Source: Sanderia malayensis (taxonomy: Eukaryota; Cnidaria; Scyphozoa; Semaeostomeae; Pelagiidae). From it: DNA of 64,000 nucleotides. Each line of letters opens with the position of its first letter. Position 1 is the stretch's first letter. The notes under the pieces are model-generated. The model was not told where the DNA came from. It was given only the letters and a program-made list of their open reading frames with translations, and made no database searches. The stretch covers positions 62,001 through 126,000 of the forward strand of contig RQOL01000636.1 of the NCBI GenBank assembly GCA_013076295.1, written 5' to 3'. Positions 1 to 64,000 of the stretch are shown here, piece after piece. Made by a program: the position numbers and the translations under genes.

Positions 1-1512
1 AAGGCTTTGCCAAAATTATATTTTGTTTTGGATTGTTTTATATCCGAAGGAGTATTGTTCCAGAGTTTAACTCCTTGATTTAGTATAGACATGGTTTTAA
101 GATTCGTTCTTACTGCTGGCTGTGATAAATTGCCAGATGTTGCTTGTCTTGTGCGGATGTTATGCACAGATGCAACTGGTGTGAAAAGTTCTGAAAGAGT
201 TCTGTTGGTTTTTTTCTGAATGATATCAAACATGAATTTTGCTGATTCTATTTTGTAGCATTCTTCTAAATTATGGAGATTTAGCTGACGAAACAAGGGA
301 TCACTGTGAGCAGTCCTTTGTTTGAAAGCAATTAACCTTTTTTAAGAGGGTCTAGGGTACTTTTAAATGTACCTCCCCAATTTATGAGAGCATTATTAAC
401 ATGCGGTTGTATAAAAGAATTATAGATATTAATGAGTATATTTCTAGGAACGTCGAGCAATGGTGCCAATACCTTTAGAAATTTTCAAATTAATTTGTTG
501 TACATGTGCTTTCCAGGAAAGTTTGTTGTCTATTAGCACGCCAAGATATTTCACATTTTGGGCCTCATCTATTTCAGTATTGTTAATTTTAATTTTAATT
601 TCTTTATTTTATTTTTTATTTTTTGGTGAAAAAATTAGGTAGTTTGATTTACTTGTGTTTAGCGAGAGCTTATTTGCAATTAACCACTGGGATATCTTTT
701 CTAGCTCAGTATTTATATTTTCTTCAAGTGTGGATATGTTACTGTCAGAATAAAAGAGACGTGTGTCGTCAGCAAAAAGATGTGAACTTAAAACGTTTGT
801 TGCACTTGGCAAGTCATTAATGTAAAGCAAAAAAAGCAAAGGGCCTAAAACACTTCCTTGCGGTACACCATGTGATATGGAAAGGCTATCTGATAAGTGA
901 TTTCCAATGCAGACTTTTTGTTTTCTGTTTTTAAGATAAGACCTAAACCAATCAAGACAACTGCCTCTAATTCCATAGTAATCTAATTTATGCAAAAGTA
1001 TCTCGTGGGTGACAGTGTCAAAAGCTTTAGCAAAATCTAAGAAAATACAGCAGGCAATTTTTTTGTTTTCTAATGCTTGAACAACTTTGGTATAAACATC
1101 TAGTATTGCCATAGAGGTGGATTTGTTTTTTGGAGGATTTGAAAGCCATATTGGTGTGCAAAAATTATTTTATTTTGCTCTAAAAAGTTTATAACACGGT
1201 TGTACATTAGTTTTTCAAAAATTTTGTTAAAGGTGGGCAGCAGTGATATTGGACGATAATTTGAAGCTTCGTGCTTTGAATTTGCTTTGAAAATTGGGAT
1301 AACTTTAGCATAAGTTCAGGATATTTTCCATATCCTGAACTTATAAATGACTCATTGATAAGGCAGATTAATGGCGAACTTATATCATTCTTTATTAATT
1401 TAATAAGGCTAATTGGAATATCATAGGCTCCAGGAGATTTTTTGGAGTCCAAGCTATTAATTTGATTATAGACTTCATATACATTTACTGGCATTACTGC
1501 AAAACTATTCAC
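1..1512 (-). pseudogene. LINE reverse transcriptase and C-terminal domain
   Basis: The RT core at 609-1,112 has the finger/palm motifs FLDFAKAFDTV and GVPQGSVLGPLLF and the catalytic block FADDTRLFY, with the thumb-like stretch W..ANKLSLN after it. The piece at 1,207-1,512 holds the segment before the palm (SPGAYDIPISLIK). From 1 to 608, in shifted frames, the C-terminal signature YLGVLIDNKLSW and a tail with RTRQATSG and LWNNTPSDIK can be read. Catalytic aspartates survive, but at least two frame changes separate the parts. Function in the intact family is target-primed reverse transcription of the element RNA in the nucleus. Confidence 0.87.
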
Positions 1513-1530
1513 TTGTCGATTTTTTAAATA

Positions 1531-1862
1531 CCATATTTCCTTGATTAAACGCCCCCCTCGATTAAAAGCCCCCCCTCGAATAAACGCCCCCTTATGCTGC
1601 CAGCTTTTGCAATAAACGCCCCCCCTCGATTAAACGCCCCCTCTTTGTGCAAAACCATGACGACTTTCATTTTCTCAGTGTTGCTCGAGAAAGCAAGGCT
1701 CAACTAAACAATTTTCTTTTTTTCTGGATCCAATGACAGAGCCTGTGATATTGTATTTTCTAAGAAACGCCCCCTCGAATTATGGCCCCCCTCGATTAGG
1801 CGCCCCCTCAAAAAGTGCCGAGATTAATAAACGCCCCGGGGTGTTTAATCGAGGAAATACGG
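1531..1862. mobile_element. TA-flanked MITE, copy 1 (332 bp)
   Basis: Non-coding element with terminal inverted repeats TACCATATTTCC / GGAAATACGGTA (counting the flanking TA) and an interior rich in alternating 'CGATTAAACGCCCCC'-like words. A TA dinucleotide flanks each side (1,529-1,530 and 1,863-1,864), the target duplication of Tc1/mariner-type elements. A second copy in the opposite orientation lies at 55,256-55,585. Both are inserted in LINEs. No ORF, so it would depend on a transposase supplied elsewhere. Confidence 0.85.
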
Positions 1863-1864
1863 TA

Positions 1865-2714
1865 ATCATTAAAGTTTTTTGATGAAGTTTCGTCACTAGT
1901 TTTTCAGCTATACTCGTAAAAAATTTGTTAAAATGGTTGGATACCCTCGTTTGATTGTATTCAATTGCTCCTCCTATCTTAATAGGGATGGTTTTAGAGT
2001 TTGTCTTCTTGGATTTCCTCATGAGTTCGTTAATGCCATCCCATATTTTGCGTCATTTAAATCTAAATTTGTCAAAGTAACTTTTATAATGATTTTGTTT
2101 ACTTTTTCGTATTAAATGATTTAGTTTATCTTTATAGTATTTATACCTTTGATACCAAAAGATGTCTTTAGATTTTAAGAATTTCTTATAAAGCTTGTTT
2201 TTTACCGATATCAATTTAAGTATTCCAGATGTGATCCATGGCTTACGTTTTAGCTTAATTTGCTCACGACTTAGGGTTTTTATGGGTGCATGTTTATTAA
2301 TAACTTCCATAATGCTATTTTGAAAGTAATTATATTTTTCATCCAAAGATAATGTATTTGAATAGGTTGATTGGAAATTTATAGCTTCAATATCGGCCTT
2401 GTAGTTAGATTCATTAAAATTTTTAAAGTCACGTTGGTTAATACTTTCGTGCTTATTTCGATTTATGCTTGTCTTTAAAAAAACAAAGTTAGGCATATGG
2501 TCAGAAATAGGGGTGACGAGATTGCCACTGTAGGATTTATTATCTATACTGTTTGTAAAAATGTTATCTATTAAGGAAGGTTGACTTCTGTTGACAATTC
2601 TAGATGGCTGCATAATTAATGGTTGAAATGAATTTGAAAAGATTAAATTTAGGAATTCTTCAACGACAGGCTTTTTGTCATATTTAAGAAGGTCAAGGTT
2701 AAAGTCACCTGAAA
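1865..2714 (-). pseudogene. LINE APE endonuclease, C-terminal half
   Basis: Minus-strand frame from 2,714 down shows the endonuclease motifs SGDFNLDLL, IDNIFTNS and SDHMPNFVF, then a basic linker towards the RT (KRKPWITSGILKLI, NHYKSYFDKF). GDFN and SDH are the diagnostic catalytic blocks of LINE APE endonucleases, which nick target DNA to prime reverse transcription. The N-terminal third is missing because the inverted-repeat element replaces it at 2,715. Downstream the reading frame is lost near the MITE. Confidence 0.87.
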
Positions 2715-3583
2715 TTAAAGGGCTACTCCCACCATATTTTTTTATTTCATTTCTGGGTAGTTTTTGACGGAAAAACAGGTACTGCACTTTTTAAATTTCA
2801 AAATTCGCTCATTAACACCTCTTTTCACGGCTCCAAAAGTGCGATTTTCAGGCCATTTCTGAAAATGTCGCGCAACATGAAACGATCTGGGCCGAGGTTA
2901 TGTGACGTAGATGCCGGAACGCAAAAAAACTTCTCTCTTTGGCTTCAGTATGGAAAAATCAACGTCGCGTCCGGTTTTCTCCCTTGTTTTCAATGATAAA
3001 TACAAATGTTTTTTCAAACCACTTCAACACCATCATTACAAAGCTTATTGACATCTCCCCGTGTGTTTTTTTTTTTAATTTTCGGCATTGTTAAGGGCTG
3101 AAAATTGACCCCAAAGCTGATGCAGTGACAATGGATTTTTCCAGTATTCACACGCCTCACGTGGTTATGTGTTCATCACTCAACCTCTTCCTTCCTTTCA
3201 TTTTGCGTGATAAAACAACCAGCAAATGTTCGTGAATCGTGATATAATAAGTTTGTTTATCGTTTCCATCAGTTCTATACTCTATTTTATCAAGTTTTGC
3301 CGTGTGCTTGGTTTTAGCAAGATAATTGTGGATTATTTTTGTATTTACTACTTGGGTTTTTGTCAAAGATATTGAAATGCTAAAGTGATATGCGCTGTTA
3401 AAAAGTTGCTCAAATTGAAATTGTTTGGCTGACATATCCATGGAGTTCTTGTTATAAATTATATATATATCTTGGTGATTACATTGAAACCTAAGGCAAA
3501 GTAAAGGTGTATATTGTTGACAAAGTCAGACAATATAACCAAAACCAGCACACCAGTATGAAGCCCAGCATTGTGCTGGAAAG
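2715..3583. mobile_element. Inverted-repeat DNA element, one end only (copy 1)
   Basis: This block matches, in reverse orientation, the right half of the element at 13,605-14,902: the terminal segment TTAAAGGGCTACTC, the conserved arm with TACTGCACTTTTTAAAT, a shared ORF (3,157-3,441) and the stretch ending in CATTGTGCTGGAAAG. Homology stops near 3,583 and no second arm follows, so the copy is truncated. Both copies end in CCCTTTAA against unrelated flanks, which fixes this terminus. A TTAA target would suggest a piggyBac-like element, but no transposase confirms it. Confidence 0.7.
3157..3441 (-). CDS. Conserved ~94-residue ORF of the inverted-repeat element
   Basis: I do not recognise this protein. 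It is described because it is shared by both copies of the element: the other copy (14,368-14,583) keeps the blocks KQFQFEQ, MIHNYLAKTKH and YRTDGNDKQT with mostly conservative differences. It is hydrophilic, lysine-rich towards the C-terminus (RKMKGRKRLS), and has no visible metal-binding or catalytic motif. It could be an exon of the element's own protein or a chance ORF in conserved DNA. The start codon is unproven. Confidence 0.4.
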   Translation of the reverse strand: MDMSAKQFQFEQLFNSAYHFSISISLTKTQVVNTKIIHNYLAKTKHTAKLDKIEYRTDGNDKQTYYITIHEHLLVVLSRKMKGRKRLSDEHITT

Positions 3584-4386
3584 TACTGATTTCAATGCGT
3601 AAATGCCTATCACATAGGCAAAAACATGGATTTTTGGTATGATCCAGTAAAATTTAAAAACTGAGAAGAAACAAATGGTAAAGGAGGGACCTTTTCACAC
3701 ATTTTGAACATCTGGTAATCGTGGAAGGTACAGTATTTTTTGTTTTGTCGTGGAAGGTACAGTATTATATCATTCATAGCATTGAAATAAATGCTATTGA
3801 CAGCTTCTAAGACCTGTTTTGCATGCTCGATGTTACTACAAGGTCGATATTCGGAATTTTTTTTTAGTATCAGCAAATTAAACTTTAGTTGTTATGTTTA
3901 TTTTAGGGCTGGCGCCTTCTGGAGCAAGGAGCGCCACCGCGGAGACCGGAAAGGCTTGCTTATATAGAGGAAATTACAGTAAAAACAACTGAAGTATGGT
4001 CGAAACATGTGAGTTGTTTGCATCATGCATGGCATGAAAATCAGCAGATATAAAACTGGAAATTGCTCAGAATGGTAAACTGGATAGCAACACAATTGCT
4101 GTTATGAAGGCTGCGTGCATGTGTGGAGCCGGAGCGGGAGGCGGGACATGACGGACGGGAACAACAACTTAGAGTGTGGAAACTTCCTGACAAAGTTAAA
4201 ATAACGCAAATTTTAGTTCAAAAATAGGACACAAATCATATTTTTATTGTATTGTGTTGATTTTGTTTTCATTTTATTTTAAATGTCTTGACAAAACGGA
4301 TTTCTCTTTGTATTTTTCAATTGTCTTCATATCATTTGATAGATTGGCCTAGATCCTAAAAAAGCCTGTTGCTCTGTTCATTCTTG
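3584..4386. other. No supported gene
   Basis: AT-rich spacer between the truncated inverted-repeat element and the Mutator-like element. An 88-codon minus-strand ORF (3,610-3,876) shows no recognisable motif, and a short internal repeat of the word GTGGAAGGTACAGTATT occurs near 3,720-3,765. Nothing else is supportable. Confidence 0.5.
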
Positions 4387-4395
4387 TTAGATTTT

Positions 4396-4630
4396 GGCTA
4401 CTTCTAAAACACGGAACGCGAAACGAAATGCGAAACGAAATGCGAAACGAAATGCGAAACGAAACAGCTGGCGGAACGGAGCAAGAAATTTACTAAAACA
4501 CGGAACGGTTTTACTAAAAGGCGAGACGAAATTTACTAAAACACGGAACGAATTACTAAAAGGCGAAACAAAATTTACTAAAACACGGAACGAATTACTA
4601 AAAGGCGAAATGAGATTATTTAAATATATG
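4396..4630. repeat. Left arm of MULE with internal tandem repeats
   Basis: Terminal inverted repeat matching 8,969-9,195 in reverse complement. The outer part is GGCTACTTCTAAAACACGG. Inside are four to five copies of a 12-bp unit (GCGAAACGAAAT) and then about 40-bp units built on TTTACTAAAACACGGAACG. The arms differ in repeat number, so the tandem units have expanded or contracted independently. An 80-codon ORF over this arm is only translated repeat. Confidence 0.92.
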
Positions 4631-5025
4631 TGTTGATCTTCGCACTTGTATATGATATCTTTTGCGGTGTAGATCTGTCTCTGTCACATGTACCGCACAC
4701 ATCCTGTCGTACCTTTGTTAGTCATAATATTATGTATTGTATTCAATATAATATGAATAAATCAATGAGTGCTTATTTCATCCTCAGCAACATGATGAGG
4801 CGCTAATCTTAGTATATACATGTAGAGACTTTAATATTTTTGGAATAGTTTCAAATAACGTCAGTTGTCGCAAATATTATGTAATTAGAGTTTAAACAAA
4901 GGTGCACAGGGGCTTTTAGTTCAGTTTGGGATCGGAATCTTAGAAAGCAACATCTCTGTGTATTTCTTGCCTTTCTACCTGATCTGATTGACCCGTACAA
5001 CACCACGTTGTGCCAATACAACATT

Positions 5026-8000
5026 ATGGCCAGCAATGCAATCATCGAAATTTCTAGCAGTTCAGAAGATGAAGCAATGAATGAACAGGTATTTATATAT
5101 GTATGTTTTTCGTTCTTCATGGTCGCTGTTATTAAATGCCAATTCTTATATCTGAAAAGGAGTTTACGTTAAATATTTCAGTAGGTAGCTAATAGCATAA
5201 ACATTATGTATTTAAAATAATCATACTTCTTACGGTTTTTCAAGTGTAGCAGTCAGTTGAATTGGACATGTCTGCACATTAATAAATTCTAAAGACTGCA
5301 AGACATGCAAGGCATGTGATTCATCCGTACCCGAGGTAAAGAAATTAAATATATTTTGAAATAGGTATTTATTATCGACGCTCAACGGTATATACGCTTC
5401 CCCTTTTGTTAAATAATGGATAAAACTTCATTTTACAAATCCTTGTAGGTGGGTTCTCCTACATGAACATGCGAAGCTTGCACCCTTGAAAACAAATTCG
5501 AAGCAGAATACTGTGACGCATGTGGTACAACAAGCAGTTGCAAAGTAAGCAAATCAAAATAAATATGACATAAATAATCCCAATAGTTGAATGTCTAATA
5601 TAACATATAGCGACGAGTTAGCATAAACGTGAACTTTCTCCTTCAATGTTTCTCAGCTACAGCAGCTGGTAGGTGACATGGAAAGTCTACAGTCTCCAAC
5701 AAAATCAGAGAATCTGGACAATGCACCTTTAAAGAGGCGACAAGAAAGAACTGCGAATGAAGAGCCAACGCAAATTGCATCTTTGAAAAGAAAAATTGTC
5801 ATGAGCTACTGGCAAATTATTAGCGGATTATGTTTATACTTACGCTGTATTCAATTCTCAATAGAATTAAAATTATATTCATTCATTCATGTTAACTTTT
5901 CCAACCATGGTAAAATAAAATATTTTGCTTCATGGTGACAACAATGAGAATGCAGATCAACAGAGAGAAATTAGCCCATCTGGAGTGCTTGTGTACGGAA
6001 CCCCATCCCAAGCTGCAACAGCTCAAGAAGCATTAGACATAATCTGTGGCCAAAGCATTGATGAAACAAAAATCTCAACCAAAATGACAAAGGGGATCCG
6101 CAAAACAGCATTGTACGTTTTAGATTTGAATGCACTGCATTCCAAGAACCAGGACATTGACCATGTCATCAATGAAAATGGTGTGTGGACGGATTTTTCG
6201 AAACCAAGAAAAGCATATGCTCTTACGAAGGAAGGTAAATTTGTGCCTGCTAATGCCAGTACGCCCAAACAAGATATGCTGATCTTGTACCGCTCTTACA
6301 GGACACACAAGCACACAAAAGAATTTAGATGTCAAGTGCTGACTGCAGTTAATGGAAATGATGAGCGCCTTGACAAAGGTATACTGTACTATTACTTTAA
6401 AAATAACATTGAAGTGCCAGTACGCATGATGCCACAAGGAAATGCCAAAAATTCAACAGCTGAGCCCCATGTAAGGACGGAGAGGAATATTTTAAAGAAA
6501 CTGAAAGATGAATGCCAACAAGATACAGGAAAGAGTGCTGTAGATATGTATTTCTGGAAATGGGGAGCATCTATGACTTAAAATATCAATCAGAGTTGCC
6601 TAGAAATACAAAACAGGCATACAACATAGCCTATCAAAGCAAATTGAAAGCAAAAAATGCGTCTGATTCGAATGAGACAAGGCTTAAGAGACCAGCCAAG
6701 CATCAGTTCTATGATATTCTAGAGATGGTGAATGATGGTGAGTTTGCTAGAGATATGAGCTTCTCTACCCTCTCTGGAAAACAAAGTAATAGGACATCTC
6801 CAAAAACATTCCAGGCAACCAATCAACAGTTGAGGGATGTGCAACGTTTCTGTTCAACAGAGACACCAGTTGGATTGCGCTCCATTCTGGGCATAGATGG
6901 TGCACATAATTGTGGAGAATTTTACATTACTCTCACAACATATCATCACCCATTCATAGAGAACAAGGCAACTGGCAGACCCTTACTGATGATAGGTCCA
7001 AGTGTCACACATACTACAAAGACAGATGAAGATTATCAATGCTTTCTGGAACAGCTAGACACACAATCACAGCTCATCAAGAAGAAAGAATTGATACTAG
7101 CTGGTGTTGGAACTGATGGCGAAGCAGCAATTGAAAAAAGTGTGATTTCCAGGTATGGCAAAAAGAATGAATCATTCATTCATTTGAATTGTGAAATTCA
7201 TGTAAAGGGTGATATTATTCGCTGTTGTGAAAAAAGTGCAGGGTAACCAAGGACAAGCTGATTCCTATTCTGGAAGACATATTTGGAAAGGTTAGAGGTG
7301 ACCTGAAAGTAAAAGGAATTGTTGACTGCGAAAGTTCAGAAGAATTTGAAGGCAAATCGGAGCAGTTGGTCCTTGTTTCTCAGAGATATTTTCCAACTGG
7401 TTCAGCAGCAAAACAGAGTTGTTGAAAGAACATATTTGGCTTTGGGTGATTACCAATTGAAACAGGAGTTTCAACACCATGGCGTGAGCTTAGAGCAATG
7501 GAGGTCAATGACAAAAGATCAACAGGCAGCTTTCATAAACAAATTAGACACATGGTCTATTAAAAGACTTCTTCAAGTCCACAAGAGTGGCTGCTGTTGA
7601 TATCGCTGGCCCCCATGAAAGCAACATTAAAGGGATGATTGAAGATGGTCACAAAATCAACAAAACAATGAATGGAGTGGTTCCATACCCTGGGGATGTC
7701 ACTGGTAGTCGGTGGTTTGTTTGCAGTCCCCCCATAGCATCTTCATCAACAGCACCTGATGTTGCTTGTCAAACCAAAGTCTTCAAAATTGAAAAAACCA
7801 AAACAGGTCAGATTTCTATAGTAAAAAAGTTGTTTATGTTGCTCTATGTTACAAAAAATCCGGAACAACAGAAATTAAAATGCATAGCAGAACTCTTGTT
7901 TTATTGTTACAGAATCCGTGTTTTATACAACTCTTGTTTTCCAACAGGTACATTCATCTGCCATTGTCCCAAAAATAAATCCTTCGGCTTATGCTGTCAT

Positions 8001-8733
8001 GTTTGTGCAGTTGCAGATAAACTGAACATGTTGGAAACTGTGGTAAACTCTTTTGAAGCTTCTTCAAAAGAGTTACCAGACCCTTTCCATTTAATTGAAA
8101 AGAAGCTGGCGCCTCAGGCCGGTAAAAAAGAAAACCAAAAGAGAAAAGGGAAAGACAAGCACACAGAAAGATCCAAAATTCCTCTTATGTATACCCAGGA
8201 TGCATGTCCAACTGAATGTAACTGCATTGCATCAACATTAAAGTTAGGCAATAAATTGAACAAACAATCACTGTAATAAAGCCTATGTTCAACTTTCAGG
8301 TGCAGAGTCTAGCAGTTTGGAAATACGAAAAAATGAAGCAGCAATTACACTGCTGGACCTCAAGACAGCAACACCAAAATCATCAAGCAAGAGGGATGTG
8401 CCTGCAAGAATTGCTTTCACATTAACACACCTGGGTTTGGTAAGAGGATACTCTTGCTACGGTTGTGGTAGCCACATTCGTGCACCTCCCATTGTACCTG
8501 AGCCACCTTATGACTACTGCATTGTCTTTTATGAGAAAAGAGAATGGCAAAAAGCTGGTAGACCGCCCTGCATCTCTCCCAAGTGTGTTTACACATATTA
8601 TCATTTTGATGCAAACTGTGTCAAGCGAAAGCATCCCTCTTTCAAGGGATCTGATTTGCTGGTCCCACCAGAAATTGTTCCCTGCCTGCTGCAGTGCCAC
8701 AGAGATCTACTCAAAGTACAATTTGGACAGTAA
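5026..8733 (+). pseudogene. MULE transposase with RanBP2-type and SWIM zinc fingers
   Basis: Exon 1 (5,026-5,088) starts MASNAIIEISSSS and ends at a GT donor. Later short exons include a cysteine-rich piece (CKTCKAC, near 5,305) and a RanBP2-type finger (TCEACTLENKF...CDACG, about 5,470-5,535), where the codon expected to give its first Trp reads TGA. The transposase core follows at 5,925-7,246 with DDE-region blocks GIDGAHN, GTDGEAAI and EIHVKGDI. A SWIM finger (CHC...CCHVCAV, about 7,960-8,015) lies after a GT-AG intron at 7,807-7,947 that keeps the frame. A cysteine-rich tail (YGCGSH, CISPKC) ends at 8,733. Frame changes near 6,550, 7,250 and 7,600 break it. The family binds the arms and cuts and pastes the element. 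Confidence 0.87.
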
Positions 8734-8968
8734 TCAACTGTTAGATCGTTGTTGCCACAGTTTTTACTTTAAATATTTCGTAATTCACTTTTGTTTATTA
8801 TTTCGATCCTAAGACCAATTAGTATTATTAGTATTGTTAGCCTAAGGCTAATTTGAACTTAGGCCAATATATAGATAATTGTATTTGCACCCGAAATAGA
8901 TTTGTTCACATTCTTACCATTCGCTAATTTGAATTCAGGCCATTAGTGGAAGTAAACATGCCTCAAAC

Positions 8969-9195
8969 TGTTGTATGAACACTTGTATTTTTCATTAATT
9001 CCTTCGGTGTGTTTGAAAATTTCATTTCGCCGAATTGTGAATCCCATTTCACCTTTTAGTAATTCGTTCGGTGTTTTAGAAAATTTCTTTTCGCCTTTTA
9101 GTAAAACCGTTCCGTGTTTTAGTAAATTTCTTGTTCCGTTCCGCCAGCTGTTTCGTTTCCCATTTCGTTTCGCGTTCCGTGTTTTAGAAGTAGCC
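8969..9195. repeat. Right arm of MULE
   Basis: Reverse complement of the left arm: it ends CCGTGTTTTAGAAGTAGCC and contains repeated CGTTCGGTGTTTTAG-like units. Apparent ORFs across it are translated repeats. The TTAGATTTT duplication follows directly. Confidence 0.92.
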
Positions 9196-9204
9196 TTAGA
9201 TTTT

Positions 9205-9639
9205 TGTCATTCTTGCTTCAAATCAATATAAAAATAGATTATTTTGTTCACCACCCTATTACGTTGTTATTTGTATGAAGAAAAATCAGAAAACTAAGAA
9301 ACAATTTTGGCCTACGAAAAAAGTCAAGAGATTTGCAAGTATTTACAAAGTGACAAAATGTAGACATTTGCAATATTTGACAGAAATTTTAATACCATAG
9401 ACAGGTTTCCACATACATACTTATTTAGAAACTGGTAAAAAGTTTGGAATTTAGTTTTCGAATCACGCTATAAGCTTTAATTTTAAACTTTCTCCCGTCA
9501 ACAAGATGGTGCACAAAGTATCAGCCTCGCTATGACCGAAACAATAGGAGTTAGCTGTCTAGTTTATCCTATCTCTATGCAAACCACTAAATTAAACATG
9601 CCAAGAAAAACCATAGATTATGCACAGAACTACACCTTT
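9205..9639. other. No supported gene
   Basis: AT-rich spacer between the MULE and the truncated gypsy element. I searched it for a left LTR matching the sequence after 11,563 and saw none. Confidence 0.5.
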
Positions 9640-11562
9640 TGGTCTTTTTGAATTTATTCGAATGCCTTTCGCACTTTGGAATGCCGCGCAAACATTTCAA
9701 CGATTCATGGATGAAGCTATACACGGTTTAGACTTCATTACGCCTACATAGATGATTTACTTATCGCTAGCTCATTCGAATCAGAACACCTTACTTAGCT
9801 GCTTTCGACGCCATCAAGTCAGCACTCGCCAACGCAACATTGCTCGTACACCCTTCACCAACTGATCCGTACTCTCTCATGGTCGACGCGTCAAACCTCG
9901 CTGTCGGAGCCGTACTTCAGCAACATATTGACGGGCAATGGAAGCCAATTTCATTCTCCTCGAAAAGATTGCAGCCAGCAGAAGTGAAGTACAGCACTTT
10001 CGGATGCGAACTACTTGCTATTTATCTTGCCATTCACCATTTTCTACACTGTCTGGAAGGTCGCCCGTTTTACATTTTAACCGGCCACAAACTGTTAACA
10101 TACGCCCTATCTGCATCAGCTGATCGTCACTCACCTCAAGAAATACGTCATCTGGACTTTATCTCACAGTTTACGACGGACATTCGCCATGTTCAAGGCA
10201 AAGAAAACATTGTTGCTGATGCACTGTCAAGGACAGAAGTCAACTCGATACAAGCCGTTCCTCCAATCGATTTTGCACAACTAGCAAAGGCTCAACAAGA
10301 AGACCCTGTTTTACCCACTCTTCAGTCTTCAACATCCCTTCGTTTAAAAGCTTTCCCGATTCAGAATACAACTGGCACTATTCTATGCGATACGTCCAAA
10401 GACAATCCGCGACCGTACGTCCCTTCATCATATCGACGAATTATTTTCAGTAACCTTCACAACATCTCACACCCTGGTATCCGCGCCACGCGAAACCTGA
10501 TCGCCGACCGCTACGTTTGGCTGAGCATAAACTCTGACATTCGTAAATGGACTCGCACATGCCTCCACTGTCAGAAAGCGAAGATCCAACCTCACACTGT
10601 CGCTCCTCTTGGAACGTTTGCCACGCCAGATGCTCGCTTTGCACATGTTCATATCGATTTAGTTGGTCCACTACCACCTTCTAATGGACATCGGTATTTG
10701 CTTACATGCATCGATCGCTTCACTTGTTGGCCACATGCTATTCCGATTTCCGACATCACAGCTGAAACATGCGCTCAAGCTCTCGTTACGCATTGGATTG
10801 CCACCTTCGGTGTACCCACTACGATTACCACAGATCGCGGTGCACAATTTGAGTCCGCCCTCTTTCGTTCCTTGACATCACTCCTTGGCATCAAACGCAT
10901 CCGTACTACTGCCCACCATCCTAGTGTGAATGGCCTCGTCGAGCGATTTCACCGTCACCTCAAGTCGTCACTCAAAGCTCAGTCAGATACGACTAAATGG
11001 ACCGAATTGATCCCGTTGATTTTACTCGTGATTCGATCTACGATCAAAACTGACATTACCTGTTCACCCGCTGAACTCGTCTTCGGAACCACTCTTCGCT
11101 TACCCGGAGAGTTCTTTGACACAGACAACTCAGAGAATTTCAACCCTTTTAGCTATGCGGATCACCTTCGTTATGCAATGCAACGTGTATCAGCTGTTCC
11201 ACTTCGAACGCAATCAACGTCCTCCCATCTTCCAGCAGATCTGATGAAGTGTACCCACGTCTTCGTCCGACACGATGCAGTCCGGAAACCACTACAAACA
11301 CCATACGATGGTCCGTATAGAGTTCTTGACCGACATGAAAAACACTTGTCAAACCGTTACTATAGATCGCTTAAAAGTGGCTCACCTTGATACCGACTAT
11401 CTTCAACCAACGATCCCAGCTACACCTCCAGTGCAACCTCCAGAAACACCTCAACCAACAAGATCAGAGCCAATCTCCCAAGCAACCCCGATTCTTCCAC
11501 CACGGACAACTCGCTCTCGTCGCAGAGTTCATTTCCCTGAACGATATGGTTTTGACTCTTAA
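9640..11562 (+). pseudogene. Ty3/gypsy pol: RT end, RNase H, integrase
   Basis: The 5' part (9,640-9,830) is the end of a reverse transcriptase with FEFIRMPFALWNA, QTFQRFMDEA and YIDDLLIAS, split by frameshifts. From 9,840 a 516-codon frame encodes RNase H ([13 protein letters not shown], then [13 protein letters not shown]) and integrase: an HHCC finger (HPGIRATRN...CLHCQKAKI) and the DDE core [16 protein letters not shown] and [13 protein letters not shown] frame change near 11,355 moves the C-terminus to the 11,275-11,562 frame, which ends with proline-rich text and RRRVHFPERYGF. Gag, protease and most RT are missing, so the copy is 5' truncated. The intact family reverse transcribes and integrates LTR elements. 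Confidence 0.92.
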
Positions 11563-11960
11563 ACAGCCTTCATTCATTTCATTTCTAGATGTATTCTTTA
11601 ATTCCTTACATACGTAGTAACAAACATGTTTACATCCATCGCTATCCTCGTATCACGTAGAACAGCATGACCTAGCTTAGTCATAGCTTTGCTGTCGTAA
11701 ACATCCCTAAATGTAGCTTTGTTTAATTATTTCATATATTCACACTTACATTATTACTCATGATTTACGTAGATAAAATTATCTTCCTATTCCTCGTAAC
11801 AGATATATAAATTCGTAGTAAATTTGATAATAGTTAGATTTAGATTTAGTTTTTGGATTCAACAAAACGCACAAAAACACGAACGATTTGTTTATTCTCT
11901 CCAGTCTCTCGAGTCAAGTTCAACATCATCTAAAGCAAGAATATTTGGTGAGATCTTTCT
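11563..11960 (+). other. Possible gypsy 3' LTR remnant
   Basis: Directly after the pol stop comes AT-rich DNA with a TATATAAAT box near 11,805 and a pyrimidine-rich CTCTCCAGTCTCTCGAG stretch near 11,900, the sort of promoter/R layout seen in LTRs. Without a second LTR in the window the boundaries cannot be set, so this is only a suggestion. Confidence 0.3.
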
Positions 11961-12954
11961 TTATTTTATTAGTAGATATAAATATCTTGTGTTTACTAAA
12001 GTCCATTCTCTTATAGAAGAAGGGTGTGGTAGCTTCAATGCTTTTCTTATGAAGTTGCATTCTCGTGGGGAGTAAAAATTAACAGTCAAAGCAAATTGCT
12101 TGACTTCATCACTGTATCTTCTACCAGTGGGCATGGAATGTTTATTTTTCATTTTTAAACAATGCCAAAGATACACCTGAGAATTGATCTCTTAGAACAT
12201 CAATGCTTGATGCAGATAACAAATTGCTATTTTTCAGCGTGTCAAGCAAATCATTCATTGATCTAATTTTGTTATTTCTCCGTCGTAACTTTTGTTGCAA
12301 TAATCTAATTTTTTTTCTCAGAAATCTTTTAGTTGGAGTGATTGGGACACTTTGCCTGACCTTGACTTTCAGGTTTCCATGTTCACAATTGGGAGAGACC
12401 TCATTTTGTTTTCTTTTGGTTGGTACACACGCATATCGTATTAGAGGTCTTCGTTCTTTTACTAATTTTTTCTGAAGTAGTGTTGGAATCTGTGGAAACA
12501 CAGAGGGTATGGCAGAAGGCTTCAAGCGAGGTCGCGGTTGGCCAGGAGGTACTTTATAATCAGAATATAGAAAATGCTCACTGCAGATGTAGGAAAATCT
12601 AGTTGGATTCCATTTACAACGTCTAACTGCCGAAATCCACTGGGTCTGCCTTTCCTTATTTACTGGAAACCTATCAAAGGATTGTCAAGAAAGCGCATCA
12701 GAGGTTGTAAAGAAACATAGAACTGCAGAAACATTGGTGACATCAACACACCGATTAAAGGCAATAGGCCCTGGCCTACTACTGCTGCAACTGCTTTCAC
12801 TGTTCGCGGCAACATTGGCTGTTACTGGTTCCTTCAGACAATCAGAGGATTTAGTTTTCTTGACAATCTGTCTATTTCTACATCCGAATGATATACAAGA
12901 GATGACCATTCTGGGAAACAAAGAAGTTATAGCGCGTATTGAAAAGCCGTACAA
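11961..12954 (-). pseudogene. P-element/THAP9-like transposase, N-terminal part
   Basis: Minus-strand pieces give a THAP zinc finger split over two segments: MVISCISFGCRNRQ (about 12,880-12,900) and FPVNKERQTQW...PTRFSYICSEHF (about 12,560-12,675). They are separated by a probable intron or insertion. A basic coiled segment follows (12,142-12,525: KKIRLLQQKLRRRNNKI, SIDVLRDQFSGVSLALF). After a frame change comes GRRYSDEVKQFALTVNFYSP and YNFIRKALKLPHPS-like sequence (11,961-12,176), the conserved block leading into the P-element catalytic domain. The DDE/RNase H domain itself is absent, so this is a 3'-truncated relic. The THAP domain binds element DNA. Confidence 0.85.
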
Positions 12955-13019
12955 TGCAAGGTCACTCGTGCGTTTTGCCGTGCAAAATTTTTTCTTTTAA
13001 ATTAAGGCGGCTTCAACCT

Positions 13020-13300
13020 CGTTTTGGAAGTCAGCTCTCTAGGTTTTCTATACACTTCATTGGTTATTCCATGTGCTTCCATCTTCTTTGCTAGCTGGAT
13101 ATGCGGGATTTTATCAAAAGCTTTCTGGAAATCTAAATATATGATGTCTACTGGATAGCTTTCATCCATATACTTTGTAATTGACTCCAAAAACGGTAAT
13201 AAGTTTGTGAGACACGACCTCCCCGACAGGAAGCCATGTTGGGTATCTCCTACCAGATCAAACTCTTTTAGGTGCTCGACAATCGCATCTTCTTCGACTG
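13020..13300 (-). pseudogene. LINE reverse transcriptase fragment
   Basis: About 80 codons of RT on the minus strand: QHGFLSGRSCLTNLLPFL, then VDIIYLDFQKAFDKIPH, the palm block with the first catalytic aspartate. Nothing of the FADD block or of the endonuclease is present. The fragment abuts the DUF6589 gene at about 13,310. It belongs to a LINE different from the one at the start of the window. Confidence 0.85.
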
Positions 13301-13319
13301 GAAAGGAAGGGATCGATGC

Positions 13320-13604
13320 ACCATGTTTTCTGATAAGGTGCTCATCAATCGCAAGAATTTGCCAACAAATGTGAAGAAGAAATACAGCGCATGTAAGCAA
13401 TTCTTTGAATTGGAAACTCATGAAAGATTGATAGCTGCAGCTTTAAAGGTTTTTGGCACTAATTCTCCAGGTGGTAAACCAACATCATTGGTTCTTCCTG
13501 ATGCAATATTTAGATTAGCTGCACACATGTAACCCACAAACACCTGATGGTTATTACAAGTATCACCTGTCCACCTGCCAAGAATCTTTTGAATGCTTTA
13601 ATCT
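13320..13604 (+). pseudogene. DUF6589-type gene, upstream remnant
   Basis: Open frame with FSDKVLINRKNLPTNVKKK and a conserved-looking end LPDAIFRLAAHM, then stops. I connect it to the DUF6589 segment at 14,903-15,420 because both are on the plus strand on either side of the inverted-repeat element inserted between them. The link is by position, since this part carries no motif I can name. It starts where the LINE fragment ends, so its own 5' end is lost. Confidence 0.45.
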
Positions 13605-14902
13605 TTTAAATTTCTGGGTAGTTTTGGACGTAAAATCAAGTACTGCACTTTTTAAATTTTGAAATTCGCTCATTAACACCTCTTTTCCCAGCTCTAAAAG
13701 TACGATTTTCAGAAAAAAGTCGGGCAAAAACAAAACTGGGGCGAGGCCAGTATGACGTATATGCCGGAACGCATGAATTTTATTTTATTGAGTGTTCAGT
13801 ACTAATTCAACGTTTTGCATATCTATAGTCAAAGCCAAGTCCTATTTAAAAATAAATCATGCCACGAACTAGTTCAGGATCTGAGGAATCTGTTGATGCC
13901 TCGTTTATCATGAAAAGCGTGAATTTTTTACAAAAATGAGGATGATTTGCTCATGCTTATAAGACTTAGACCAGATCGGGTCGGTTAAAAATTTGCAAAA
14001 TCGCCTGGCTGGACAGGTCTTGGCACGGTAAAGCAGAGTTTCGCTATTTTGGACTAATAATGCATGAAAATAACCCTATTGGTCTTATCTGGTATTTGAA
14101 GCAGCAGCTCATATTATTTCAAGTGTAGGTATGGTCATAGCTGTGTAGAAAACTAGAAAATCCCTTCCAGGAGTGTAAACATTAATGTCCAGAGATAGAA
14201 GATTTCACAAGTTCAATGTGAATTTGAAGAAAAAACTTTCCAGCACAATGTTGGGCTTCTTACTGGTGTTCTGGTTTCGATCATATTGTCTGACTTTGTC
14301 AACAATGTACATCTTGCCTTGGGTTTCAATGTAATCACCAAGATCACCAATTTATAACAAGAGCTCCATGGTTATGTCAACCAAACAATTTCAATTTGAG
14401 CAATTTTTTAACAGCGCATCACTTAAGCATTTCAATATCTTGACAAAAGCCCAAGTAGTAAGTACAAAAATGATCCATAATTATCTTGCTAAAACAAAGC
14501 ACATGGCGAAATTTGATGAAATAGATTATAGAACTGATGGAAACGACAAACAAACTCATTATATCACAATTCACGAACGTTAGCTGGTTGTTTTATCACG
14601 CAAATGAAAGGAAGGAAGAGGTTGAGTGATGAATAGATAACCACGTGAGGCGTGTGAATACTGGAAAAATCCATTGTCACTGCATCAGCTTTGCCGTTCC
14701 GGCATGTATGTCACACAGCCTCGGCCCAGATCGTTTCACATTGTGCGACATTTTCAGAAATGGCCTGAAAGTCGCACTTTTGGAGCCGTGAAAAGAGGTG
14801 TTAAGGAGCGAATTTTGTAATTTAAAAAGTGCAGTACCTGTTTTTACGTCAAAAACTACCCAGAAATGAAATAAAAAAATATGGTGAGAGTAGCCCTTTA
14901 AA
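13605..14902. mobile_element. Inverted-repeat DNA element, both arms (copy 2)
   Basis: Arms of roughly 150 bp face each other: the left reads CTGGGTAGTTTTGGACG then TACTGCACTTTTTAAAT from 13,613, and the right is its reverse complement at about 14,700-14,868. The right end extends to GTAGCCCTTTAA, which is also the end of copy 1 at 2,715. The left arm lacks that outer 30 bp. Between the arms lies the 14,368-14,583 ORF shared with copy 1 and AT-rich DNA, with no transposase. It interrupts a DUF6589 gene, so it is an insertion. Superfamily unassigned. Confidence 0.78.
14368..14583 (+). CDS. Conserved ORF of the inverted-repeat element, copy 2
   Basis: Counterpart of the 3,157-3,441 ORF. It shares KQFQFEQ, a MIHNYLAKTKH block and YRTDGNDKQTHYITIHE, then stops earlier (TAG) than copy 1. 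Function unknown. Conservation of residues between two decayed copies is the only reason to list it. Confidence 0.38.
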   Translation: MVMSTKQFQFEQFFNSASLKHFNILTKAQVVSTKMIHNYLAKTKHMAKFDEIDYRTDGNDKQTHYITIHER

Positions 14903-15420
14903 GTCGATGGTAAAAAGAGAAAAGATGATGAGAAGCAGCATGGATTTCAGAAGCAGCAACATCAAAACTCAACAAGCCAACAGCACCCTAACCGATGACA
15001 TCTTCACATATCAATGTTGCTTTTTAGAATATGGAATGATTCAGTTAAATTTTTTTGATGCTCTAACAGAAGGTGATGGTGCAAGAGTTTTACAATCATG
15101 GAAGTTCATGTTACCATATCTTTTTAATGATGAAGGATCAAGTAGAAATAATGCACTTGAAGCACTCTATCTGTTGTTTCAGCATTTTGCTATTATGAGT
15201 CCCAGGGATGCACACTGATTGATATGGAACAGATCTCATAAACTTAAGTATCGAAATGGGAGCAATGTACTCCTTGACATGACATTAGAACACTATGATA
15301 AATCTCATGATAAAAACAATTCTCAAGAAACATGGGTCAAATGTCACAAACAAAAATGCAATCAAATGCCTGATAAAACCTGCCACTGTAAACAAAGGAC
15401 TGATTGATAATTATGATTTG
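14903..15420 (+). pseudogene. DUF6589 domain protein, C-terminal segment
   Basis: The frame 14,903-15,218 carries EYGMIQLNFFDALTEGDG, VLQSWKFMLPYLF and ALEALYLLFQHFAIMSPRDA. After an in-frame TGA it continues LIWNRSHKLKYRNGSNV and LLDMTLEHYDKS (to 15,407). This order (GDG, W.FML, EAL, AH.L.WNR, LD...EH) is what I know as the C-terminus of DUF6589 proteins, an uncharacterised family multiplied in cnidarian and sponge genomes. Its upstream part is separated by the inverted-repeat element. One stop and probable frame slips make it a relic. Confidence 0.78.
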
Positions 15421-15474
15421 TCCTGTAGTCTCATGAAAAGATGTGGCAGACACATATGAGGTGCGGATTCCGCC

Positions 15475-15785
15475 ATTATTATCACTGTTTTATTATGATG
15501 CATCATTTTTCATTATGATGCATCACTTTTCATTATGTTGCATCATTTTTCATTATCATGCATCATTTTTCATTATGATGTGTTGATTTTCATTATGATG
15601 TACTGATTTACATTATGATGTACAGATTTTGATTATGATGCATCATTTTTCATTATCATGCACCACTTTTCATCATAATATACTGATTTTCATTATGATG
15701 TACTCATTTTCATTGTGATGCATACTTTTCATTATCATGCACCACTTTTCATTATGATGTGCTGATCTTCATTATGATGTACCAT
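15475..15785. repeat. 20-bp minisatellite, about 15 copies
   Basis: Tandem array of a 20-bp unit with consensus CATTATGATGCATCATTTTT. Variants change the GCATCA core to GTACTGA, GTGTTGA or GCACCAC while keeping CATTAT.ATG and TTTTCATTAT. It separates the DUF6589 relic from the G2E3-like fragment. No coding content. Confidence 0.9.
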
Positions 15786-15837
15786 GTGTCTTGTGACCTC
15801 CTGGCTGGTGACCTCATGGCTCCTTTTCTTTGCAAAA

Positions 15838-17156
15838 ATGGAGCCGAACCAAGCAGAGCACGTTCAAGAACTGTTGCAGAAGGCATTGCACATGGTACAA
15901 AATATCCAATCTCCTGCAACAACCCAAAGAAGCATCTTGTCCTCTGCTGAGCGTGATAACTTGCCAGGGCCTAGTCTTCGTTCCAATGAGAACAGCAGAC
16001 GTGATTCTGGCCAATCAAATATCAACACAGAGCTTCAGCAGCTTTTCCCACATCTGTATGGATCTCGTGGAACTGGAAAAGTCGGAAATGCATCTTCTCC
16101 ATCCACGGCTTCACCAAGGTGGATACCATCCGGAAAAGGTCACGGGAGATACTCAAAGAAAAATTGCAAGCTAAAAGAAAATTTTTTTCTTTGAGCAACA
16201 AAGATCAAACGGAAACACCAACTCAGGCTGAAAGGAGACAGTTGTGTGTCTTGGGACTTGGTGAAAAAAGGTTTTGTTGCCATCTCAAGGTTCAGTGTTA
16301 GACTTGCAAAAAGGTATTCAGGAATCATTTCCACAACTCTCTGAAGCTGGTGGTTTTGAGTTGATGTACAATGAGCCATATAGAAAGAAGTTGCTTGTAA
16401 TTCCACCAGGTCCCAATGGTTTGACTGTTCACTGTGTCACAGCTTGTTGGTCAGGGGAAAGTGTTTGTGCGCCCAATACAGCACTCACTGCACAGTTTGG
16501 CAAGAGAAAGTAGTACTCCAACGTACTTGACGAACACTGTGAATTTCGCTTTGATTTAATTCCTGTTAATGATTTGAGAGAGCATGTTCAGGTATGATTT
16601 TTGCGTTTTTATGAATTATGTTAATGAATGATTTTTAATTCATGGTAATTGAAGTTTATCATAAAATTTAAACTGTAAAACGTGCTACATTTTTTCAATT
16701 ATTTGACTTTTTTTAAATATTATTTCTTTGCAGAACTGCATGGGATTAGCAGAAACAGCAGGGACAATCGGGCAGGCGCAATTGCAATCAGTTAATGAGC
16801 AGGCTCTTTTGCAACTTGCAGACCAAGAACAAATGTCAGCTGTAATACAGAAGAAAGTTTCCTGCCCCACATGCAATGGAATGTTTCTTTTGAATACTAT
16901 TGAACAACATGCTGATAGCTGTTGTGAGGAAAACTGCCAGTTTGAGAATCTTATGTCAACATTGGAAAGTCCTGAAGTAGAATATACAGAGCAAGCTAAT
17001 GAATCAGAGGATTACAACAAGCCTCGTGATCTGAAGGATGTGATGAAACATATAACTTCCTTTGTCTTCAATGCAAAGGATACCAGGATAGATGTAAGGA
17101 GGAAATTTCTTTGGGAGGACTATACAGCTGCAAGGAGAATTTCATGCATCACTTAA
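15838..17156 (+). pseudogene. G2E3-like (HECT ligase family) gene fragment
   Basis: Starts MEPNQAEHVQELLQK. A low-complexity region leads to FSLSNKDQTETPTQAERR and GLGEK (about 16,185-16,265), then FPQLSEAGGFELMY, KLLVIPPGPNGLTV and, in another frame, KVFVRPIQ. This order is typical of fish and cnidarian G2E3-like proteins. A first UBZ-like finger (HCEFRFDLIPVNDLREHVQ|NC) spans a phase-0 GT-AG intron at 16,592-16,733. A second finger, CPTCNGMFLLNTIEQHADSC, lies at about 16,860-16,920. RRKFLWEDYTAARR is where the HECT domain should begin, but the sequence stops there. An in-frame TAG (16,511) and two frame slips confirm decay. The intron shows it is not a retrocopy. Confidence 0.72.
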
Positions 17157-17369
17157 CATATCGATATCTTTGGATACCGTCGCTAGGACATTCAGAATTT
17201 TCTTGGCGTAGACAGATTTCCAAATTTCAATTCGTTCTTTTACATCCTCCAGGGAGAAGATGTACTGACAATTTTGTTGAACTTGATTTATATGGCGTTC
17301 GGTAAATCCACCTTTTCGGCGCAAAGTCCATGTGTTACTCACGGCCATGTGACCTTTAAAATAGCCCAT
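17157..17369 (-). pseudogene. Conserved repeat-borne fragment of unknown function
   Basis: Minus-strand frame with GGFTERHINQVQQN and YIFSLEDVKERIEIWKSVYA, a helical, charged stretch I associate with multi-copy cnidarian element proteins but cannot name. It faces the THAP-like ORF at 17,453 across about 85 bp, a divergent arrangement. No catalytic residues are visible. Its 3' end is cut at the G2E3-like fragment. Confidence 0.4.
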
Positions 17370-17452
17370 TTTGATTGGCTAAGGTTTCATCTTTGTAAAC
17401 AGAGGCGCGAAAACTAGGACAAGCTTGTAGAAGAAAGAACAACCAAGATAAG

Positions 17453-17890
17453 ATGGTAAAACACTGTTACTACAAGCAATGCAACAACGACTCCAGACGA
17501 CCAAATGCTCCTACAATGAAAAACAGGTACGGTGAATATGTCAAGTTCCTTCATTTTCTGGGGAAAGTTAGAAACACAGCCAAAGCAAGGCTGTGGATGC
17601 ACGCATGTTATAGGCCATGCAAGTCGCAATGCTTACATAAGCTGACCTACATGCATTTCATTTGTTCCCTACATTTTAATGGAGAAAATGTCCCAACTGA
17701 TAGGTATCCAGATCCTGTACCAGAATCTTTGTCAAGGAAGGAAAGAGAAGAGTTAGAGCACGAATTTAATTGGCTTAGAAAAAGAGCCGATTAAGACATT
17801 GAACAAACGGATTTAGTAGTGGAGGATGATTATGACAGACTCATCAAAAAATGTAAGAAAGCAAGGCCAGGCCCGGTGCCATTTGATTAA
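17453..17890 (+). pseudogene. THAP-like zinc-finger ORF
   Basis: Begins MVKHCYYKQCNNDSRRP, the CxxxxC opening of a THAP-like finger. Then come VKFLHFLGK, W.HACYRPC and FICSLHFNGE, which supply the W and the CxxH half-site. A tail PDPVPESLSRKEREELE leads to a TAA at 17,792-17,794, after which the same frame continues LVVEDDYDRLIKKCKKA to about 17,890. THAP domains bind DNA and commonly sit at the N-terminus of P- and ISL2EU-type transposases. No catalytic domain follows here. Confidence 0.62.
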
Positions 17891-18168
17891 AATGGTTTGT
17901 TATGTTTTTTGGTGGTGGAATTTAAATTCATGAAATGAAAGGTTATGGTGGTACGGTAAAGTTTAAAAAAACAACGCTTCTACCATTTTTCATTAGTGTG
18001 TAATGTATTGTTAAAGTTGTAGAGTTTACATAATTAGAGAGCGACGGTTCCAAATTGTTGCCCCGGGAGACGTTCGACGAATTTCTTTCAAAATTTTCAA
18101 AATTACAGAAGATGCTGAGAATTTATGATTTATTTTCTGTGATTTTCACTGCTTGAAGAAGCTTTATA

Positions 18169-19241
18169 ATGTTGAATCAAGTTGTTATTAGTGAGAGAAA
18201 CAAAGCGTACATATATTTACTTTGGCAGGAGTCGAAGCTCTCCTATCGAGAGATCGCTGGACAGTGTAAGATCTCCAAGTCTAGCGCAGAGAGGATCTGC
18301 AAGGAGGGACTGGAAGAGAAAGTCCCTAAGAAAAGGAGTGGCATGCCGGAAATTCTAAGCCGCAGGGACAAAGATCACTTCCTTCGGAACTATGAGGGAA
18401 AGCAATCCTAATGTCCATATGATGGAAGTGGCGAAGGAATGTGACATCACAGAGATAAGTAAGAAGACCTTGTGTTGAGTGTTTACGACCTCCGGCTATC
18501 AGTGTATTCGCCCTAGAAGGAAAGGCCTGCTGAATCTGAAAGACAAAAATAAGAGGGTGGCATATGCCCTGAAGGCATTGAAAGACGTTAGCCCTGCTTT
18601 TTGGACATTGGATGTATTGCTGTACCTGGATGCAGTATCCTTTGTCTATTAGTTGAATCCATACGAGGATGTTTTGTCCCCAGCAGGCAGAGTATGGAGG
18701 AAGCCGGGTGAAGGCCTGGATATCACTGTGAAGGGCAGCAAGGATCTGCCAGGTGGAAGGGCATGTCACTATGTGGTAGGTATTTGCTATGGTGCTGGAG
18801 CTGTATTGGGGGAGGAGTATTCCAGCATGAATGGCAAGTGTTTTTCTAATTTTTTTGAATCGACATTGCATCAAGTACTTTTAGATAGAGCAAGATTAAC
18901 AGGGAAAGAGAGTCTTTCATTTTTTGCAGGACAATGACCCAAGCCAGAACAGTGCCATGGCAAGAGATGCCATGAAGATCATTGGAGCAGAAGTTGTCAA
19001 TATTCCACCAAGGTCCCCGGACATCAACCTGATAGAGAACTTTTTTGACAATGTTAAAAGAAAACTGAACAAGGATGCGTTGGAAAGAAGGATAACAAGA
19101 GAGACTTTTAATAATTTCAAACTCAGAATTATAGATACCATTACTAATTATGATACAGATATAATAGAGAAGACAATTCAAAGCATGTACAATTGCTTAA
19201 CTATAATTTCTAAGAATAAAGGTTGTAGAACTAATTATTAA
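18169..19241 (+). pseudogene. Tc1/mariner-group transposase, DD34E
   Basis: N-terminal helix-turn-helix: YIYLLWQESKLSYREIA and ISKSSAERICKEG. After a frame change near 18,405 the catalytic region has YLDAVSF (first Asp), then GGRACHYVVGICYGAGAV. A T-run near 18,925 shifts the frame into QDNDPSQNS and IPPRSPDINLIENFF. I count 34 residues between the Asp of QDND and the Glu of LIEN, giving DD34E as in Tc1. At least two frameshifts inactivate it. I could not find its terminal repeats with confidence. Confidence 0.85.
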
Positions 19242-19478
19242 TCAAATTTTTGTATATAAAGTTGCAGAATTGGGTAGAAATTTATGCACGGAATATTCTT
19301 CTTTGTAGATTACAGCAGCAGGGGATAAAGTTATTGAAATAAATGTAGAAGTTCTTGTATTATTGTAAGTACACATTGACTTTTGTCAATATGTGATATG
19401 TCACATTATTTGAAGCTCTAAAAATTGTTGTCAACCCGTGATGTGTGTTCAAATGAGATGAACTGAAATGTTGAAAAG
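19242..19478. other. No supported gene
   Basis: Short spacer between the mariner-type gene and the alpha-kinase transposon. I compared it with the region before 18,169 for inverted ends and saw none. Confidence 0.45.
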
Positions 19479-19483
19479 TATTG

Positions 19484-19822
19484 TATGGTGGCCCATGGCT
19501 ATCAACACGAATAATGAAGTTTTTCACGCATTTGATTGCAAATTATTATCATTTTTAGAATAATTAAATAAAAATTTACTAATTTAATAAATAATATAAA
19601 ATAAAATAAAATTTAATTTTACAAATAATTTATTAGTTTAATAATTTTCAATGTTGAAAAAGATGTTTTATTCATCTTATTAAATAGTATAATGAAAATT
19701 TAATTTAATTTACCAAAATAACAAGATAATAATTTTGAATTAAAAAATATTCAAAAAAGAATTTTTTTGCAACGTGGCCCATCGCTATCAACTATCATTA
19801 AAGTACTCAGTGTAATTTACCG
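19484..19822. repeat. Left inverted arm of the alpha-kinase transposon
   Basis: AT-rich arm that matches 22,882-23,246 in reverse complement from GTGGCCCATGGCTATCAAC through TTTTCAATGTTGAAAAAGA to CATCGCTATCAACTATCA and AAAGTACT. Differences are scattered substitutions and small indels. Note that CATCGCTATCAAC near the inner edge repeats the outer CATGGCTATCAAC word. Confidence 0.9.
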
Positions 19823-19986
19823 GGAAAGCACTCCATTTTGTTCATGGGCCTAATCTCAGGACAAATATATAATACTGCACAAATAGGTGTTATAAATCTA
19901 CCTCTACAGTATTTGCATTCATGGTGCAGTCAAGAGAAAGTCAAAGGGCATTTGGACTTAAGAACTGGAGGGAGGATGAAAGTCTG

Positions 19987-21340
19987 GAAAAGTCTTCAGA
20001 CGTTATGTTGGCTCCAACTTAAAACGAGAAGAAATACTCTACTTCGTGAAGAGAGACTACTACAGATACAGCTGGAGTATAACTCTTGATCAACGATTGA
20101 GATATTTTGGCGTTCGGCATGTGAACAGAACTACTCCATTGCCAGAAGTTATAGATGCAGTACAGGCAGAATTTGATGGTGGAGGGCAAAAGCTTGGATA
20201 TCGAAGTATGAATCTGAAGTTAAGAAATGAACATGGCAGTTTTGTACCCAGGAAACTTGTGAAGGAGTTGCACCGAGGAAACTTCGGAAAAATAAAAAGG
20301 GTATGAAAAGACCTTTCATATGTGATGTCCCCAACCAGCTCTTCTCATCGGATGGGCATGACAAAATGTTGGGGTTTCAGAACAGTACCTTCCCCCTTGC
20401 CATGTATGGCTGCCTGGATACATTTTCCAGAAAAATCACATTTCTCAACGTTTAGACTGGGAACTCCCTTGTGATTGGAAAATTTTTTATGATGTATCTG
20501 AATAAAGCAAAAGTCATTCCAAATTATACACGCATTGATAAGGGGACTGAAACTGGTGTGATGGCTGCTATACATACATATCTCAGGAGTAAAACTGACT
20601 TATTTTTTTTATTTTATATTCTGCGAAAGTTGACAACATTCATTTCAGTGCTAGTCTACTAGGCGTAACAATTACACTATTTTGTCAGTCGAGAAAGTTC
20701 ACTTTGCTTTCTGTTGTTCTTTTCGTTCTGTTTAATTTGTTTACTTCGGACTCTGATCTATTACACCCGTTGCTGATGACTTTTTTAAGCGTGAGCAGTG
20801 GTCTACCTCGGCATCGGTTAGGCTCGTCAGAGAAGAGATAGATGACACTGTCATCTATGGCTCCTCTACATCAAATAAAATTGAACGCTGGTGGAGGGAA
20901 CTTCACGAACGAATGGAGAAGGGCCTAAATCATACTTGAACCAGTTGTTATCAAGATGCCTTTATGATCCACATAATTCAAGGGATTGTAATAATTTAGC
21001 ATATATATTCATCCCTGTGCTAAAAAGGGAATGTGATGCTTTTGTTAGATTATGGAATTCACACAGGATAAGACAACAGAAAAAGTTGCAACTTCCAACA
21101 GGCATACCCGATCATATGTATGCATTTCCAGAACATTATGGGGGCGAGAACAAAGGTTTTGTTGTGACAGAAAATGATCTAATTGATGCAGCTGACTATG
21201 CAGAGTTGATAAATGCGCCAGATGATTACTTGTCTGTTGAAGATAGAGCAAGATTTAGTGGCTTTGTACCTGAACTAAGCAATCTGGAGTTTAGAGAAGC
21301 TGTTGCAGTCTATGAGTATCTGAAAAATAATTGCCCTTGA
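19987..21340 (+). pseudogene. DDE/integrase-like transposase of the alpha-kinase transposon
   Basis: Opening block REEILYFVKRDYYRYSWS (about 20,030), then RLRYFGV, PEVIDAVQAEFDGGG and GYRSMNLKLRNEHG (to 20,306). After a stop and frame change come SSDGHDKMLGFQNSTFPLA (first Asp) and GCLDTFSRK. After an in-frame stop come RIDKGTETGVMAAIHTYLR (second Asp) and, at about 20,860-20,900, STSNKIERWWRELHERME (Glu). The C-terminus at 20,891-21,340 has PVLKRECDAFVRLWNSHRIR and PDHMYAFPEHYGG. This order matches an 'integrase core' family common in cnidarian and other animal genomes. A non-coding stretch (about 20,590-20,780) may be an intron. Multiple stops make it inactive. Confidence 0.84.
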
Positions 21341-21471
21341 TATATATCAAAACTGACATTAACACAGCTAACATAGTCGGTGAAAGCAACTTGTAATAAA
21401 CAAAATATTAATAGTATCTTTAAGCGTCCATATATTGCAATATCCTATGAAAAATGATTACACAGCCATTT

Positions 21472-22863
21472 CTATGCAATTACGCTGCTAGATAATTGTT
21501 CCAAATTAAGGAGTTTGCGATACAAATTGCAAACATGATGCAATGAAAAATGTGTAAATTCATGGTGCTGAAGATTTCCTGCACAGAATAACTTTTCAGG
21601 ATCATTAATTGTGCAAGCAGCAAATGAAGATATTGCAATTTCTGGATCACACAGTTTATATCCAACATCTTTTAAATCAAGGAGCAGTAGCTTTCCTTCA
21701 CTATCAAGAAATGAAAAATGGCATACGGCTACTGCTTTTTCATAGATATCCTTGTCTACAATGTCTGGTGTGCGTGGTTCTCCATTGATGTTTACATATT
21801 TGACAAGGGTTCCAGGTAGGAATGGTTCCACTGTCACAGGCACATAGTCTATCATTGAAAAATATATCTCAGCATAACTAAAAATGGATCCAAATAGTTC
21901 CTTTTCTTCAATCTACTTTTCCAAGGGATGTAAAATCCCCTTAGCAGCCATATGCATCTGCACCTGCTTTCTTGTGTGTTCTGCAACTGTGGTGTCCCCA
22001 AGTAGTGGTTTGATGCTTTCCCATGTTTCTGCTTGGAACTTTTTTACAACCCAAGTCCCTTTAAAAACCCCTTTCTTGTTGACTGCTTTAAAAGGGTTTC
22101 TAAAGCCTCCTGCTGCAAAATGTGTCCTTTCTAATTGAAAATTATGTGGATCATTCTTTACCCATACCTTGTCGATGATGCTAAAAAATTCCAGTTGCAA
22201 TGTAACATCATCATATACTTCAGGTTGGATAAGCTTTCCAGCACCTAGAAGATCAGCTATTGTTACAGATTTTTGGACAACAGCAGCCTTAACTTGCTCA
22301 GCACTTGATGTTGCTGATGAAATTCCAGTCATTCTTAGCTTTGGTGAATACACTTTTAGATGGCAAACTGAACAACATGATGCTTGAGTGCTGACATTCT
22401 TATTGAAATCTGGGTTGAATTCATAATTTTGACGTTGATTAGTAGGCCTGTCCAGCTTTCGCACTCCACTTGCTGATGTCATAAACCGCACTAGATTCAC
22501 TTTTTTCTTCCCCATTACATGCCCGTCCAAGGTGCAAGAAGGACCCCTGTCGCTATACAGAACATCGCAAGAGCCTGTGGGAGCACCATAACAGGACTCA
22601 CATGCATGTTTAATATTTTTCAATGTTAATGATTCATACTGCGTGAAGTCCACAAAGTCCTTTGAATCCAGTGGCTCAAATTTTTTCAATTTTCCAGTTG
22701 GCTGGGAGTTAACTCTCTGCAGAACAATAGATTTGATGCTCTTTTTTGCCTTCTTGCCTTTACCATGCCCTGCATTGTCTTCTTGACCGATTCGTTGAGC
22801 TTTTACCTTTGCCATGAAATTACTGTATGCATCTCTTCCATCCGCCATATTTGCATGCACCAC
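21472..22863 (-). pseudogene. Alpha-type protein kinase carried by the transposon
   Basis: A 464-codon minus-strand frame, open except for one TAG (21,913-21,915). The N-terminal half is hydrophilic with Cys clusters (CESCYGAPTGSC, CCSVCHLKV). The C-terminal half is an alpha-kinase domain: GVFKGTWVVKKF (glycine-rich strand and ATP-binding Lys), HTRKQVQMHMAAKG, VTVEPFLPGTLVKYVN, KAVAVCHFSFLDSEGKLLLLDLKDVGY (catalytic region, shown here across 21,700) and the zinc-anchored end with HHVCNLYRKLLNL. In alpha-kinases the last block usually reads HxCNxxC; here the second Cys is Arg. Alpha-kinases (eEF2K, TRPM7, MHCK) phosphorylate Ser/Thr. It lies wholly between the arms, starting about 20 bp inside the right one. 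Its role in the element is unknown. Confidence 0.85.
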
Positions 22864-22881
22864 GAGTTTCGTTTCTGTGAA

Positions 22882-23246
22882 TTACATGAAGTACTTTACT
22901 GATAGTTGATAGCGATGCGCCGCGTCGCAAAAAAAATATTTTTTTTGAATACTTTTTAAAATTCGAAAATATTATTTTCTTCTTTTGATAAATTAAACTT
23001 AATTTTATAAAACTTTTATTATGCTATTTACAAAATGAATAAGATGAATAAAACCTCTTTTTCAACATTGAAAATTTTTAAGTTCTTAAATTATTTGTAA
23101 AATTAAATTTTATTTTATTTCAATTTTATTTTATTTTATTTATCAAATTATTAAATTTTTATTTAATTACTCTAAAAATGGTAATAATTTGCAATCAGAT
23201 GCGTGAAAAACTTCATTAGTTGCGTTGATAGCCATGGGCCACAATA
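22882..23246. repeat. Right inverted arm of the alpha-kinase transposon
   Basis: Reverse complement of 19,484-19,822. It ends GATAGCCATGGGCCACAATA and is followed by TATTG. The inner edge lies just upstream of the kinase start codon, so the arm probably contains that gene's promoter. Confidence 0.9.
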
Positions 23247-23251
23247 TATTG

Positions 23252-23947
23252 TTTGTTTTCACTCTCCAGCTTCTACTAATATTTTGAATACAATGCACTT
23301 CTATTCTGCAAATGACACATCCAGGAATTAAATACACGTGGTGCAAGGGGTCATATCAGAAGTCAGGCTGATGGCAAATAGTATGCATCCCTACGATTTC
23401 CACTACAGTTTACAGTATAAAATCATTAAAAACAGGGTGTTCTCTTTCACAGAGAGGAATGAAGATGTTCTTAAAAGATGTACATCACTAATGTACATAA
23501 TCTACTGACTTTATTTGTTTCTTTTGAACACTTTCACAGATATATGAAGGAAAGATTGGACAGTTTACAAAATCGTTGAATAGAAAGTCACATGACTTCT
23601 TTTAATCTCTTGGAAGTGTAATCCGTGGAGGTTATTTGAATATTTCTCAGCAATTCAAAAGGTCGTATGTTCACTTATTATTCCAAAAGATGTACATAAA
23701 TTGTCTATATCGTTTTATTACGTTTCATTTTATTTTATTTTATTAAATTTATTACGAGATGTGAATGGAAATATTTGTCTTTTTGCTAGTGTAAACTGTT
23801 GTGTAAACTGTCCCAGCTTAGGAAGACACCAATGCAATACATAGCGAGACACTGATTAGAACAAAAAGTAATTCAGCAAAATAATACAATTATGACAAAA
23901 ACAATTATACGTGCTCGCAAGGCTGTCTATTGTTCATTTGCTTCAGT
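23252..23947. other. No supported gene
   Basis: AT-rich spacer between the alpha-kinase transposon and the HUH-Rep gene. It holds a short TTTTATTTTATT-rich patch near 23,720. The 3' part (23,820-23,947) may belong to the Rep-bearing element. Confidence 0.45.
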
Positions 23948-24904
23948 TCAGTCCATGTCCAAAAGCAGTCTTTTGCTCACTGGCCTTGAACTGATGGTGA
24001 AAGGCGGAGTCTTCTCTTCAACCCCTAGCCACGCATACGAACATGTCGCAGGTGAGATAAAAGTGTTGTAAATCACTCTTAGGGGGTCAAGAATAAATGT
24101 TTTGTCGCAGTTCGCTGGGCCAGTAATATATAAATTACGACCCCTTTCTGGACCCATGGCAAGTAATTTAACAACAGCATCAGCAATTGTGCTTCGCTGT
24201 ATGCTGTTGTTTTTTAGAATTTCCTTTGCACAAACCAACCACTCACCTTGACAGACACACTTGTCTTTGTAGACCTTCCTCAAGAGCTCGAACCTTGACA
24301 TTGAACGGCTATCCACCATTTGCTGTGCTGTTTCCATTGCCCAGACAGACTGCATAAGTTCACTGATTCGTTTCTCGCCTTTGTTCAAGACAAACTCATA
24401 CAGCCTGCTGTCACCATCTCTTTTCTTCTTTTTGGCCAGTGCCAGGAAGTGTAACTTTGAGTCAATGCTCTTGGAGATAATCATATCAGAGACTTCCAAA
24501 TTACGCTACCTGCTGCTCTTCTGTGTGGTATCCAAACCACAGGTAGGATGACCTTCACTTCTCAGAACTTGGCCAACTGGCTTTGTGACATATTTATATG
24601 CTGTGTGATAGCCGGGATGTCCTGAGAAGTGTACGACAATGTCCTTTGTCTCTTGTAGGTGCTTCTTTACTTTCGACCAGCGCTGAAGTTTGTCCAGCAG
24701 GACAAACCTGTGGAAATGGACACCACCATCGTGATGGCTTTCCATGCAGCAAGCCCACTGTAATATCATGGCAGTAGTGACTACATGGAATGCGGCAACA
24801 ACGGTTTCAGAAAATGACCTCTTTTCATATTTTTTACTGACTGCCTGGCTATAAGTTATTAGGTAAGCCCTTCTAACATTGTCAACATTTAATGATGATG
24901 CCAT
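23948..24904 (-). pseudogene. HUH-endonuclease Rep with P-loop ATPase start
   Basis: A 319-codon frame with one in-frame TAG (24,506-24,508). Motif I is YLITYSQA, motif II (HUH) is GGVHFHRFVLL and motif III is AYKYVTKP, which carries the nicking Tyr: the layout of CRESS-type and Replitron-type Rep proteins. A P-loop follows, GRNLYITGPANCDKTF, in which the second Gly of GPxNxGKT is Asp, then SYAWLGVEE. The rest of the helicase domain is missing. Intact relatives nick and join single-stranded DNA at a hairpin origin. A 15-bp stem-loop lies about 65 bp upstream. It could be a Replitron-like element or an integrated Rep gene. I treat it as a genomic relic. Confidence 0.75.
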
Positions 24905-24968
24905 TATGATACTAATGTATAAGCAATGTAGAAAGGCTAGTGAGTATGCAGTTGTGAAAATGATAACA

Positions 24969-25009
24969 GTAATTGATTGTAACAGTCTTTTTCCGTTACA
25001 ACCAATTAC
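24969..25009. other. Stem-loop upstream of the HUH-Rep gene
   Basis: Arms GTAATTGATTGTAAC and GTTACAACCAATTAC pair over 15 bp with one mismatch and enclose an 11-nt loop, AGTCTTTTTCC. The distance to the Rep start codon is about 65 bp. HUH-Rep elements usually carry an origin hairpin beside the rep gene, so this is a candidate origin or terminus. The nonanucleotide of CRESS viruses is not present. Confidence 0.6.
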
Positions 25010-25071
25010 TCTTTTTCCAGGTGAATATTCTCTGTGTTTTTCTTCGGTGCATGTGTAGCATCGTTTTCATT

Positions 25072-25790
25072 TCTTGTTTCAAGTTAACAAACATGCGTTT
25101 TTAAGACACTTTTAAAACAATTTCAGACTCCTTTTTTTCAAAATATGTTCACAATACCTTGTTCTCTTTGCCAAAATGGTTGCCACAAAAAAACAATTTG
25201 TATCGGACAACACGACCACTTTAGAGCTCCATTTGGGCCAAAAATGGGACAATCACTTGGTTTGACGTCAGGCGCAATATATAGAAATTTCTTCACATGC
25301 CCATCAAGATCAGCGCCCTTGAAAGCCCAAGAAAACACAAAAACCAACTTTATAAGTGATGTATTTCAAGAATTTGATAGGGGACAAAAGCCCTGGGACA
25401 CCCATGATTTTTGCAGGTTTTATAGACATACTTCAAGTTCACGAACATGTGTTTTTCACACACTTTTATGACATTTTCAGACTCTTTTTTTTCGCAATAT
25501 ATTCAAAATACCTTGTTCTCTTTGCACAAATGGTTTCCACAAAAAAAAAACAAATCATATCGGACAACACAACCACTTTACAGCTCCAAATAGGCCAAGA
25601 ATGGGACAATCATATGGGATGACGTCATACATACGATACAGAAAATGTTTGACATGCTCATCAAGATCAGCACCCTTGAAAATCCCAGAAAACACGAAAA
25701 CCAGCTTTATAAGTGATGTGTTTGAAGAATTTGATACCAGACAATAGGGGACAAAGGCCCTGGGACACCCAGGATTTTTGCACGCTTTAC
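25072..25790. repeat. Tandem repeat, about 348-bp unit
   Basis: Two diverged units in direct orientation (about 25,120-25,467 and 25,468-25,790), preceded by the last 50 bp of another (25,072-25,120). Shared landmarks are ACCTTGTTCTCTTTGC, TATCGGACAACAC, AATGGGACAATCA, CATCAAGATCAGC and GGGACACCCA. On the minus strand both units read as related peptides (see findings). The second unit carries a small ACCAGACAAT insertion. Confidence 0.85.
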
Positions 25791-25803
25791 ACGCATACTT
25801 CAC

Positions 25804-25925
25804 CCCCCTCCCCCCATAACAATGTTGTCTGTAGAGGCGGTGTTTTTCAATATCGCCAAAATTCTTTTGGCCTGATGACAAGAATGGACTAATGCACAAG
25901 ACAACATTGTTTTGGGGGGAGTGAC
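25804..25925. mobile_element. Small fold-back element
   Basis: Inverted arms CCCCCCATAACAATGTTGTCT (about 25,811-25,831) and AGACAACATTGTTTTGGGGGG (about 25,900-25,919) enclose about 70 bp. The structure is that of a very short MITE or fold-back element. No ORF. Target duplication not clear. Confidence 0.6.
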
Positions 25926-25955
25926 GGGTCGCATTCTGCTCACAGAGAACAAAAT

Positions 25956-26642
25956 GTGCAGAAGCACAGCATTATCGGATGCAATTTTCAAGTGTACGCA
26001 ACCTGGAATAGCTTTCTTAGTAAGCAGCTGAAGTTTCTGAGACGATTTTCCTCAGTTGAGCAAAATATGAAGAAATTGCCAAACACACGTAAAAAGAAGA
26101 ATGGAGAGCCACAAACATTTGCCAATGGCCTTCACACTATCCTCGATACAACAGATCTTCGTTGTGAAACCCCAAGTAGCCCTGCAGCCCAAAAACAATT
26201 GCACAGTTCCCATAAAAATGACAATTACTATTAGCTCCTAACTGGTTGCACACCAAATGGATACATATACTTTACTTCATCACTTTGGTCAGGTAATGTG
26301 TCTGATAAAGAATTGGTTGAAAAGTTGGGTTTCTTGGACCTTTTGAAACCAGGAGATAAAGTTATGGCAGATAAAGGCTTTGGTATCAGGGGGATGTTGG
26401 CATTGAAAAATTGTGAATCAATTCTTCCTCCCAAACTAAAGGAAGGGAATCTGAAGCCGTGTGGATCAAGAAAAGCTAGAAGAATTTCAACTGCCCGTAT
26501 CCACATTGAAAGAGCAATAGGTCGATTGAAAATCATTCGCATTCTCACTGATGTGCAGAAAACGACACAAAAAGGTTACATTGACAATGTTATCTCGGTT
26601 TGTATATTTATAGCAAATCTTGGAAATCCCTTGCTAACATAA
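25956..26642 (+). pseudogene. ISL2EU/Harbinger-group DDE transposase
   Basis: The catalytic core is complete: TILDTTDLRCETPSSPA (first Asp), a TAG stop at 26,231-26,233, LLTGCTPNGYIYFTS, LWSGNVSDKELVEKLGF, VMADKGFGIRGML (second Asp) and RIHIERAIGRLKIIRIL (Glu). This DDE_Tnp_4 pattern with a DKGF and HIERAI signature belongs to the ISL2EU and PIF/Harbinger group. The N-terminal THAP finger and helix region are not found upstream. A YqaJ gene faces it at 27,498-28,671, the pairing known for ISL2EU elements. Confidence 0.88.
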
Positions 26643-26790
26643 TAACATCTCCATACAGTAAAAACCCACAAAATAAAGACCAGTCTTTTAGGTTTTTCAA
26701 GACAGTGTGTCTAAGTTTCCTACCAAAAGTGTATTAATATGGAAAACAAGCTGGAAGGCTTAATATATTGCAGCTTTAACTATAATTGTT

Positions 26791-27381
26791 CAAAATTATC
26801 TCCTTAATTCTGGCTGTTTCTTATTTCACTGTATTCTTGTCAAACCAGTTTGTGAAGCCTTTCCCGCAAAATAAGTCATTCTTCAATAAGAATGTACTGA
26901 AACTATGTGGTTGTAGAAAGTTGTGGAGGTTGAGAAGTAAATTTACACAACAGTCTGTTCCATTATTTTGTTCAGGTACATTCAACACTGTTCTTTTTAC
27001 CGACTGCGAGAAAATCTGGAATTTCCAGGCAAGGAACTTGTTCAATTTGCTCATTTCTTGTTATCATGCTCCCTCTCGCATGACTTAAAGATTCCATCAC
27101 TGTGATACGAAAACTGGCAAAAACAACTATGTACCAGTGGCCATGGGAACACATTGGTACAACGAGAATATAATTTTGGGTCATCTCTTTAAAAAATGGA
27201 GATGCATTTTGATAATTGTTCTCTAAACTTCTAGTATGAGTTGTTTTTTGAGAAAGTGAGAGATAGAAAATGCTGCCAACGATTTTCACTCCACTTAGAT
27301 GGGGAAGTTTTTTTCCATGACTCTGGTCATATACGCTATTATGCTATCTGTGATCCAGCCATCATCTTCCAGTGCATCTAA
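26791..27381 (-). pseudogene. Ulp1-like (C48-type) cysteine protease
   Basis: On the minus strand the motif series of Ulp1/SENP-type proteases can be read in order. The entry block is LEDDGWITDSIIAYM (about 27,335-27,375). YILVVPMCSHGHWYIVVF supplies the catalytic His. VMESLSHARG stands where MDSL is expected, so the Asp is Glu. VPEQNNGTDCCVNLLLNL supplies Gln and the nucleophile Cys, and FTNWFDKN ends it. The frame changes near 27,285 and 27,055. Ulp1 enzymes cleave SUMO-type conjugates, and many transposons carry such genes. It lies between the transposase and the YqaJ gene. The second ISL2EU-type element lacks it. Confidence 0.72.
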
Positions 27382-27497
27382 ATTTCATTTAAACAATGGA
27401 AGCCTTGTAAAGTGCCCAAAGGAAAATAATCTTGATTTGCTCCACCATTGTTTTCTTGCGGCTCTTCTTTGATAATTACAATTTCTGCACTTGATCT

Positions 27498-28671
27498 TCA
27501 TGCTTTATTTTCTTCTAGGATCATTGGTAATATCCAACTAATGTAAAATTCTCTTACTTTAGTTTTAACATCATCCCAGAACTTTTTGGAGAATGGGATT
27601 TCCACAACAAAAATTCCTCCATTATATCCAGTGTCCGTATTTTGGGTAAACACTACAAAATCGCACAATGATGTGTTTGTAGCTGCCATTTGCCCCTGAA
27701 CCTGAAAATAATATTTGTGATTTTCATCTAGGCCGTAGTGTCCATCATCTAAAATTATACCTCCAACATTTTGATCCAGAAATGCCTCCCTTGGATGTTT
27801 ATTTCCATTGATATAAGGACATTTGAATTCTACTGTTGCTGTTTCACAGCACTTGCATGATCTTAATCCATCAGGACTTGCAGCTATCATTCGGTCATTG
27901 ATGCAAATGACAAGCCCTGAAGATTCTATCTTGAAATTTACATTATAATATAAGTTTATAATATTCCTTTCTGGCCTCGTGTTCATTGGTTCTGCCATAC
28001 TCAATCTGGGCAGGAAGCTTGCTGTATCTCTCCAACAAGTCTTTCTTTAGCAATCTTGCTGCAAGTGTCTCACCAGATTTTTTCTTACCTTTCTCAATCA
28101 TTCTTTGCTATGTGTTCACTTCCTTCAGTTTTTTAGTTACCGACGCCCACCTTTGTACTTTCCATGTGCTCCCTTGCCCTTGGTTTGAGACTCAAGTTGA
28201 CTTTTCTCTTCTTCTGACACACTATACTCTTCAATAATGTTTGTGCAGCCAGTCCTTCCTTGTTCATTGAATATCCTTACCTTTTCAAAGATAAATGGTA
28301 CAGGATCAAGGTTTTTCGAACCTTGAATGAATGTTTCACTAGGATCATCAAGCTCATTTTCAGTGACACTTGTTATAAAAGATCCAGTAACACATCCAAG
28401 TTGGCACAGTTTTTCCTGGATTTCTTTGAGGTCATTTTTAGAAAGGTTTTCGCGATCCTCAGTTGGATATGCATCAAAGTTGAATTCATTTTTATATGGA
28501 CCTCTAGTTTTTTTTTGACTACTGTTTATCATCAGGTAGTTCTTTCTTTAAGTTGGTCTTTTTCAAGGCTCTTAAATGGACGTTTTTTCATTGAATTGCT
28601 TGTTTTTCCAATGTTTATATCAGTAATGGCCGCAGGTCTGGTAGATCTTGTCTTTCTTTTTTCCAATGGCA
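27498..28671 (-). pseudogene. YqaJ-type nuclease of ISL2EU element 1
   Basis: The start region at about 28,671 reads MPLEKRKTRSTRPAAITDIN. A charged segment follows (28,137-28,532: KKTRGPYKNEFNFDAYP). The nuclease core is KSGETLAARLLKKDLLERY, IEYGRTNEHEARKEYY, AASPDGLRSC, TVEFKCPYINGN and KYYFQVQGQMAAT. Glu of NEHEA, Asp of SPDG and ExK of EFK form the PD-(D/E)xK-like site of YqaJ exonucleases. Frame changes near 28,540, 28,136 and 28,000 break it. ISL2EU elements encode such a protein beside the transposase, and its step in transposition is not settled. Confidence 0.83.
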
Positions 28672-28914
28672 TAACTCATGAGTAGGGCCAGTGGATGGAC
28701 GAAGACAGTCATGTAGCGAATACAATGAAGCAGCTATGTGTTTCCATGCTCCATCTTGTCCTCCCAGTCACTGGCAAAATGATGAGAAAATTGACCCTGC
28801 AGTTGAATTACATTTTGTGAAGCTATTGCCACCACCTTCAGACCATCGTTCCCTGTCCCTCACAAACCAAAGCTGATAAAAAATTTTCTTTTTTGTAAAG
28901 CTTTGTTTTTACAA
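28672..28914. other. Junction between ISL2EU element 1 and DIRS
   Basis: No convincing coding motif. A palindrome CTTTTTTGTAAA ... TTTACAAAAAAG lies near 28,887-28,918, exactly where DIRS RNase H homology ends. Element termini are not identifiable. Confidence 0.4.
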
Positions 28915-30386
28915 AAAAGCAGAAGGTCAACAAGAAGGCCAAGTGACGATCTCTGCAACTGCTCTGACGAAGACTGAACACCACAGCCATATTATCGCAT
29001 CTAAAAATTATACGCTTTCTCCCCCATGACGGACCCCAAATACTGGCAGATAGAACAACAGGAATGAACTCCTTAACCGCAATATCAATATTTGCGGAAT
29101 TTGGAGGCCAAACTTGAGCAAACAACTGCCGGCCGTAAATAGCCACGAAACCAACACTGCCTGCTGCATCAGATGTTACAGAAAGGCAGGGAGTGCTGTC
29201 CCACGAGGGAAAAAGAAGCAAGCTCTTACCGTTCCAGGCGTGCAGTAGCTTAAATCACCAAGCAAGATCATCCTATTCCCAGATAGACAGCCGAACAAAA
29301 TGATGCAATTCAGCTACCGAAGAGGCCCTGTCAATCAAACGCCTAAGAAAAGGCCTACCAAGAACAATGGCTTGACAACAATGTGGAAGGCTGCCAATTA
29401 AGGATAACAAGGCACGCTTGGTACCAGATTTTCGTTGATCCCAAGAACTCAACTGTGCTCTGATCTTCAGAAGCTTGTCTTCCGGTGAACATAATTCCAA
29501 CACCTCAGTATCTCACACAAAGCCTAAATAGGTAATAGAAGTCGAAGGCCCTTCGGTTTTATCTGCTGCGAGTGGAACACCCAAACATTCACAAATGGCA
29601 AAACACTTTTGCAAATCCCTCTCGCAAAGCGGAGAGCCGGCTGGACCGGGCAGGAGGAAATCATCTAGGTAATGCTGAACATGCAAAATATTTGCTTCAT
29701 GCCAGAAAATAAATTGCAAACTATCCGCAAACCGAGTAAAAATCCTTGGGGCCGACCACAAACCAAAAGGCAACGCTAAATCGATGTAAAAACTCCCTTT
29801 CCAGCACATACCCAGCAAATAGCGATGCTCTTGACAAATAGGCAACAGTTGATATGCCACGTCGAATATTGAATTTAGCTATGAGTGCCCCTTTTCCCAA
29901 CTGGATAATAAGAGAAACTGCTTCTGGGATACCGGCATAAGAGACAGCTGCCTCAGATTGTGCGATTAAGTCATTCACGCCATGGGCATGTGGAAATGAT
30001 AGATCAGTGATCAGCCTGAACTTACCTGGGGAAGACTTTGGGATAACGCCAAAGCGATTTAGGTGCAAATTAGTTGCAGGAAGCTTTGAAAAGGGGCCAG
30101 CTATTGAACCAAGCTTAACTTTGTCCGCAAGATAGCTATCAATAAATTCAGGCTGACTATAAGCAGACTGGCACTTATGCGTAGCTGGGCGCACATGACC
30201 CAAGGAGACCACCAGATTAAACCCATACCGCAAACCCTGCAAAACATAATGCCCATCAAGGAACGTAGAATCTGCTGAAAATACTGCCAAACGTAAAATT
30301 CGATGGTGTAATAGTAACTGGAGCAGGCAAAAAAGAGAGCAGAAAATCACAAAAATCAAGCTGACTATAATTAAAATCAAGGTCAT
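28915..30386 (-). pseudogene. DIRS reverse transcriptase and RNase H
   Basis: The RT begins in 29,721-30,386 with LHLNRFGVIPKSSPGKFRL, ITDLSFPHAHGVND and FNIRRGISTVA. In another frame (29,513-29,860) it continues YIDLALPFGLWSAPRIFTRF and QHYLDDFLL, the catalytic block. The connection is at 29,273-29,503 (KIRAQLSSWDQRK, GRPFLRRLID). RNase H is at 28,915-29,190: SVTSDAAGSVGFVAIYG, AVKEFIPVVLSASIWG, IIFRCDNMAVV. These are DIRS-specific patterns. Frame shifts at about 29,865 and 29,508 break it. Confidence 0.88.
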
Positions 30387-31451
30387 ATAGTCACTTCTGA
30401 TAACTTCGCTTCCTCGCGACAGGGGGCGAGGACTCGGCAGGTTGCTTGCGGCTTGAAGAGGACTGCTTATTAGGGCAACGGCACTCGGGATGCACCTGGC
30501 AATGATGCTGGAAACGGCAGTTCACCATATCGCAGTTACCATTATTCTAGTGAAAACAGGGGCGACCGACGACATGCGAACTTGGTGACACAGAAGACTC
30601 CTTGGAAGACATTGAGGCCTTAGCCATCACCGTTGTCATCAAGAGCGTGGGCAAGATCTCCCCCCAAATTGTGGACGGATTTTCCGTCACATGCTTACAG
30701 AAGGAAATGTCATACTCCAACCAACCCCCACCTGGAATATCACGGAATGCTGATGCAAGCAACAGGAAATAGCTAATAAGACCTGCGATCTTCTCAGGGG
30801 CCTTGTTAACAACAATCCCCATGTATACCGCCCAAGCTTCAGCCCAATCAAGGAAGTTACGCACCAACCCCAGCTCAGTGCATAACAGCTTAGCTAGCTG
30901 AGTGGATGTTGGCTCACTGGCTGGTAGGTTCTTCAGATTTCCAGGACGCAGTAGGGTTAAGTCAACGTATTGGTTAGCCTGAATTTGCTCCACCAGACAT
31001 CCTGGCACGAGGGGCAATGCCGAAGAAACTGATACCCCTGGTGTTGATACAGGTACCGCATTAGCCATGGGCCGGCCAGGGGATGGCTGTGAGACCAAAG
31101 CAGCCGAACGCATGCTGTTAGCCATTGCAACACCAGACCCCACAGGTAGAGGGGCTGGCCCATCCTGATGCTGTGGTGCTAAACTCAGAAATGACAGGGC
31201 AGTTGCAGGGTTAACGGGCTTCCCTGAGAGACAGTAGCTTCACCTGTTTGCGAAGCAGCCTCCGTGCCTGGGATGACAGCCACCCTTGCCCATTGACCAC
31301 GAGACAAGAGGCTTACAATAGTAGCCATGGTTTCCTCTAAGTTCTTGATACGGTCGGCGTCTGGGGCTACTGGCCGACCCATCACTGGTACATTGTGGGC
31401 CCCACTATCCGCACTGCTATCATGTGAAGTCATGGAACGAATGGTAGACAC
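30387..31451 (-). pseudogene. DIRS Gag-like ORF1
   Basis: The first part (31,185-31,451) has an acidic/Ser-rich N-terminus and a coiled segment RIKNLEETMATIVSLLSRG. After a frame change, 30,547-31,143 has VEQIQANQYVDLTLLRPGN, LDWAEAWAVYMGIVV and GGGWLEYDISFCKH, the DIRS ORF1 core. After an in-frame TAG comes the zinc knuckle NGNCDMVNCRFQHHC..HPEC with a basic Ser-rich tail to about 30,385. It packages the RNA in intact elements. Confidence 0.8.
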
Positions 31452-31685
31452 AACAACACAAAAGTTGGAAAGAAAGCCAACGTCTTAAGCAAAAATAAAA
31501 CGAACGATGTCACTGATCCAGGAATCAAATGTCTTGTCGCTCCTGAAAGCTTGAAGTCAATAATTCTGACGGCAACACGCTCTCCACACAACCAAACTGA
31601 AGCCAAGAGGTAAAAATAACTGACGGAAGATTAGCCTGGAAGATTTTTGGTCTACTTGTTCTTATATGCGGGGTTGGACTGTATT
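31452..31685. other. Spacer, no gene
   Basis: Likely 5' untranslated part of the DIRS element followed by the 3' edge of the integrase-like gene. The border between them is not visible. Confidence 0.4.
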
Positions 31686-32990
31686 TCAAGGGAATCCCCC
31701 ATTAGTAGATTTCCTTGAGATACAGTTAAAGATTAATGGATGCCTGTGAAATAGAAGGTGGCCTCTCGCGGGTTCTTGAAACATCTGTTCTGTTCCTTCT
31801 ACTTCTTGAAAACACGTTTGACGAATAAGCAAAGTCAGTGTCATTACTTCCATCCAACTGAGAAATAATAGTTTTAAAACGAGACTTGCTAACATATTCC
31901 CTTTCTTTAATTCTTTCCGAAGAGCCAACACGTGGACAATAGCCCTATTTCTACTATGCTCAGTAGAAATAGGGCTATTGTTGAATCCACTTATAAACTG
32001 CTGCAAAGATTTGTTTATCCTTGGTAAATACGCAAAGTGGGAAGCAAACAGGTGTGTTTTGTCAGTGGGAATTAACAATCCACTGTCTTCCATGCTACAG
32101 AAAAGGTTGTAGTACAGATGAGTACATCCTGTAAATACATCACGCCAGAGACACTCAATCCGCTGATTATGGACAGTGCATCCTGTGATATGACTGCCAC
32201 GTCTAGGTCCTCGTAATGGGTGGGTTAACATATACTTAGCAACATCTACATTCTCCTTTCCTTTGTCTGACCTGACTCTTGAAGGCAATCCAAATTGCTG
32301 TACAGCACCATGGAAACTGGTAAACACTGTTTCAGCTCTGTTATTGTTGCTGCAAGCTAGGAATACTATCATTCTTGTGTAGCCATCAATTCCACCATGA
32401 AATACAAGACGCCATCTGCAAAAAAACATTTAAATTTATTTCTCCCACAGTGAACTTGTGGTAAAATTATCATTGTTTTTGGCAAATCAGAGCACCGAAA
32501 TTGGAAATACCTGATATACATGAAGTGTTCACCTTATCAACTTGTGGTTTCCATCTATGTGCCACAAAGCAAGAGGTGAATAAATGCAAAGATCGAAGCA
32601 AAACACCCTCTGGGTTCATTCTTTTCATTGACGCACAAATCTGTTCTCTTTGTACAGTCTGTCCCCTTGACCTTAGTAATCCTGTCATTCGGATATACCC
32701 TACAGTAGGAAATTCATGCATGATATTTCCGGTTAATGCATCAAGTTCAGCATCTGGGAGCGTGCTATAGTATGATCGGCTTCGCAATCCATATTCTGCC
32801 ATTCTTCACCCAACTGTCCTGGTACTTATTCCAAGCAAAGAACTTATCAGCGGCATTCCAAATCCAAGTCCCAAAAGAAAAGACAAGTGCCCTTCAGATA
32901 TATCAAATTTGGGTCTTCCTTTTTGATGTGTGGTGTGATCTGGTTGGTGCAATAGGAGAGGAAGGAAAAATAAAAACCCGTGAAACATAA
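31686..32990 (-). pseudogene. Second integrase-core transposase, with a GT-AG intron
   Basis: The N-terminal helical domain includes LLGISTRTV and MAEYGLRSRSYYSTLPDAELD, then TVGYIRMTGLLRSRGQTVQ and MNPEGVL. A frame slip precedes LWHIDGNHKLIR (first Asp). The next codons look like a stop, but AG|GTGAAC is a splice donor. A 117-bp intron (32,416-32,532) ends TTTGCAG and joins to [18 protein letters not shown] in frame. Then come [16 protein letters not shown] (second Asp) and [15 protein letters not shown] (Glu). One TGA lies upstream near 32,805. The same architecture occurs in multi-copy fish and cnidarian proteins. Terminal repeats not found. It is a different subfamily from the one at 20 kb. 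Confidence 0.82.
32416..32532 (-). other. Intron of the second integrase-core transposase
   Basis: Minus-strand donor ATAAG|GTGAAC and acceptor TTTTTGCAG|ATGG. Removing it joins codons ...AAG TTG ATA AG and A TGG CGT, restoring the conserved IRWRL transition. Confidence 0.75.
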
Positions 32991-33577
32991 GGTAGATTTT
33001 CTGCCACGAGGTGCTTAAGTTGAGATTTCTAAAATTGTTACCTAATGTATAAAAGTTAAACCACCCAGCTGAACCCAGCAGTATCCCACCTGAACCCAGT
33101 CAAAAGCAGTCAAAACTGCCGAACCCACCTGCTCTCACCTTAGAGCCATGAAACTTCTTAATCACCTTTAAAACAATTTCAGGAATTAGGAATTGTAAAT
33201 TTAGAGGGATTTCAGAACTGTCGTGCAATGTTTTGCCATGCGCTACACCCTTTCAAACGACCTACCAATTTGCCATAAAAACAAAAAGATTTCCAAGGGA
33301 TTTCAGAATTATATTCTGAAAACCGGGAGGGGGCTCTATCCTTGGAGTTTGGTAATCTCCTACACCCTTTGCTAGGATTTCCATTGTTTTTGTAGAAATA
33401 TGTTAAAAAAGTCCATAGTCGTACATCCTTGCCAGAAATCCTATGGCTTTAGGGAAATTTAGAATTTCCATCCAACTCAATTTTTTTAAAACGCAAACCA
33501 GTTGAGTCTGTCTGAGACTGTAACACAAGCTACATATCTTATCTCAGACAGAAACGACAACATATATAATAAGAAGG
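32991..33577. other. No supported gene
   Basis: Non-coding. Contains a short Pro-like tandem (CAGCTGAACCCAGCAG.. CACCTGAACCCAG) near 33,066-33,135 and a diverged direct repeat of GAGGGATTTCAGAA (33,201 and about 33,297). Nothing else supportable. Confidence 0.45.
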
Positions 33578-34393
33578 TAAATGTCTAATATATATATTCT
33601 GTGATGTCACGTGCCAAGGGCTCGAAACTACGCTGAAACAATAGATTCAACCCGAAACAATAGGTCGAATGCCCCAAAACAATGGGCCGAAACAGCGAAT
33701 GAGGTAACCATAAAGGCTTTTTTCTGAGGCCCTCAATCTGTCCTATTTTTAAGTAAGTTGTTCTTTGCCGGCTGAACGAAAAAGTTATCTATATGAGAGC
33801 CTACAGTTTCGACTAAAAGGTTAGGAAATTCTTTGTTTTTGTTCGCCTAATTGGCTATCACGAAAAAACCACAGCTTATGCTGGTGAAACTTCCAAATTC
33901 GCGTCACTAATTCCATTTTCGCTCTAGTATTCGCTCTTCACGTGACCCGTTTCGCCATTTCCTGCAATTTGATTGGCTCTTTTTGGGCGACCCACGTGGG
34001 TTGTTGATCGTTTTTCGTTATTCGCCCTCGGCTTGCAGGCGACGCACGTGAATTTTCGGTCATTTTTCATTATTCGTCCTCGGTTGCAGCAGGTACTTTT
34101 GGAGAAGACGTGTGTTTTTGTTTTGCACACAAAGGGCTCCTTTCAAGCTGTTTTACGAGCTGAATTATCTTTGTAAAGAGCTGCTAATTGTTTCAAAGAC
34201 CCTGGAGAGTTGCAGGAAACACAGGTGTTAGTTTCTTTTGTATTCTAAGTTGAAATAGTTGTTGTTTTTGTGGTAGGCGTTGCTTCGGCATGCTTGCAAC
34301 ACTTAGGCCCAATGAAAACAAAGTGAATGTTATGAATTTTTCAGGCGCTATTTGCACGATTTTCCTCATTTAAACTTTCGACAAGTGTTTGTA

Positions 34394-34850
34394 TAGTTGG
34401 TATAGTAGGCATAGTATGTTTAGTATGTTTGTATAATAGGTATAGTAGGTATAGTATGTTTGGATAGTAGGTATAGTAGGTATAGTATGTTTTTATAGTA
34501 GGTATAGTAGGTATAGTATGTTTTTATAGTAGGTATAGTAGGTATAGTATGTTTGTATAGTAGGTATGGTATGTATAGTATGTTTTTATAATAGGTATAG
34601 TAGGTATAGTATGTTTCTATAGTAAGTATAGTAGGTATAGTATGTTTTTATAGTAGGTATAGTGTGTTTGTATAATAGGTATAGTATGTTTTTATAATAG
34701 GTATAGTAGGTATAGTATGTTTGTATAGTAGGTATAGTATGTTTGTATAGTAGGTATAGTATGTTGGTATAACAGGTATAGTATGTTTGTATAATAGGTA
34801 TAGTAGGTATAGTATGTTTGTATAGTAGGTATGTAATAGGTTTATATGTA
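34394..34850. repeat. 31-bp minisatellite
   Basis: Tandem array of GGTATAGTAGGTATAGTATG plus TTTKTATAGTA (unit about 31 bp, with shortened units missing one GGTATAGTA). About 14 units. Long minus-strand ORFs rich in Tyr, Leu and Pro are translated repeat. Confidence 0.9.
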
Positions 34851-35110
34851 GGTATGTATGTATGTATGTATGTATGTATGTAGGTATGGGCATGAGCGGG
34901 AGCGAATGCAGCTTGCGAAGCACGTCATCCAGATTAAGCTTATTTTTACTTCATGCGCTATGGGGAGGGAGCGAAGCGACCGAACCCGGCCCATGTATGT
35001 ATGTATGTATGTAGGTATGTATGTAGGTAGGTAGGTATGCATGTATGTATGTATGTATGTATGTATGTATGTATGTATGTATGTATGTATGTATGGATGT
35101 GTGTATGGAT
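34850..35110. repeat. (TATG)n microsatellites
   Basis: Arrays of TATG at 34,852-34,886 and 34,993-35,100, separated by a unique block with GGGAGCGAA and AAGCTTATTTTTACTT. That block is repeated in altered form after the second array, at 35,120-35,215. Slippage expansion is evident. Confidence 0.9.
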
Positions 35111-35215
35111 GTATGGGCCTGAGTGGGAGCGAATGCAGCGCACCAACCAGATTAAGCTTTTTTTACTTGACGGGCTGGGGCGAACAAGCAAAGCGAGTGA
35201 TGACCCCTAGTTCAT

Positions 35216-35838
35216 CGAGAAAATGTGAAAAAAGACTCTGGAGCACTCACAATATAGAATAGATATAATCATAATAAACTTCAGACAACATGAAAGAAAA
35301 CCAAACAGCCAAAACCAAATATTAAAATGTTACTTAAATATGAAAATATTATACTTGAAAAAAAAGGCTCTGTCACTAGCAAAAATTTCGTTTCCTTTTA
35401 AGTCCAAATAGGCACTGAGAATCCTAAACATATTGATGCAGGCGAGCATCTCAGACCCCAATGAAAAAAATTTGCATATCTTCATGATCTGAAATATGGT
35501 AAAAATACAAAAATGACTTCTCAGATCTTTATTATAACTGACAAAAATAAGAAATCTCTGATGCAATTTCGAACAGTGCTTCACTGGCAAAGAATTACTT
35601 CTTGCACTGGCCTAACCTTGTAAATTCTGAACTCAAGGTCAAGGACCCATCTAAAATACCATAAACATTTTTAAATGATTCGAATAGGCTAGATACAGAA
35701 ACTTCACCTGTCTTTATAAGGAAATAAGGTATACTGGTACAGATTTATGCTCGTAATGCAGCCTTGCTTGACAACCTTACACGTTAAAAGTCATTACTTA
35801 TCAACAAAGATAATACTTTAAGTTGCTTTGATAAGGAC
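35216..35838. other. No supported gene
   Basis: AT-rich non-coding DNA. An 86-codon minus-strand ORF (35,330-35,590) has no recognisable motif. Confidence 0.45.
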
Positions 35839-36061
35839 AGGTATTTTTCAAAGGTCGCAGGTCGCATTTTACAGGTCGCAGGTCGAAGCAAAACAGGGCT
35901 TAAGTAGTTTAAGAACGAAGTAAGTAGGAATAAATTACATTCTAATGATCACTTTACTTTGGGTAAGACAGTTAATTTGGTTATTTTGCTTCATTCTTAA
36001 GCCTTGTTTTGCCTCGACCTGGGACCTGTAAAATGCGACCTGCAACCTGTGAAAAATACCT
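35839..36061. mobile_element. MITE with 66-bp inverted ends (223 bp)
   Basis: Arms AGGTATTTTTCAAAGGTCGC... and its reverse complement ...GAAAAATACCT match over about 66 bp, including a doubled AGGTCGCAGGTCG word and ending in GGCTTAAG. The word GTTGCTTT occurs just after the right end (36,062-36,069) and 9 bp before the left end (35,822-35,829), so an 8-bp duplication is possible but not clean. Confidence 0.75.
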
Positions 36062-36137
36062 GTTGCTTTACTTTAATAATTAAGAGAAAAAATCTCTTAC
36101 AGTTCATCAATTTTCCACTTGTATGAGTTTGCCTGAA

Positions 36138-36924
36138 TTATACTAACTGGAGTCCGAATTTTTTAAGCTTTACCATAGCGGCCTGAGGAAGGCGTTTCAC
36201 TGTTTCTTTCAAAATAGTGATTGCTGAGAAGGAAAACTTTCTGTCGTATTCAACAACACACTGTTTGATGTAATGAAGATAAATGTTACATGACTGGCTT
36301 TTCACTTTTCTTCTTTTTTTGCACATGTAGTCTTGGACTCCTGTTGTTCGGACAATCACTTGGTCAGCATTAGTGAACAGAGTGAGGCATTGCTGGCATC
36401 TCTGCACGGCTCTTGGGCAATTTTTGGTATCCTGCCTATGTACCAAGAAATATGGACAAGTTACGACTCTTGTAGGATCAAGTGGGTCAAATGGTGAATA
36501 TTCACCATTCTCTGAAACTCCTTTTGCTGCTACATATGGTCCTCTGACTGTTTTCTGTATCTTTATGGGCATTACTTTTCTCTGTTTGCTTCTGTCATCT
36601 TCAGCAATTACGACGTTATGCTCGGCTTCCCCAAAATACCTCTGGTTCATTCTGGTCTCTTCTTCTTTTCTTCATGGGATTGCCTTTCAAACCAGCATTG
36701 CTTGGACGGAACGTAGGAAAAGAAGACGTCTGCATGTTCATTCTTCCTTTCATTGCTCCAATGCACCCAGCGTACTGGATGAACATCAAACTGCTCATAA
36801 CCGTTGGCCAATGGATATTTCCCGATTCTACGTATCACTTTCACTGCCTCGTTCCTGTAGGAAGCCACCCAATCTCACAACACTTTGGCTACCTGCAAAA
36901 GAAATTATAGGAAACTTGTTGTAA
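36138..36924 (-). pseudogene. Unknown zinc-binding repeat-borne protein
   Basis: I do not recognise a named family. The upstream frame has RRIGKYPLANGYEQFDVHPV and WVHWSNERKNEH. After a frame change the main frame (36,138-36,650) has GEYSPFDPLDPTRVV, then a Cys/His cluster CPYFLVHRQDTKNCPRAVQ RCQQC and, further on, QDYMCKKR..SCNIYLHY. The spacing CxxxxHx(6)C...CxxC suggests a zinc-binding module. The tail ILKETVKRLPQAAMVKLKK ends at 36,138. It lies on the same strand as the two fragments upstream. Confidence 0.5.
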
Positions 36925-37774
36925 AATATTTGTCACAGTTCGAATCAATGTTTGAAAAGAAATGTTATAACATGAAAGCATCAAAATAAAAGATAAGAAT
37001 CTGGAAACATTCAACTCTATTGCATTCAATGTCATATCAAAGGAGCTCTTTTTTCATCTTTAATTTTTTGAATATTTTCGAGAGGTCCTGTCCATAGGCT
37101 AATATTATTTGAAAATGAGAAAAATCATTGCAAATACAAAACTGCAGTTTATAATTATATTAGATCCTCTTAATAGTTAACAACACTTTTTAAAATGGAA
37201 ATTAACCGATTTTGTAACTTGTAAATAACTCTTAAATTTCTAATGCCACTTGTAAACTTTAAATTTTTTTCTTTGTGGCACAATGAAAAACCATGTAAAT
37301 GGGATGGTGTAAAATATCATTTCACATCATATCATAAATACAATTGTTTTTCAGGTTAATCCCCAGGATGATTCAAATGTTATATTCCAAATTATGAATG
37401 AAAGTATTTGATAAAAATTTCACCCTCATCTGTACTGGGCAGCTATTTTTAACTGTATCTGGTAGGGGTTTTTTCGCTGAATAATTATCTAGTATGGAAA
37501 CCCTTGGACTAGTTACAATGACAGTTGCCAGGCTACTATGCTGCATAAAAAATGTCTTTGCCATTTATAAAAATCTACTTTTTAAAGCACTGGCTGCCAT
37601 TAATGGCAATATATAATTATTTATTTCCTATATGACTTCAATGGAAGATCAACTGAAAAAATTTCCCAAAGTATAGATAGAGTTAAAATAAGATCTACAG
37701 CAATACGGTTATATTTCATTTTTCATACATGGCTTCCCAAATTTTAAGTAACCTTTGTATCCAAACTTAATATT
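36925..37774. other. No supported gene
   Basis: AT-rich spacer between two minus-strand coding fragments. It could be intronic if they belong to one gene, but no convincing splice pair was identified. Confidence 0.4.
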
Positions 37775-38142
37775 CATTAAAATCGACTTTGTCAAGGACA
37801 TCTTTTGGAAAATCTTTGAAACTGGTGTGACGTCTTCCTTCAACAAAAGTAAAAGCCTCTGTTGTATGCAAATCTTTTACAATTCGAGAGACTACCTCAG
37901 CAAAATGTTTGCTGCTATGATGTCCTGACTTGAATTAAATTATGAATTAAGCCCAACCTGACCCTTTTCTTCTTAAACCTCACTGAAGGAGACAAGTCAT
38001 GGGATGATGGTGAAACAGCAGAGGTTCTTTTTAACTTTACTGATGTTATTGGTGCAGCCATTAGGTTCTTCAAAAGCTTAAATTGCGTTGCATATGTTCT
38101 TACCATGAAACGGCCACATGTCATGCAAAAAACGTTTGACAA
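37775..38142 (-). pseudogene. Unknown coding fragment upstream of the zinc-binding protein
   Basis: The minus-strand frame has SNVFCMTCGRFMVRTYA, then a basic Ser/Pro segment (SSHDLSPSVRFKKKRVRLG). After a frame slip it continues HFAEVVSRIVKDLHTTEAF and FVEGRRHTSFKDFPKDV, ending at TAA near 37,775. The composition and frame are coding-like but I cannot name the family. A CxxC pair is present. Confidence 0.42.
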
Positions 38143-38782
38143 GGATGGGGCCTTTTGCCTTCCTGATAATTATTTGCTCTTGTCATTCCATTCACGCGCA
38201 CACAAGCACAGAAATAATTTTTTTGTTGTTGTTGCTGCAAAATCATAATCTATGTCACTGTTGTTACTGCATCATTAGCATAATTAATAAAAAGGGGGTA
38301 GAACACAATACGTTACGTGTCTACAGGCTCTCTTTCCCTTTCCCCATTTTTTTCTTCCCTTTTATATTTTTCTTACTAAGAGAGCTTCTGTTCACAGGCT
38401 ACAATGTTTGCTGCCATTTGTCTTTCCTTTGCTCTCGTGATCATGTGACACAGCGGTGGTTGTTGTTGTTAAACAATTGTGAGAATGACAATTTACGTAA
38501 AAGAATGACAATTTACCTATAAGAATGCCAATTTACTGATAAGAATGCCAATTTTCCAAATTGCAGTTTTCCTAGAAGAATGAAAATTTACCTATAACAA
38601 TGAAGAAAAACGTGTATAATAATGATAAAATGTTTATTATAATAAAAAACAAGCATTTTGCTGGGAATAGCACCCCGTAGGTGCCCCCCTCCTTTGGTAT
38701 GTTTCTTATTATGATTCTTTATGATGTGAAATGTACTGTATAGTTTTGGAATGAAGCTCACACAATTTTTTTAACAACTTTG
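38143..38782. other. No supported gene
   Basis: Non-coding. Contains three imperfect copies of AAGAATGACAATTTACCTAT-like sequence near 38,500-38,600. Confidence 0.45.
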
Positions 38783-39957
38783 CTATTCCTTGCACCATAT
38801 TGCTGAAAATATTGTAGTTTGTTCCGCTGAGTCCGTTGCAGCAAACAGTTTTGTTATACCTTGTGTATGGCCAATGTGAAGGGCAGTTGAAATTTTTAGA
38901 AAAATTACACCGTAATAAAAGAATTCAAGTGTTGAGGATTTTTTTCCTGATGAACGTTCTTGCCCAGGAAAACAAGTGTCACAAAAATATCTACCTTGAT
39001 GTGCTGCATTTTCTCGTATGTGTTTTGTTATGATTCCATCAACAGGAAGAGTGACAGATCCTGAAATAGCTTGAAATGTATTGTCTCGATTTTCTAGCAG
39101 CAAAAGAGGGAGTCCATGATAAAGTTTGGTAGCATGACAGTCTTTTGTACAAGGAACTGTTTTGAAGATCGGAAGTATTGGTTCCAATGATTGTTTCGTT
39201 AACGAATTGAGAGGCTTTATTTGAGGTTGTTAAAAAACGTGGCTGCTGTATTTCACATGTGTTGAAAGTATGACATTTATAGTGACTTCCTTGTCACATA
39301 GGACATGACCATCTTGAAATTTTCCAAGTAACGAAATGTTTGGCTTGAGATATTGAATTTTATTTAGAAAGTCGAGGAGGAAATTATCAGTAATTCTAAA
39401 CTGTGATGAAAGTGTGTGTAGAGAAGATAATTCTGTTAGAAGTGGGTCATTTTTAAAAGAAGAAACTTTGCCTTCAACAGTAACAATTGGCTGCTGTTGT
39501 GCAAAGTTGCCACAGATCATCACTACTGGGTGAACTAGAAGAGTCGTTAAGGTGTGCATTATAAGATAAAAAATAGTTTGGGATGCCTGCAAAACTTTGT
39601 CTTCAAAAATGACACCAAAGTTCACAAATTGCCAATTTATTTTTTTTGCCATTTGGTTTAACGGGGTAATGAAAGGCGCTGTGTGTGGTGTTGGTAGTGA
39701 TTTTGTCTCAATATATACCTTTATATCAACATGAAAGGCATCCATTGGTGTTCTGACAATTACTGACAAATCGTTAGTGATGTAATAGTTAACATATGAG
39801 AGAGAAAGGAAGCTTTTTCCGCTACCTGATTGACGAACAATTATTTGGTATTTTCGCCATTCTGCCTCCGGTGTTGTCTTGAGTTTATAGTCATTATATC
39901 GTTCGTGTAGAGAAAATAGAAACTTTTTTATACAATAAGCTGTTTTCCTTGTAATTG
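38783..39957 (-). pseudogene. PIF1/RecD-like helicase fragment
   Basis: Start side reads TRKTAYCIKKFLFSLHERY. The P-loop IIVRQSGSGKSFLSL lies near 39,830. A Walker B-like FGVIFEDKVLQASQ and the motif VVMICGNFAQQQPI (usually GDFxQxxP in PIF1) lie within 39,230-39,769, followed by LRI-type QFRITDNFLLDFLNKI. After a stop the 38,783-39,187 frame continues GLPLLLLENRDNTFQAISG. This is a superfamily 1 helicase typical of animal mobile elements. The Helitron at 59 kb carries a different one. Decayed: D of GDF is Asn, and there are several frame slips. Confidence 0.68.
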
Positions 39958-40342
39958 TGAAGCTCGATCATATCGGTGGAAGTAATAAATTACGGAAAGA
40001 TTAGAGGGGAAAACCTCTAAGGATTAAGCAATGAGAACGTCCTTTAGGCTTTGTCAGTAAAAAGGGGCATTTTTAATGAAATAATCTTTGTGCCCTTTTG
40101 CTTCTAGCATGTTTCTAAATGCGTTAGGTTCATAAAATTGCGGCATAATTGCATTGATCTTCGAAAATATGCGGTTTGTGAAGGAATATTGCTTGCTTGG
40201 GGACAATATCGTCTTGTGGATAATTCATGAGAGTTAGTCAAAAATATATATCGGATTGAATATTCGCCGGAGCCAATGGAAAGAGAAACTTGTAATTGTT
40301 TTCCATGAATTACTTTAGAGGACACGTTCTGTTCTGTAATCC
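39958..40342. other. No supported gene
   Basis: Spacer between the helicase fragment and the left end of ISL2EU element 2. Nothing recognisable. Confidence 0.45.
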
Positions 40343-40424
40343 AATAGCCCATTTACCTTATGACGTCATTTCGTACCAGCGCGCAATGCTGTGTGGTCTT
40401 GGTAGTAACGCGCTGCTAAAGAAC
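40343..40424. repeat. Left inverted end of ISL2EU element 2
   Basis: Matches 45,527-45,610 in reverse complement with a few substitutions, ending near GGTAGTAACGCGCTGC / GATAGTAACACGCTACG. Contains the palindrome TGACGTCA. Confidence 0.88.
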
Positions 40425-40463
40425 ACGACTACGAATGAAACAAAGCGTTTCATTCGTAGTCGT
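40425..40463. other. Perfect 17-bp hairpin at the copia break
   Basis: ACGACTACGAATGAAAC and GTTTCATTCGTAGTCGT pair perfectly around a 5-nt loop (AAAGC). The right arm is copia coding sequence and the left arm is its inverted copy, directly joined to the ISL2EU left end. This looks like a fold-back repair product at a truncated 5' end. Confidence 0.85.
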
Positions 40464-42345
40464 GATGTCATCTTTTCAGAAAGAGACTTTCATCATTTCA
40501 ACGACGATGCCTTATCAAAGTCTGATTATATTCTGTTTGACTTTGCTGACAAGGTTGATCAAGAATGCAATGAAAATGCATTGAATGACACAGAGAATCC
40601 TGAAGTTGAAGACAATATTTTGCCAGTGGGAGCAACATACGAAGAAAACTTCATGAGAGAAGTGGCAAATTTGCAAGGTGCAAGACCTTGAAGACCTCCT
40701 GCGAGATTAATTGAGCAGCAGGTAAATGATGAACAAGCAAACTGTTTTAGCATCAATGTACAAGCTGATGAAATTGATGAGCCAAAAAGCATTAGAGATG
40801 CATTGAATGGAGAACATTCTATTGAATGGAAAGATGCCACTAATGCAGAATATGAATCATTAATCAAAATTCAGACATGGGATTTAGTTCCTTTGCCAAA
40901 AGGAAAGAACATCGTTGGCAGTAAATGGGTGTTTAAAGTGAAAAGAAATCCAGATGGTTCTGTGGATCGTTTCAAGTCCCGTTTAGTTGCTCAGGGATAT
41001 TCACAAGCAGAAGGATTAGACTACCAAGAAGTATTTTCACCTGTTGTCCGATACTCCTCCATACGATCTTTACTTGCTTTGGCAAACATGAATAACTTAG
41101 AAATGCATCAGATGGACGTGAAAACTGCGTTTCTTCAAGGAGATTTGGACACTGACATCTACATGAAACAACCGGAAGAATATGTAGATAGTGAAAAGCC
41201 AAACCAGGTCTGTAAATTGAATAAAGCCATATACGGTTTAAAGCAAGCCGCTCGTTGCTGGAATGTTTCAATTGACTCATTCCTGAAGGCACATGGATAC
41301 AAATGTAGCAGCGCTGATACTTGCCTCTACATAAAGTCAATCCAGAAAGAAAACAGAAAGGTTGACTTTGTAATCATAGCCTTGTATGTGGATGATCTCC
41401 TGATCATTTCAAATAACACTGAGATGATGAATAAAGAAAAGGTATCATTAAGTCAGAAGTTTGAAATGGTTGATCAAGGCGAGTTAAAGTACATTCTGGG
41501 GATGTCTATTCGCAGAGACAGAGAATCCAGAACACTGACAATCAAACAATCAATGTACTTAAAAGGTGTGCTGAAAAAGTTTGACATGGAGAATTGCAAG
41601 CCCATAGCAACACCATTGGAGCCAGGTAAAAGATTTGTAAAGTTACAAGAAAATGAAGAGCCTAGTGATGTTCACAGGTACCAGATGGCTATTGGTTGCT
41701 TGACGTATGCAGCTAATGCAACACGTCCTGATCTAGCTGCTGCAGTGGGAGTTCTTGCTCAGTTCATGTCAAATCCGAGCAAAGAACAATGGCAAGGAGT
41801 GAAACGTGTGTTTCGGTACATCAAAGGCATGTTGGATTTTGGTCTGAAGTATGAGTCCCTGCATACAAGAAAACCAGATCTCTATGGTTACTCAGATGCC
41901 GATTCGGGCAGGAGACCTAACAACCAGAAAGTCAACTACAGGTTACTTATTCAAGTTAGCAGGTGGAACAGTTTCATGGAGAACCAAGAAGCAACCAGTT
42001 GTTGCATTATCGTCAACTGAAGCGGAATACGTCGCTTTGTGTTCAGCTACACAAGAAGCCGTATGGCTAAGAAGACTTCTCAAAGGCATTGGTTTTGTAC
42101 AACCAGAACCAACCATAATGTATGAAGACAATCAAGGTGCAATGGCACTCTCAAAGAACACAAAGAATCGTCCAAAGACAAAGCATATTGATATAAAATA
42201 TCATTATATCAGGGAAGCAATCGCGAACGATGATATAGAACTTCATTATTGTCCTACAGAAAACCAAGTTGCTGACATGCTGACAAAAGGACTCGCAAAA
42301 CAAAAATTTGAAGAAATGCGTTCAATGATGGGAGTTTGTTGCTAA
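40442..42345 (+). pseudogene. Copia pol: linker, RT, RNase H
   Basis: The linker block KRFIRSRDVIFSERDFH is typical of copia after integrase. The RT at 40,803-41,900 has VGSKWVFKVKRNPDGSV, RLVAQGYSQ, MDVKTAFLQGDL, IYGLKQAARCW and ALYVDDLLIIS (catalytic YVDD). RNase H begins YSDADSG. A frame slip near 41,908 moves to the 41,851-42,345 frame, with [33 protein letters not shown] and [14 protein letters not shown], ending [13 protein letters not shown] at 40,689-40,691 separates the linker from the RT. Family function is reverse transcription of the element RNA. Confidence 0.92.
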
Positions 42346-42423
42346 GACTTTTCTACTATAAAGTTACATTGTTATGTTTTTTGTTATGTTTAAGGTATTA
42401 ATGGAACATTCGTCAAGTGGGAG

Positions 42424-42611
42424 TGTTAGCATAATAATGACTCACGTTCTATAAAATGATTGACAGTTAGTTTTAGGTTTCAGCTTCATGCTGTGAACAC
42501 GTTTTTCGTTACAGACTTTCTTTTTATAATCTGAATTTTATTATTGCTTGAACTTGTTTATATGATCGTGTGTTTTCTCTGAAGTCTGGATATTCTCAAT
42601 AATATTTAACA
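42424..42611 (+). repeat. Copia 3' LTR (188 bp)
   Basis: Begins TGTTAGCATAATAATGACTC directly after the polypurine tract and ends AATATTTAACA, giving the TGTTA...TAACA ends usual for copia LTRs. No partner LTR exists in the window because the 5' half is lost. Confidence 0.78.
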
Positions 42612-42629
42612 TTAAACACTCTTTGGGAC

Positions 42630-43848
42630 TACTCAAAATTAGGCCTGAAAGTTGTACCTGACGATTTGACATGCACCCAAGTTGCGCAGAAGTGGAGTGT
42701 TCCCGCTCAAGGAGCCAAACAAACTAGCAATGCTGTATATTTTGAAGAGCTTACTTTTGAAAAGGCTGATTTTAAGAGGGACCAAAGTTGTAGCAGAAAG
42801 AAAGCTCTCGTAAAAGGTATCAGGAAGGACTTCTGTGCGACACCAGAATTTGCCAAGGAGGTAAAGTCAGATGAAATCAAAGACCTTGCTGCAGCTCTGA
42901 AAGGATCAGGAAAATGTCACCTTCTTGTGGCAGCATTGGAAGGAAACGATTTCAAGCCATGCAATACTTTCCAGACATCATGTCGGCCATTAAAAATTGC
43001 GAAAACAAACAAAATGTATCAAGAAGACGATCCAGATAATATTTCTGATTTTAGTCTTCGACAAATTGGATTTTTCAACAAGTTTGCTGGCTATACACCA
43101 TTGCTTGGAGGCAGACTCATGAGTGCATAGTGTGAGCAATATTTTAAAAAGCATGTGCTTTTGGATTTCATCAAATCTGAGGAAATTGAACATGAAACCA
43201 AACATCAAAGTGGCTCAAAAGAATGGTTTGTGCACAGATCATTCAGATTAACATCTTCAAAATTTGGCCGAGTTATGACACGCAAACCAACAACTGACCC
43301 ATCAAAGTTAGTCAAAGAGGTGACCAAAGAGCATGGTATTTATGCAAATGACAGACTGCCACCTTCTTTTAAATGGGGAAAGGAAAATGAATTTGAGGCA
43401 GTCAAGAGACATTCTTGTGAAAGAGCTGTTTGTGAAATTATAAATACTGGGCTGATTGTCAACCCAAAATACCCTTGGCTAGGATGTAGCCCAGATGGCA
43501 CAGTGCTTTCAAAAAAAAGAAATGTTGAAGGCTGCATTTGAAATAAAGTGCCCATATACACATAGGGAGAAAACAGTAAAAGAGGCTGCACAAGATAAAA
43601 ATTTCTTTTTGTTGCAAACAGATGATGGTCATTATAAATTAAAGAACAGACATCAGTACTATTTTCAATGTCAAGGTGTGATGGCAATCACAGAGCTTCC
43701 ATGGATAGACTTTGTTACTTTCACATCAAATGACATGGCAATTGAAAGAATAACTTATGATCCAATGTTATGGGAAAATGCTATGTTGCCCAAACTGACT
43801 ACATTTTATTTTGACAATATTTTACCATATCTAGTACTAGAACCTTAG
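42630..43848 (+). pseudogene. YqaJ-type nuclease of ISL2EU element 2
   Basis: The first part reads KVVPDDLTCTQVAQKWSVP, YFEELTFEKADF and LRQIGFFNKFAGYTPL. After one TAG (43,128-43,130) the same frame gives the nuclease core RLTSSKFGRVMTRKPT, FKWGKENEFEAVKR and WLGCSPDGTV. A slip in an A8 run near 43,510 leads to AAFEIKCPYTHRE, GHYKLKNRHQYYFQCQG and FDNILPYL. The Glu, Asp and ExK residues of the YqaJ site are all present. The N-terminus is probably cut by the copia insertion. Much closer to intact than the copy at 27.5 kb. Confidence 0.87.
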
Positions 43849-43889
43849 CTAGGTTTCTTATAAAAATATGCATCATGTTAAATTGTTAT

Positions 43890-45466
43890 TTGTCTTTCTC
43901 CACAAGAATTGGTGGCAAAAAGTTAGTTAAATAGCAGCATATCACCCATATTTTGTTCAGGTCTGCTGAACTGGCAATATTGTTTTTAAATCCTGAATGA
44001 CTTCACTCTAGCAATCGCTCTTTCAACATGAATGCGTACAGCAGCTATGCGTCTTGTCTCGGTTTCTTCAATCAGATCTAGTTGCTCCTTTCCATTCATA
44101 AAGGAAGGAATGTTTAAATGAACTCGATTTGGTAAATCCAAATCAATGTCAAATCCTTGGTCTGCCATGACGCTGTCCCCTGCCTCTAAAAATTATAAAT
44201 TCCACATTCCTTGGTTGCCTTCTGGTCACTGACTCTCCCTGCCAATAAATCTGAGACAAATGTGATTGCAGCAGATGGAGCAATCCCAATGAGCCCTTTT
44301 GCAGTGTTGCGGTGCTTATAAGAAGAGTATGTTATGCTCTGAGATCTCAGAGAACTTGGTTTTTCAACAAATAGTTCAGTACAATCAATTATGACTCTGG
44401 TATTCGAATAGTTTTCCTTGAAGCATTTTGGCATTGTCTCACCAATTGTCTGCCTTGTTGCCCATATTGGAAGAACCCTGAGCCTTGAATGCAAAAAATC
44501 TATCCAAGTTGAACAAATTCGAGTAACATGTGCCACAGAAATACCAAGTCGGAAAGCTAAATCCTTCTCAAGTAGAGCACATCTGAACCTTGACAGGACA
44601 ATGAACGGCTCCTGTTTTGGAGAAAATGCCCTTTTGGGTCCCTTTTTGACAAAAGTTTCAGACTGAATTTTGCTTCCATCTATGTTTGATCCAACATACA
44701 CTAAGTTATTAACAGCAGGCCCAAGATAATTGAAAAGGATCTCAAATGTTTGAATATCTGGCAAGCCTGTATAAAATTGAAGCATGTCATTATTCTCTTT
44801 TGCATTCTCAATGGAAAAACTTTGCTGAAAATTCTGTTTCTTTAATTCTTTGATCTGTTCTTGCAGAATGCTGATGCTCTTTTTGTGGCTAATTTCCATG
44901 CTCTGGATTTTCTGTTCTAAGAAGGCAATTTTATTCTCATATTCATTCGCGCTATTTTAGGTATTACTGAGCTGGTTATCTTGGAGGTGGTTATCATCAA
45001 TATTCTCTTTGCAAGTGTTGTTGTCTATCTCCATCTCAGCCAGTGGTTCTCCTCGTTTTCCTGATGATGCCAATGTTCGACGAGGCTTTAGGATGGCTGG
45101 CTTGACGGTTTTAGGCACTATGGTTGGCACATTGTTCATATAAGTCTTTTTACCATCGACAAAATGAGCAGAACAAACTCTGTGTCCATCAGTTGGTTGA
45201 AAGTTCTTTCGTGAAATCTTGTGCAACCAAGCTTTTCTCAAAGTTTTATCTTTTGGGATACGATAAAACAACAGCGTTTTGTTTCGTTTCGAGTTGTTGA
45301 AACATTCAGGGACACAACATGTGAATCCACCTCTCACAGCTCCAAGATTTTCTCCCGTTCTTGGTACTCCATCAACCGATTCGACCTGCTCGCTGTTAAT
45401 GTTATTACCCAGGCACGAGCTTTGAAAAAAGCTAGGGCTTATTAGTGTTGCAGTAGTATCATCCAT
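43890..45466 (-). pseudogene. ISL2EU transposase with THAP finger
   Basis: From 45,466: MDDTTATLISPSFF, then a THAP domain CCVPECFNNSKRNK, FYRIPKDKTLRKAW, HRVCSAHFVDGKKTY and NNVPTIVP. A TAA (44,957-44,959) interrupts an otherwise continuous frame. A coiled coil follows (FLEQKIQSMEISHKKS, LQEQIKELKKQ), then FVVLSRFR-type helices, GISVAHVTRICSTWIDFL and the DDE core: RVIIDCTELFVEKPSS (first Asp), ITFVSDLLAGRVSD, MADQGFDIDLDLP (second Asp, after a frame slip near 44,190) and RIHVERAIARVKSFRI (Glu). After another slip it ends LTNFLPPILVEKDK at about 43,890. All three catalytic residues survive. Confidence 0.9.
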
Positions 45467-45526
45467 TTGACATCTATATATTTATTTTCTCTTAACGTGG
45501 CCTAACATGTAAACAACTGAAAACAG

Positions 45527-45610
45527 CTGATCTTTCGTAGCGTGTTACTATCAAAGCCACAATGCATTGCGCACCAGTACGAAATGACGTCATAAAGTAA
45601 ATGGGCTATT
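45527..45610. repeat. Right inverted end of ISL2EU element 2
   Basis: Reverse complement of 40,343-40,424. It lies about 60 bp upstream of the transposase start codon. Confidence 0.88.
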
Positions 45611-46539
45611 AATAAATGGGGACTTATGTTTGTTTGGAGATGTACTGTAGTAAAACTGGAACATTTTATTACTAGCAGTATTATCATGTTTTGGGAGAGA
45701 ATAATTAACTGTGATGCTAAAACAATAAGCGCTGGTTGACATCATTGGCAAATAGGCTATCCTTATGGGTATCCTTAAGTACCCACATATAATTTCTTCA
45801 AGAACGTGCATTAAATGTGCTGTTTCACAATAAGCAGTTTCTATCGGATGAAAGTTATAATTTGAACGCAAGTTATCAAGCCAAGAGGGTGATGTGAATG
45901 TCCATTGAGATGGGGAAAGGGTTATAAAAAGAGAAGGGTAACCTGTTTGTCTTACAACGTCAGTTAGATATCTATGTTGACGTTGGCAAAAGCCCTGTTG
46001 GAAAACGCTTGATGCTCAAGGCCATAAATGAGCTGCAATCAAAGGGCTTTGCCTGATAGATTGCACCTGTCATGATCTTAAAAAGCCACCTGTCAAAAAC
46101 CAATTGAAGTAATGGGAAATTCATGCTGTAATCAACAATTGAGCTTCTACATTTAGTAATGAAAAACTATTTGTTGATGGATGTATGTAGTGCGCCCTCA
46201 TGCCAAGATTCACGCATTGTTGACAATGGATATAGGTTGGGCCACAAAGCATATTCCAACCCAATCCAGTGAAACATTTCGAGAGACTGAATGGTTCCCT
46301 TTTGTGAAACTATATTGTCTCTTCTTATTATGTATTAGGGACCGTTAGATCGAGTACGAAAACGAAGACGAAATTTGAGATCACAGGGCACCGAGGAACT
46401 TCGTACTCGTTCTAGAAGTTTCCTTTGTTTAGAATGCATAACGACAACAAAGACAAAGTTCGCCTAGATTTTGATCCGACGGCCGAGATTTTGTAAACAA
46501 AACATGGCGGAAGTAGAGCTTGCAGCTGCAGCATATTTA
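45611..46539. other. No supported gene
   Basis: Non-coding. A short inverted motif around 46,380-46,420 (CCGAGGAACTTCGTACTCG) is seen but not explained. No coding motif on either strand. Confidence 0.45.
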
Positions 46540-46547
46540 ATTACTAG

Positions 46548-47681
46548 GGGTCATCACTCGCTTCGCTCGTTCGCCCCAGCCCGTCAAGTAAAAAAAGCTT
46601 AATCTGGTTGGCGCACTTCGTGTGCTGCATTCGCTTACGCTCATGCCTCTTTTAACCTCACGTACAATGGGTTAGCTCGCTGCGATCGCCTGTCTATCTA
46701 TTATCAAGAAACATAGACTGATAGGGCGCACTTCGTGCTCTGCATTCGCTTACGCTCATGCCCCTTTCAACCCCACTTACAATGGGTTAGCTCGCTGCGC
46801 TCGCCTGTCTATCTTTTATCAAGAAACATTGACTGATAGGGTGAACTTCGTGCACTGCATTCGCTTCGCTCATGCCTCTGCCTACTCCTCTTGCAACAGT
46901 TTGGCTCGCTTCGCTCGCCTGATAACCCCTTATCATAATTTGTTTGTAAAAACTTTGGGCTTGTTTACATTAGGCCTAAGTGTCGCAAGCATGCCGAAGC
47001 AACAATGGCGGTCGGCTACTACCTGAACTACAACCATCTCACTCAAAAAACAAAACAAAGCTACCACCTGTGTTCTCAATTGTTTCTGGTAATTTTCCAG
47101 AGGTCTCTTAACAATTAGCAAATCTTTACAAAGATAATTCAGGTCGTAAAACTCTTTGAAAGGCGCCCAGTTATCCTTTGTGTGCAAAACAAAAACACAC
47201 GTCTTCACCAAAAGTACCTGCTGTTCAACCCAAGGGCAAATTTGCATGATAACGAAATATGCGTGACAGTTCACGTGAAGTCGCGAAAGAGCCAATCAAA
47301 TTACAACAAAAGGCGAAACAGGTCACATGAACAGCAAATACCTTGTTCGGAAATAGAGTTTGCGACGCGAATTTGGAAGTTTTCCCACCACAAACCGTAG
47401 TTTTTTCGTGATAGCACAATTAGCAGAGTAATTAGTGGAATAATTCAAAAATTCGGTAGAAAATCGAAAAACGAAATCCATTACCCTGGTTAAAATAATA
47501 AACATTCAGCGTGAAATACATCGCCATATACCCTCAAACAAAAAAGCCTTTGTGATTACACGGTTCGCCGTTTCTTCTCAGCGTTTTTGGGTATTCGACC
47601 TATTGTTTCTGGTCAAATCTATTGTTTTTGGCAAGGAAAATGTGTCATCACATGATTCCGCAGAATATATATATTAGAAAG
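46548..47681 (-). repeat. Composite repeat family R, copy 2
   Basis: Reverse-orientation homologue of 33,578-35,215 with the same termini (CTAGGGGTCATCACTCGC on this strand at 46,547 and CAGAATATATATATTAGA at about 47,665). The unique part (46,950-47,680) aligns with the first 730 bp of copy 1. The tandem section differs (see 46,609-46,925). Confidence 0.75.
46609..46925. repeat. 117-bp tandem repeat, about 2.7 units
   Basis: Units begin CGCACTTCGTG.. CTGCATTCGCTTACGCTCATG, pass through ATGGGTTAGCTCGCTGCG and end TATCAAGAAACATAGACTGATAGGG. The words GCTCGC and CTTCGTG recur, giving locally high CpG content compared with the surroundings. Confidence 0.85.
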
Positions 47682-47880
47682 TACTTAAAAAGTACTTCAA
47701 AAGTGAAGACGATATAGTACTTTGAAACAAATAAAAGTGTATCGATTATGGGTATTAGTATGCTAAATTATCAAAGAGGACATCTAATACTCAGAAAGTA
47801 TTCTTGGCTTTTGTGGCGCGCAATACCAAATGACAGGGGCAGAATAATACTTCTTCCAGTCAGTATATCGGTCATAAAGC

Positions 47881-49019
47881 TTGCAAGCGAGGTTTTTGAG
47901 CTCAAACAAGAGCTACTGCAATATCGCACAGATTCTGGGAATTTGCACAGATTCCGGGAAGGCTTGTAAAAAATGCAGCATTGTTGCTGAGATCAGAAGC
48001 AAAATAATTTCAGAGCCCCTTGCATGGCCTCCACTGGCATCTCAACTTCAATGCAACAATTTCTCATTGCCAAAGAATTTGAATATATTTGTGGCTACTT
48101 TGCTTGATACAAATGATGCTGATGAGCAAATATTCACCCCAAAAACAACATCTTCATCACAATATTGTGTATATGGCGAATAAAGGGAAATGTCTAACAC
48201 CAAAACGCATCCTGTTGCCATTCACAGTGAAGTTCTTTACAGGGATTGTGGAACTTGTGAAGATTCTCAATCGATTGGGGCATGGAGTTTCGTATTCTAA
48301 GAAGTTAGAAATTGACAATGCATTTGTATTGCGGAAGGTAGCAGCTCAGGCAAGGAGGAGATTTGTTCTTCTTGGGAAAATATACCCCCAAGTTCAAGTC
48401 TCATTTGTGTATGATAACATAGATTGGCTTCAAGAAACTTTAAGTGGAGCTAATACATCTCATCGAGTAAACAGAGTTTTTATTCAGAAGGAAATCATTG
48501 ATTCACAGCCAGAGAATTCAACAGCAGGAACAACCATAGAGAGATCACACCAACGAAGCCTGGGTGTCGAGACACTTGAGTTGCCTGCCTACAACGCTGG
48601 AGCCTGGCCTGAGCGCCCAACTCTTTTTCCTTGAACTAACATGGGTGGTGAAAAAAGTCGCAAACTGGCTTGGTTAAGGAACAAGCCGCTAAAGCTGTGT
48701 ACATTGCTTGGAAGCAAACCAATATTTTTCACAGTGTTTTTATACGACTTGGAGCATTTCGCACTACATAGATGCTCCTTGCAGGCATTAGAAAGCGATT
48801 TGGTGATGCTGGCCTAAGAGATTTGCATTGAGTCAAGCATAATAGCTGAAGGATCAGTCGATGGTGTTCTGGGTGGTAAACAGTATAACCACGCAGTTAG
48901 ATTGCACTAGTTGATGTTCCAGTCTTTCATGAGATTAATATGGGAATGCTTTCTTTCTTGGATTCAAGCATGTCAGGAACCAACAAGAGGTACATTACGA
49001 AGTTTTCTATCTGATGCTG
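47881..49019 (+). pseudogene. Widespread repeat-borne gene of unknown function, 5' part
   Basis: I know this protein only as a large multi-copy family in cnidarians and fish, without assigned function. Blocks in order: EPLAWPPLASQLQ, KCLTPKRILLPFTVKFFTG, LGHGVSYSKKLEID, SFVYDNIDWLQETLSGANTS (the hallmark DNID..ETLSG.GTSH), then SLGVETLELPAYNAG to 48,634. Beyond a stop it continues decayed: YIAWKQTNIFHSVFIRLGAF, AGIRKRFGDAGLRDL, SSIIAEGSVDGVLGGKQYN and FLSDA. The FLYWCH-MULE is inserted at 49,020, and the gene resumes at 52,742. Stops and slips show it is dead. Confidence 0.68.
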
Positions 49020-49814
49020 TTTTCCAGACCTTTGGCCCCACCTGTGTTTTGCCCCAGGACGTTGCGCCCCACCCTATCTAGTCATTCCGCCCACCCACAC
49101 AAGTCATTCCCCCCACAGAATGTTTTTGTTACATTTGGTCGTATATACATTTCTACTGGGATATTATTTCATCTACTGTCGTATTTGTAGTAAATTTTCT
49201 ACAAAAACACTTTACTTAGGCTATTTAGGCCATTCCAAATTGACAAACAAAGTGAGTGATGCCATTCCAGTATCTGAAAAGGTGGGAGAGTATGCATAAA
49301 TCCACTTACTGGAACTTGCTGGTAAAATCACGGAACCTACTTGCTCTAAAAGACGCATTTCCGTGCTCGAAATATGTTTGAAATTTAAAAGTATGAAATA
49401 ATATAATCTCCCTTTTGAATGTAAACAAATCTGTTAAGTTAGCAACTCAATGAAATAAAGCGCGCCGATACAGAGTACATAGGTTTCAAGGATCCAGTAT
49501 TGAACTTCCTGAAATATCTAAGGAGTTGAGCACTACTTTTTATAAACCACTTTCTTATTAACAAAAATAACGTGTAGAGGCAACAACATCTATCGTGAAG
49601 CTGGCTTTAATTGAAAACAAGGTTTTATTATACAATGATGAAATATAATATCGAAATAAAGGTATATGCTGTAACACTCAGGAACAAAAAATTTTATTGT
49701 ATTAAATATTATCAGGAATACAATGTAAAACAATGAGATATAATTAAAAGGATCAAAATAATTCTATATTTATATACGTTATATATTAAAAAAAAGGATT
49801 AAAGAAATAGGCAG

Positions 49815-51642
49815 TTATTCATTTGGTCCATTTAAATAGCTAACAGCTTTTAAAAGTGAAAAAGTGCTGATTTCATCTTTGGCATATTGTTTCCATAGTT
49901 CAAAAAAACGTCCTTGTCGATTACGGAAAGTTTTTCTTTGGTACCTTTGTAACTTGTTATTTTTTACTAGTTTGGCCTGAAGGGTAACAAAGCGAGACTC
50001 TTCATATAGTAAAGGGAGCAAGAGATAAAACTGAATCGAGCTCCTTCCCGACTTGTTGTTTAGGCGACGATGCCAGCCTTCCACATCATTATTGGTTCGT
50101 ACAGGCTGATTATATACTGACCATGTGTCTGATGACCACTTGCTGGTCTGAATCCAGGTATCTCTCACATATTGCACCAGACCAGCAAATACAGCAGTGG
50201 ACCTCCGTTCAAGGTGCTCGAATGCTGGAATGATGTGCTCTGATGGAAGAAATAGAAGTGCCATGATGGCTCTGATGTAATCATGGGCTGCTGGTGTGTC
50301 CTTGTATGTTGTTGCAAGCCCAAGATTTTGTACTTTTCTCCAAATTGCTTGGGTCCAATGGAATGAGCAGCCTTGAATGTTGCTTGTCAGGACTTTTCTG
50401 CATGCCTTGAAATCTAAGACTGCCTTCTCCATTGACTGCTCGCCATTCATTAACTCCAGGATTGCTCTTAGCACTGCAACGCATCTTTTGTTTTCCGTCT
50501 AGACATTTATACCATCACCAAAGGCGTCTGTTTGATGTTACCATTCTCCCCTTTCAAAAATGCGTGGATCGAGAACAGTTGGGTGAACGGCTCCTTCACA
50601 ATTTTGAAAGTGCCGTCCATATACCAAGTTTTGGCGTTTTTTAGAAGACACAGCTGGCTACTTGTGGCAAAAACGAGATGTCTTGCTCCATTCAGTTTAA
50701 CATCTGCACTCAAGAAGTCTGCGGGGATATGCTCAGTGTTGAGAGTAAAGTCAAGATCAGTCGGCTCTTTCGGTTGCATCTTTTGTCTGTGGCGATTTGC
50801 TTGCCTGATCAAACTGGAAATTGAAGACTGACTGCAAGCTGGTTGTCACTGAACCTCGGTAGAATGATTTTTGATGACACTCTCAACGATATTTGAGGCT
50901 GATTTGAGCACATTAGCAGCGGCCTTCTTCTTGATTGCAGCTGTTTTCTTGGTAGCTGTGCCAATGCCAGGCTTCACAGGATGACAATGTGCTTGTGGTC
51001 CTCGGTGGAATGTCTGCCCATCTTGCTGCATTGATGCTCTGCAGGACAGGGCTTTCCTTCTCACACTACATCTCCAGGCCTTCTTTCCACTTGCCCAAGC
51101 CTGTCGCATGACGTATGAACAGCCGTTGCTTTCTACAAGCCTCTCTTTCCCCTGCCTTGTAGCACCAATTATAATCTCACAATGCAGTCCTTTCCTGGCA
51201 CCAACAGGGTCGATTACAGCTTCGGTTGGTAGAGGATCTTCTAAACTATCCTCCTGCGTTGCCATTCTATCTGCAATAGGTTCCGTGACGTCGAACTCTT
51301 CTTCATCCTCCGTACCCGCAAAGAGGGGAAAGGGTGTATCCATATTTTCGATCTCATTCTGAAAGAAGAAATCGAATTTTTTTTATTACTCTTTTCATAG
51401 AAAAAATGAATATTAGTGTGTATAATATGGAAAAAAATTAAATCAAGAGCCATTCTGATACATACCTTGCATTTGCAGCAGCTAAACTCGATATCTTTTT
51501 GCTCACGGCACATTTCTCTATATTCTTGTCTGGAGATTCCAGTCTCGCAGGGCCTGTGTTGCCAGCTCTTACATGAATCGCATTCAATGGCCTCTTGTCT
51601 TGCCCTCACTTCATTATTGCAAAATGCACATAATGAAGCCAT
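49815..51642 (-). pseudogene. MULE transposase with PHD-like and FLYWCH fingers
   Basis: The first exon (51,480-51,642) encodes a PHD/zinc-ribbon-like finger: MASLCAFCNNEVRARQ, IECDSCKSWQHRPCE and FSCCKC, ending at a GT donor near 51,467. The next exon (50,846-51,343) has an acidic stretch and a FLYWCH finger: LVESNGCSYVMRQAW, KKAWRCSVRRKALSC and HCHP. The transposase core follows: KTWYMDGTFKIVKEPFTQ (first Asp, 50,507-50,812), then after a frame change AVLDFKACRKVL (second acidic residue, usually in DFExA), IQGCSFHWTQAIWRKVQNLG and RTNNDVEGWHRRLN (Glu region). Ends SYLNGPNE. Only a few frame slips. Confidence 0.88.
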
Positions 51643-51661
51643 GATAAGTTCTCTTTCGTAG

Positions 51662-52640
51662 TGTTCTTGTTCGTCTTCATTGTCATTATCGTGATAGTAA
51701 TCGAAAATTGTTAGGGATCAGTAACAAGAGTGATCATTTATTGATGGTGGTGGATCGAAGTTCATGATCCCTTGTTTCCATCAGCCAATAGCAATTCGAA
51801 TAAGTAGAGCTATTAGAATCTATCTATATGCTATTGTACACAGATTTAACAAGGGTGCTAGCTAGTACACCACCAAGCGCCTCTCGTATTCTATTGTCAT
51901 TGTTTACCCATTCACGGAGGCTTCGTCCCAAGAGCGTTGACTCATCTCAACTTGAGAATCTTGCTTTGTTCTATTGTTTACTATGGAGATCTGTTTGTGA
52001 AGGCTTGGATCAGATTACTGGTGAACAGATTATTACAATGTTTGATATTGCATTATAAAATCATTTGAAAACACTGCAAAACAAAGTTAACTATGGGGAT
52101 TTTGAAACATAAACGTATTTTGCAGTTTTTATCTCCCACCTTTGAGAGCGAAGATTCTGTCAAACTAATGTGATCGCATCATGGCTTACAGTTGAGTAGT
52201 GTGCATTTAATAGCATGATATTGGAATTTAGTATTTATGAAACGATTCAAATTAAATGATATTGTCGAAAAGTTGACAAAATGGCAAAACGAAGTTTACT
52301 ATGGGGCTTTTTGAACATGAACGTATTTTGCAGTTTTTATCTCCCACCTTTAAGAGCGAAGATTCTGTTAAATCAATGTGATCGTATCATGGCTTACACT
52401 TGAATAGTGTTTAATAGCATGATATTGGAATTTAACATTCGAATAAATTACTGCTCCTTTGGGTCATTCAATTCCTCCACTTTAATCAACTGAAGCGCAT
52501 CGAAATTCAACTAGGTTAGGCCCCTTGTCTCAAACTACAAACTATGTCTTCAAACTACACAAATTCACTAATTACTTGAGATGGAACTCTGGAAAGTATC
52601 AGTTATATACATACTCTAGCTGTAGCCACTTATCAAGACA
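51662..52640. other. Non-coding part of the FLYWCH-MULE with a duplicated 190-bp block
   Basis: Between the transposase 5' end and the right inverted end. Two direct copies of about 180 bp (about 52,068-52,250 and 52,265-52,440) share TTTTGCAGTTTTTATCTCCC, GAGCGAAGATTCTGT and TAGCATGATATTGGAATTTA. No coding motif. This side should hold the transposase promoter. Confidence 0.6.
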
Positions 52641-52741
52641 TGATTGTGGGGCAGAACGACTTACGTGGGTGGGTGGAATGACTTTAGTGGGGCGGATCGT
52701 AAGTGGGGCTGAACGCAGGTGGGACGGAAGGTCCGGCAACC

Positions 52742-53600
52742 CTGATGCTGACAACGTTTAGAAGGACGGATTAGACATTGAGATGCTTCAAACCCTTTTA
52801 GAGATTGAGTCTCTTGCCAATATCGACAAACTGTTTCAGAAATACAGCAATGTGCTCAGTTGCCAGAATGGGACCATGTCTCATTTTTTTAGCTTTAGTT
52901 TTTTTTTTAGTTTTAGTTTTTTAGTTTTTTAGTTTTAGTTTTTTAATTTTTTAGTTTTTTTCTTTTTTTTAGTTTTTTTATTTCATACATTGATTTGGTT
53001 GTTATGCTGCTAAATTTCATAAGAGAGGGTGACTGGGCTTTGCATCTCATGTCAATTGGAGAAATAATTCGCTGGTGCTTTGCATATGACCGTACCAATT
53101 ATGCACGATATCTGCCCTGGTATATTCGAAACATGACGACTCTATCCAAGACACATTCCGAAGTTGATGAATACTTCAAAGCTGGTGGGTTTTCAACTTA
53201 AATGACTGACCGAAATACATTTGAAAAAATACCTATGGACCAAACTATTGAGGAGACTGTGAATAAAGAGACACAAACTCCAGGAGGAACCAAAGGTTCC
53301 AGCTTGCAGAAAGGTCAATCTAGTAAAAATTCAAAATTGCTACCTACATATAACATTTCAGTCAAAAGTTAAATAAGTATTGCAAAAGTTTCTAATATTA
53401 TTCTAATCATTCATATTGCTACAATTTCAGGTTGTGTTGCAAGGTACTACATAACAGCAGATTACCTTTCTTCATGTGTATGACGCTTGAGAGAAATGGT
53501 TGATCTTAACCGAGCCAGTGCCATGCATCCAGATTTAAGACCGAGCCGAATGCGTAAAGATGAAAGCAGTGTAGTAATTGGGGGTTCCAGCACAAAATTT
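52742..53600 (+). pseudogene. Widespread repeat-borne gene, 3' part
   Basis: Continuation of the gene broken at 49,019: MLQTLLEIESLANIDKLFQ, a T-rich simple repeat, then LVVMLLNFIREGDWALHL, WCFAYDRTNYARYLPWYIR, IPMDQTIEETVNKETQTPGG and TKGSSLQK. A GT-AG intron (53,314-53,430) joins in frame to GCVARYYITADY, and the coding trace ends with RASAMHPDLRPSRMRKDESS near 53,570. In-frame stops occur at about 52,760, 53,200 and 53,480. IEETVNKxTQTPGGTKG is a signature block of the family. Confidence 0.68.
52886..52982. repeat. (TTTTAG)n-like simple repeat
   Basis: Imperfect array of TTTTTTAG and TTTTAG words inside the repeat-borne gene. It breaks its coding frame between SHFF and the LVVMLLNF block. 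Confidence 0.85.
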
Positions 53601-54499
53601 CCAACGCACAGGCACAGGAAGTCGTCACTTTAGTGACGAGTGAGGCATCCTCCGTTCACTGTGGCACAGTGAACATATGGTTCTATATGATGGAAATTAT
53701 TTTTGGTAAACGATATATTTTATAATTTTATGGCAAACTATATATTTTCAATATTATGAGTGTGTGGAATTTGATTAAGTTGTGTAATGGGATTTTCCCA
53801 AGGGAATGACCCATCAATGTCATTGTTGTGAGTCATAAGATTGTCATGATTTTGCCACAGCTGTGGCGTGACGTCATTGGATCCTTTTTTGGACATGTCT
53901 GTATAAGTGAAGCGGAAAAACCCAGTTTAAATTTAGGCAAAGGGAAACTATCTTTTTTCAACCAATCACAATGAAGCAAATTCCTTGTTTTAAATTCTTG
54001 AAGGAAATTTTACTTACAATGTATTTACCCCCTAATGCCGAAATCAGTTTATGCTATTCAAAATCAAATCACATGATGCAAAAGAAACATCCAACAAGCA
54101 TTAGATCAGCGTGCAGTTGAAGCTGGCGATGACGATTTTTCATTCAATTTCAGTTTAAAGGCTTTTGTGGAGGGTATTATCTGTTGACATCAATGCTACA
54201 TCTGCACCAATCACAAAAGTATTGAGTATCTTTCAAGAGTGTGAAAATATTACAATACTTGAGAAAAAGAGAAGAGGATACATGGTAGAGTTGAAAAAGA
54301 TCTTTGAGGTACACGAAAAGAAAAACACAGTTAAACGGTTGACTATGTAGCATACATTCAAAAGAAAAATATTACAAGTTAAATTACCAGCATCACCTTC
54401 AAGTTAAAATGATATACAACAGTGACAGCATTAGATTGAATGATTTTATTATTCTGAAAAGAAAAAAATATCTGATATGTTAAAGGTAAAGAATGATGA
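53601..54499. other. No supported gene
   Basis: AT-rich, non-coding. The run CAGTGAACATATGG near 53,660 and an ORF at 54,165-54,350 have no recognisable features. Confidence 0.45.
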
Positions 54500-54809
54500 G
54501 TTTAATAAGATTTAATATATTAGATTATCATTACAGCCTTTACCATACACATCGTCAGGGTAGGCCAAAGAGCAAAGGTGGAGGTGGAGGTGGAGAGGTG
54601 AGCATATTATTAAAAATTATTCTGACTCATAAGCAAGTTAAAGTGAAGAAGTATTTGACATTTGAATGTTGTATTGTCCAGCTTACTCCAGCAAAACAAA
54701 CATCAATTGTGTTCATTGTAACATATCTTTCGTACTATGAGGCATCAGATATATTTTTTAAAGAATTCCATGAATGGGTTGAAACTCTTACTGCAAGCCA
54801 AAAGGCTCC

Positions 54810-56545
54810 ATGGACTGTCTCCGATCAGCTGTTGTCATTCCACGGTTAAAATATGTCAATTGCACAGCAGAACATATTCACTACAAGAACTACAGGCCTG
54901 TGTCAAACCTCATGTATTTAAGTAAGATAATTGAAACATGTGTCGAAAATATACTAAATTTGAATGTGAAAAATAATGAGATAAATCCAACACAGCAATT
55001 CAAGAATAAAAAACAACACTCTACTGAGCTGCTGCTACTTAACAAAACAGAAGATATCTTGAATACCTTTGATGACAAATGTGCAGCTGTGCTGTTACTA
55101 CTAGATTTAGGTGCTGCCTTTGATACAGTTGATCAGGACAAGCTGATTAATATTTTGCTAAGAAGAATTGGGATCAATGGCGTAGCATTAAAGTGGTTTC
55201 AATCATTTTTACAAGGTAGAACTCAAAGGGCGTACATACAAGGATCTTATTCTTACCGTATTTCCTCGATTAAATGCCCCGGGCGTTTATGAATCTCGGC
55301 ACTTGTTGAGGGGCCGCCTAATCGAGGGGGGCCATTATTCGAGGGGGGCGTTTATTAGAAAGTACAAGATCACAGGCTCTGTCATTGGGTCCAGAAAAAA
55401 AGAAAATTGTTTAGTTGAGCTTTGCTTTATCGAGCAACAACGTAGAAAATGAAAGTCCCCATGGTTTTGCACAAAGAGGGGGCGTTTAATCGAGGGGGCG
55501 TTTATTGCAAAAGCTGGCAGCATAAGGGGGCGTTTATTCGAGGGGGCTTTTAATCGAGGGGGGGCGTTTAATCAAGGAAATACGGTACTCTTGTGACATG
55601 GAATTTGGTGTCCCTCGAGGATCGGTACTTGGTCCAATTTTATTTAACATCTATATACAATCAATATATGCAGTGGTTAAGCAACATTCTTTTAACATTT
55701 TCGGTATTGGTCATGACCATCAACTTTACAAACCTTTTCACCCGATTTTCCAATCAACTGTGTTAGCATCTGGAATTGAGAGGTGCATGGGGACTGTCAA
55801 AGAATGGATGGATTTGCACTTTTTAAAACTTAATACAGAAACAACGAAAATTTTAGTTCTTGCACCACCATCGGTGAAGTCAGAGATACTATTAAATGGA
55901 ATTAAACTCGAGGATAGTTGCATTCAATTTGTTGAAAAAGCAAAGAACCTTGGAGTGTGCATTGACAGTGAATAGTCATTATCGCAACACATAAATACTA
56001 TTGTTTCACAATGTCATTTTATGATTGGAAATATAGTAAAAATAAAAGCATTCCTGCGGCAAGAATGCATAAATATTCTAATTACATCGTTCATAACCTC
56101 AACAATAGATTACTGTAACTCATTGTTCATTAAGCTTCCAAACTTCTTGCTTCAACGTCTCCAATCAGTACAAAACAGAGCCATCCTGGAAATCTTCAAA
56201 AGAACTAAATTTGATCAACGTCCATTTTCCAATTTATTTTTACAACTACATTGGCTCAAGGTTAAGGAAAAAATTGTATTTAAACCATGTTTGGTTGTTG
56301 ATATGTGTGTATGGGGCAGCCACCAGAAAGTTTGAGAAAAGAGATATTTATATTAAAGATCTTACCCTAATCTTGTAGGCTAAAATGCACACGACACAGT
56401 GCAGATATAGGGCCTTCTTTCGAGCTGGGCCAAATTACTGGAATAAACTTCCAATAGAAATCAGGCAAACAGATGAAATTGATGTGTTCAAGAAAAAACC
56501 CAAGTCCTTTTTATTGATAGTAAATCTTGAAAAGTTTTATAATTA
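54810..56545 (+). pseudogene. LINE reverse transcriptase and tail
   Basis: Blocks: HYKNYRPVSNLMYLSKIIE, LLLLDLGAAFDTVDQDKL, LKWFQSFLQGRTQRAYI, then the MITE, then GVPRGSVLGPILFNIYI. The catalytic box reads GIGHDHQLY where YADDHQLY is expected, so at least one catalytic Asp is lost. DLHFLKLNTETTKILVL follows. After a TAG at 55,972-55,975 the tail has LLQRLQSVQNRAI and RPFSNLFLQLHWL and, in another frame, RAFFRAGPNYWNKLPIEIR. The copy cannot be active. Confidence 0.88.
55256..55585. mobile_element. TA-flanked MITE, copy 2 (330 bp)
   Basis: Same family as 1,531-1,862 but inverted: its left end matches the reverse complement of copy 1's right end. TA stands at 55,254-55,255 and 55,586-55,587. 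Removing the element plus one TA rejoins the LINE coding frame exactly (TAC formed across the junction), which confirms both boundaries. Confidence 0.93.
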
Positions 56546-56560
56546 ATTTGATTAAATGTG

Positions 56561-57395
56561 TTAAGTTCACAGTTTAAGCAAGTCGCATGCACTACGTTGC
56601 AGCAAGAGAAACTGTGGGTAAACCTAATTTATTATTATTTTTATTATTATAAAAAATTATGAATTTAATGAAAGAATTATTTTCATTTTTGATAAGATAA
56701 TATCCATATACATAACTTTCGATTCCATTTTCTAGCCTATATCTTTTGTAATCAAAGCAGCCGAGTTTATTTATTTCATAGCTTCCTAATTGATGTTTTT
56801 GACTTCTGGTTGTTTTCATCCGATATATCATCTGTTTATTATTAAAGATTGTCTCCTTATAGTTTTCATGTGTAATGTTCTTTTTAAAGTGCCTCTACAC
56901 CTTATTTTTTTATTCTTTACATCGATAAGACCTTCTTTGCTGATTTTAGATCTGAAAATATTTTTTATATCTGACGTATAGTTAATGAATTATAACATGG
57001 TGAAGTGTTGATGTTTCGCCATTAGACCAGACGGAAATGGCGGGGAGTACCACTTTCGGTCGGGGAAAATTTAATTACCAGTTTCAGGCTCTCCAGCAAC
57101 TGGGTATTTAGGAATGTGATGGTAAACAGGGGTTTTCCGCTGTTTTGGGGGTTAAAATGGGGGTTAAATGAGGAATGATTTCGTCTTTACCTCTGTGGAG
57201 GAGGACTATCTTACAAAATGCGTTTTAGCGTGGTAAATACTGCCTAAGCCATAAAGACAATGTGCTTCTCTTGGCCAAACTATATTCATAATCGAAAAAG
57301 GGTTATAATTGGTCACGTGACAGTCAGTGACCCCATGCCCTTATATGGAAATGAGATCAAAAGGGGACCTAAATCTGTTTTTAAAATGTGAATTT
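56561..57395. other. No supported gene
   Basis: AT-rich spacer with a short TTATTATT microsatellite near 56,623-56,650. Nothing recognisable. Confidence 0.45.
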
Positions 57396-58571
57396 CTTCA
57401 TCATCATCATCAGTCCATAGCCTTACGGCCGTTGGTGCACATAGGATTTGATACACTGCCTCCATAAACTCCTGTCCCTGGCATTCTCCCTCAGATCATC
57501 CATCCTACTTCCGCTCCATTCCTTCAGGTTGTTATCCCATTTCTCCATTGGTCTTCCTCTTCCTCTTCTTCCCTCCATCTGACCCTCCATTATCATTCGT
57601 GGTAACCTGCCTCTTCTAACCGTGTGACCATAATACTTGAACTTCCTCTCCTTCACGGACTCCATGATCTTCTTAGGAACATATTTGCACTGTCTTGCAA
57701 TTTCTTCTCGGACCCATTGGTTGGTTTTCTTTTCTTTCCAGGTGACGCCAAGTAATCTTCTGTAAATCTTCATTTCAAAAGCGTTGATTCTTCTCTCATC
57801 CCCCTTGGTGACCGTCCAGCTCTCACTAGCATACAACAACGTTGCTTCTACAATTGCCTTCATTAACATCACCTTAGTGCACATTTTGATGTTCTTTGCT
57901 TTCCAAATTGTTTCCAACTTCGCTAATGCACTTGTTGCTCTGCCAATTCTTGCTCTTACCTCTTTCTCAGATTTTCCATCGTTTGTAATTATTGCTCCTA
58001 GATAGGTGAATGTTTCAACTTGTTCCAATTTTTTCCCATCTACCATGATATCAAGTTGTTCATTTTCAATGTTCTCTCTTTTTCCTGCGATCATTACCTT
58101 ACTTTTTTCTACACTAATCTCCATACCATAATCTCTGGACGATTCATCTAATCTTTTTGTCAATTCTTTTAGATCCTCTGCACTTTCTGCCAGCAAAACT
58201 ATGTCATCTGCAAACCTAAACTCTGCAATCCTTTCTCGTTCTCCAGCGCACTTTACTCCTCCATCAAAATTGTTCAACACATCCTCCATGATTCTTTCAA
58301 GAAACAGATTAAAGAGGACAGGAGACAGCAGACAACCTTGTCGAACTCCTACAGACGTCTTGAAATATTCACTGAAATTATTGTCCACAAGTACTTTGGA
58401 TCTAGCCTTCTCGTACAATTTCTGAATCGTGCTAGTGATCCCTTCTCCAATATTATATTTCTTCATTGTATGCCACAAGGCTTCATGCCACACTCGATCG
58501 AAAGCCTTCTTAAAATCGATGTAAATTTGGTAAATTTGGGAATTTCTTACAATCGCGCAAATCACCCTCAA
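57396..58571 (-). mobile_element. RTE-like LINE, 5'-truncated
   Basis: Ends on the left in a (TCATCA)-like simple repeat (57,398-57,412), the type of 3' tail common in RTE-clade LINEs, and starts abruptly within the RT at about 58,571. One open frame fills it. No endonuclease is present, consistent with 5' truncation during target-primed insertion. Confidence 0.8.
57423..58571 (-). CDS. RTE-like reverse transcriptase, open for 382 codons
   Basis: RT blocks YIDFKKAFDRVWHEALW, GVRQGCLLSPVLFNLFLE and RFADDIVLLAES (catalytic), then YGMEISVEKSKVMIAG and TFTYLGAIITNDGKSEKEV. The C-terminus has ARIGRATSALAKLETIW, LLYASESWTVTKGDERRI and GRGRPMEKWDNNLKEW, the typical end of RTE/related LINE proteins. 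No stop or frameshift in 382 codons, unlike almost every other element here, so the insertion is comparatively young. The first Met is arbitrary because the true start was lost by truncation. Confidence 0.88.
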   Translation of the reverse strand: MRVICAIVRNSQIYQIYIDFKKAFDRVWHEALWHTMKKYNIGEGITSTIQKLYEKARSKVLVDNNFSEYFKTSVGVRQGCLLSPVLFNLFLERIMEDVLNNFDGGVKCAGERERIAEFRFADDIVLLAESAEDLKELTKRLDESSRDYGMEISVEKSKVMIAGKRENIENEQLDIMVDGKKLEQVETFTYLGAIITNDGKSEKEVRARIGRATSALAKLETIWKAKNIKMCTKVMLMKAIVEATLLYASESWTVTKGDERRINAFEMKIYRRLLGVTWKEKKTNQWVREEIARQCKYVPKKIMESVKERKFKYYGHTVRRGRLPRMIMEGQMEGRRGRGRPMEKWDNNLKEWSGSRMDDLRENARDRSLWRQCIKSYVHQRP

Positions 58572-58647
58572 GAAACATGAAAATGCCCTATTAAATTACC
58601 TTAAATGCTCAGAATGGAGTTTCCATTTTCTTCATTTATCATCCCTA
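58572..58647. other. Spacer
   Basis: Short non-coding spacer between the RTE-like LINE and the next MITE. Confidence 0.4.
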
Positions 58648-58841
58648 TTACCCCGCATATAAGCACATGCGCGTTTATCCGTAAAACCGCCTTTTTTCCA
58701 AAATTTGAATGTAAAAGGTGGTTGGGTCATAGGCGCATACAGTCAAACTAGATGTGGTTTGGATATAGGCGCATGTGCCTGTATCCGGGTAAAAGTGCAT
58801 GCACCTTTAAGTGGCGTGCACTTACAGTATATGCGGGGTAA
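58648..58841. mobile_element. TA-flanked MITE, second family (194 bp)
   Basis: Ends TTACCCCGCATATA and TATATGCGGGGTAA are inverted repeats and a TA flanks each side. The interior has repeated GGCGCAT and GTGCATGC words. Unrelated in sequence to the 330-bp MITE, though with the same TA target type. Confidence 0.78.
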
Positions 58842-58929
58842 TATAGGGTAGTCTGTTTTTCTGTGCACAGTCTATTCTAGCCCGCTATATTAATACAATA
58901 CAGTATGTACTTACATTGAAGTTTTAACA

Positions 58930-59115
58930 TTTGTAATTTTAGTCACCTCCTTCGTCCTCTTCACTCTCGCCTTCTTCTCCATAGAAATCCTCGTCATTAG
59001 CGTCAAACAATATCTCTTCAACCTCAGCAGGGAATGTAGATTTGATCCATTTGATTTTTAGATCATCAGTCCATCCAAGGGTACTAAGATCAGGCAATGC
59101 ACAAGCTCTTTGGTC
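58930..59115 (-). CDS. Possible acidic C-terminal exon
   Basis: The minus-strand frame reads ALPDLSTLGWTDDLKIKWIK, then a strongly acidic end (DANDEDFYGEEGESEEDE) and a stop TAA near 58,940. It could be the last exon of an element protein, since pogo/CENP-B-type transposases often end acidic. No upstream exon was found before the Helitron. Weak. Confidence 0.3.
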
Positions 59116-59331
59116 GGTCCTCAGTAAAGTGATACGTGATATTTCTTAGCTGATTAGGTGAATTTATACTTTTTCCCAGATACACGTGGCGCTACTGGAT
59201 TTTCTTCAATAGCATTGTATCTTTTCTATTTGCGTATCCTTTCTATTTTATTTTGGAGATTTTATGTATTTCATTTTATGTCTTTCTCATATATTTTTTT
59301 GCTTTTTTATTACGGCAACAAATGCCCCGAG

Positions 59332-62300
59332 CAAGTCCTCGCAGTCGACGAGAAAGGGAAAGACGGAGGGCCTATGTCAGAGTTCTCCGACAGCAACAAC
59401 CTGAAACCGTTCAAACACGGTCAGGTCAACAACCAGCTAAAGTCCCTGTCGACGAATTACTGCAATTGCAACTCCAGCACGGCCATGCTCAGCAACCGGC
59501 AGTTCCCATACAGCAACCTGAACAAAGAAGTGAAGCTGAAGTGAACACCGATCAGTTACGTCCCACACCCAACGCAGCAGGGGGGGGGGGGAGGAATGCA
59601 AACTGATGCAAGATGGATGCCACCGCAACCCTTCCAGTTCTTTCCACAACCGCTGCCACAGCCACAGCAGATGCGACAGGGGGCAGTACAACCAGCAGAG
59701 GAACAGGCAGCAGCACCAGCTATTCCACAGCAAAATGCCAATCCTCCACCGCAGAACCACGATCTCCACCGCATGGCACCAATGAACAATGTCTGTACAA
59801 ATTGCGGTGCCAAGTATTTCAAGGAGGAGCTGAACACCAAAAAGAAATACACAAAGTGCTGTCGGGAGGGAGCTGTCCACCTACCTGCAATACAGCCTCC
59901 ACCTGCAGTACTCATGCCTCTCTTCCTTGGTCATACAGAAGACACGCAAAGAGATTCAAAAGATTTTCTTTCCAAATTTCGCCAATACAATGCTACCATG
60001 GCAATGGCATCCTGGACAGCAAATATACCCCAAGTTCCAGGCAGGGGGCCATCCGTAATAACAATACATGGCAGTGCATATCGCAGGACAGGTATGTTTA
60101 AAATTCTGTTCCCACTTCATTACCTTATGTTCCGTTACACAATAACATGTTTGTTTTACAACTTTTTACTATTGCATGATCAGTCATTATTAACAACCTG
60201 TTTTTTTTGTTTAGCCCGCCTTGGCCCATTGCCAGGACAGCAGCCAAAATATGCTGAGCTGTACATCATGGACACAGCTGAAGCACTTGAGCACAGAATG
60301 AACAATCCCACCAACAGGGATCTCAATAAAGACACCATCAAGAAGCTCCAAGACGAACTTCTTGCAGTCAACCCATATGCTCAAGAATACAAGAACATAG
60401 GCGACATACTGCAACAGCAAAAAGAACAGGCAACTGCAGCAAATGAGCCCATTCCCACATTCGACATGATTATCGCGTCAAGAGCCAACTAGGGTCGAAG
60501 ATACGACACTCCCGCAGCGTCAGAAATAGCAGCAATCTACAGCACAAAAGACGGTGGTCCACCAGATCCAAACGAAAGAACCATGCACATCCAGAGAGGT
60601 GACGGCTACTTGATTAACATCAAAGCAACCAATCCAGCCGCCGATCCACTCACGTATCCACTGCTGTTTCCGTTCGGTGAACATGGTTGGGGTACAACAA
60701 TCACAAGACTGCCATCAGCGCGTTCACAAGCCAAACCAGAGTAACGCCCAGCCAATTCTACACATACAGAATCCAAGTACGGGAAGGATTCTCAGCCCTT
60801 CATCTCTCAAGACTACTGTTTCAACAGTATTTGGTTGACGCATTCACCAAGATAGAAGGCAACGACCTTGCTTATATCAGATACCATCAGAAAGATCTCA
60901 GAGTTGAGTCGTACAAAGGACTGATGGATCACCTTTACAGAAGAGCTGAACAACAAAATCTGATTGCACAAGCCCACAATCCAGGCGCTGCACTGCACAC
61001 TGATGTTGGACGAGTCATCATCTTACCGTCCACATTTACTGCCAGCCAATGAAACATGCAACAGAATTACCAAGATGCCATGACCATTGTCAGAAAACAC
61101 GGCAAGCCAGACCTATTCCTCACATTCACAGCGAATCCGAACTGGCAAGACATCTTGGACAATTTGCTACCGAACCAGAAGCCACCAGACCGACCAGATA
61201 TTGTCACACACATCTTTCACTTGAAATTCAAACAACTGCTGTGAGACATACTGGATCTCAACTTCTTTGGCAAAGTCATCGCTTACGTCTACACGGTGGA
61301 ATTTCAAAAACGTGGACTGGCGCACACTCACATGATCATATCTTTTGCCAACGAAGACAAACCACGCACACCAGAGCATGTTGATTGGATAATATCGGCA
61401 GAGATACCAGATGAGAATACCCACGTCCACAAACACAGAATCGTCAAGAAACACATGATGCACGGCCCGTGTGGAATTCTTATTCCCTCATGCATTTGCA
61501 TGCAAGATGGGAAATGCAAAAAGAAGTTTCCGAAAGACCTCACACAACAAACAGAATTCAATGTCAATGGATACCCATTGTACAGGCGACGAGGTATGTC
61601 AACATGAATTGCATTTCGTACTTATGATTTACACTTTCCGTGAAATGTACACAAATGTAACCATGGCACTTTCTTGCAGGCCAAACAACTGCTCAACTCA
61701 GGCAACACAGACTGAACGACTCTTGGGTTGTGCCACACAACCTCAAACTGCTTCTCAAGTTCGACTGCCACATGAACGTGGAAGTGTGCACCACAGTCAA
61801 AAGTGTCAAGTACATTTTCAAATACATCCATAAAGGCAATGACATGGCACACGTCGAAATCAGAGAAGGTCACGAAGAAGCAAATGCCCGACAAGACGTT
61901 GTCCGCGATGAGATACGTCAGTACCTGAATTCCAGATACGTAGGTCCGCATCAGGCAGTGTATAAACTTATGCAATACGAGATGCACGACAAAAGTCACA
62001 CAATCATCCGACTTGCAATTCACTTGCCACATCAACAACCCGTATACTTCACACACCCAGAGCAAGCTGCACAGAGAAACACTGACAGCATGCTCATGGC
62101 CTACTTCAGCCTCAACCAGAGAGAAGAGAATGCTCATCGGTACTTATATCAAGACATACCAGAGCACTACACTTACAACAAATCCGCTAAGCAATGGCAG
62201 CAACGGAAGCGTCGATCAGCCAAAGGTGTCATAGGCAGAATATACAATGTTCTTCCTTCAGATCCTGAACGATTTGCCCTGAGGCTCATATTGCTACACA

Positions 62301-64000
62301 GAAAAGGGGCAACCTCCTTCGAAGACATCAGAACAGTTGACGGGATCACTCACAACACGTTCAAGAATGCAGCAAGAGCTATGTCTCTCTTAGAGGATGA
62401 TGCAGAGCACATACGTTGCTTACAAGATGCAGTGGTCTTCCACCTGCCTGCACAGATGAGACAATTGTTTGCAACACTCATCCTCTTTCAAACTCCAAGT
62501 GACATTCATGTTCTCTTCACAGAATTCCAAGAAGACATGGCAGAAGATTACGTCAGACACGGTCAGCTTCAGGATCCCAACGCAACATTCCAGCAGCAAC
62601 ACATTCACATGTGCCTGGCCGACATCCAGAAAAACCTGCACATTCATGGAAAATCCCTCAAGGACTTCCCCGAGATGCCGCAGCTACCTGCCAACTATGC
62701 TCAGCCACAACAGCCAGCTGACGAAATCAACATTGAACAGGAACGAGAGCAAGGACAACGAATGTTCGAGCAACTCAATCCAGAACAACTGCAGATACAC
62801 AACACCATTGTGCAAGCCATCAAGACGCAGTCACCAGACAACTGTTTCTTTCTCGACGGTCCAGCAGAAACTGGCAAAACCTTCCTGTACAACACATTGG
62901 TACACAATCTGCAAGCTTCCGGACACAAAGTCAAATGCGTAGCATACTCCGGAATACAAGCAACACTGCTCATTAACGGCAGAACAGCACACTCGACATT
63001 TCAGATACCGATTCCTCTGCTCGACGATTCCACTTGCAACATCAAAGCACAAGGTCTCCGAGCACAACAACTGCGAGACACAACGTTATTCATTTGGGAC
63101 GAAGCTTCCATGATTCCAGCAACAGCACTCAAAGCAGTTGACCGTCTGCTCAGAGACATCACCAAAGTCGAACAACCTTTTGGCGGCAAATACTTCATGC
63201 TTGGCGGTGACTTCAGACAAGTGCTGCCAGTTATCAAGAAAGCAGGCAGAGAACGAGTCGTGCAAGAATGCCTCAAGTCACGAAAAGTGGAGGATCTGTG
63301 GTCTCATTTCCAACAATTCAGACTCAATACAAACATGAGAGCTGTTCAAGACGAGACTTACCAAGCATTCTCAGACTGGCTTCTCCGAATAGGCAATGGA
63401 GTAGAACCTTACGATGATCAAGATCAGATCAACCTTCCACAACAAATCTGCATCAAGTCACTTCAAGATCTCATGAACTCAATCTATCCTCAAGCTGAAT
63501 CAGCAGATGCACATCTCCTACTGGATCCCAACACCATGTCCGAGCGTTGTTGTTTGACACCAAAGAATGAGTTCTCACATCACATCAACGAACTCATTCT
63601 GCCAAGACTTCCAACACCCCGGAAACACTACCTCAGCATTGACAAAGTCGAAACAGATGATCCAGAAGAGGCTGCAGCATATCCCATGGAGTTTCTCAAT
63701 GCACAAACCCCAGGCGGAATGCCTCTACATTCGCTACAATTGAAGGTAGGCACACTATCTTTTAACACTTCATTTAAAATTGCTTTGCCTTACTCAATCT
63801 AGGCTCACTCAATCTCATTTTCCTTTAGATTGGAGCCACAATAATTTTGCTCAGAAACATCAACCCTGCGAAAGGACTATGCAATGGAACACGACTAATA
63901 GTGAGAGATCTCAAACGACACATCATAACCGCAGAGATCATCACAACTCAGAACAAAGGCCAGTATGTTATGCTTCCACGCATAACTCTGACCTGCCAAG
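59332..64000 (+). mobile_element. Helitron, 3' end beyond the window
   Basis: One multi-exon RepHel gene fills 59,332-64,000 on the plus strand. The element's 5' terminus must lie upstream of 59,332, but no certain TC end was recognised. The sequence is richer in GC and CA than its neighbours, and the reading frames are much better kept than in most of the window. The end of the helicase domain and the CTRR hairpin terminus lie outside. Confidence 0.87.
59332..64000 (+). pseudogene. Helitron RepHel protein (HUH nuclease and PIF1-like helicase), partial
   Basis: Start MPRASPRSRRERERRR. A Gln/Pro-rich region follows, with a frame slip in a G-run near 59,585. A zinc-finger CTNCGAKYFKEE lies near 59,793. 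The Helitron-like core has ELYIMDTAEALEHRM, DELLAVNPYAQEY and YPLLFPFGEHGW. The HUH nuclease has FLTFTANPNWQDIL, then EFQKRGLAHTHMIISF (HTH of HUH) and the nicking Tyr block VKYIFKYIHKGND. The helicase (61,730-63,802) has FLDGPAETGKTFLYNTL (P-loop), TLFIWDEASM (Walker B), LGGDFRQVLPV and FRLNTNMRA. Introns are 60,092-60,214, 61,594-61,679 and 63,746-63,828, all GT-AG. Stops occur at 60,490, 61,051 and 61,242, with a slip near 60,685. The family moves by rolling-circle transfer. Confidence 0.9.

Follow-up and report, generated by a model that had tools for sequence, protein, structure and literature searches.

An Old IS3EU-Type DNA Transposon with a Transposase and an Alpha-Kinase Gene, and Its Kinase-Bearing Relatives

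Introduction

When an alpha-type protein kinase is encoded between the inverted arms of a DNA transposon, does the gene belong to the element, and on what would the kinase act? The question is raised by a locus in the window, by which we mean the whole 64,000-nucleotide stretch of DNA that was analyzed. Transposons with captured host proteins were treated in general terms in a 2012 meeting report (PMC3520738). A Repbase superfamily since 2013, IS3EU (IS3EU/GingerRoot) is described as having TA..TA termini, usually a 6-bp target-site duplication (TSD) and an integrase-type DDE transposase without the HHCC motif (PMC10045372), and Styx is an IS3EU derivative carrying other genes (PMC10853768). 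In the literature searched, with Repbase and most subscription journals outside its scope, we found no animal IS3EU element with an alpha-kinase; PMC6505742 was set aside as a precedent, as it concerns the unrelated eIF2-alpha kinase.

Results

The Element in the Window

The element occupies positions 19484–23246 (3763 bp, no strand assigned) and has the termini TATGGTGGCC..GGCCACAATA; these read TATGG..CAATA, one change from the TATGG..CCATA of its relatives. A repeat search, together with an alignment (gaps allowed) of the outermost 380 bp from the two sides, delimits a left terminal inverted repeat (TIR) at 19484–19830 on the plus strand and a right one at 22875–23246 on the minus strand. 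The outer arms (19484–19616 and 23114–23246, 133 nt) are 89% complementary, and pairing goes on inward in further blocks as far as about 19830 and about 22875. With gap columns counted, 275 of the first 340 columns of this alignment are identical, and the repeats are some 340–370 bp long, in agreement with the arms of about 340–365 bp that the original prediction had described. Each arm also carries, at its inner end, an altered repeat of the terminal motif (19774–19792 in the left arm). TATTG directly abuts both ends, as predicted; the left flank reads in full GTATTG (19478–19483, plus strand) and the right flank retains five of the six bases (TATTG, 23247–23251, plus strand), which we interpret as a 6-bp TSD, now one base short on the right side.

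Two convergent genes lie between the arms. The transposase gene (19921–21340, plus strand), placed by profile pieces and by alignment of intact relatives, encodes an rva_4 integrase core (PF24764) broken by frame changes and stops. Its pieces match PF24764 with E=6.9e-4 and 2.9e-5, both below the curated cut-off; three intact relatives match with E=2.4e-25 to 1.1e-20 and with the DDE residues aligned. The DDE letters left in the window copy lie near 20351 (SSDGHDK), 20537 (RIDKGTET) and 20883 (NKIERWW), the third block sitting in another frame.

The kinase gene (21472–22848, minus strand) comprises an N-terminal domain, modelled over 22468–22752 (minus strand), and an alpha-kinase domain found by profile search (PF02816; 21523–22113, minus strand), and is broken by an in-frame TAG at 21913–21915. 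The alpha-kinase profile match on which the original prediction depended is present: the piece after the stop matches PF02816 with E=5.3e-15, and the kinase read through its stop in the genome scan scores 65.7 bits against a cut-off of 21.3. Profile match and fold both place it in the alpha-kinase family PF02816, and the predicted pair of convergent genes for an integrase-type transposase and an alpha-kinase stands. K252, D371, Q373, G374 and H357 are present in all 69 of 69 database relatives of the kinase, as is the last Cys of the zinc site in all 61 that have a letter there. We take the Lys, Asp and Gln to be catalytic residues. In the window copy this set is incomplete, with Gln and the last Cys changed: LDLKD stands in place of the LDLQG or LDIQG of relatives, and HxCNxxC is without its final Cys. 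Another copy of this insertion, on contig C494, reads LDLEG at the former position, and the same Cys is missing from the kinase of family A, the youngest family. The kinase of intact copies is probably a working enzyme. Its N-terminal domain is modelled, with probable assignment, as a ubiquitin-like beta-grasp fold; structure searches excluded no fold family, and Pfam searches of the element kinase proteins scanned gave only the kinase domain above cut-off.

Taken together, these features make 19484–23246 a broken IS3EU-type DNA transposon, and an old one, with neither gene still intact. The superfamily assignment follows from the TA..TA termini, the 6-bp duplications found in relatives and the integrase-core DDE transposase.

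Other mobile-element remains were also observed in the window. A Tc1/mariner-type transposase piece lies at 18924–19241, just outside the element's left end (PF13358, E=1.3e-5, below cut-off), and there are remains of RNase H and integrase (9843–11390), RVT_2 (40803–42020), RVT_1 (57423–58571) and a PIF1-type helicase (61730–63802). A second rva_4 integrase relic is found at 31686–32429 (PF24764, E=1.6e-60); its genome-scan match (C591:93929–94456) has no kinase match within 5 kb.

Relatives Elsewhere in the Genome

The genome searched is a 184-Mb assembly of 918 contigs. A PF02816 scan returned 99 matches, or 92 loci once merged, counts that take in fragments, host genes and duplicate contigs; read with that limit, they bear out the suggestion that the kinase has spread with the element. 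Of the 30 best matches, 26 carry TATNGTGGCC on the strand of the kinase and upstream of its domain, within 1000 bases of the start of the locus, against about 0.1 end-motif match per 30 kb expected by chance from base counting. Judged by their flanks, these 26 loci are 23 distinct insertions. As for the four misses, one (L031) has the end motif with one mismatch; another (L019) is a 98% copy of L017 whose alignment stops about 96 bp short of L017's end, and its own end may lie outside the fetched stretch; L032 showed no such motif in that interval; and L023 is an ALPK1-like host gene. By eye, the six bases beside the kinase-side ends of L004–L033 are weakly palindromic, often S-A-N-N-T-S.

Eleven relatives were analyzed with wider flanks (L034–L037, L039 and L054–L059). 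Both ends are seen in eight of these, the right end of L056 being located in the overlapping L016; the second end of L034, L054 and L058 was not found by motif search. Seven have perfect 6-bp duplications (GACCAG, GAGCTG, CAAGTG, CTGATG, GACTAC, CACCTG and TTTGTG), and L035 has GTATAC with two extra bases. Furthermore, when the flanks of L039 are joined at one CAAGTG, they correspond to window positions 9040–8920 at 117 of 121 bases, with the element absent. The stretch at 8920–9040 (minus strand), with its single CAAGTG, is the exact empty, pre-insertion copy of the L039 site.

The copy on contig C494 (L038) is about 97% identical to the window element over two stretches. It carries a TAG in its kinase identical to that of the window copy and resembles the window for 34 bp past the right end and in a 109-bp piece of the left flank, with 2.4 kb unaligned between two of these matching pieces; we take it to be either the window insertion on the other haplotype or a segmental duplicate of it. 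When the window's own end was used as the query, three matches were found in the genome, namely its two ends and the L038 copy, and this family looks rare in the genome, a search with its own end being no proof of that. Such a result, like the window taken alone, is compatible with the kinase being a passive host gene trapped between the TIRs of the window copy only.

A Census of Kinase–Transposase Pairing

The census took the intact L036 transposase as its query and gave 108 rows from 102 scored of 582 candidates, merged into 98 loci. A kinase lies within 5 kb of 40 of the 57 close transposase loci (≥41% identity), in convergent orientation in all 40 cases, and near one of the 41 distant loci (≤37% identity), that one convergent too. 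A further control used the 150 best PF24764 matches, 150 of 572 candidates having been scored. Six of these have a kinase at 5 kb or less, none in convergent orientation, which rules out the kinase as a general rva_4 partner. All six full-length close transposases have a kinase match 159–433 bp away; they represent four families, as read from identities, and one has a TGA, and families with a split transposase gene cannot count as full length here. The other 17 close loci have no kinase match within 5 kb; none is full length, and ten are on contigs without any kinase match. Starting from the kinase side, at least 41 of the 92 merged loci lie no more than 5 kb from a close transposase listed in the census, a count from which several young copies are absent because most transposase candidates went unscored. 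Census loci are partly dependent on one another: some insertions are counted more than once because contigs are duplicated, and C686 contributes a repeated cluster.

The proposed check for both genes in full-length copies thus came out positive for all six full-length close transposases, and the refuting case, like arms without a kinase, was not found among them. What did not survive is the view that an alpha-kinase is no standard transposon cargo: here it is the regular partner of one transposase clade, and fungal IS3EU elements with an alpha-kinase have been printed (PMC12730594).

That the kinase is a host gene captured in a single copy is also contradicted by divergent families with different arms, which hold both genes in convergent orientation. 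Additionally, in the tree that had been proposed as a check, an ultrafast bootstrap of 100 supports the separation of the element kinases, with their database relatives, from eight host or reference kinases. The census, the both-ended relatives and the full-length pairs refute passive capture, to which we give practically no credence, and together with the ends they rule out chance or a lone capture. We conclude that the kinase is the element's own gene and that, in this genome, many genes of kinase type are pieces of mobile DNA.

Several further observations were made among these loci. The cluster on C686 (G000:C686:3374429-3412485) consists of kinase and transposase matches, with kinase matches at 3389615, 3397255 and 3404895 in a regular spacing of 7640 bp, a pattern like that of a tandem duplication. 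The distant transposase L061 has a TACGGTGGCC end, its second end was not found and no kinase match lies within 5 kb; in L060 and L062 no TACGGTGGCC-type end was found. The 92 merged kinase loci also include, besides L023, two ALPK1-like matches in L064 and one nearest to MHCK-A (L063). In L064 (G000:C613:3105800-3112000) two ALPK1-like kinase exons lie either side of an ORF whose product matches the FHA domain profile (PF00498, E=9e-7; parts 1029–1436, 3423–4295 and 4848–5258). Because ALPK1 and the FHA protein TIFA act together in vertebrates, this arrangement may be an old gene neighbourhood.

Co-inheritance, Selection and Recent Movement

Kinase distances follow transposase distances with r=0.86 (15 elements, 93 pairs), and with r=0.63 when two near-duplicates are left out (13 elements, 71 pairs); in a Mantel test, for which stop-masked pieces of broken genes served as input, none of 9999 permutations was as high. 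Three groups are common to both unrooted trees, namely {A,E,G,J,K}, {F,H,I} and {window,B,C,D}. Within the groups the branching differs in part, with node support that is low to moderate: J is placed with G by the kinase and with A/E by the transposase, and the window element changes position among B, C and D.

Between families (10 kinases, 7 transposases), synonymous sites are saturated, with a pS of 0.72–0.89 for the kinase, and pN is 0.28–0.48 for the kinase and 0.21–0.36 for the transposase. Because pN stays low while synonymous sites saturate, both genes have been under purifying selection. For one close pair, the suggested dN/dS check gave point estimates of omega of 0.44 for the kinase (11 synonymous and 18 non-synonymous changes) and 0.47 for the transposase.

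Family A comprises eight insertions with different flanks and sharp ends that are 99.7–99.9% identical over about 3.09 kb, and all eight retain an open 436-aa kinase frame. Because insertions with such different flanks are near-identical, we conclude that this family has moved recently. Its transposase has no single open frame, perhaps due to introns. Several {A,E,G,J,K} families (e.g., L055, L057 and L039) show interruptions of the transposase match at query residues of about 252, 285 and 343. These interruptions, which are absent from the intact B, C and D genes, represent introns or decay.

Relatives in Other Organisms

Protein searches returned 118 and 330 relatives of the kinase (at least 120 of the 330 listed) and 585 of the transposase (at least 120 listed). 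Among the matches listed, named relatives are mostly cnidarian (Acropora, Stylophora, Oculina, Exaiptasia, Actinostola, Paramuricea, Dendronephthya and Clytia), and others come from the tunicates Phallusia and Ciona and, for the transposase, from the limpet Patella. Comparison of 164 kinase with 115 transposase clusters having a listed contig size gave 10 pairs of equal size, against 0–3 at ten shifted offsets; seven of the ten are on contigs above 10 kb, and no such pair occurs at shifted offsets. This hints, without proof, that both genes are on the same contigs in other organisms, Ciona included, contigs of megabase size not showing that they form one element. A pattern-based scan of viral contigs found no relative of the kinase, and a viral origin was rejected on that basis.

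Discussion

The window element is likely, in our judgment, to be a degenerate member of a kinase-bearing IS3EU clade whose kinase partners its own transposase. We hypothesize that the transposase would bind the TIRs, excise the element and insert it with 6-bp duplications, and that the kinase, in intact copies an active Ser/Thr alpha-kinase guided by its N-terminal domain, would phosphorylate the transposase, or the complex assembled at the ends, and thereby control when or where the transposase works. Such a partnership would be much like that of RAG2 with RAG1 in convergent RAG-like transposons, whose proteins are unrelated to those of the IS3EU element and which serve as an analogy for workings only.

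The same element could instead carry a kinase aimed at host factors, for example proteins of chromatin, of DNA repair or of silencing, and so counter silencing in the way proposed for the TET/JBP genes of fungal transposons. TRPM7 kinase fragments act on histones, which we count in favor of this reading. Fungal IS3EU elements also bear TET/JBP dioxygenases, which in the author's view help escape methylation silencing (PMC12730594). However, TET/JBP genes shift between superfamilies (PMC12730594), whereas the kinase is confined to one scanned transposase clade, and kinase distances follow those of the transposase. Because the kinase stays with that clade and follows its tree, we favor a role on the element's own transposase, and regard a host target as possible rather than probable. 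Selfish retention, with the kinase damaging or halting any cell that loses the element or makes too much use of it, by addiction or by eEF2K-like translation control, appears highly improbable: we noticed no third gene between the arms, and above cut-off Pfam shows nothing but the kinase domain in the kinase proteins scanned.

More broadly, and with considerable doubt, an IS3EU clade in cnidarians, tunicates and, going by print, rust fungi may run on a transposase and an obligate alpha-kinase with a ubiquitin-like docking domain, the two having been together since before or near the animal–fungus split. If a kinase does run the mobility of this element, it would be, to our knowledge, the first DNA transposon governed by a protein kinase of its own, and the alpha-kinase expansions in rusts and in this genome would be transposon copies and not host signalling genes. 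The young near-identical insertions, perfect duplications, empty site and conserved partner gene offer a system for testing a transposon-borne kinase. They also carry a warning for annotation, since several listed database relatives of the element kinase are labelled TRPM6, MHCK or eEF2K, the names of host genes. Alpha-kinase counts may accordingly include transposons in this genome or in rusts, where the family is highly expanded and where a table row gives 79 and 39, which we take to be the counts for the two rusts (PMC4469406); the rust link is drawn from PMC12730594.

The element is like the IS3EU superfamily in termini, TSD and transposase type, and differs in coming from another genome, in its long TIRs and in having a kinase as second gene, a comparison made with published descriptions. 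Host alpha-kinases (eEF2K, TRPM6/7, MHCK and ALPK1) have the kinase fold and conserved residues in common with the element kinase, which nevertheless forms a separate clade and has an N-terminal domain of its own. RAG-like (RAGL) transposons are likewise DNA transposons with two convergent genes (PMC7204232). Closest in gene content are the fungal TET+ IS3EU elements, whose rust members end in TAYGG..CCRTA and all of whose families are stated to have a TET/JBP gene between oppositely oriented transposase and alpha-kinase genes (PMC12730594). Both kinds of element hold that oppositely oriented pair, but the gap of 159–433 bp in the six full-length elements here is too short for a TET/JBP gene. 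The kinase–transposase pairing is therefore already in print for fungi, in passing (PMC12730594), and what we add is evidence of linkage, co-inheritance, selection and fold in a genome that is probably that of an animal.
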